Assembly (NCBI RefSeq): GCF_903903185.1
Contig: NZ_CAIUXT010000030.1
Location: 1-32,917 of the forward strand
Direction of reading: 5' to 3'
Origin: an uncultured Rhodoblastus sp.
Lineage (GTDB): Bacteria > Pseudomonadota > Alphaproteobacteria > Rhizobiales > Beijerinckiaceae
DNA length: 32,917 nucleotides
The position numbers were made by a program, and so were the translations under genes. The notes below the pieces were generated by a model. That model was not told where the DNA came from. It saw nothing but the letters and a program-made list of their open reading frames with translations, and made no database searches. Positions 1 through 32,917 of this stretch are shown here, piece after piece; positions within the stretch are counted from its first letter, which is position 1, and each line of letters begins with the position of its first letter.

Positions 1-94
1 ATAAAAATTAATACAAAAATAATTTAAATTTTTCGATTTTTATAGAGAATAAATGGATGTTTTGCTCGTAACTCTCACCTATGGAGATAGAGCA

Positions 95-364
95 ATGTTT
101 TCGATATCTAAAATAAGCGTCTATACATTACAGATTTTATTCATAATTTCTGCATGGATAATATTTTATATCGTTTGGACACGCCCTGAGATTCAATTAA
201 TTGCGCCATTATTATTTTATAGCTTAGCTCCATTGAGAAAGTTATCTGTGAGCCTGACCCGAAATTGGATGATCGTCCTCGCGGCCCTCGATTCCCTTGG
301 TTTGCAAAAACTTTGGGAGATTCGCGGCGCCTTGGAACGAGGCCGATTGCGCGAAGGATTATGA
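95..364 (+). CDS. Small AT-rich putative membrane protein, unknown
   Basis: I do not recognise this protein. The first 240 bases of the window are only about 28% GC, against well over 60% for the rest, which suggests foreign origin. The chosen ATG at 95 has a GGAG-like ribosome site about nine bases upstream; an in-frame ATG at 53 lacks one. The protein (about 89 aa) has a hydrophobic stretch near residues 10-30 and a second near 35-50, so it may be a small membrane protein. Its last third lies in GC-rich DNA, so the natural C-terminus may have been replaced by fusion to unrelated sequence. It could also be a chance ORF. Confidence 0.3.
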   Translation: MFSISKISVYTLQILFIISAWIIFYIVWTRPEIQLIAPLLFYSLAPLRKLSVSLTRNWMIVLAALDSLGLQKLWEIRGALERGRLREGL

Positions 365-476
365 AGTCATTCGGGCGCGCTATTCAAACGATAGGTCGGA
401 GGCCGAGCTGGCGCTGATCGCGCCGCTGCCGCCGCCCAAGCGGCGCGGACCCAAGCCAACAAATGCCGAGACTTAA
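363..476 (+). pseudogene. Decayed N-terminal fragment of an IS5-like transposase
   Basis: This frame reads RARYSNDRSEAELALIAPL followed by PPPKRRGPKP and then a stop. That is the layout of the N-terminus of IS5-family transposases, where an ARY-S-DLSDAEWALIAPLLPPP-KRRGRP block is usual. No start codon and no DDE domain are present, so only a remnant remains. It lies at the edge of the AT-rich segment, so a past insertion or deletion here is plausible. The assignment rests on this short motif only. Confidence 0.4.
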
Positions 477-835
477 TACGATCGGTCCTTTTCAAGGGCC
501 GATGGCATAACATCTCGCGTCCGCATTTCCTGGCCAACAGGCGGCGCGAAACCAGGGCCTGTCATGGCGGCCTCTTGGGCAACAACCTCGGCATTGGGCG
601 GATACCGCGCCTTACGGGGTCGCGGAGGAAGGCTTGGTTCGCCCCCAATTGAGGCGTTCAAAGCCGAGGTCTGCTGTACCCGCTCTACGTCGAGTTGAGA
701 CGGTCAGCGAACATCGTGTGGCGGTCGCCTTGGAGCCGATTGCCGCCGATGCAGGCTTTGCTGCCGACGGTCCGCAAAAGCCCGCTCATCGCCATGAAAT
801 CAAGATAGTTGGCGCGATGCACCGGACAGGCGCGG
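477..835. other. Intergenic stretch without a supported gene
   Basis: About 360 bases separate the IS5-like remnant from the SHOCT gene. Short frames exist on both strands (for example 473-661 on the minus strand) but none resembles a known family, and none has a convincing ribosome site. The stretch is probably decayed mobile-element or gene-remnant DNA. Confidence 0.4.
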
Positions 836-1693
836 TTACAGGCGGCTCAGCAGCTCGGCCTTTTTCGCGACGAATTCCTCTTCGGTCAGGATGTTCTTCT
901 GGCGAAGATCGGCGAGGCGTTCGAGCGCCGAGAAAATATCGTCGTGGGATGTCGGGCTTTTCGGCGCGACTGGCGCTTTGGTCGGCGCGGCGGGGGAGGG
1001 CTCGGGCTGGAAGACAGGCGCGCGCGGGGCGCCCCGGTCGATATTTGGCTCGAAACTTGGCGCGGCAGGCTCCGCCGGCGCTCGCGGCGCGCTTTGGCCG
1101 GCCGGCGCGACCGCAGGCAGGTCGGCGACGCGCACCAGTCCGTATTGGCTGGTGAAGGTCAGCGACTGGTCGCCGCCTTGCTGTTGCGAAAAGCCGCCGA
1201 TCTGGTGGTCGCCGGTGTCGTAGATGCGGGTCTGGCCGCCCTGCCGGATGGCGAGGCGGCGAGTCGCCGGAAAAAACGCATAGGCCAGATCATTCTGCGC
1301 GCCCGTCGAAGAGGGGACGCCAAGCTCGGAGGGCCATCCCTGGCTGGAGCCCGCCCCGGAGACGAACAGGCTGACGCCGCCGCCTTGATTCTGCGCCTGA
1401 CTTTGCATCCGGCTCGGCGTGAACAAGGGCTGGCTGCGCAACAGTCCGGAAAGCTCGTCGCAGAGCGCGCCGACCTTATATTTGAGGCCCTGATTGAACA
1501 TGTCGCCAATCATGATCATGCCGCCCTGCGACCATTGCCCCATGCCGCCGAGATCGGGATGGTTGAACTGCGCCTGGGTCCCGCCGCCCGCCGCCAGCGC
1601 GCTCAACAGGACAAGGACGGCTTCCGGGCTAACAGAATGGGCCTGCGCAAGAGTCTCGACGATCCGCAGCCCTTCGGGCGTGAGTTCCTGCAT
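836..1693 (-). CDS. SHOCT-domain protein
   Basis: This 285-aa protein ends in a SHOCT domain: the last 34 residues contain ALERLADLRQKNILTEEEF, matching the 'leader-less, e.g. LxxLKxLyDxGxITeEEFexKK' pattern of short C-terminal oligomerisation domains. Before it comes a Pro/Ala-rich linker (about residues 180-245). The N-terminal part begins MQELTPEGLRIVETLA and contains Gly- and Gln-rich stretches. No signal peptide or membrane span is seen. The start at 1693 is chosen because a GGAG element precedes it by about ten bases and the reading upstream is low-complexity; the frame stays open to 1930. The function is unknown; SHOCT domains usually mediate self-association. It lies in line with the DUF6481-type gene on the same strand, about 120 bases downstream of it. 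Confidence 0.75.
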   Translation of the reverse strand: MQELTPEGLRIVETLAQAHSVSPEAVLVLLSALAAGGGTQAQFNHPDLGGMGQWSQGGMIMIGDMFNQGLKYKVGALCDELSGLLRSQPLFTPSRMQSQAQNQGGGVSLFVSGAGSSQGWPSELGVPSSTGAQNDLAYAFFPATRRLAIRQGGQTRIYDTGDHQIGGFSQQQGGDQSLTFTSQYGLVRVADLPAVAPAGQSAPRAPAEPAAPSFEPNIDRGAPRAPVFQPEPSPAAPTKAPVAPKSPTSHDDIFSALERLADLRQKNILTEEEFVAKKAELLSRL

Positions 1694-1811
1694 TGGGCCG
1701 ACTCCGTGATGAAACAACGACCTTGAAAAGCAGATGGCGCCTCGTGAGGCGCCAATGAAGCCCGCAGATCGATGTTTGCGAGCCCATGTCGGCAGGTCAA
1801 TCCGGGCCGAC

Positions 1812-2255
1812 TCAGCGGTAGCGGCGTTCTTCGGACTTGGCTTGCGCCTTGCGCCCCTTGCGGGCGGCATAGCGGGCGTCGCGTTCGGCTTTCTTCTCGA
1901 TTTCGAGCTGGGCCTTGGCCTGCAAGGCATCCTGCGCCGCCGCTTCGCGCTCTTTCGCCTCGATCAGGCTGGCCGCTTCGCGGTCGCGTTGCTCGGATTC
2001 CAGTCGCGCCTGGTCATGAGCGGCTTTCTCGGCGTCGTCGCGGGCCTTTTGTTCGGCCTCCGCCTGGCGCTTCGCCTCGCGTTCCGCCGTCCTCGCCTCG
2101 CGCGCCGCCGCGATTTCGCGCCGCTGGGCCTCGCGCTCGATCACTGTGGGATCGTCTTCGGAGGGTCTCGCCTTGAATTTATCGAGCAGGGCCTTGCGGG
2201 CTTCGGCCGCGGTTTTTTGCCTGTCCTGAAAGCTTGCGCCATTGAATGCCGTCAT
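1812..2255 (-). CDS. DUF6481-type charged coiled-coil protein
   Basis: This 147-aa protein is almost entirely charged and helical, rich in Glu, Ala, Arg and Lys (EREAQRREIAAAREARTAER and similar), consistent with a long coiled coil over residues 35-140. The N-terminus (FQDRQKTAAEARKALLDKFKARP) matches the small alphaproteobacterial family annotated as DUF6481, whose role is unknown. AGGA lies seven bases before the ATG. No signal peptide or membrane span is present. Such composition can mimic TolA-like or DNA-binding proteins, but no specific function can be claimed. Confidence 0.7.
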   Translation of the reverse strand: MTAFNGASFQDRQKTAAEARKALLDKFKARPSEDDPTVIEREAQRREIAAAREARTAEREAKRQAEAEQKARDDAEKAAHDQARLESEQRDREAASLIEAKEREAAAQDALQAKAQLEIEKKAERDARYAARKGRKAQAKSEERRYR

Positions 2256-2288
2256 TTTTATCCTGTTCCATTGGGGTTGGTGTGTTTG

Positions 2289-2325
2289 AAAAAAAGTCTC
2301 CGGCCCAGGCTTTCAGCCCTTGGCC
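2289..2325 (-). terminator. Possible terminator after the GcrA-like gene
   Basis: On the minus strand a GGCC...GGCC stem with an inner GGCT/AGCC stem (2302-2325) overlaps the stop codon of the GcrA-like gene. It is followed six bases later by seven T residues (2289-2295). The layout is that of a weak rho-independent terminator between this gene and the DUF6481-type gene. Confidence 0.35.
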
Positions 2326-2657
2326 AGCAACCGGGCGGGCGAAACCACGCCGTCGGGGATTTTTCGCGCCGGTTTACTCGGCGCGAATGCCATTTTCTTG
2401 TGAGCGGCGCAATAGCTGTCGCCAAGGCGGCAGGAGGCGCCGCAAAAGCGGAAGGCCTCATAAAGCTGGGGATCGCCGATCGGCCAGCGGCACATGCTGC
2501 TGCGCAGCTCCGCCAGGCGAGCCGGGCGCGAACTGGGAAGCACCATCCATTTGGCGCTGGTCGCCTGCGCGCCGATGAAACGGTTGGCCGCGTCCTGTCG
2601 CTCGATCAACACGTTTTCGAAAACCGGCCGTACCACGGGATCATTGATTTTGCTCAT
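2313..2657 (-). CDS. GcrA C-terminal-domain-only protein
   Basis: This 114-aa protein carries CRWPIGDPQ, then FRFCGASC, then YCAAHKKMA. These are the Cys/His motifs of the C-terminal half of the cell-cycle regulator GcrA (CKWPIGDP, FHFCG, YC-H). Full GcrA is about 170 aa and starts with a DNA-binding WTDERVE-like helix-turn-helix, which is absent here. Residues 1-55 (MSKINDPVVRPVFENVLIER...) look unrelated. In GcrA the C-terminal part contacts RNA polymerase sigma-70, so this protein may bind sigma without binding DNA itself; that is inference. The start at 2657 is the first ATG at the natural N-terminus; the ribosome site is weak. A structured RNA candidate lies upstream on the same strand and could be its leader. 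Confidence 0.65.
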   Translation of the reverse strand: MSKINDPVVRPVFENVLIERQDAANRFIGAQATSAKWMVLPSSRPARLAELRSSMCRWPIGDPQLYEAFRFCGASCRLGDSYCAAHKKMAFAPSKPARKIPDGVVSPARLLAKG

Positions 2658-2817
2658 AGCGTTTAATCGTCCCAGTCGCGCGACGCAATTTCGCGAAAAA
2701 TCGTCGCGCGCGCATTTCCATGAAAGTTTCGGGAACCTCGCGAAAAACCGGATCTGCTTTTCGCATCCCGCCTTCAATCCCCGGCGCCATCCGCCTTTTC
2801 TTCCGACGGGTCGGATG

Positions 2818-3018
2818 AAAAAAGCGCCGCTCCTGCCGGAGCGAAGGCCATCGGTCCTGTTCGAGGGTCGATGGCGTCAGGCCTTGTTGCGTCGGAGGAA
2901 CTTTTCCCCGCGCCGTGTTTGCGACGAAAAGCCCTCTGACTTTTCGTGAAACTCGGAGCTTTGGAGGAGCAAGTCCGGCGTGAAAAAGATTGAAGCGTGC
3001 GACCGCTTCAAAACTCTG
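2818..3018 (-). ncRNA. Candidate small RNA or attenuated leader
   Basis: On the minus strand an alphaproteobacterial -10 box CTATAT (3030-3025) precedes a chain of hairpins. The first is TGAAGCG/CGCTTCA (3010-2991). Next is an unpaired GCTCCTCC stretch (about 2970-2962), then CGAAAAG/CTTTTCG (2946-2925). A hairpin with a second TCCTCC in its arm lies near 2910-2893. A 12-bp stem follows (2875-2847, two G-U pairs, five-base loop). The last is CGCTCC-GGCA-GGAGCG (2843-2828), followed by TTTTTT (2823-2818), a rho-independent terminator. Two anti-Shine-Dalgarno CCTCC motifs are typical of trans-acting alphaproteobacterial sRNAs. The RNA would be about 200 nt. It could instead be a leader of the GcrA-like gene that starts 160 bases downstream. 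No matching -35 box was found at ideal spacing. Confidence 0.5.
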
Positions 3019-3024
3019 CGATCT

Positions 3025-3030
3025 ATATAG
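3025..3030 (-). promoter_or_regulatory. -10 box CTATAT before the candidate sRNA
   Basis: CTATAT matches the -10 consensus reported for rhizobial sigma-70 promoters (CTTGAC-17-CTATAT). It stands seven to eight bases before the first hairpin region of the RNA candidate. A TTGCCT lies 21 bases upstream, which is too far for an ideal -35, so promoter activity is inferred from the -10 and context only. Confidence 0.35.
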
Positions 3031-3143
3031 CGCGTCGGCATGGCATTTACGAGGCAAAACCGTCAAATCCGGCGGCTTTGCCCGTTCATCGTGACCGCGA
3101 GCGCCGGAAAGCGTAAGAAGGACCGGCAAATAGGGAGGCGCAC

Positions 3144-3794
3144 ATGTTCAAGCCGGACTTTCTGGATCGTTTCGACCGGCTCGTCGCCTTCGACGCCGAG
3201 ACCACGGGAAAACGCGCGCCCAGCCCCGAATTCATCCGCAAGCAGCCCTTCGCCTGGAAGCCGCCGGGCGTCGTCATCGAACTGGGCTTTGTCGAAATTC
3301 TGCGCGACGGCGAAAGCTGGAAGCTCGGCGAGAGCTGGCGCACGCTGGTCAATCCGGATGGCCCCATCGACCCGGCGGCGATCAAAATCCACGGGATTCG
3401 CCCCGTCGAACTTAACGGGGCGCCGCGCTTTCCGATGCTGTTGTCCAAGTTGCGCGATTTCGTCGCGCAAGCGCCGATTGTCGCCCATGCCTACAAGAAC
3501 GAGCGCGATTTCCTCGATTACGAATTTGCCCGCGCCAAGGCGACATCCTGGGGCGAGAGCGCCTATGACGAGGAGCGCTATATCTGCACGCAAAGATTGT
3601 TCGCCCAGCTCTATCCCGGCGCGGGCAAGTCGCTGACCTCGATGTGCGACCGGCTGGCGCTCGATTCCAGCAGCCGCGACGCGCGCCATGGCGCGCTTCT
3701 CGACGCCGAAATGACCGCCGACGCGCTGATCCTGCTGGAGCAGCAACTCAAGCACGGCATCAGCGAAACGCCAAGGACTTGGACTTCCGCCTGA
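3144..3794 (+). CDS. DnaQ-like DEDDh 3'-5' exonuclease
   Basis: A 216-aa exonuclease-fold protein. The ExoI motif is FDAETTG (Asp17 and Glu19), the ExoII region is AHAYKNERDFLDYE (Asp near residue 122), and ExoIII is RDARHGALLDAEMTA, with His and Asp in DEDDh spacing. This is the set of metal-binding acidic residues plus histidine found in the DNA polymerase III epsilon, exonuclease X and RNase T superfamily. Length and the lack of other domains fit a stand-alone cytosolic nuclease rather than a polymerase subunit. The ATG at 3144 follows AGGGAGG by seven bases. It is transcribed away from the sRNA candidate. Whether the substrate is DNA or RNA cannot be told from sequence. Confidence 0.85.
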   Translation: MFKPDFLDRFDRLVAFDAETTGKRAPSPEFIRKQPFAWKPPGVVIELGFVEILRDGESWKLGESWRTLVNPDGPIDPAAIKIHGIRPVELNGAPRFPMLLSKLRDFVAQAPIVAHAYKNERDFLDYEFARAKATSWGESAYDEERYICTQRLFAQLYPGAGKSLTSMCDRLALDSSSRDARHGALLDAEMTADALILLEQQLKHGISETPRTWTSA

Positions 3795-3827
3795 AAGGGC
3801 GGTGTCGGACTTCCGCCTGAGAAGGCG
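3781..3827 (+). repeat. Tandem hairpin repeat spanning the exonuclease stop codon
   Basis: GGACTTCCGCCTGA occurs twice at a 26-base pitch (starts 3781 and 3807). Each copy is followed by a GGCG that pairs with its CGCC, so each forms a small hairpin. The stop codon of the exonuclease gene (3792-3794) lies in the loop of the first. There is no T tract. Confidence 0.5.
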
Positions 3828-3953
3828 TTGGGCCGGCGCGCCGCATGGCGCCAGGGGTCCGTTCCGGCAAGCGTAAATCCTGCGCCCGATGGTCCGGGTG
3901 AGATGAAGGATGCGTAACACCACAGCCTTTCCTTGCGAGCTGAAAGCCCCCGA

Positions 3954-4694
3954 ATGAACCGCCCCGCGACCATGGACGATGCAGATCGAAGCCAACGGAG
4001 CGCGCGGACGCCGGGCGCCGGCAGGGCGTCGTCCCTGTTGCGCGTCGTCGGCTTGCGGAAAAGCTACAGCACGCCCCAAGGCCCCGTCGCTGTCCTCAAG
4101 GGCGTCGATCTTTCGCTCGACGTTGGCGCCAGCCTTGCCCTGATGGGGGAATCCGGCAGCGGCAAGAGCACGCTGCTGCATCTCGTCGGCGGACTCGACG
4201 ACGCCGAACAGGGCGATATTTTCGTCGATGGCTTCGAGGTGACGCGGCTTTCGGACTTCGGCCGCGCGGCGCTGAGGCGCGAGACGCTCGGCGTCGTGTT
4301 CCAGCAGTTCAACCTGATCGCCAGTCTGACGATCCGCGCCAATGTCGCGTTTCAGGCGCGCCTCGCGGGCCGTCTCGATCCGGTCTGGCAGGAGGAGCTG
4401 ATCCATCGGCTCGGGCTGGAAAAACTGCTGGAGCGCTATCCCGAACAGCTTTCCGGCGGCCAGCAGCAGCGCGCCGCCATCGCCCGGGCGCTCGCCGCTC
4501 GTCCGCGTCTGTTGCTGGCGGATGAGCCCACCGGCAATCTCGACGAAGCCACCGCCGACGATTTCATGGCGCTGGCGCTCGACGTCGTCGCCGCGACGGG
4601 CTGCGCTTTCCTGATGGTGACCCATAGCGAAAGGCAGGCCGCGAAACTGCAACGGCAGGTCCGGCTCAGCGCGGGAACGATCGAACAGCCATGA
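3954..4694 (+). CDS. ABC transporter ATP-binding protein, LolD/MacB type (AttE-like)
   Basis: This 246-aa ATPase energises an FtsX-type exporter. It has Walker A GESGSGKST (residues 65-73), a Q-loop in VFQQFNLI, signature LSGGQQQR, Walker B LLLADEPTGN, and an H-loop in MVTHS. The spacing and the LSGGQQQR plus ADEPTGNLD wording place it in the LolD/MacB/FtsE-like family that pairs with FtsX permeases rather than importers. The ATG at 3954 is used; a TTG at 3933 and an ATG at 3972 are alternatives and no ribosome site is decisive. The permease gene starts 13 bases after the stop and the lipocalin gene follows, so the three form one operon. The substrate is probably a lipid or lipid-linked molecule, inferred from the partners. 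Confidence 0.85.
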   Translation: MNRPATMDDADRSQRSARTPGAGRASSLLRVVGLRKSYSTPQGPVAVLKGVDLSLDVGASLALMGESGSGKSTLLHLVGGLDDAEQGDIFVDGFEVTRLSDFGRAALRRETLGVVFQQFNLIASLTIRANVAFQARLAGRLDPVWQEELIHRLGLEKLLERYPEQLSGGQQQRAAIARALAARPRLLLADEPTGNLDEATADDFMALALDVVAATGCAFLMVTHSERQAAKLQRQVRLSAGTIEQP

Positions 4695-4707
4695 GAATCG
4701 AAAAATC

Positions 4708-7176
4708 ATGAGAGTCGCGTTCTGGACGCTGGTCACGCTGTTGAGCCATTGGCGCCGGCGGCCGGCCAATTTCGCCGCGCTGTTCGTCGGGCTGGCCATA
4801 GCCACGGCGCTGTGGAGCGGAGTGCAGGCGCTGAACGCCCACGCGCGTGACAGTTATGACCGCGCGGCGTCGGTTTTCGCGGGCGACGGCGCGCAAAGCC
4901 TGGTCCCGGGGGGCGGCGGGGCGGTTTCGCAGGATGTTTTCGTCAAATTGCGGCTGGCCGGCTGGAAGGTCTCGCCAGCCCTCGAAGGAACCCTTCTGGT
5001 TCGCGGCTTGCCCTTCCAGCTGATCGGGATCGAGCCTTTGAGCCTGCCGCGCGGTCAACAATTGGGCGGCCTGTTGGGCGAAGACGGTTTTGGCGCCTTT
5101 TTCGATCCGCCCGGACAAACCATCGCTGCGCCGGAGACCCTGCGCGATCTGAGGGCGCAGGAAGGCGCCGCAATTTCCCTCGACGGCGGCCGGACGCTGC
5201 CGCCGATCAAGTCGAGCGCCAGGTCGGCGCCCGGCGTCCTCGTCGTCGATATCGGCGTGGCGCAAGCGCTGCTCGGACGGCCCGGCCAAATCTCGCGGCT
5301 GATCCTGCGCGAGCCGCCCGCCGCCGGAACGCCGACGCTCGCCGACGTCGCCGGCGACGCCCTGCGTTTTCTGCCGCCGGGAGAGGAGGAGGCGGACCTG
5401 CGGCGGCTGACCGAAAGCTTCCACCTCAATCTCACCGCTTTCGGACTGCTGGCCTTTCTCGTCGGATTGTTCATCGTTCATGCCGCTTTTGGGCTGGCTT
5501 TCGAGCAGCGGCTGGCGATGGTGCGGACCATGCGCGCGGTCGGCGTTTCGGCGCGCACGCTGGTCGCCGCGATGGTCGCGGAACTCGTGCTGCTGGCGCT
5601 GGTCGCCGGCGGCGTCGGCGTCGCCGCCGGCTTCCAGCTCGCCTCCGCGCTATTACCCAACGTGGCGGCCAGTCTCGATGCGCTTTATGGCGCGCAGGTG
5701 GCGGGACGGCTGGCGCTCAACGGGAAATGGCTGCTGTCGGGCCTCGGCATCGCCCTTGGCGGCGCGCTGATCGCCGCGGCGGGGGGGCTGTCCAAGGCTT
5801 TTCACCTGCCTGTCCTGGCGGCGGCCCAGCCCTTCGCCTGGCGGCAGGCCCAGCAAAATTTCATGCGGCGCCGGGCCTTTTTTGCGCTTCTGGCCTTTGC
5901 CGTCGCACTGGCGGCGTATTTTTTCGGCAAGGGCCTTTATTCGGGATTTGCCACCATCGCCGGCCTGCTGTTCGGCGCGGCGCTGTTATTGCCGACTCTG
6001 CTCGCGGGCGCCTTGCGGCTTGGTGAGAAAGCCGCGTCCGCGCCGCTCGCGCAATGGTTCTGGGCGGACAGCCAGCAACAGCTTCCCGGCCTGTCGCTTG
6101 CCTTGACGGCGCTGATGCTCGCCTTGGCGACCAATGTCGGCGTCGGCGGCATGGTCGAGGGGTTTCGCCAGACCTTCACCCATTGGCTGGACGAGCGTCT
6201 GGCGGCGGAAGTCTATTTCGAGGCGGCGGGCGCCCCGCAAGCGCAAAGCATCGAAGCCTGGCTGGCGATGCGGCCGGAAGTTCGGGCGGTGCTGCCGGCG
6301 GCGAAAACGATGGTGAGGCTCGCCGGCTGGCCGACCGAAATCGTCGGCATGACCGCCCACGAAACCTACCGTTCGCATTTCCCGCTCATTGCCCAATCGG
6401 ACGACCCATGGGACCTCGTGAAGCGCGGCGACGGCGTGCTCGTCAGCGAACAGCTTGCCCACCGGCTGGATCTGGCGCTTGGCTCGACCCTGGAAATTCC
6501 GGTCGGAAGCGCGATCTGGCGTCCGAAGATTGTCGGCGTTTTTCCCGATTACGGCAACCCGAAGGGACAGGCGCGCATCGATATCGATGCTTTGACCCGG
6601 CATTGGCCCGACGCGCCGCGCACGACCTATGGACTGAGGGTTGCGCCGGACGCGGTCGCGCCGCTGATCGCCGCCATGCAGGCCGGGTTCGGCGCGCAGA
6701 TCGTCCGCATTACCGATCAGGCCTTCGTCAAGAAAATCTCGATGCGCATTTTCGAACATACGTTCGCGGTGACGGCGGCGCTCAATACGCTCACCCTGAT
6801 CGTCTCGGCCATCGCCCTGCTGGCGAGCCTGTCGACGCTGAGCAACATGCGCATTGCGCAGGTGGCGCCCGTCTGGGCCTTGGGCGTCCCCCGCCGCCGG
6901 CTGGCGCAACTCGAATTCTTGCGCATTCTGCTGCTGACCGCCGCGACGGCCGTCGTCGCGCTGCCGCTCGGGCTCGCGCTGTCGTGGTGCCTCGTGGCGG
7001 TGGTCAACGTGCAGGCCTTCGGCTGGCGCCTGCCGTTCTATCTCTTTCCCGGGCAATGGGCGCAGATCCTGGCGTTGGCGCTGCTGACGGCGTCGCTCGC
7101 CGCCATCGCGCCGATCCTTCGTCTCAATCGGACAACGCCGGCGGAACTGACGAGGGTTTTCGCCAATGAGCGCTAA
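4708..7176 (+). CDS. Double FtsX-domain ABC permease (fused AttFG-like)
   Basis: The 822-aa inner-membrane permease has an N-terminal span after a basic leader (residues 20-40) and a periplasmic domain (about 45-235). An FtsX core follows with membrane segments near 245-275, 285-315 and 345-365, then more segments at 395-435 and 460-490. A second periplasmic domain (about 500-680) leads to a second FtsX core near residues 690-815. The layout is that of ten-helix permeases with two FtsX units, equivalent to two separate half-permeases fused. The stop overlaps the start of the next gene by 11 bases, implying translational coupling. With the LolD-like ATPase and an AttH-type lipocalin, it resembles the AttEFGH system, whose substrate is not well established. 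Confidence 0.85.
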   Translation: MRVAFWTLVTLLSHWRRRPANFAALFVGLAIATALWSGVQALNAHARDSYDRAASVFAGDGAQSLVPGGGGAVSQDVFVKLRLAGWKVSPALEGTLLVRGLPFQLIGIEPLSLPRGQQLGGLLGEDGFGAFFDPPGQTIAAPETLRDLRAQEGAAISLDGGRTLPPIKSSARSAPGVLVVDIGVAQALLGRPGQISRLILREPPAAGTPTLADVAGDALRFLPPGEEEADLRRLTESFHLNLTAFGLLAFLVGLFIVHAAFGLAFEQRLAMVRTMRAVGVSARTLVAAMVAELVLLALVAGGVGVAAGFQLASALLPNVAASLDALYGAQVAGRLALNGKWLLSGLGIALGGALIAAAGGLSKAFHLPVLAAAQPFAWRQAQQNFMRRRAFFALLAFAVALAAYFFGKGLYSGFATIAGLLFGAALLLPTLLAGALRLGEKAASAPLAQWFWADSQQQLPGLSLALTALMLALATNVGVGGMVEGFRQTFTHWLDERLAAEVYFEAAGAPQAQSIEAWLAMRPEVRAVLPAAKTMVRLAGWPTEIVGMTAHETYRSHFPLIAQSDDPWDLVKRGDGVLVSEQLAHRLDLALGSTLEIPVGSAIWRPKIVGVFPDYGNPKGQARIDIDALTRHWPDAPRTTYGLRVAPDAVAPLIAAMQAGFGAQIVRITDQAFVKKISMRIFEHTFAVTAALNTLTLIVSAIALLASLSTLSNMRIAQVAPVWALGVPRRRLAQLEFLRILLLTAATAVVALPLGLALSWCLVAVVNVQAFGWRLPFYLFPGQWAQILALALLTASLAAIAPILRLNRTTPAELTRVFANER

Positions 7177-8239
7177 ATGGATCGGGCTCTTCGCGTTCGC
7201 CGCGCTGGCCTTGCTCGCCCCTGCGGCCTCCGCCGACGGATTCGCGGGGCTGGGGGGAGAAGCGGCGGGTTTCGAACAGGCGACTCCGGGAAAGCCGCTG
7301 GTTTTCCCGCGCGATTTCGGCCCGCATCCCGGTTTTCGCACCGAATGGTGGTATCTGACGGCCAATCTCACCGACGACTCCGGCGCCTCCTATGGCGTGC
7401 AATGGACGCTGTTCCGTCAGGCGCGGGCCCCGGGCATTGAGCGCCCGGGCTGGGCGAGCCAGAATATCTGGATGGGGCACGCGGCGGTGACCACCGCGAC
7501 CGAGCACTTGTTCGCCGAGACTTTTGCGCGCGGCGGCGTCGGACAGGCGGGCGTGACCGCCGAGCCTTTCCGGGCATGGATCGATGACTGGACTTTTGCC
7601 GCCGATGCCGACGCGCCCGGCGCGGGACTTTCGCGCCTGACCATATCCGCCAATGGCCCGGGCTTTCGCTATGCCTTCGATCTGGCCGCCGACAAGCCGG
7701 TCGTCCGGCAAGGCGATCAGGGCTTCAGCCTCAAATCCGACGATGGCCGCGCCTCTTATTATTTCAGCCAGCCCTTCTTCCGAATCGACGGCGTGCTCGT
7801 GCTTCATGGCAGGCAAGTCAAGTTGTCGGGCCTCGCCTGGATGGACCGGGAATGGAGCAGCCAGCCTCTGGCCGCAACCCAGAAGGGCTGGGACTGGTTT
7901 TCGCTGCATTTTTCGACCGGCGCCAAGTTGATGGTGTTCCGGCTCCGCGACGAGACCGGCCGCGATTTCCGCGCCGGGACCTGGATCGGCGCCGACGGCG
8001 CGCAGCAGGCGCTCGGTCGCGACGACATCGTACTGACGCCGCTCGCGCCGACGCCGGTTTCCGGTCGCGTCGTTCCGGTTGGCTGGAAGCTTCAGGTGAA
8101 GAGCCAAGGCATCGACATCGAAACGACGCCGGTCAACGCCGCAAGCTGGATGGCGACCAGTTTTCCCTACTGGGAAGGCCCCATCGCCTTTCACGGTTCG
8201 CACGAGGGCAAAGGCTATCTGGAGATGACCGGCTATTGA
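7166..8239 (+). CDS. Secreted CrtC/AttH-like lipocalin-fold protein
   Basis: This 357-aa protein begins with a Sec-type signal peptide (MSAKWIGLFAFAALALLAPAASA, likely cut before Asp24), so it acts in the periplasm. The mature part has the hallmarks of the hydroxyneurosporene synthase/AttH fold: FPRDFGPHPGFRTEWWYLT near residue 50, the GVQWTLFRQ strand, and SGLAWMDREWSS with GWDWFSLH near residues 210-240. These belong to the double-lipocalin family that includes carotenoid hydratase CrtC and secreted AttH proteins. Since no carotenoid genes are nearby and it is the third gene of an ABC operon, a lipid-binding partner of the exporter is more likely than an enzyme. Its start lies inside the end of the permease gene. 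It ends facing the cox cluster. Confidence 0.85.
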   Translation: MSAKWIGLFAFAALALLAPAASADGFAGLGGEAAGFEQATPGKPLVFPRDFGPHPGFRTEWWYLTANLTDDSGASYGVQWTLFRQARAPGIERPGWASQNIWMGHAAVTTATEHLFAETFARGGVGQAGVTAEPFRAWIDDWTFAADADAPGAGLSRLTISANGPGFRYAFDLAADKPVVRQGDQGFSLKSDDGRASYYFSQPFFRIDGVLVLHGRQVKLSGLAWMDREWSSQPLAATQKGWDWFSLHFSTGAKLMVFRLRDETGRDFRAGTWIGADGAQQALGRDDIVLTPLAPTPVSGRVVPVGWKLQVKSQGIDIETTPVNAASWMATSFPYWEGPIAFHGSHEGKGYLEMTGY

Positions 8240-8266
8240 GTTCCGGAGTTCGGCCTACCGCCCGTT

Positions 8267-8890
8267 TCACGCCTGCCGCTTGAAGCGAAAGCCGTTTGCC
8301 GCGCTGCCCAGCATTTCCGGCGTGTCGATGTCGAGCAGGATCGAGTCCGAAGCCATCGGGATGTCGAGAACGCCCAGCGGCATTTGATCGAGAATATGGC
8401 GGGCGCCGCGATCTCCCCGGATGTTTTCGGCTTCCGCGAAGATTTTCCGGCTCAACAGCACCGGGTTGCCGCGCGCGCCGCGATAGACCGGCATGACGGC
8501 GAGCGGCTCCGGGCGCTCCGTTTCAAAGCCGCTTATCAAGGCGTCGATGATTTCGGCGCTGACATAGGGCATGTCGGCGAGCAGCACGACAGCCGCCGAA
8601 GCGGATGCAGGAACGCCCGCCAGCCCGAGCCGCAGCGAATGCGAGAGGCCCAGATCGAGATTTTCATTGCGCACGATGTCGAAGTCGAAGCCGTTCAACT
8701 CGGCTTCGACTTTCGAAGAAGCGTGACCGACCACGGCGACGACGCTTGAGGCGCGCGAACGCGCGGCGGCTCCAGCGACGCGCGCCAGCAGCGAGACGCC
8801 CTCGATTCGCGCCAGAACCTTGCTGTCGTCGGGGCCTGCGCCGAATCGGCTTGCGCGTCCGGCGGCGAGGAGGATGGCTGCGACGCTCAT
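8267..8890 (-). CDS. MobA/MocA-like molybdenum cofactor nucleotidyltransferase
   Basis: A 207-aa nucleotidyltransferase with the signature LLAAGRASRFG at residues 7-17 (LAAGxSxRxG, the nucleotide-binding loop), LLADMPYVSAEIIDALI near 107-123 with the metal-binding Asp, and RGARGNPVLL near 145. This is the MobA-like (NTP_transf_3) family. Members near molybdenum hydroxylases, such as MocA, attach CMP to molybdopterin; CO dehydrogenase uses the molybdopterin cytosine dinucleotide cofactor, so cytidylyl transfer is the likely reaction. Its ATG overlaps the stop of the XdhC C-terminal gene (ATGA), so the two are translationally coupled. It is the last gene of the cox transcription unit. Confidence 0.85.
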   Translation of the reverse strand: MSVAAILLAAGRASRFGAGPDDSKVLARIEGVSLLARVAGAAARSRASSVVAVVGHASSKVEAELNGFDFDIVRNENLDLGLSHSLRLGLAGVPASASAAVVLLADMPYVSAEIIDALISGFETERPEPLAVMPVYRGARGNPVLLSRKIFAEAENIRGDRGARHILDQMPLGVLDIPMASDSILLDIDTPEMLGSAANGFRFKRQA

Positions 8891-9588
8891 GCCGCCTCCT
8901 CGGCGCGAAGCGCCTTGCGTCCTTGCGCGGCAATGAGTTCGGCGAGGATGGAAACCGCGATTTCGGGCGGCGTCAGGGCGCCGATATCGATCCCTACGGG
9001 GGCGTGGATGCGCGCCAGCGCCGCCGGGCCGATGCCTGCGGCGCGCAGACGTTCGATCCGTTTCGCATGGGTCTTTTTCGATCCCAGCGCGCCAATATAG
9101 AAACAATCCGCATCGAGCGCGGCGACCAGGCCCGGATCGTCGATGCGGGGATCGTGGGTCAGGAGCACCACCGCCGTGCGGCGATCGAGCCGCAGCGCCG
9201 GCAAGGCGTCCTGCGGCCATTGCGCGATCAGATCGACCTCGGGAAAGCGCTCGGGCGAAGCGAAGGCCGTTCGCGGATCGACGACGGCGACTTCGAGACC
9301 GGCGAGCCGCGCCATGGGGGCCAGAACCTGCGCGATATGCACCGCGCCGACAATCACCAGCCGGACGCAGGGCAAATGGACGTGAATGAAAAGCTGTGCG
9401 CCATCGACCGTCACGACGCCGCTCGCGCCGGACTGGAAACTCTGTTCCAGCACGCCCGCCAGTTGATCGCGCCCGGCCTCGTCGCGGCGGACCAGTCTTT
9501 GGGCGCCGGCAGCAAGGTCGGTGACCAGGATCGCCGGCCGCCGCAGGGCGATTTCGGCGTTGAGGGCGAATAGGTTTTTGGCTAGCAT
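8887..9588 (-). CDS. XdhC C-terminal (Rossmann) domain protein, CoxI-like
   Basis: A 233-aa protein of the XdhC/CoxI family that lacks the usual N-terminal XdhC_CoxI domain, which is encoded by the preceding gene. The Rossmann part starts at RLVIVGAVHIAQVLAPMARL and contains ALGSKKTHAKRIERL, APVGIDIGALTPPEIAVSI and AELIAA, all conserved in XdhC C-terminal domains. XdhC-type chaperones bind the molybdenum cofactor, promote its sulfuration and insert it into hydroxylases. The ATG at 9588 is used; it overlaps the end of the upstream N-terminal-domain gene by seven bases. The first GAVH glycine pattern is slightly altered from the common GAGHV. Confidence 0.85.
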   Translation of the reverse strand: MLAKNLFALNAEIALRRPAILVTDLAAGAQRLVRRDEAGRDQLAGVLEQSFQSGASGVVTVDGAQLFIHVHLPCVRLVIVGAVHIAQVLAPMARLAGLEVAVVDPRTAFASPERFPEVDLIAQWPQDALPALRLDRRTAVVLLTHDPRIDDPGLVAALDADCFYIGALGSKKTHAKRIERLRAAGIGPAALARIHAPVGIDIGALTPPEIAVSILAELIAAQGRKALRAEEAA

Positions 9589-9911
9589 CCGTCGATTCTC
9601 TCCACATAGACCTTGATTTTGCCGCCGCAGGAAAGGCCGACGCGCCACGCCGTCTCGTCGGCAACGCCAAATTCGAGCAGCCGGGGCTTACCCGTCTCTA
9701 CGGCGTCGAGCGCGGCGGAGATCACATCGGCTTCTACGCATCCGCCCGAAACCGAGCCGAGAAAATGGCCCTGGTCGTCCACCAGGATGCGGCTGCCGAC
9801 CGGACGCGGCGCGGAACCCCAGGTTTCGACCACGGTGGCCAGCGCCGCCCGGCGTCCCGACCTTACCCAGTTCTCGGCTTCCAGCAAAATGGCGTCGTCG
9901 GCTGTCGTCAC
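9582..9911 (-). CDS. XdhC_CoxI N-terminal domain protein
   Basis: A 109-aa protein that holds only the XdhC_CoxI domain: VRSGRRAALATVVETWGSAP, RPVGSRILVD, GSVSGGCVEADV and LSCGGKIKVYVER are the standard motifs (SGGCVE and CGG). The GTG start at 9911 is chosen because GGAGGGG stands seven bases ahead; upstream codons read as non-coding. With the next gene it reconstitutes a two-domain XdhC protein, so the locus has one fused copy (CoxF) and one split copy. It probably helps load the molybdenum cofactor into CO dehydrogenase. Confidence 0.8.
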   Translation of the reverse strand: MTTADDAILLEAENWVRSGRRAALATVVETWGSAPRPVGSRILVDDQGHFLGSVSGGCVEADVISAALDAVETGKPRLLEFGVADETAWRVGLSCGGKIKVYVERIDGC

Positions 9912-9969
9912 TGGTTTGCCCCTCCATAAACAAGGCGAGCTTCCGCGCGCCGCCAATACATGCCTGCCG

Positions 9970-10611
9970 TCAGCTTTGCGCCGTGCAGATCGGAAACGGC
10001 ATTTCGCCGGCGCGGTGATGCGACCCGTCGAGACAGCATGTGGGTATGCTCAGGCCGAAAACCAGCAGCATCGCCGGGCTGGCCTTGCGGAACCAGCGGC
10101 CGAGCCAGGCGCGCAGCGCCGCCCACCAGCCGGCTTTGGCGGGGACCGCGACTGCGGCCTCGGGCGCATGGCCGGCGGCGACGATGGCCCCGAATTTTTC
10201 GAAAAATTCCCCGGCGAGTTTTTTGGCCGTCGCGTCGATCAGGCGACCGCCCAATTGCGCGATCTTGCCGCCCACTTCGGCCTTGACCTCGTAGTTGAGA
10301 ATCGTCGCGGCGCCATCGGCGACGAGTCCGACTTTGGCGCCGCCCTTGGCGTGGCCGGCGAGGCCCCCCGATCCTTCGCCGGAAATCTTGTAGCCGTTGG
10401 GCGGGTCGATGTCCGACAGCATCACCTTGCCCTTGAACGAAGCCTTGATCGGACCGACGCGCAGGGTCGATGCGGCCTCCAATTCGGTATCGGAGAGTTT
10501 CTCGATGCTTTCGCACCCGGGAATGCATTGCCTGAGCACTTCGGGATCGTTCAAGGCGTTCCAGACCGCATCGCGAGGGGCCTCGATGCGCTGGGAATCG
10601 TTCATATCCAT
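9970..10611 (-). CDS. coxG: CoxG, CO dehydrogenase-associated SRPBCC protein
   Basis: A 213-aa protein of the CoxG family. Residues 1-150 form the SRPBCC fold: RIEAPRDAVWNALNDPEVLR, CIPGCESIE, FKGKVMLSDIDPP and YEVKAEVGGKIAQLGGRLID are typical. The C-terminal part has a Trp-rich amphipathic segment (GWWAALRAWLGRWF) and a short hydrophobic stretch (PAMLLVFGLSIPT) that would place it at the cytoplasmic membrane, then an unusual Cys/His-containing tail. CoxG is needed for membrane attachment of CO dehydrogenase, and a mycobacterial relative has been reported to bind quinone and couple the enzyme to the respiratory chain. The ATG at 10611 was chosen; another Met lies two codons later. It follows coxF by 13 bases. 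Confidence 0.85.
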   Translation of the reverse strand: MDMNDSQRIEAPRDAVWNALNDPEVLRQCIPGCESIEKLSDTELEAASTLRVGPIKASFKGKVMLSDIDPPNGYKISGEGSGGLAGHAKGGAKVGLVADGAATILNYEVKAEVGGKIAQLGGRLIDATAKKLAGEFFEKFGAIVAAGHAPEAAVAVPAKAGWWAALRAWLGRWFRKASPAMLLVFGLSIPTCCLDGSHHRAGEMPFPICTAQS

Positions 10612-10624
10612 GGGTACGCGCCTT

Positions 10625-11494
10625 TCATTTTCTAAGCACTGCCAAGTCAGGCGATCGATTGGCAATCGGTTGCGGGAGGAGTCTGCCGTCGTCCGCATAA
10701 TGGGCGCGGACGCAGACGAGTTCGGCGAGGATGGAAAGGGCGATTTCCGGCGGGGTCTCGGCGCCGATGTCGAGACCGGCGGGCGCCTTCAACGCCGCCA
10801 GCCGGTCTTCCGGTACGCCAACATCGCGAAGCTTCGCGGTGAGGTGCTGCGACTTGCGGCGCGAGCCGACGAAAGCAACAAAGACGGCCTCGGCTTTGAG
10901 CGCCGCGGCAAGCGCCGCTTCATCGCCCGTCCCTTGGGTCGATACGACGATGAAGCGGCGCCGGCTCGTCGGGGGAAGGGTAAAGCCGTCGATTTTGTGT
11001 TCGACGCCGGCAAAGGCTTCGTGATCCCTGGCGGGGGCGGCGAGCGTCACGTCATAGCCGAACCGCCCGGCGGTTTCGGCGAGCGTCACCGCGACCGGCG
11101 AGGCGCCCATCACGACGAGTTCGGGGCGCGGCAGCACCGGCTCGATGAAAATCTCCATCGCACCCTGGCTTGGGCACATGTTGGCCGCATAGCGCACGCC
11201 GTCCCGCACCTCGCCCGCGCTCACGCCCTTGTCCGACAGCAGGTCCTTCGGCTCGACGCAGATCAGCCTCGGGCGACCGTCGGCGATGGCTTCGCGGGCC
11301 GCCTTGAGCGTCGCGCCGCGCGCGCAGCCGCCGCCGATCCATCCGGCGCCGATGGTCCCGTCGGCGAGGATCACCGCCTTGGCGCCCGCCTTGGCGGCGG
11401 TGACGGAAAGGGTGCGCACGACCGTGGCGACGGCGAAGGAAATATCGCTGTCCTGCAGGCGTCGCATCGTGGCGGTCAGGTCGGAGGTGGGCAT
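10625..11494 (-). CDS. coxF: CoxF, XdhC-family maturation protein
   Basis: A 289-aa two-domain protein. The N-terminal domain carries FAVATVVRT and IGAGWIGGGCARGATLKA, a variant of the XdhC_CoxI motif (GGCVE replaced by GGCARG), and the C-terminal Rossmann domain carries ELVVMGASPVAVTLAETAGR and FVGSRRKSQHL plus GAETPPEIALSILAELV. These are XdhC-type molybdenum cofactor chaperones; CoxF is required to finish the Cu-Mo active site of CO dehydrogenase. The ATG at 11494 has GGAG about eight bases upstream. It begins 14 bases after coxE, and the intergenic spacing to coxG is 13 bases, so it is part of the same operon. Confidence 0.85.
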   Translation of the reverse strand: MPTSDLTATMRRLQDSDISFAVATVVRTLSVTAAKAGAKAVILADGTIGAGWIGGGCARGATLKAAREAIADGRPRLICVEPKDLLSDKGVSAGEVRDGVRYAANMCPSQGAMEIFIEPVLPRPELVVMGASPVAVTLAETAGRFGYDVTLAAPARDHEAFAGVEHKIDGFTLPPTSRRRFIVVSTQGTGDEAALAAALKAEAVFVAFVGSRRKSQHLTAKLRDVGVPEDRLAALKAPAGLDIGAETPPEIALSILAELVCVRAHYADDGRLLPQPIANRSPDLAVLRK

Positions 11495-11508
11495 GGTCCG
11501 GTCTCCTC

Positions 11509-12729
11509 TCACATGCATGCCAGAATGGGTTCGAGGGCTTCGAGGCTTTCGAGGCTATGGGCCGGAGCGAAAACATCGACATAGGGCAACGCCGCCGTCA
11601 TGCCCGCCGATAAAGGCTCGTAGCCGCGCCAGCCGAGCAAAGGATTGAGCCAGACGATGCGCTTGCAGCGCTTGCGCAAATCGCGCATCGCCTCGCCAAG
11701 ACCCTCGGCGTCGCCGGTTTCGAAACCGTCGGAGACGATCATCGTCACGGTCTTCGCGTCGATGGCCCGCGCGGCATGATGCGCATTGAAGGTCGCCAGA
11801 CATGCGCCGATTCTTGTGCCGCCGCCGACGCCCTCGGCGAGCAAGCCAAGCCGCTCGATGGCGCGTTGCGGGTTTTTTTCGCGGATCGCCTCGGTCACGC
11901 AGACAAGGCGCGTGTGGAACACAAAACCTTCGGCGCGTTTGAAGCTTTCGACCGCGCCGTGCATGAAGCATACGAAAACCGGCGTATAGGCGATCATCGA
12001 GCCGGAGGCGTCGAGCAGGATCACCAGTTTGAGCGGCCGCACGCGGCGCTTGCGGAACATGAGTTCGACCGGCGTGCCGCCGCGACCGATGCTGCGATGG
12101 ATGGTCCGGCGCAGGTCGAGGCGCCGCCCCCGGCGGGCGATTCTTTGCCGGCGCGTCAGGCGGGTCCGCATCTTCGCCGCCAGACGGCTTGCCAGTAGAA
12201 AGGCGCGCTGCAATTGCTCGCGATCCAGCATGTGGCGGAAGTCGGTCCTCATAAAACTTTCGCGCGCCGAGGCGCGGCTGCGGCGGTCGCTTTCCCGCCT
12301 GTCCGCAGCCTCGTCCATCGCGCCTTGCGCCGCGCCGGCCTCGCCGCCCGCGCCGCCGGCTTCGGTTTCGCCGGCGCCGGGCGGTCTGGTCGGCGGCTTG
12401 CGGCGCTCGTCGCTGGCTCTCGTCTCGCCTCGGGTTGCTTTGGCCAGCCAGAAGGCGTCGAAAATCGCGTCGAACTTGTCCCAGTCGGCGCGGCGCGACG
12501 CGAACAGCGCCCGCAGCGCGACGCGCAGCCCATCGCGCCCGGTCATGTCGGGCGCGCCGAGGACGCGAAGCGCGTCGTGGCTCTCCGCCAGTCCGACCGC
12601 AAAACCATTGGCGCGCAGCGTCGCGACAAAGGCCGAAAGCCGCTCGCGCATGGGCGCGACGACGAAATCGAGCGCCGAAAATTCCGCGGCGGTCGGGGCT
12701 TTGGGGGGGTGGGGCCGGGCGTCGGTCAT
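11509..12729 (-). CDS. coxE: CoxE, VWA-domain Cu-Mo site assembly protein
   Basis: A 406-aa protein with a C-terminal von Willebrand A domain. The metal-ion adhesion motif is ILLDASGSM (Asp240, Ser242, Ser244), and TMIVSDGFETGD supplies the later Asp. The N-terminal half (SAFVATLRANGFAVGLAES, DWDKFDAIFDAFW) is typical of CoxE; residues 105-145 are a Gly/Ala/Glu-rich linker. With the MoxR-type ATPase CoxD, CoxE inserts copper and sulfur into the molybdenum site of CO dehydrogenase. The gene lies six bases after coxD, with AGGTGG upstream of its ATG. Downstream is coxF. Confidence 0.9.
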   Translation of the reverse strand: MTDARPHPPKAPTAAEFSALDFVVAPMRERLSAFVATLRANGFAVGLAESHDALRVLGAPDMTGRDGLRVALRALFASRRADWDKFDAIFDAFWLAKATRGETRASDERRKPPTRPPGAGETEAGGAGGEAGAAQGAMDEAADRRESDRRSRASARESFMRTDFRHMLDREQLQRAFLLASRLAAKMRTRLTRRQRIARRGRRLDLRRTIHRSIGRGGTPVELMFRKRRVRPLKLVILLDASGSMIAYTPVFVCFMHGAVESFKRAEGFVFHTRLVCVTEAIREKNPQRAIERLGLLAEGVGGGTRIGACLATFNAHHAARAIDAKTVTMIVSDGFETGDAEGLGEAMRDLRKRCKRIVWLNPLLGWRGYEPLSAGMTAALPYVDVFAPAHSLESLEALEPILACM

Positions 12730-12735
12730 ATCAGG

Positions 12736-13626
12736 TCACGCCACCTTGGCCACGAGACGCGCGACCACCTTGCGCGTGATCCGGCTCTGGTCTTCGCGGG
12801 TCTTGAGCAAAGTCGTCAGGATTTCATGGATCGCGTCGGGATCGCGCGTCAGATCGCCCTCGCCGAGGCCGCTCAGGGCGACGACGAAATCGAGCGTTTC
12901 GGCGACGCCGGGCGCCTTGCGCAGCTCTTCCTGGCGGATCGCCTGAAGCAGGCGCGCCACCTGGATGGCGAGGCGCGCCTCGACCTCGGGATGACGCGCG
13001 CGAATGATCGCGGCCTCGCGGTCGGGTTGTGGAAAATCGACATAGTGATAGAGGCAGCGCCGGCGCAGGGCGTCGGAAATTTCGCGCGAGCCGTTGGAGG
13101 TCAGCACGACGCGCGGAATCGAGCGCGCCGCGACCGTGCCGAGTTCGGGAATCGTCACCTGATATTCCGACAGGAACTCGAGCAGGAAGGCCTCGAATTC
13201 CTCGTCCGCGCGATCCACTTCATCGATCAGCAGCACCACCGGCTGTTCCGACCGGATCGCCGCGAGAATCGGCCGCTCCAGCAGAAAGGCTTCCGAGAAA
13301 ATATGCTCCTCGATTTCGGCGACCGAGTTGGCGCGCTGCTCATGCGCCTTGATCGCCAGAATCTGGCGCTGGTAATTCCATTCATAGAGCGCGGCGTTCT
13401 GATCGAGACCCTCATAGCATTGCAGCCGGATCAACTTGTAGCCATGGACGGCGGCAAGCGCCTTGGCGACTTCCGTCTTGCCGACGCCCGCCTCGCCTTC
13501 GAGCAGCAGCGGCCGGTTGAGCAGCTCCATCAGCCAGAGCGCGGTCGCAAGGTCGCTGTCGGCGATATAGCCGACGGCGGCGAGGCGCTCGCGGATCTCA
13601 TGGCGAACCGGAAACATCGAAGTCAT
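12736..13626 (-). CDS. coxD: CoxD, MoxR-type AAA+ ATPase
   Basis: A 296-aa AAA+ ATPase: Walker A GEAGVGKT (residues 44-51), Walker B LLIDEVD (132-138), sensor-1 VLTSNGSREISDALRRRCLY with the arginine-finger region, and the MoxR-type FHYVDFPQPDRE-like segment (YHYVDFPQPDREAAII). CoxD works as a chaperone that reshapes CO dehydrogenase and, with the VWA protein CoxE, drives sulfuration and copper insertion at the molybdenum site. The start at 13626 (MTSMF) follows a GAGGAAAG element; a second ATG is three codons later. The MoxR plus VWA pairing is a recurrent assembly module. It is separated from coxL by 79 bases that contain two strong hairpins. Confidence 0.9.
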   Translation of the reverse strand: MTSMFPVRHEIRERLAAVGYIADSDLATALWLMELLNRPLLLEGEAGVGKTEVAKALAAVHGYKLIRLQCYEGLDQNAALYEWNYQRQILAIKAHEQRANSVAEIEEHIFSEAFLLERPILAAIRSEQPVVLLIDEVDRADEEFEAFLLEFLSEYQVTIPELGTVAARSIPRVVLTSNGSREISDALRRRCLYHYVDFPQPDREAAIIRARHPEVEARLAIQVARLLQAIRQEELRKAPGVAETLDFVVALSGLGEGDLTRDPDAIHEILTTLLKTREDQSRITRKVVARLVAKVA

Positions 13627-13649
13627 GCGCTCAAACTTTCCTCGGGCCG

Positions 13650-13698
13650 GTTCGGCGGGCCGAACGCCGTTGGGCCCTGTCCCCCAGAGACAGGGCCC
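13650..13698 (-). other. Paired intercistronic hairpins between coxL and coxD
   Basis: Two perfect stem-loops fill the gap after coxL. GGGCCCTGTC pairs with GACAGGGCCC (13672-13698, 10 bp, seven-base loop). GTTCGG pairs with CCGAAC (13650-13665, 6 bp, four-base loop). The first begins eight bases after the coxL stop codon. No T tract follows, so they are unlikely to be full terminators; they may protect the upstream coxMSL message from 3' exonucleases or partly attenuate. Confidence 0.7.
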
Positions 13699-13705
13699 CT
13701 CCCCC

Positions 13706-16132
13706 TCATGCCGCCTTGTGCAGGCCCAGTTTCTCGGCGGCTTCCCAGATCCGCCAGGCGTCGTGGGGCATGTCGATATGCACCGAGCCGCAGAACGAGA
13801 GGGCGTCGTTGACCGCATTGGAGAAACAGGGGACGCCGCCGACATGCGGGCTCTCGCCGACGCCCTTGGCGCCGATGGGATGGTGCGGCGAGGGCGTGAC
13901 CGTGAAGTCGGTTTCCCAATGCGGCGTCTCGACGGCGGTCGGCACGAAGAAGTCCATGAAGGACGCGCCCATGACATTGCCGGCGGCGTCGTAGCGGATC
14001 TCCTGTCCCATCGCGACCGCAAAGGCTTCGGTCAGCCCGCCATGCACCTGGCCCTCGATGATCATCGGATTGATGCGCGTGCCGCAATCGTCGAGCGCAT
14101 AGAACCGCCGGACCTTGGCGGCGCCGGTATCGACATCTATGTCCATCACGCAGAAATAGGCGCCGAACGGATAGGTCATATTGGGCGGATCGTAATAATT
14201 GACCGCCTCAAGACCCGGTTCGAGATTGGGAATTGGCTGGTGATAGGCGGCCCAGGCGATTTCCTTCACGCCGATCCGCTTCTCGGGCAGGCCCTTGACC
14301 TGATAGCCGTCGATATCCCAGTCGAGGTCGTTGTGATGCACTTCGAGCAGATGGGCGGCGATCATCTGCATCTTGGCGCGGATTTTCCGTGACGCCATGG
14401 CGATGGCCGCGCCGGCGACGGGGGTCGAACGCGATCCATAGGTGCCAAGCCCATAGGGCGCGGTGTCGGTATTGCCCTCCTCGACCTGAATCTGGTCGGC
14501 GGGAATGCCGAGTTCGGTGGCGACGATCTGGGCATAGGTGGTCTCATGGCCCTGGCCCTGACTTTTGGTGCCCATGCGCGCAATCGCCGAACCGGTCGGG
14601 TGAATACGGATTTCGCAGGAGTCGAACATGCCGACACCGAGAATGTCGCAGTTTTTCGACGGGCCGGCGCCGACGATCTCGGTGAAGAAGGAAACGCCGA
14701 TCCCCATGACTTCGCGGGTTTCGCCGCGTTGGAAGGCGGCGCGCTTTTCCGCCTGCTCGGCCCGCAACTGGCGATAGCCGACGGCCTCCATCGCCTTGTT
14801 CATCGCCAGATGATAGTCGCCCGAATCATATTCCCAGCCGAGCGCCGACTTGTAGGGGAATTGCTCGCGCCGGATGAAATTCTTCAGGCGCAGGTCGGCG
14901 GAATCCATGCCCAGTTTCTGCGCCAGCACTTCGACCGCGCGCTCGATGGCGTAGACGGCTTCCGTTACCCGGAAGGAGCAGCGATAGGCGACGCCGCCCG
15001 AGGCCTTATTGGTATAGACGCCGTCCACCTCCAGATGGGCGACCGGAATACCGTAGGAGCCGGTGCAGATATTCATGAAGCCGGCAGGCCATTTGGTGGG
15101 ATCGGCGCAGGCGTCGAAAGCGCCGTGATCGGCCAGCACGTAACAGCGCATGCCGAGAATCTTTCCGTCCTGGGTCGATGCCAGTTCGGTGGTCATGTGA
15201 TAGTCGCGGGCGAAGGAAGTGGTGGACAGGTTTTCCATCCGGTCCTCGACCCATTTGACCGGCTTGCCGAGGACGATGGAGGCGACGATCGAGCAGACAT
15301 AGCCGGGATAGACGCCGACCTTGTTGCCGAATCCGCCGCCAATGTCGGGGGCGATCACATGGACCTTGCTCTCGGGAATGCCCGACAGCATCGAGACCAC
15401 GGTGCGCACGACATGAGGCGCCTGAAACGTGCCGTAGATCGTCAGATGGCCGGTGACCTTGTCGTAGGAGGCGAGGCTCTGGCAGGTTTCGAGCGGCGAC
15501 GGATGGGTCCGGTGATACCAGTAGGTGTCCTTGGTCTTGACCGGCGCGCTGGCGAAGATATCGTCGGCGGCCTCCCGGTCGCCGACCTGCCAGTTGAAGA
15601 TGTGATTATAATGTTTGCGCGGTCCGTGGGCGCCTTCCATCTTGCCCTTGATGTCCTCGCGCAGCAAAGGCGCGTCGGCGTCCATCGCCTTGAAGGGGTT
15701 GGTGAGCGGCTCAAGCTCCTCATATTCGACTTCGACCAGTTCGATGGCGTCGGCGGCGATATAGCGGTCGTCGGCGACGACAAAGGCGACTTCCTGGTTC
15801 TGGAACAGCACTTTTTCGTCGGCGAGCACGGCGGCGACATCGCCGGCGAGCGTCGGCATGTAATGCAGGTTCAAAGGCTTCAGATCGTCGGCGGTCAGGA
15901 CGGCGCGAACGCCGGGCAGAGCCTTCGCCTTGGATGTGTCGATGCGTTTGATGCGCGCGTGGGCATAGGTCGAGCGGACGAAATCGCCGAACAACATGCC
16001 GGGCAGCTTGATGTCATCGACATAATTGCCCTTGCCCTGGGTGAAGCGGATGTCCTCGACGCGCTTGCGCTTGCAGCCCATGCCTTCGAGCCGGGCTTCG
16101 CGCTGTTCCTTGGTGGGGGTCAGGTCGTTCAT
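13706..16132 (-). CDS. coxL: Form I aerobic CO dehydrogenase large subunit
   Basis: The 808-aa catalytic subunit oxidises CO with water to CO2, feeding electrons through CoxS and CoxM. It has the form I active-site loop AYRCSFR at 382-388, so Cys385 would bridge the copper, matching Cys388 of the Oligotropha enzyme. Glu760 in GAKGVGESP matches its Glu763, the active-site base. Cofactor-binding stretches [10 protein letters not shown] (about 262-271) and the Gln-rich [11 protein letters not shown] (about 543-553) are present. Length is one residue off the 809-aa reference. The overlap with coxS (ATGA at 16130) shows coupling. Form II enzymes have AYRGAGR instead and are of uncertain activity, so this is an assignable functional form I. 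Oxidation of trace CO as an energy source is plausible. Confidence 0.97.
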
Positions 16133-16638
16133 TCCGCGGCCTCCTGAAATTGTGTGCCGTTAAGCTTTGCCGCGGCGTACTGGATCGCCCTGACGATATT
16201 CTGGTAGCCGGTGCAGCGGCAGAGATTGCCGGAAATGCCGAAGCGGATTTCGGCCTCGGTCGGGTTCGGGTTTTCGATCAGGAGCCGGTGGGCGCGCAGA
16301 ATCATGCCCGGCGTGCAGTAGCCGCATTGCAGCCCGTGCATCATCCGGAAACCCTCCTGAAGCGCGTGCAGCGTTCCATCGGGCGCCGCCAAGCCCTCGA
16401 TGGTGACGATCGAGGACCCTTCGGCCTGGACGGCGAACATGGTGCAGGATTTGACGGACTTGCCGTCAATATCGAGCGTGCAGGCGCCGCAATGGCCGGT
16501 GTCGCAGCCGATATGGGCGCCGGTGAGCAGCAAGTGCTCGCGGATGAAATGGATCAGCAGGGTTCGCGGCTCGACGAGCCCCTCGACCGTCTCGCCATTG
16601 ACGGTCATCGTGACATGCATCTTCTGAATCTTTGACAT
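16129..16638 (-). CDS. coxS: CO dehydrogenase small subunit, two [2Fe-2S] clusters
   Basis: A 169-aa iron-sulfur protein that passes electrons from the molybdenum site to FAD. The plant-ferredoxin-type cluster is held by Cys45, Cys50, Cys53 and Cys65 ([22 protein letters not shown] region), and the second cluster by Cys105, Cys108, Cys140 and Cys142 (QCGYCTPGM and [10 protein letters not shown]). All eight cysteines are present. The start at 16638 follows a GAGAGGG element; the stop overlaps the coxL start. It sits between coxM and coxL in the classic M-S-L order. Confidence 0.97.
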
Positions 16639-16669
16639 TTCGCCCTCTCTTCGAATGTCTTGAAGCGGT

Positions 16670-17530
16670 TCAGGCGCGCTCGAAGGCGCGGCGCACAGCG
16701 CGGGCGACCATGACGCCGGCGATGCTGGTGCGGTAGGCGGCCGTGCCGCGCCCGTCGGTCGCCGGCGCGGCGATGGCTTCCGCCGCCGCCGCCGCCCGGG
16801 CGAGACTCGCCGCATCGAGGCGCGAGCCGATCAGGATTTGCGCGGCCTCCTCGGCAAACAGCGCGGTGTCGCCGACATTGGTCAGGGCCAGCGCGCAGGT
16901 CGCGATGACGCCGTCTTTTTTGGTCAGGACGACAGCTGCGGCGGCGGTGGCGTAGTCGCCGACCTTGCGCTTCATCTTTTCATAGGCGAAGCCATGACCG
17001 TCAGGCAGGGCCGGGATCGTGACCGAGACCAGAAATTCGCCGGGTTCCAGCGCGGTGTAATAAGCGCCCTGATAGAACTCCCGCGACGGGATGACGCGGC
17101 GGCCCTTCTCGCCGACAATCGTGTAGCGGGCGTCGAGCGTCATCATCACCGCCGGCATGTCATTGCCCGGATCGCCATTGGCGACATTGCCGCCCAGCGT
17201 CCCGCAATAGCGAATCTGCGGATCGGCGATAACCAGCGACGTCTCGCGCAAAATCGGGACCTGCGCCGCCAGAAGTTCGGAGGCGATCAACTCGGCCTGG
17301 GTGGTCATCGCGCCGATGATGATATCGCCGCCGTTCTGGCAGACGCCCTTGAGTTCGGGAATGCCGGCGAGATCGACGAGATGTTCGGGCGTCGCCATCC
17401 GCAGCTTCATCATCGGGATGAGACTATGGCCGCCCGCCAGCGGCCGGGCCTCTTCGCCAAGGCTCGTCAACAGCGCGGCGGCCTCGTCGATCGACTTCGG
17501 TCTGTGATAGGTGAATGCGCCCGGGATCAT
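16670..17530 (-). CDS. coxM: CO dehydrogenase medium (FAD) subunit
   Basis: A 286-aa flavoprotein that takes electrons from CoxS and passes them to quinone. FAD-binding motifs are AGGHSLIPM (residues 32-40) and [15 protein letters not shown] (110-124), the two pyrophosphate loops of the molybdenum hydroxylase FAD subunit family; [14 protein letters not shown] near 200 is also conserved. The ATG at 17530 is preceded by GGAGGAA four bases upstream. Coding begins about 120 bases after the coxC stop, in a stretch holding candidate regulator sites, so coxMSL may have its own promoter here. Confidence 0.96.
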
Positions 17531-17542
17531 CGATTCCTCCGA

Positions 17543-17551
17543 CGTTTCGTG
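17543..17551 (+). promoter_or_regulatory. CGTTTCGTG element in the coxM leader
   Basis: The same 9-mer occurs at 19099-19107. It lies 12-20 bases ahead of the coxM start, on the strand opposite to coxM, just upstream of the ribosome site. It belongs to the family of C(A/G)(A/T)TTCGTG elements found in both cox control regions. Confidence 0.35.
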
Positions 17552-17617
17552 TTTTCGGAGGGTCGCCGCCATCGCGGTGCAGCAACAATGGCAATTGGCT
17601 CAAGCGCGTCGTTCGGG

Positions 17618-17647
17618 CGCCAAATGAGGAGCGGCTTGCACGAAATG
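17618..17647 (-). promoter_or_regulatory. Candidate LytTR-type operator upstream of coxM
   Basis: CATTTCGTG (17647-17639) and CATTTGGCG (17626-17618) form a direct repeat of two 9-mers separated by 12 bases, a 21-base pitch, which is the standard spacing of LytTR recognition sites. Each contains TTnnnG, the element I recall for the CO-sensing LytTR regulator RcoM. The pair starts four bases after the coxC stop codon and lies about 88 to 117 bases upstream of the coxM start. It is a natural target for CoxC, inferred, not shown. Confidence 0.45.
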
Positions 17648-17650
17648 CGG

Positions 17651-18916
17651 CTATTGCGGCGCGGTTTTCACGAATGGCGGATCGCGTGCGAGCCGGACCG
17701 GCATTTTTTCGCCTTCAATTCTTTGACGCAGCGCCGCAATACGTCCGCGCGCAATGGGAATGCTGCATTGCACCTTCGCGCCCGCAATATCGACAAAGCC
17801 GTTTTCGCCTTGCCGGCGCACGCCGGAGACAAAGGCGAGGGCGACGATAAAGCTGCGATGCACCCGCATGAAGCGCGGCGAGGCCAGCAGAGTCTCGACG
17901 CCGCCGATCGACAATTTGCAGAAATATTCCTGCGCGCCGTCGGAAATGAAGGTGTAATGCGCATTGGCGCGCACCGAGCGGATATCGTCGAACAGAATAT
18001 GGCGCGGCTTGCCGTCCTTCTCGACGATGATGCTTTCATAATTGGTCACCGGCGGAGGGCTGGCCGGGCCGAGGCGCGAGACGGCGCCCGAATCGCTTTC
18101 CGGCGATGCGTTTGCGGCGGCAATTGCGGGCGCCGCGCTCACGGGCGCGGAAACGGCCAGCGCCGGGGCGGGAACAGCCGTGGGCGACGGGGCGGCGCGC
18201 TCGGCCGGCGCCGGCTTTTTGTCGTCCGGCAGCAGCGAAAGCAGAAAACTCCCCGACACCGAGAAGCCGATCAGGGCGACGATAATGGCCAAGGTATCGC
18301 GCGACAAAGCCGGCGGGCTGGCGCCGGCGGGCGCCTCGCACAAGGTAAAGGAGGTCCCCGTCATGGCGGTGTAATGCATGCCCGAAACAGCCAGGCCCAG
18401 CACGCAGGCCGCGAGCCAGACCGGCACGCCTCCCGCCGGACGGTTCAACAGCCAGAGCGCGAAGCCGCTGGTCAGGACGGCGATGCCGAAGGCCAGCGCC
18501 ATTTGAAAATAGTCGTGAACCATCAGCGCATTGGCGTGAACGGCGACCATGCCGACGTAATGCATGATGAAGATGCCGCTGCCCATGGCGAGCGCGCCGA
18601 GCGCCAGGCGCAGACGCGGCGATCCCCCCATGTGCAGGGCGCAAACCGCCAGGCCGACGACAATGACGCAGATCAGGAAGGAGATCAGGGTCGGCAGGAC
18701 GAGGAAATCGACGCCCGCCGGCAATCGGGCGGCGAGCATGCCGATGAAATGCATCGACCAGATGCCGACCGCGAAAGCCGTCGCGGAGCCGACCAGCCGC
18801 AACCTCCGCGACAACAGCGAGGACGCGTTCAGGTTTCCCGCGAGCTGCAAGCCAACGTAACTGCCCTGTATGGCCATGGCGACCGACAGCGCCACCAGCC
18901 AGGGTTCATGTCCCAT
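17651..18916 (-). CDS. coxC: CoxC, MHYT-LytTR membrane-bound regulator
   Basis: The 421-aa protein has a membrane sensor and a DNA-binding output. Residues 5-230 form seven hydrophobic helices with three MHYT-type motifs, MHFIGM (55-60), MHYVGM (118-123) and MHYTAM (180-185). MHYT units are proposed to bind copper and sense gases such as CO, O2 or NO. A Pro/Ala linker (235-290) leads to a LytTR domain (about 293-400) that has the characteristic RFMRVHRSFIV block. CoxC-type proteins head cox operons and are presumed CO-responsive activators. The chosen ATG at 18916 starts directly at the first MHYT helix, with GGGGAG-like bases upstream; the frame stays open further. Candidate target repeats lie on both sides of this gene. 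Confidence 0.9.
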   Translation of the reverse strand: MGHEPWLVALSVAMAIQGSYVGLQLAGNLNASSLLSRRLRLVGSATAFAVGIWSMHFIGMLAARLPAGVDFLVLPTLISFLICVIVVGLAVCALHMGGSPRLRLALGALAMGSGIFIMHYVGMVAVHANALMVHDYFQMALAFGIAVLTSGFALWLLNRPAGGVPVWLAACVLGLAVSGMHYTAMTGTSFTLCEAPAGASPPALSRDTLAIIVALIGFSVSGSFLLSLLPDDKKPAPAERAAPSPTAVPAPALAVSAPVSAAPAIAAANASPESDSGAVSRLGPASPPPVTNYESIIVEKDGKPRHILFDDIRSVRANAHYTFISDGAQEYFCKLSIGGVETLLASPRFMRVHRSFIVALAFVSGVRRQGENGFVDIAGAKVQCSIPIARGRIAALRQRIEGEKMPVRLARDPPFVKTAPQ

Positions 18917-19327
18917 CCCTGCCCGCTCTCCCCAGAGTCGCGATTCTTCGACCGCGTTTGTTGAGAGCAATATCGGGGATTTCGGCGCAAATGCAAAGAG
19001 CCTCGCAGGGGGCGCCGAGACAGCTTCCGTCTGGCCATCGCGTCGGCATTTCGTGAAGACCGGCGCGACCGGCGCCGCAATTCGTGCGCTCTGGCTGTCG
19101 TTTCGTGCGCGGGGCGCCCGCATCGAACAAAAATCATTGTCGCCCGCCGGCCGAAATTGGACGCTCCTTGTCACAATAATTTGAGAGAGAATCTGCGCTC
19201 GGGCAAATCCTGGCCAACTCCGACGCCTCTTCGCGCAGCGCGCCAGGTGAATTCAAGATCGCGCTTCGGCTATGGGCGCAACCGAATTGCGTCATCCGCC
19301 GCCGAGGAATTTGCAGGAGCGTTTCGC
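18917..19327. promoter_or_regulatory. Divergent promoter region between coxC and the molybdopterin-binding gene
   Basis: This 411-base stretch separates the cox operon from the divergent molybdopterin-binding protein and moaA genes. It contains three TTCGTG elements between 19050 and 19107 (listed separately). I could not find a convincing -35/-10 pair for either direction. No gene was identified in it. Confidence 0.5.
19047..19107 (+). promoter_or_regulatory. Triplet of C(A/G)(A/T)TTCGTG repeats
   Basis: CATTTCGTG (19047-19055), CAATTCGTG (19078-19086) and CGTTTCGTG (19099-19107) lie on the same strand, 31 and 21 bases apart, which is three and two helix turns and therefore one face of the DNA. 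The first 9-mer is identical to one upstream of coxM and the third to that at 17543. A same-face triplet of TTnnnG elements fits a LytTR regulator such as CoxC or RcoM; binding is inferred. Confidence 0.45.
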
Positions 19328-20410
19328 ATGAAATTCGGCGCCGTTGCGATCGAGCATAGCCTGGGCGGCATCGTCGCCCACCGGCTCAAATTCGGTCCGC
19401 TGGTCCTCGACAAGGGCGAAATCGTCACCGCCGGCCATGTCGCGGCGCTGCGTGGTCTTGGTGTCGAAGAGATTGTCGTGGCGCGGATGGAGCCGGGCGA
19501 GGTCGGCGAGGACGCCGCCGCTCTCGCTGTCGCCGGGGCGCTGGCCGGCGACCATCTGGCGATTCGCGCGCCCATGACCGGCCGGGTCAATCTCCATGCG
19601 CAACGCGACGGAATCTTCCTGGCCGACCGGGGCCTTATCGACCGGCTCAACGACGTGGACGAGGCGATCACGCTGGCGACCGTCGCGCCGATGGCCGTTG
19701 TGCTTGAAGGCGAGATGGTGGCGACCGTCAAGATCATCCCCTTCGCCGTGGCGCAGTCGAGCCTCGCGGCGGCGCTCGCGGTCGCGCGCGAGGGACGGAT
19801 TTCGACGGCCCCTTACCAGCCGCAGCGAATCGGCGTCGTCTCGACGCTGCTGCCGGGGCTCAAATCCAGCGCCATCGACAAGACGTTGATGGTTCTGGCG
19901 GACCGCATCGCCGCGTCGGGCTCCGTCATCGCCGCCGAGGAGCGGGTGGCGCACGAGGCGCCGGCGCTGGCGCGGAACATTGCGCGCCTCTCAAGGTCTT
20001 GCGATCTGGTGATTGTCTTCGGCGCTTCCGCCATCACCGACCGCCGCGATGTCATTCCCGCCGCCATCGAGGCCTGCGGCGGGCATATCGTGCAATTCGG
20101 CATGCCGGTCGATCCGGGCAATCTGCTGCTGCTCGCCCGTCTCGGTGACGCGACGCCGGTGCTTGGCGCGCCCGGCTGCGCCAGATCCTGCAAGGAGAAC
20201 GGTTTCGACTGGGTGCTGCATCGCCTGCTGGCGCGCGTGCCGGTGACGAGCCGCGACATCCGGCGGATGGGCGCCGGCGGGCTCATCTCCGCGCCCGCGC
20301 GTCCGCACAAAAGCGAGGCGCGGGAGCGGCGGATTTCCGCTGGACGCCATCAAACCGGGCGCCCGCTCGACGCCGCCGCTGCGCCGGCGCCCAATGAAAT
20401 GGGGTTTTGA
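19328..20410 (+). CDS. Molybdopterin-binding protein (MoeA/MogA-like domain)
   Basis: A 360-aa protein whose C-terminal half holds the molybdopterin-binding (MoCF_biosynth) fold: RIGVVSTLLPGLKSSAIDKT near 162, VIVFGASAITDRRDVIP near 234, and FGMPVDPGNLLLLARLGDATPVLGAPGCARS near 260. The N-terminal part (KFGAVAIEHSLGGIVAHRL, LVLDKGEIVTAGHVAALRGLGVEEIVVARMEPGEVGEDAAAL) is typical of the same family, often found fused to a MobA-like nucleotidyltransferase; here that partner is separate, at the other end of the cox unit. A role in making or handing over the cofactor for CO dehydrogenase is likely. AGGAG stands eight bases before the ATG; moaA follows after three bases. Confidence 0.85.
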   Translation: MKFGAVAIEHSLGGIVAHRLKFGPLVLDKGEIVTAGHVAALRGLGVEEIVVARMEPGEVGEDAAALAVAGALAGDHLAIRAPMTGRVNLHAQRDGIFLADRGLIDRLNDVDEAITLATVAPMAVVLEGEMVATVKIIPFAVAQSSLAAALAVAREGRISTAPYQPQRIGVVSTLLPGLKSSAIDKTLMVLADRIAASGSVIAAEERVAHEAPALARNIARLSRSCDLVIVFGASAITDRRDVIPAAIEACGGHIVQFGMPVDPGNLLLLARLGDATPVLGAPGCARSCKENGFDWVLHRLLARVPVTSRDIRRMGAGGLISAPARPHKSEARERRISAGRHQTGRPLDAAAAPAPNEMGF

Positions 20411-20413
20411 GAC

Positions 20414-21469
20414 GTGACGATTGCGGTTCCCGACCCCCTCAAGCACAATTGCGCGCGCGACGAATCGCCCGTCGTCCCGACGCTGGTCGATCCTTTTGGA
20501 CGCGCCATCTCCTATCTGCGGGTGTCGGTCACCGACCGCTGCGATTTTCGCTGCGCCTATTGCATGTCGCCGGACATGACCTTCCTGCCGAAAAGCGAGG
20601 TGCTGACGCTTGGCGAGCTTGACCGGCTCTGCTCGGCCTTCGTCGATCTCGGGACCCGCAAATTGCGACTCACCGGCGGCGAGCCGCTGATGCGCCGCGA
20701 TGTGCTCAAATTGTTTCAACAATTGTCCCGTCATCTCGATTCCGGGCGGCTCGACGAATTGACGCTGACGACCAATGGCTCGCGTCTGGCCGAGTTCGCG
20801 CAAAAACTCGCCGATTGCGGCGTCCGGCGAATCAATGTCTCGCTCGACACGCTCGATTGCCGGAAATTCCGCGCCATCACCGGTCGCGGCGATCTGCAAC
20901 AGGTGCTGCGCGGCATTGACGCTGCGCAGCGCGCCGGGCTTTCCGTCAAGATCAACACGGTCGCCGTAAAAAATTTCAACGAAGACGAGATCGGGTCGAT
21001 GATCGTCTGGGCGCATGGGCGCGGTTTCGATTTGAGCCTCATCGAAATCATGCCGATGGGCGAAATCGAGCGCCGCGCCGATCAATACCTGCCGCTCGAC
21101 CTTGTCAGGCGCCGGCTGGCCGAAAAATTCACGCTTGTGGAAAGCGCTTATTGCACGAGCGGGCCGGCCCGCTATTTCCGTGTCGGCGAAACCGGCGGGC
21201 GACTGGGCTTCATCACGCCGCTGACCCATAATTTCTGCGAAAGCTGCAACCGCGTCCGCGTCACCTGCACGGGAACGCTTTACCTGTGCCTCGGACAATC
21301 GGACGCCGCCGATTTGCGCGCGCCCTTGCGCGACGACCCGACCGACGAAGGGCTGCGACAGGCGATTCGCGCGGCGATCGCGCGCAAGCCGAAGGGGCAT
21401 GATTTTGTCATCGACCGGTCCGGCGCGCCATCGCCGGTCGCCCGGCATATGAGCCACACCGGCGGCTGA
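20414..21469 (+). CDS. moaA: GTP 3',8-cyclase, first enzyme of molybdopterin synthesis
   Basis: A 351-aa radical SAM enzyme that converts GTP to 3',8-cyclo-GTP. The N-terminal cluster is CDFRCAYC (Cys43, Cys47, Cys50) and the C-terminal cluster uses Cys275, Cys278 and Cys292 ([19 protein letters not shown]); the SAM-binding [11 protein letters not shown] is at 87-97. The chain ends in the Gly-Gly tail (SHTGG) required for activity. The GTG start at 20414 is three bases after the previous stop and has no strong ribosome site, so coupling is likely. The pairing with the molybdopterin-binding protein means the locus supplies molybdopterin to its own CO dehydrogenase, though moaA is also needed cell-wide. 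Confidence 0.95.
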
Positions 21470-21496
21470 GCTTTCGGCGGTTTCAAAGGTTCAACG

Positions 21497-21519
21497 CCCG
21501 TCGGCGCCGGGGCGACGGG
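21497..21519. terminator. Hairpin between convergent moaA and mtnA
   Basis: CCCGTCG (21497-21503) pairs with CGACGGG (21513-21519) around a nine-base loop, 28 bases past the moaA stop. There is no T tract on either side, so termination is only possible. Confidence 0.3.
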
Positions 21520-21531
21520 ACCGCGCAACGG

Positions 21532-22611
21532 TTACGCGACGAGTTTCGCCAGGGCTTCGGTGTCGGCGGAGAAGAGGCCTTTTTCGGTGATGATGCCGCT
21601 GACCAGCCGCGCCGGGGTGACGTCGAAGCCGGGATTTCGCGCTGGGGTGGTTTTCGGCGCGAGCCGCACGGAGACGATCTCGCCATTGGCCGCCGCGCCG
21701 GAAATTTGCGTCACTTCCTCCTGCGCCCGCTCCTCGATCGGGATCAGGCTTCCTTCGGCCAGCGTCCGGTCGAAGGTCGAGACGGGCGCCGCGACATAGA
21801 AGGGAACGCCGCAATCGCGCGCGGCGAGCGCCTTCAGATAGGTGCCGATCTTGTTGCAGGCGTCGCCATTGGCGGCGATGCGGTCGGCGCCGACGAGAAC
21901 GAGGTCAACCTCGCCGCGCTGCATCAGATGGCCGCCGGCGTTATCGACGATCAGCGTATGGGGAATATGCTGCTGTCCGAGTTCGAAAGCGGTCAGCGAG
22001 GCGCCCTGGTTGCGCGGACGGGTCTCGTCGACAAAGACATGCAGGTCGATGCCGGCGGCTTGCGCCTTGTAGATCGGCGCCGTCGCCGTGCCCCAATCGA
22101 CGGTGGCGAGCCAGCCGGCGTTGCAATGGGTGAGGATCCGCACCGCCGCGCCGCCGCGCCGCGCCTGCGCGGCGCGAATGAGCGCCAGCCCGTGTTCGCC
22201 GATCGCCTCGTTGCAGGCGATGTCGTTCGCCGCCATTTTCTTCGCCAGCAAAAAGGCGGCGTCGCGGCGCAACTCCGGCGGCATCTGCGAGAGAAAGCCG
22301 GTCATGCGCGCCAGCGCCCAGTTGAGATTGACGGCGGTCGGCCGGGTTGCGCGCAAAATTTCCGCCGCCTCGCGCAGGAAGGCGTCGCCGGTGTCGCGGC
22401 GCATCGCCAGGGCGAGGCCAAAGGCGGCGGTGACGCCGATCAGCGGGGCGCCGCGCACCCACATGTCCCGGATCGCCTTGGCCGCGTCGGGAAGGTCGCG
22501 CAGCAACACGGGGACGACGGCATGGGGCAGGCGGGTCTGGTCGAGGATGAACACGCCTTCGCCGTCCGGGTCCGGCCAGATGGTCGTGCTCGGCTTGCCG
22601 TTAATCAGCAT
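21532..22611 (-). CDS. mtnA: S-methyl-5-thioribose-1-phosphate isomerase
   Basis: A 359-aa aldose-ketose isomerase that turns 5-methylthioribose-1-phosphate into 5-methylthioribulose-1-phosphate in methionine salvage. Diagnostic stretches are DMWVRGAPLIGVTAAFGLAL, THCNAGWLATVDWGTATAP with the catalytic Cys, ETRPRNQGASLTAFEL, and VGADRIAANGDACNKIGTY with the catalytic Asp. The length fits the family. The ATG at 22611 follows AGGAAAT and overlaps the end of the preceding amidotransferase gene by seven bases, so the two are co-transcribed. Other salvage genes are not in the window. Confidence 0.93.
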   Translation of the reverse strand: MLINGKPSTTIWPDPDGEGVFILDQTRLPHAVVPVLLRDLPDAAKAIRDMWVRGAPLIGVTAAFGLALAMRRDTGDAFLREAAEILRATRPTAVNLNWALARMTGFLSQMPPELRRDAAFLLAKKMAANDIACNEAIGEHGLALIRAAQARRGGAAVRILTHCNAGWLATVDWGTATAPIYKAQAAGIDLHVFVDETRPRNQGASLTAFELGQQHIPHTLIVDNAGGHLMQRGEVDLVLVGADRIAANGDACNKIGTYLKALAARDCGVPFYVAAPVSTFDRTLAEGSLIPIEERAQEEVTQISGAAANGEIVSVRLAPKTTPARNPGFDVTPARLVSGIITEKGLFSADTEALAKLVA

Positions 22612-23444
22612 CGGGCGGATTTCCTGTTGATCTGCCTGACGGCCAGGGATTTTTCGCCGCCGGCCGGTTCGGTGAAGATCGAGGCGGCGACTTTTCCCTC
22701 GCGCAGCGCGAGCAGGGTTCCCGGCTTGATCGGGGTCCAGACCTCGTCGCTGGTCAGCGGCCCGGTGGCGACCACGGTGACGCAATCGTCGGGGCTGGTC
22801 TCCTCGGCGAAATTGACCTTGCGGTCCTCGTCGATCAGCGTCGCCTCGCCGAAGGGCGCGCGGCGGGTCAGACAGGAAAGTTTCTTGCCGCAGAAGGCGT
22901 AGAGCGTGCGGCTGTCCGAGAGCAGCATGTTGAACACGCCGAGCCGCGCGAGACGCGCGCTCAGGGCGGCGACTTCGCGGTCGAGCGTGTGCGGCGGCGG
23001 CAGGCTCTCGAAGCGCTGGCGAAGCTGGTCGAGCATCCAGCAGAACGCCCGCTCGCTGTCGGTGGCGCCGATCGGCGCATAGAAATCGAGTGGCAGCGCG
23101 CCGATGCCGCGCAATTGCCCGTTATGGGCGAAGGTCCAGGTCCGGCCCCAGAGTTCGCGCGAAAAAGGATGGGTGTTGGCCAGGGCGACGCGGCCGCGAT
23201 TGGCCTGGCGGATATGGGCGATGACAATGCCGCTCTTGATCGGATGGGCGCCAATGAACCGCGCCATATCGGAATTGGCGCAAGGCTGCGGATCGTGGAA
23301 GGCGCGCGCCGCTCTACCCTCATAGAAGGAGATGCCCCAGCCGTCGCGGTGCGGGCCGGTCTCGCCGCCGCGCCGCGCCAGCGCGGCGAAAGAAAAACGA
23401 ATGTCGGTCGGGACATTCGCGTTCATGCCCAGGAGTTCACACAT
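22605..23444 (-). CDS. Class II glutamine amidotransferase, YafJ-like
   Basis: A 279-aa Ntn-hydrolase of the glutamine amidotransferase class II type. The N-terminus MCELLGMN gives the catalytic Cys directly after the initiator Met; further markers are GPHRDGWGISFY (about 45-56), HIRQANRGRVALANTHPF and FAHNGQLRGI, which form the glutamine-binding site. There is no synthase domain, so it is a stand-alone amidotransferase of the YafJ/EgtC-related group; the acceptor is unknown. The start at 23444 is set by the need for Cys2. It is coupled to mtnA. Confidence 0.88.
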   Translation of the reverse strand: MCELLGMNANVPTDIRFSFAALARRGGETGPHRDGWGISFYEGRAARAFHDPQPCANSDMARFIGAHPIKSGIVIAHIRQANRGRVALANTHPFSRELWGRTWTFAHNGQLRGIGALPLDFYAPIGATDSERAFCWMLDQLRQRFESLPPPHTLDREVAALSARLARLGVFNMLLSDSRTLYAFCGKKLSCLTRRAPFGEATLIDEDRKVNFAEETSPDDCVTVVATGPLTSDEVWTPIKPGTLLALREGKVAASIFTEPAGGEKSLAVRQINRKSARC

Positions 23445-23584
23445 GTGTCGAGCCCGCGAACGAAGGGCGCCCAAGCTCTGGCATAGGAAACAAGCCGCCC
23501 GCGCGCAAGCCTTTTTCGCCCGATGCGATGAAAGCCCAGGTTCAACTTTGTCGCGTTGTTGAATTTTGCAGGTTGCGCATTCGA

Positions 23585-23632
23585 TGGTACCGCCACCCCG
23601 GCTTGAACGGGGGACCTCTAGATCCACAATCT
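23585..23632 (-). tRNA. 3' half of tRNA-His gene (attachment site remnant)
   Basis: On the minus strand this reads, in order, the anticodon loop TTGTGGA (23629-23623, anticodon GTG for His), the stem TCTAG, a five-base variable loop, the T arm CCCCG-TTCAAGC-CGGGG, the acceptor strand TGGCGGT, discriminator A73 and CCA. Sequence 5' of the anticodon stem does not continue into a D arm, so the tRNA is only a 3' half. U72 and A73 match the derived alphaproteobacterial tRNA-His. It marks the left end of the integrated element; the intact gene should lie at the element's other end, outside the window. Confidence 0.7.
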
Positions 23633-23638
23633 TAGAGG
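23613..23638. repeat. Dyad at the integration core
   Basis: On the minus strand CCTCTAAGAT and ATCTAGAGG face each other across TGTGG, with one bulged A. The spacer is the tRNA anticodon loop. Such a dyad with a loop-centred spacer is the usual core for tyrosine recombinases that use tRNA anticodon arms. Confidence 0.55.
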
Positions 23639-23790
23639 ATACAGCATCATAAGTGATCAAGAGCGGTCAGGATGCCAATAAGTCATTGACAAATTTATAA
23701 TACCCTTAGATCTTGGGAAGCACGCGGCATCGCAAGGTGTCACGATAGCTCGACTCTTTGCTTCCCATATGTTTCCCATGAAAGCGCGCT

Positions 23791-24987
23791 ATGAAACTGA
23801 TTCAGAAGACTTTTCGGTTCATAACCCTCCCTGACGGCGTGGCCGACAAAATATTTTTTGATGACGCCCTCGCGGGGTTCGGTCTGCGGATCAGAGAAGG
23901 GGGCAAGAGGACATGGATCGCGCAATACCGCGTCGGCGCTGCACAGCGGCGGGTTACGCTCGGAACGGTCGAAACGCTCGACGCGGACGCGGCGCGCAAG
24001 GCGGCGAAAGAGGTGCTCGCCAAGGTCCATCTTGGCCATGACCCACAAGCCGATAAAATAGAGGCCCGCAAGCCTAAGCCCAAAGAACTCACCGTTGGCG
24101 ACGCCGTAGAGACGTATTTGCAGTTTGCCGAGCAACGGCTCAAACCCTCAACATACTACGGCGTGGACCTGCATTTACGGAAGCACTGGAAGGCGCTGCA
24201 CATACGCGAGCTTCGTGGGGTCGCGCGGCAGCACGTCGCCACCGAACTCGGTAAGATCGCGACAAATTCCGGTCCTATAGGCGCTAACCGTTCGCGCGCC
24301 GCGCTGTCGGCATTCTTTTCGTGGGCTATGGGCGAAGGGCTAGCCGACGCCAATCCGGTCATAGGCACGAACAAAGCGGCGAATGAGGTTGCGCGTGACC
24401 GAGTGCTTACCGACGGGGAGATTGGTCTGATATGGCGACATGCGGGCGGCGGCGACTACGGCGCGATTGTCCGGGTTCTTATCCTGACCGGCCAGCGGCG
24501 CGAGGAAGTGGGCGGTATGTTGTGGTCAGAACTGGACCTTGATGTCGGCATATGGCGCATCGGCGCGGCGCGGACCAAAAACGCCAGACCGCATGACGTG
24601 CCGCTGGCGGTGGCGGCTGTGTCGATCCTTAAAGGGCTGATCCGGCGCGAGGGGCGTGATCTTGTTTTCGGTGCTGGCGATGGGTCGTTTTCGGGCTGGT
24701 CTAAGGGCAAGAGCGCGCTCGACGGGCGCATAACCAACGCGCCAGGGCAGACTGGCGAGGGGGCGAAGCTGACGCCGTGGCGGTTGCATGACCTGCGCCG
24801 GACCTGCGCAACGCGGATGGCTGACCTTGGCGTTTTGCCACATGTCATTGAAGCCGTGCTGAACCATATTTCAGGCTCACGGGCAGGCGTCGCTGGCGTC
24901 TACAACCGATCGTCCTATACGGCTGAGAAAAAAGCGGCGCTGATCCTTTGGGGCGATCATGTCGCCGCGATGGTTGAGGGGGTCTGA
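23791..24987 (+). CDS. Tyrosine recombinase (integrase) with Arm DNA-binding domain
   Basis: A 398-aa site-specific recombinase of the P4-type group. The N-terminal Arm-binding DUF4102 domain (about 1-95) includes KIFFDDALAGFGLRIREGGKRTW, then a core-binding domain (about 100-195, SAM-like), then the catalytic domain with Arg236 in ILTGQRREEV, His333 and Arg336 in RLHDLRRT, His359 in LNHISG and nucleophile Tyr371 in VYNR. All five catalytic residues are present. The gene starts about 160 bases from the attachment core. It should integrate the island into the tRNA-His anticodon arm. The ribosome site is weak. Confidence 0.93.
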   Translation: MKLIQKTFRFITLPDGVADKIFFDDALAGFGLRIREGGKRTWIAQYRVGAAQRRVTLGTVETLDADAARKAAKEVLAKVHLGHDPQADKIEARKPKPKELTVGDAVETYLQFAEQRLKPSTYYGVDLHLRKHWKALHIRELRGVARQHVATELGKIATNSGPIGANRSRAALSAFFSWAMGEGLADANPVIGTNKAANEVARDRVLTDGEIGLIWRHAGGGDYGAIVRVLILTGQRREEVGGMLWSELDLDVGIWRIGAARTKNARPHDVPLAVAAVSILKGLIRREGRDLVFGAGDGSFSGWSKGKSALDGRITNAPGQTGEGAKLTPWRLHDLRRTCATRMADLGVLPHVIEAVLNHISGSRAGVAGVYNRSSYTAEKKAALILWGDHVAAMVEGV

Positions 24988-24989
24988 CG

Positions 24990-25655
24990 ATGGCGAAGCG
25001 CCAGCCGCGCATGCGCGGGGTGAGAACCGAACCACCGCCGCAGGTGGCGGAAATGCTGAAGGCGACTACTGCGCGCGTCAGGCGGATAAGCACCGCAGCG
25101 CAATGGCTTGAGGAAATTTCGCACCTGCATTGCCTATCCGTGCAGCATGACCTCAGGTTACACAGCGACGACCAAAGAATAGTCGTCAAAAATGGAGAAC
25201 TCGTTCAAATCGGCGGCCCCTACGCGTCCTTTACCGTCAACCTGAACGCGCCCAACGATTGCATCATTGCGGATTTTGATCGATGGTTGAGGGTGGTTCG
25301 CAAAGAGGTCGCCTCGCTCGTCCGCAAGCGGGGAACTCCGGCATTGAATGGTGAATTTAATTCTGGAGATTTTAATAGCTATAAAGATTTGAAGATTGTC
25401 GAGTACTGCGAGTTACTTGCATGGCGGGGTCAAAATTCGCGTCCGACAAAGGCAGACTTGGGTCGCTGGATCGAACGCTCCGATGATAACACGAACGCCG
25501 TTACAGCGACGGAAAGATTGCTTCGCCGCGCACTAAAGCGTCTTCCCGCGCTCGCGGGACAAGTCGAGCATGAGCTGACTCAGGATGCTACGGCTGAAAA
25601 GGCGATAAGAGACCGTATTAGAAGACATATTTTAAGATCACCAATCTTTCCGTAA
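24990..25655 (+). CDS. Unknown island protein downstream of integrase
   Basis: The 221-aa protein starts two bases after the integrase stop, with GAGGGGG upstream of its ATG, so the two are co-transcribed. I do not recognise the family. It has a basic N-terminus (MAKRQPRMRGVRTEP), a central VNLNAPNDCIIADFDRWLRVVRKEV stretch, and a C-terminal part rich in Arg (TATERLLRRALKRLPAL, RDRIRRHILRS), and no signal peptide or membrane span. Proteins with a similar DFxxWL pattern follow P4-type integrases in other islands, so a role in recombination or excision is possible. The low GC of 25350-25450 suggests foreign origin. Confidence 0.6.
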   Translation: MAKRQPRMRGVRTEPPPQVAEMLKATTARVRRISTAAQWLEEISHLHCLSVQHDLRLHSDDQRIVVKNGELVQIGGPYASFTVNLNAPNDCIIADFDRWLRVVRKEVASLVRKRGTPALNGEFNSGDFNSYKDLKIVEYCELLAWRGQNSRPTKADLGRWIERSDDNTNAVTATERLLRRALKRLPALAGQVEHELTQDATAEKAIRDRIRRHILRSPIFP

Positions 25656-25727
25656 CTCCGCGAATTGCGGCAAGGGACTTAAGGCCGCTCCTGACCGAGG
25701 ATGCCTCCACAAAGTTGGAGGAGACAA

Positions 25728-25955
25728 ATGACCCGCCCAGATATTACCGGCAAAAAGTCATCGCTCCCGGCTGCGCTGCCGGCGAGGCTGCACGACGATC
25801 AAATCTTGAACCTTAAGCAAGCTGCGGCCTTTCTCGGCGTTTCGCTTTCGACTGTGCGCCGACTGCACGCCTCTGAAAAGCTTCCGACAATTCAGCTTTC
25901 CGAGCGCCGCGTTGGTGCGCGCGTCGCTGACTTGAAGGCCCACCGCGCCGCCTAA
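25728..25955 (+). CDS. AlpA/excisionase-like helix-turn-helix protein
   Basis: A 75-aa protein with a MerR-type winged helix: LNLKQAAAFLGVSLSTVRRLHASEKLPTIQLSERRVG near residues 25-61. This is the AlpA/excisionase fold, in which KQAAAFLGVSxSTVRR is the recognition helix. AlpA proteins activate integrase genes or direct excision of P4-like islands. The ATG at 25728 has GGAGGAG four bases upstream. The protein ends in a stop that overlaps a 22-codon ORF (TAATG). Confidence 0.8.
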   Translation: MTRPDITGKKSSLPAALPARLHDDQILNLKQAAAFLGVSLSTVRRLHASEKLPTIQLSERRVGARVADLKAHRAA

Positions 25956-26023
25956 TGGAACGGCCCGCCGAGCGGATCAAACGCCAGCGGCTGGAGAAAT
26001 TTAAGGAATACCAAGATGAATAA
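25955..26023 (+). CDS. Possible 22-aa coupled microORF
   Basis: ATG shares its A with the AlpA-like stop codon (TAATG) and runs 22 codons, MERPAERIKRQRLEKFKEYQ and two more residues, to a stop inside the start region of the next gene. It is basic and helical. It might be a small peptide or merely a translational relay. No family is recognised. Confidence 0.3.
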   Translation: MERPAERIKRQRLEKFKEYQDE

Positions 26024-26279
26024 CGAACTTACTTTGCCTTGCAAAAGTTCGCAAGCGGCAAGCCGAGCTAAGGCTTTGGATGCGGAAATCGAACGCCGCG
26101 CGGCTCTCTTAACTTCTCCGATTAATGCTTTCATTCGCCTTATAGAGGAGGCGGATAAGGCGCACTTAGATGCAGGGACCCCCAAAGACGTTTTATGCCT
26201 CTTGAGGGCTTGGTCTGTGCCCGGCTTCCAACCGCATATCGCCCGGTTGGCGCGTCTCCTCAGCCCGGAGATCGTGTGA
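26016..26279 (+). CDS. Small unknown island protein
   Basis: An 87-aa protein with AAGGAA upstream of the ATG. It is mostly helical (SRAKALDAEIERRAALLTSP) and has no recognised motif. Its stop shares one base with the primase start (TGATG), so it is likely co-translated with the replication gene. Possible roles include a primase accessory or a structural piece. Confidence 0.5.
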   Translation: MNNELTLPCKSSQAASRAKALDAEIERRAALLTSPINAFIRLIEEADKAHLDAGTPKDVLCLLRAWSVPGFQPHIARLARLLSPEIV

Positions 26280-28114
26280 TGAACGCGCACGATCCGCTAA
26301 CAATCGTCGACTCTAAAGTCGCGCTGGCCCTGAAAATGGGCCTCGCGTTCTTCAAAATGCTCGATCCCGACCGCGCCAAAGGGGATTTCCGGACCTTTGG
26401 AGAGGGGCAGAAACGCGGGGAAAAGCGTCTTACTCGCACGTTCAAGGGGTCGCTGGTTGAGCACGCCTACGTCCTCCAACGTCTAAACGCCGAAGGGGCT
26501 GGCGTTTTCGTAACCATCAACCGAACCGACGGCAAGGGAATCGGCAAGGAAAACATCACGGAGATCGTCGCCGTCTTTGCAGACACGGACGGCGCGCCTC
26601 TGGAGCCGCTGCTGGCGTTAAAGCCGCATATCTGCATCGAATCGTCGCCCGGCAATTATCATGTTTACTGGCTTGTGAAAGACTGCTCGCTGGAGCAATT
26701 CGCGCCGATTCAAAGGGCCATAGCGTCGAAATTCGGAACTGATTTGGCTGTGAACGATGTCGGGCGTGTGATGCGCCTACCCGGTTTCTGTCACAACAAG
26801 CATGACACGTTTATGGTCACGTTCGCTCCCAAACATATGGACCCGAGCCAAGCGCTTTACTCAGTTGCGGACCTCGTCGAGAGGTTGGGGCTGACGCTCG
26901 ACGCTGTTGCGCGCACGGCAACTAAGCCCGTTGAAGGACTGGCGGCGAACGTTGCCAGCAAGGATTATTTTCCTCCGTCGTCGGCGATGAAGATTTTCGA
27001 GCGCTGCGCAACCCTGGCTCATATCGCGGCCGGCAAGGGTGTCGGCGAGCCCGCGTGGCGCGATGCGATGGGTGTCCTGAAATACACGGTCGAGGGGGAA
27101 GCGCTCTGCCATGAGATTAGCTGCCGCGATCCGCGCTATAATCAGGAAGAAACGCAAGACAAGATTGACCGTTGGACGACCGGCCCCGCGCTCTGCGCGA
27201 CGTTTCGAGAATTTCCCGAGATGAAATGCGCCGGCTGCGTCCAGACGTGCAAATCGCCCATTAACCTCGGACGCGATCCGCTTCGCTCGGCAGGCGCCAA
27301 TTCGACGACAGGCGGATACATGTCCTTCGGTCCCTTCACGATGGATGCGGGCGATGGCCTCACCAAAGAGGTCACGATCACGCGGGGCAAAAACGTCAAT
27401 ATCGAAACGCATTGGATCAGCGCGCCCTTTGAAGTGCTGGGCCACTGTCGCGACCCGCACGGCAGGGGGTGGGGTAAGCAATTGCGCTTCAAAGATAGCG
27501 ACGGCCGCGTTCATATGCGTCACGCGGCGGATGCGGATTTGCACGGCGAGCCGACCGCGCTTTGCGCCGATCTTGCTGGTAATGGCCTCAAGATCAATCG
27601 GGAGCGGCATCGGGAGTTCGCAGATTATCTTGTCAGCGTCAGCGTCGGCGCACGCGTCACCGTCGTCGGCCGCACGGGCTGGCACGAGATCGGCGGACGC
27701 ATGGTTTTTGTCTTGCCAGAAGAAACCATAGGCGGGGGAGCCGGCGAAGCCGTTGCTCTCGACGCCGCGGCGCATGGGCCATACTCTTCGGCGGGCTCGC
27801 TGGACGACTGGAAACGCGGTGTTGGCAATCTGACTTCCGGTCACGTCCTGCCAGTGGTTGGCGTCAGCGCGGCGCTCGCCGGCCCGTTGATGCAGCTTGT
27901 AGAGGCAGAGGGAGGTGGCGTCCATCTGGTCGGGTCGTCGTCGTGCGGCAAGTCCACGATCCTCGCGGCGGGCGCATCAGTCTGGGGTCGTGGTGAGGCG
28001 CGCGGAGGCTTCATCCGGTCGTGGCGCTCAACAGCCAACGGCCTTGAGGGCTTGGCGGCGTCGGCGACGGATTGTGTTTTGGTTCTGGACGAGCTGGGCG
28101 TCGGCGAGGTGTAG
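26279..28114 (+). pseudogene. RepB-like primase/DUF927 helicase protein, truncated by IS
   Basis: Residues 1-611 survive. The N-terminal part resembles the RepB-type primase domain (TEIVAVFADTDGAPLEPLL, CIESSPGNYHVYWLV, VMRLPGFCHNK). A cysteine-rich segment follows (CAGCVQTCKSPI near 320), then DUF927: GSSSCGKST (about 552-560) is Walker A and VLVLDELGVGE (about 600-610) contains Walker B. The reading ends at TAG, where the IS begins, only about 50 residues after Walker A, while DUF927 helicases continue with the rest of their ATPase core. So the gene was a primase-helicase for island replication and is now broken. The original ATG at 26279 has GGAG upstream. Confidence 0.8.
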
Positions 28115-28155
28115 CGCGACAATCTGGGTGAGGGGCGCGCGACAATCAGGATGAG
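28114..28155 (+). repeat. Left-end multiple terminal repeats of the IS21-family element
   Basis: GCGCGACAATCTGGGTGAG (28114-28132) and GCGCGACAATCAGGATGAG (28137-28155), 23 bases apart, are the transposase-binding repeats at the left end. Confidence 0.7.
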
Positions 28156-28237
28156 AATCCGGTGTCGCGGCGACGCCGATATTCGCTGTGTTGATTGACG
28201 CGCGCAAGCGCTTTTCGATGTTGATTGTCGCGGCGCG

Positions 28238-30674
<2,437 letters not shown>

Positions 30675-30717
30675 GTCGAGTAGGCGTGGGGATTGCTCCA
30701 CCACGCCTCTCCCAGAA

Positions 30718-30749
30718 CCGGACATGCGGGCCCGCATCCGGCTCTTTGG
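30718..30749 (-). other. Group II intron domain V
   Basis: GAGCCGGATGCGGG and CCCGCATGTCCGGTTC form the short hairpin that carries the catalytic AGC triad of group II introns. Confidence 0.75.
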
Positions 30750-30758
30750 ATCGATATG

Positions 30759-32234
30759 TCAGAACTCCAGCGATAGCTGGGCCGATACCCGCGGTAGGTT
30801 GAGATCGTTCCACAGGGCTTTGAGCGAGGCCATGCGCCCGTCAAACCATGACGGTGAATAGGCCTTCGTCATCGCCGGGCGGTTCGATTTCACCCATGCT
30901 CCTTTGCCGCAGTACGCACACCCATAGGCAGCCTTGGGGCTCATGCCTTTGGCTTTCAGGAGCCGATAGAGAAAGCGTGGCCGCTTCTTCTGCCGGACGA
31001 TGATCGCCCTGACCCGGCGGCGGACGTGAGCGTCAACGACACCCAATCCTTTTACGGCTTCCGGCGTGCAAAGCCGAAAGTACGATATCCAGCCTGTCAG
31101 GTAGCGGCTGATGTTTTCCATGCATGAGGAGATGGAGCGCCCCCAATTTGGCGGCGTCATTTCCCGTACCGTCGTCATCAGTCGCCGTTCCGTCTTGTGC
31201 GAGAGCAGGACAGAGACTTTGTCGCCCTCACCCTCCTTCGCACAGCGGAAACGAAAGCCAAGAAAGTGGACATCCTCCGGTTTGCGAACGTCACTCTTCT
31301 CCTCGTTGACCTGAAGCCGCATGCGGTTTTCCAGGAATCTCCGGATTGATGTCATGACGCGCTGCCCGGCGCGTTCGCTTCGCACGAAGATATTACAGTC
31401 GTCGGCGTATCGAACGAACCGGAGGCCCCGCCTTGCCAGTTCGCCATCCAATTCGTTGAGGACAACATTGGAAAGCATTGGCGAAAGCGGCCCCCCTTGG
31501 GGAGTTCCTTCCTTGACGGCGACCCTCGTCCCGTCCGGCATCACCACCGACGCCGTCAGCATCAGGCGCACCAAAGTGAGTATGCGTTGGTCCTTCACGC
31601 GCTCGGCGATCCGGGCCAACAGGCGCTGATGCGGAACTCGGTCAAAAAACTTGGCCAAATCCAGATCAACCACCGTTTGATATCCCTCTTTCAGATATCC
31701 TGTTGCTTCGGCGATGGCGGTATGAGCCCCGCGCTTTGGCCGGAAACCGTGACTGCTGGGATGGAAGGTCGGCTCAAAGATCGGCTCCAATATTTGAAGA
31801 ACCGCCTGCTGAACCGTTCGGTCCACAATATTCGGAATGCCAAGCCCCCGATGCCCGCCCCCGGGCTTCGGCAGCCAGACCCGGCGGACATCGCCGGGCC
31901 GGTAGCGTTCCGTCAGCAAGTCGCGGCGCAAACGAGCGATGATCGACGGCGCTTTCGCCTCCGCCGCCTCGACCGTCTGGCCGTCCAATCCCGGCGCTCC
32001 CTTATTGCGCACTGCATTCAGCAGCGCCTTGGCCAGATTGGCTTCCGACGCCACTTCTTCGAGCAGCCGACTGACGTCGGCCACGTTGGCGACAGCACCT
32101 GTCGTCTTCTTGCTCCTCGCTTTATGCAGCAGGAAGCTCCGCCGCTCGGATGCGTCCGAGGGCTCGGGCGACCCGCCCCCCGAGGGGCTGTCGGCGAACA
32201 CGAGGCTCAATTGCCGTGGTTCCGTCTTTTTCAA
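30759..32234 (-). CDS. ltrA: Group II intron reverse transcriptase/maturase (LtrA-type)
   Basis: The 491-aa intron-encoded protein has a reverse transcriptase domain: LAKFFDRVPHQRLL, PQGGPLSPMLSNVVLNELD, and the catalytic RYADDCNIFV (YADD). A group II intron maturase (X) domain follows (about 360-430, RYLTGWISYFRL and nearby). No HNH endonuclease domain is present, as the protein ends soon after a Cys-containing GCAYCGKG segment. Start is TTG at 32234: it has GGGGGAG five bases upstream, whereas the nearby ATG is followed by a stop two codons later. The protein would help the RNA fold, splice and retrohome. Confidence 0.92.
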   Translation of the reverse strand: MKKTEPRQLSLVFADSPSGGGSPEPSDASERRSFLLHKARSKKTTGAVANVADVSRLLEEVASEANLAKALLNAVRNKGAPGLDGQTVEAAEAKAPSIIARLRRDLLTERYRPGDVRRVWLPKPGGGHRGLGIPNIVDRTVQQAVLQILEPIFEPTFHPSSHGFRPKRGAHTAIAEATGYLKEGYQTVVDLDLAKFFDRVPHQRLLARIAERVKDQRILTLVRLMLTASVVMPDGTRVAVKEGTPQGGPLSPMLSNVVLNELDGELARRGLRFVRYADDCNIFVRSERAGQRVMTSIRRFLENRMRLQVNEEKSDVRKPEDVHFLGFRFRCAKEGEGDKVSVLLSHKTERRLMTTVREMTPPNWGRSISSCMENISRYLTGWISYFRLCTPEAVKGLGVVDAHVRRRVRAIIVRQKKRPRFLYRLLKAKGMSPKAAYGCAYCGKGAWVKSNRPAMTKAYSPSWFDGRMASLKALWNDLNLPRVSAQLSLEF

Positions 32235-32670
32235 TCCATCTCCCCCTTTGCTCCACCGGCTTTCACCGGCTTCCCGGCTAATATGAAGAGATCCGACTTC
32301 TGCGTGGGCATCGTCCCGTCGTCGTTGCCTCCTTCGGGTCTACCGCTCGCGCGGACCCACGCAGACCTCCCTGGGTAAGAACACTGGATGTCCCGCCGCT
32401 CCCGCCCCTATTACCGCCTCGGCCTCGGTTGGATTTCGGGCGTCGCGTTCGAAGACACGCTAACCCGGCCGGTTCGGCTTGCATGGGGGTTTACTTTCGT
32501 TCGGTGCTGCGGTTCGCCTCGGGCTTCTTCCCCACACGGCCTCACGGCGCCAAGGTCATAGGCGTCTCTCGACGGCAAACCCTGCGTGCAGTTGCCTCCG
32601 GCTCGCGGTTGCTACCAACTCGCCCCGCAAAGGACTTCCACCTCCAATCCAGTGCCCATGCCAGGCACAC
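32235..32670 (-). other. 5' domain I region of the group II intron
   Basis: The 436 bases ahead of the maturase start contain no gene. They are rich in GC stems and start with GTGTGCCTGGC, as expected for group II domain I. Exon-binding sites could not be mapped by eye. Confidence 0.6.
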
Positions 32671-32716
32671 CCGCTCGGGCTTCGCCCTCCCGGAGACAGC
32701 AGCCTCAGAAAACTTT

Positions 32717-32757
32717 CTTATCCTGATTGTCGGAGATTCTTATCCTGTTTGTCGCGC
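32717..32757 (-). repeat. Right-end multiple terminal repeats of the IS21-family element
   Basis: On the minus strand GCGCGACAAACAGGATAAG (32757-32739) is followed 22 bases inward by CCGACAATCAGGATAAG (32733-32717). Confidence 0.7.
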
Positions 32758-32917
32758 GGCAGCAGCGCCCCATCGAGCTGACGGCATCGGCAAGGCCGGC
32801 ACAAAAGCGTCAAGCCTGTGCAGCCACGCTGCCATCGCCGCCGGCAGCGCAATGCAGAACAGCGCGCCATAGGCGACGCGTCCGGCCAGACCGCCGGCTT
32901 CGCCGCGAAGCGCCATC
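32740..32917 (-). pseudogene. Interrupted membrane protein gene, possibly a methyltransferase-like family
   Basis: Reading leftwards from 32916 the sequence gives MALRGEAGGLAGRVAYGALF and continues CIALPAAMAAWLHRLDAFVP, a membrane-type N-terminus with a hydrophobic stretch, to a stop at 32742 supplied by the IS. The ATG at 32916 may be its true start or internal, because the window ends there. The style resembles isoprenylcysteine methyltransferase-like membrane proteins, but that is only an impression. It is certainly not the continuation of the primase gene on the other side of the IS. Confidence 0.45.

Follow-up and report, generated by a model that had tools for sequence, protein, structure and literature searches.

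In Afipia carboxidovorans OM5, CoxC has been reported to bind and repress the promoter PcoxB, with CO relieving both effects and the repression being shown in E. coli (NAR 2024, PMC11347149). That paper presents CoxC as the first MHYT protein demonstrated to regulate transcription as a sensor of CO, with an operator at PcoxB formed by three TTNNNGCN repeats that overlap a predicted -35 element (PMC11347149). In the text of that paper, the DNA target of CoxC is one promoter of one strain, the term PcoxM is not used, and coxM is named twice, both times within coxMSL (PMC11347149). The canonical LytTR sites quoted there are pairs of 9-base repeats that lie 10-13 bases apart (PMC11347149), and RcoM is described as an activator with a haem sensor domain (PMC11347149, PMC8148161). 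Judged by titles, no other work on a coxM operator of CoxC was found among the openly licensed literature.

In this work we analyzed a window of 32,917 nucleotides from an uncultured Rhodoblastus sp., in which an initial annotation, made from the letters alone, had proposed a CoxC operator ahead of coxM and had held CoxC binding sites to be not well described; the 2024 paper does describe them, at PcoxB (PMC11347149). The features of the coxC-coxM gap and its surroundings are as follows.

16670..17530, minus strand: coxM, CO dehydrogenase medium subunit (Pfam), the first gene past the putative operator.
17559..17564, minus strand: -10-like GACCCT (xAxxxT), 18 bases after TTGTTG; spacers of 17 or 18 are preferred in relatives.
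17583..17588, minus strand: -35-like TTGTTG, 35 bases after box 2; many relatives have TTG at 34-36.
17597..17604, minus strand: candidate degenerate box 3, CTTGAGCC, 19 bases after box 2, placed in the window only from the third copy that relatives have at 19-21.
17618..17626, minus strand: box 2, CATTTGGCG, 21 bases after box 1; 5.7 bits, weak, in register.
17639..17650, minus strand: box 1, CCGCATTTCGTG, with the core TTCGTG at 17644-17639, containing the first copy of the initial annotation; 24.2 bits with the repeat-1 matrix of coxC-coxM gaps.
17651..18919, minus strand: coxC, 422 aa, MHYT sensor and LytTR DNA-binding domain (Pfam), start picked by alignment with relatives.
17669..17674, minus strand: additional TTCGTG, a possible fourth copy, inside the coxC 3' end and 30 bases before box 1.

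Downstream of coxM, the genes coxS, coxL, coxD, coxE and coxF follow on the same strand (Pfam). The coxC stop occupies 17653-17651 and the coxM start lies at 17530, both on the minus strand, and Pfam places the LytTR domain at the C-terminus of CoxC, as had been proposed. The direct repeat also stands at the positions first given: CATTTCGTG (17647-17639) and CATTTGGCG (17626-17618) lie on the minus, coxM-sense, strand, 21 bases from start to start, with the first copy 4 bases past the coxC stop, and the LytTR-type spacing of two 9-base repeats 12 bases apart is conserved in relatives. As a bare 7-of-9 match at pitch 21 the pair is ordinary, since 305 of 32,887 window positions do equally well and a gap of this length should hold about one such pair by chance. 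We therefore reject any significance of the two copies taken by themselves, and it is this ordinariness that would favor a chance repeat, or one imposed by some constraint on the coxC 3' end or the coxM leader. We count the repeat as real because it is conserved in relatives, and not because of its own statistics. The third copy assigned to the coxM leader, CGTTTCGTG, is indeed present on the plus strand at 17543-17551; it is absent from the nearest relatives (L087-L089) and was rejected as a part of the operator, to which it probably does not belong on this comparison. By eye, a short hairpin (CCGA...TCGG, 17530-17565) may be possible in the coxM leader, close to the ribosome-binding site, and a longer one, CCGAAA...TTTCGG, is seen in L087.

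The conservation analysis used as its region the coxC-coxM gap together with the last 60 bases of coxC. Loci were taken from named genomes (12 of 80 loci used, L002-L013, in which the match reaches beyond the sensor into the LytTR region), from plasmids (11 of 148 places fetched) and from genomes of the same family and order (55 loci, from searches at E <=1e-45 with at most 30 loci each; the matching genomes G423 and G339 gave no locus). Including the window this made 79 loci, 69 of them with coxM in reach and 66 distinct; ten were left out for lack of coxM in reach (L086, L107-L110, L132, L140, L141, L143 and L144) and three because the 100 bases ahead of coxM duplicate those of another locus. 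Over this length L105 repeats L003 (Methylovirgula sp.) and L111 repeats L006 (Beijerinckiaceae bacterium); as L105 and L111 come from genomes of the family to which the window belongs, that family is probably Beijerinckiaceae. The core TT[CG]GTG occurs in 65 of the 66 distinct regions (shuffles: mean 10.8, maximum 22), and two copies 19-22 bases apart are found in 33 of 66 (100 shuffles: mean 0.02, maximum 1). Between pitches of 15 and 35, 40 of the 46 histogram entries fall at 19-21. The matrix built from 40 strict pairs of these gaps describes a repeat unit of about GACGCAnTTCGTGCA, in line with coxM and with a pitch of 20-21. Scanned at pitches of 18-23, 31 of the 33 regions outside the training set scored above 8.1 bits, the highest value among 300 shuffled 400-base sequences for which pitches of 19-22 were allowed, and 23 reached at least 22 bits. 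Since the loci are related, we also counted by lineage, drawing at random one member from each of the 31 CoxC clusters at 60% identity: 26 lineages reach 22 bits and 29 lie above the shuffles. Matches in the gaps are oriented towards coxM in 133 cases (plus) and away from it in 15 (minus), and the coxC-coxM gap of OM5 itself carries boxes (36.9 bits). Only L094 and L103, the latter containing Ns, fail to beat the shuffles among the 66 regions. The additional TTCGTG before box 1 is also present in L087 and L089, at a spacing of 31 bases. Lack of conservation in orthologous loci, which the initial annotation had named as refuting, was thus not observed: repeat, pitch and orientation are kept, and 26 of the 31 lineages have at least 22 bits. 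The repeat unit does, however, exceed the 9 bases first assumed, and third copies are frequent.

Whether the boxes go with coxC or with coxM was read from a held-out set of 25 loci. Besides the window, 17 of them were obtained by searching 385 genomes of the class for coxM, and 8 came from plasmids. Where CoxC is encoded upstream of coxM, all 14 loci give 19.7 bits or more (L176 is the same DNA as L011, which leaves 13 new loci, and L187 matches L147 at 85% over 200 bases), and 10 of the 11 loci without CoxC upstream score 5.6 bits or less. Five of these ten are weak controls, because their CoxM is only 36-39% identical; in the other five it is 48-59% identical. In the exception, L174 (30.6 bits), CoxC is encoded on the same contig at a distance of about 11 kb. 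The genome G857 holds both situations, one coxM beside CoxC with boxes (L179, 19.7 bits) and another coxM without them (L189, -0.7). As the held-out scores split by the presence of CoxC, the boxes accompany coxC and not coxM alone. With 29 of 31 lineages conserving the boxes, one prevailing orientation in the gaps and no boxes at 10 of 11 held-out coxM loci lacking coxC upstream, a chance repeat or a constraint of the coxC 3' end or the coxM leader becomes a very remote explanation. Of the coxC loci without coxM in reach, L086, L132, L143 and L144 carry boxes within 60 bases after coxC, L108, L109, L110 and L140 have no box just after coxC, and L107 and L141 are cut by contig ends. On the Sinorhizobium meliloti and Rhizobium leguminosarum plasmids, CoxC-type boxes stand just past the stop of the coxC homologue (L086, 5206-5280; L143, 4206-4280; L144, 4191-4230), and no cox genes were found in the fetched stretches of these three loci. 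An EAL-domain reading frame lies downstream of the boxes, over the Pfam cut-off in L144 and just under it in L143; coxC homologue and EAL frame perhaps constitute a link from CO to cyclic-di-GMP.

The coxM-gap matrix, in whose training PcoxB had no part, also finds the PcoxB probe bound by CoxC in OM5 (19.5 bits; 300 shuffles <=8.1). The register that it assigns, from start to start, is TTCATGC-21-TTGGTGG-20-TTTGGGC-15-TTGATG, and TATCGT follows TTGATG with a spacer of 18, so that in this register the layout of PcoxB equals that of coxM. The published repeats, read from the primers as TTACCGCC, TTTGGGCA and TTGCGGCA and separated by spacers of 21 and 18 (PMC11347149), score -16.9, -2.6 and -4.9 bits with the same matrix. 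The published mutants left the cores TTCATG and TTGGTG intact; mutant 1 alters the conserved G 4 bases before TTGGTG, so that the score of this box falls from 9.8 to 5.6 bits, and in mutant 2 the third box, already weak (-2.6 bits), is lost as well. Against the matrix register stands the report that the last weak binding disappeared once the third published repeat, which lies outside this register, had been changed along with the other two (PMC11347149).

These observations bear on the identity of the regulator. Since the published CoxC site is the one at PcoxB (PMC11347149), one could propose that some other regulator binds the coxM repeats and travels with coxC, while CoxC acts only elsewhere. 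We consider this unlikely: (i) coxC is the only LytTR gene found by a whole-genome search of the window's assembly, which is 91% complete, (ii) the boxes are present in L174, where coxC and coxM are far apart, (iii) they follow coxC in L086, L143 and L144, and (iv) the matrix recognizes DNA that CoxC does bind in OM5. An MHYT-LytTR regulator is encoded with the cox genes, and the motif is common to the window and the CoxC-bound DNA of OM5. Given that the boxes are conserved in the gaps and that held-out loci with coxC score high, a CoxC operator at coxM is well supported on comparative grounds, and the operator reading of the initial annotation is supported by conservation, pitch, orientation and the association with coxC.

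The surroundings of the boxes are also conserved. Among the 56 regions with at least 22 bits, a weaker third copy (at least 4 bits) is found 19, 20 and 21 bases after box 2 in 8, 7 and 6 cases, respectively, and once at the other offsets from 12 to 30. A TTG stands 34-36 bases after box 2 in 36 of the 56 regions and is lacking there in the other 20, whereas the remaining offsets average about 0.95 each; further peaks appear only at 20 (7 cases, the place of the third copy) and at 28 (6 cases, excluded from that mean). Counted by lineage, TTG occurs at 34-36 in 13 of 26, other intervals of three offsets averaging 1.1 and never exceeding 5. In the 36 regions, xAxxxT follows TTGnnn with a spacer of 17 in 13 cases and 18 in 12, and in at most 3 cases at any other spacer from 12 to 23. 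The arrangement would fit a sigma-70 type promoter that has the boxes immediately in front of it. Since 35 bases separate box 2 from the conserved TTG, and about 15 a third box from it, no overlap between a repeat and the putative -35 element is predicted at coxM. As to the published TTNNNGCN repeat, two copies in the window fit it (TTCGTGCA and TTGGCGCC) and a third is degenerate.

A recurrence of the repeat in the other cox control region, already pointed out in the initial annotation, was found as TTCGTG at 19050, 19081 and 19102 of the plus strand, upstream of coxC. The features on this side are listed below.

19050..19055, plus strand: outer TTCGTG of the second operator, 31 bases before the next copy, a spacing similar to that at the coxM site (30).
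19076..19107, plus strand: second operator pair, CGCAATTCGTGC and CGTTTCGTG, pitch 21, directed away from coxC; 27.6 bits.
19137..19165, plus strand: promoter-like TTGTCG, placed 35 bases past the last copy, with GACGCT following 17 bases later.
19328..20410, plus strand: MoCF (molybdopterin-binding) gene (Pfam), downstream of the second operator.
20414..21469, plus strand: moaA-like gene after MoCF; the genome search found one further Mob_synth_C gene, which makes two.

Its layout being that of the coxM site, this second operator likely puts the divergent MoCF-moaA pair under the same CoxC control. Upstream of coxC, two or three box matches in the same orientation as in the window are found in L087, L088 and L089, and a MoCF gene divergent from coxC also occurs in L159-L161. 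In L159 and L161 (the genomes of L087 and L089) coxB stands behind the second operator, 59% and 57% identical to CoxB of OM5, and is followed by MoCF; coxB was not found in the window or in L160 (the genome of L088), where the MoCF gene comes first. At both operators of the window an additional TTCGTGAA lies 30-31 bases before the first box.

Elsewhere in the window's own genome, two patterns occurred at 10 and 11 places versus 2 and 10 for the reversed controls, the second being therefore no better than its control. Among the 20 pattern places scored, a set smaller than a full genome scan, the only pair reported above 23.4 bits is the coxM site; the second operator scores 27.6 bits. A TTCGTG pair of pitch 22 and 23.4 bits outside the cox cluster (L151, contig C61, 82584), which has no TTG, is a possible further CoxC target or a chance occurrence.

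Taken together, these results point towards the following model. CoxC, predicted to be a membrane-bound CO sensor with a LytTR domain, would bind the boxes just upstream of the promoter-like -35 element, with the TTG as the presumed working -35; coxMSL would be kept down without CO, and CO would release CoxC. We regard it as probable that the conserved in-line repeats are a CoxC operator that holds coxMSL down until CO is present. The repressor sign was adopted from OM5, whose CoxC keeps PcoxB repressed in E. coli until CO lifts the repression (PMC11347149). The sign is nonetheless uncertain, because the boxes stand ahead of the -35-like element, in a position linked to activators by PMC11347149 itself. 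A serious alternative, which we nevertheless consider less likely, is that the same operator works with the opposite sign, CoxC activating coxM in its native host in the presence of CO, as RcoM does (an activator according to PMC11347149 and PMC8148161), and that the repression in E. coli is a property of the test system. The boxes end just upstream of the -35-like TTG, so that the repeats sit where most LytTR activators bind (PMC11347149), and poor -10 hexamers such as GACCCT would suggest a promoter in need of help. RcoM-type loci share the layout as well: in L191 and L192 (Burkholderiales), TTnnnG pairs with a pitch of 20 were seen by eye within 170 bases before coxM, and the first member of the pair is followed 34 bases on by TTGAAT, a spacing shared with the CoxC sites. 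This comparison rests on two loci, however, and the CoxC experiments found show CO-relieved repression, at a promoter that has the same layout in the matrix register (PMC11347149). Repression by CoxC accordingly remains our preferred reading.

In both L191 and L192 an RcoM-like LytTR gene precedes coxM on the opposite strand; one of these genes shows a weak PAS match that falls short of the Pfam cut-off. No RcoM (PAS-LytTR) gene was found in the window's own genome, where coxC is the sole LytTR gene detected, and the RcoM-like protein of L192 had no match there (G000) at 1e-20, in a search run without a positive control on this incomplete assembly. Across 21 genomes of the class the RcoM-like protein likewise had no match, which shows little by itself.

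A conserved operator directly before the CO dehydrogenase genes would shift the main target of CoxC to coxM. The sharp motif and the promoter layout give the exact bases to mutate and call the published repeat register into question, and the coxM operator makes the choice between repressor and activator directly testable. In the clade of the window, molybdenum-cofactor genes are predicted to switch together with the enzyme that requires the cofactor. It is tempting to speculate further that coxM, and not coxB, is the main and ancestral target of CoxC, that the CO sensors CoxC and RcoM, unrelated in their sensor domains, share one set of promoter rules (TTnnnG repeats with a pitch of 20 bases, the final one some 15 bases ahead of the -35 element), that CoxC acts there as a CO-dependent activator, and that the PcoxB operator, whose mutants spared the cores of the two best boxes, was published out of register; we offer this wider proposal tentatively, as the less probable view.

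Within the described systems, the PcoxB operator of OM5 is similar in its MHYT-LytTR regulator of cox genes, in its TTnnnG direct repeats and in being matched by the coxM-gap matrix; it differs in preceding coxB instead of coxM, and its published repeats follow another register. The canonical LytTR sites share the direct repeats and the two-turn pitch with the coxM operator, whose unit is longer, however, and often present in three copies. The RcoM site of Burkholderia-type coxM promoters also belongs to a LytTR regulator of cox genes, and the TTCNNGCA triplet quoted for it in PMC11347149 fits box 1 (TTCGTGCA); whereas RcoM is an activator with a haem sensor, CoxC is membrane-bound and carries MHYT motifs.
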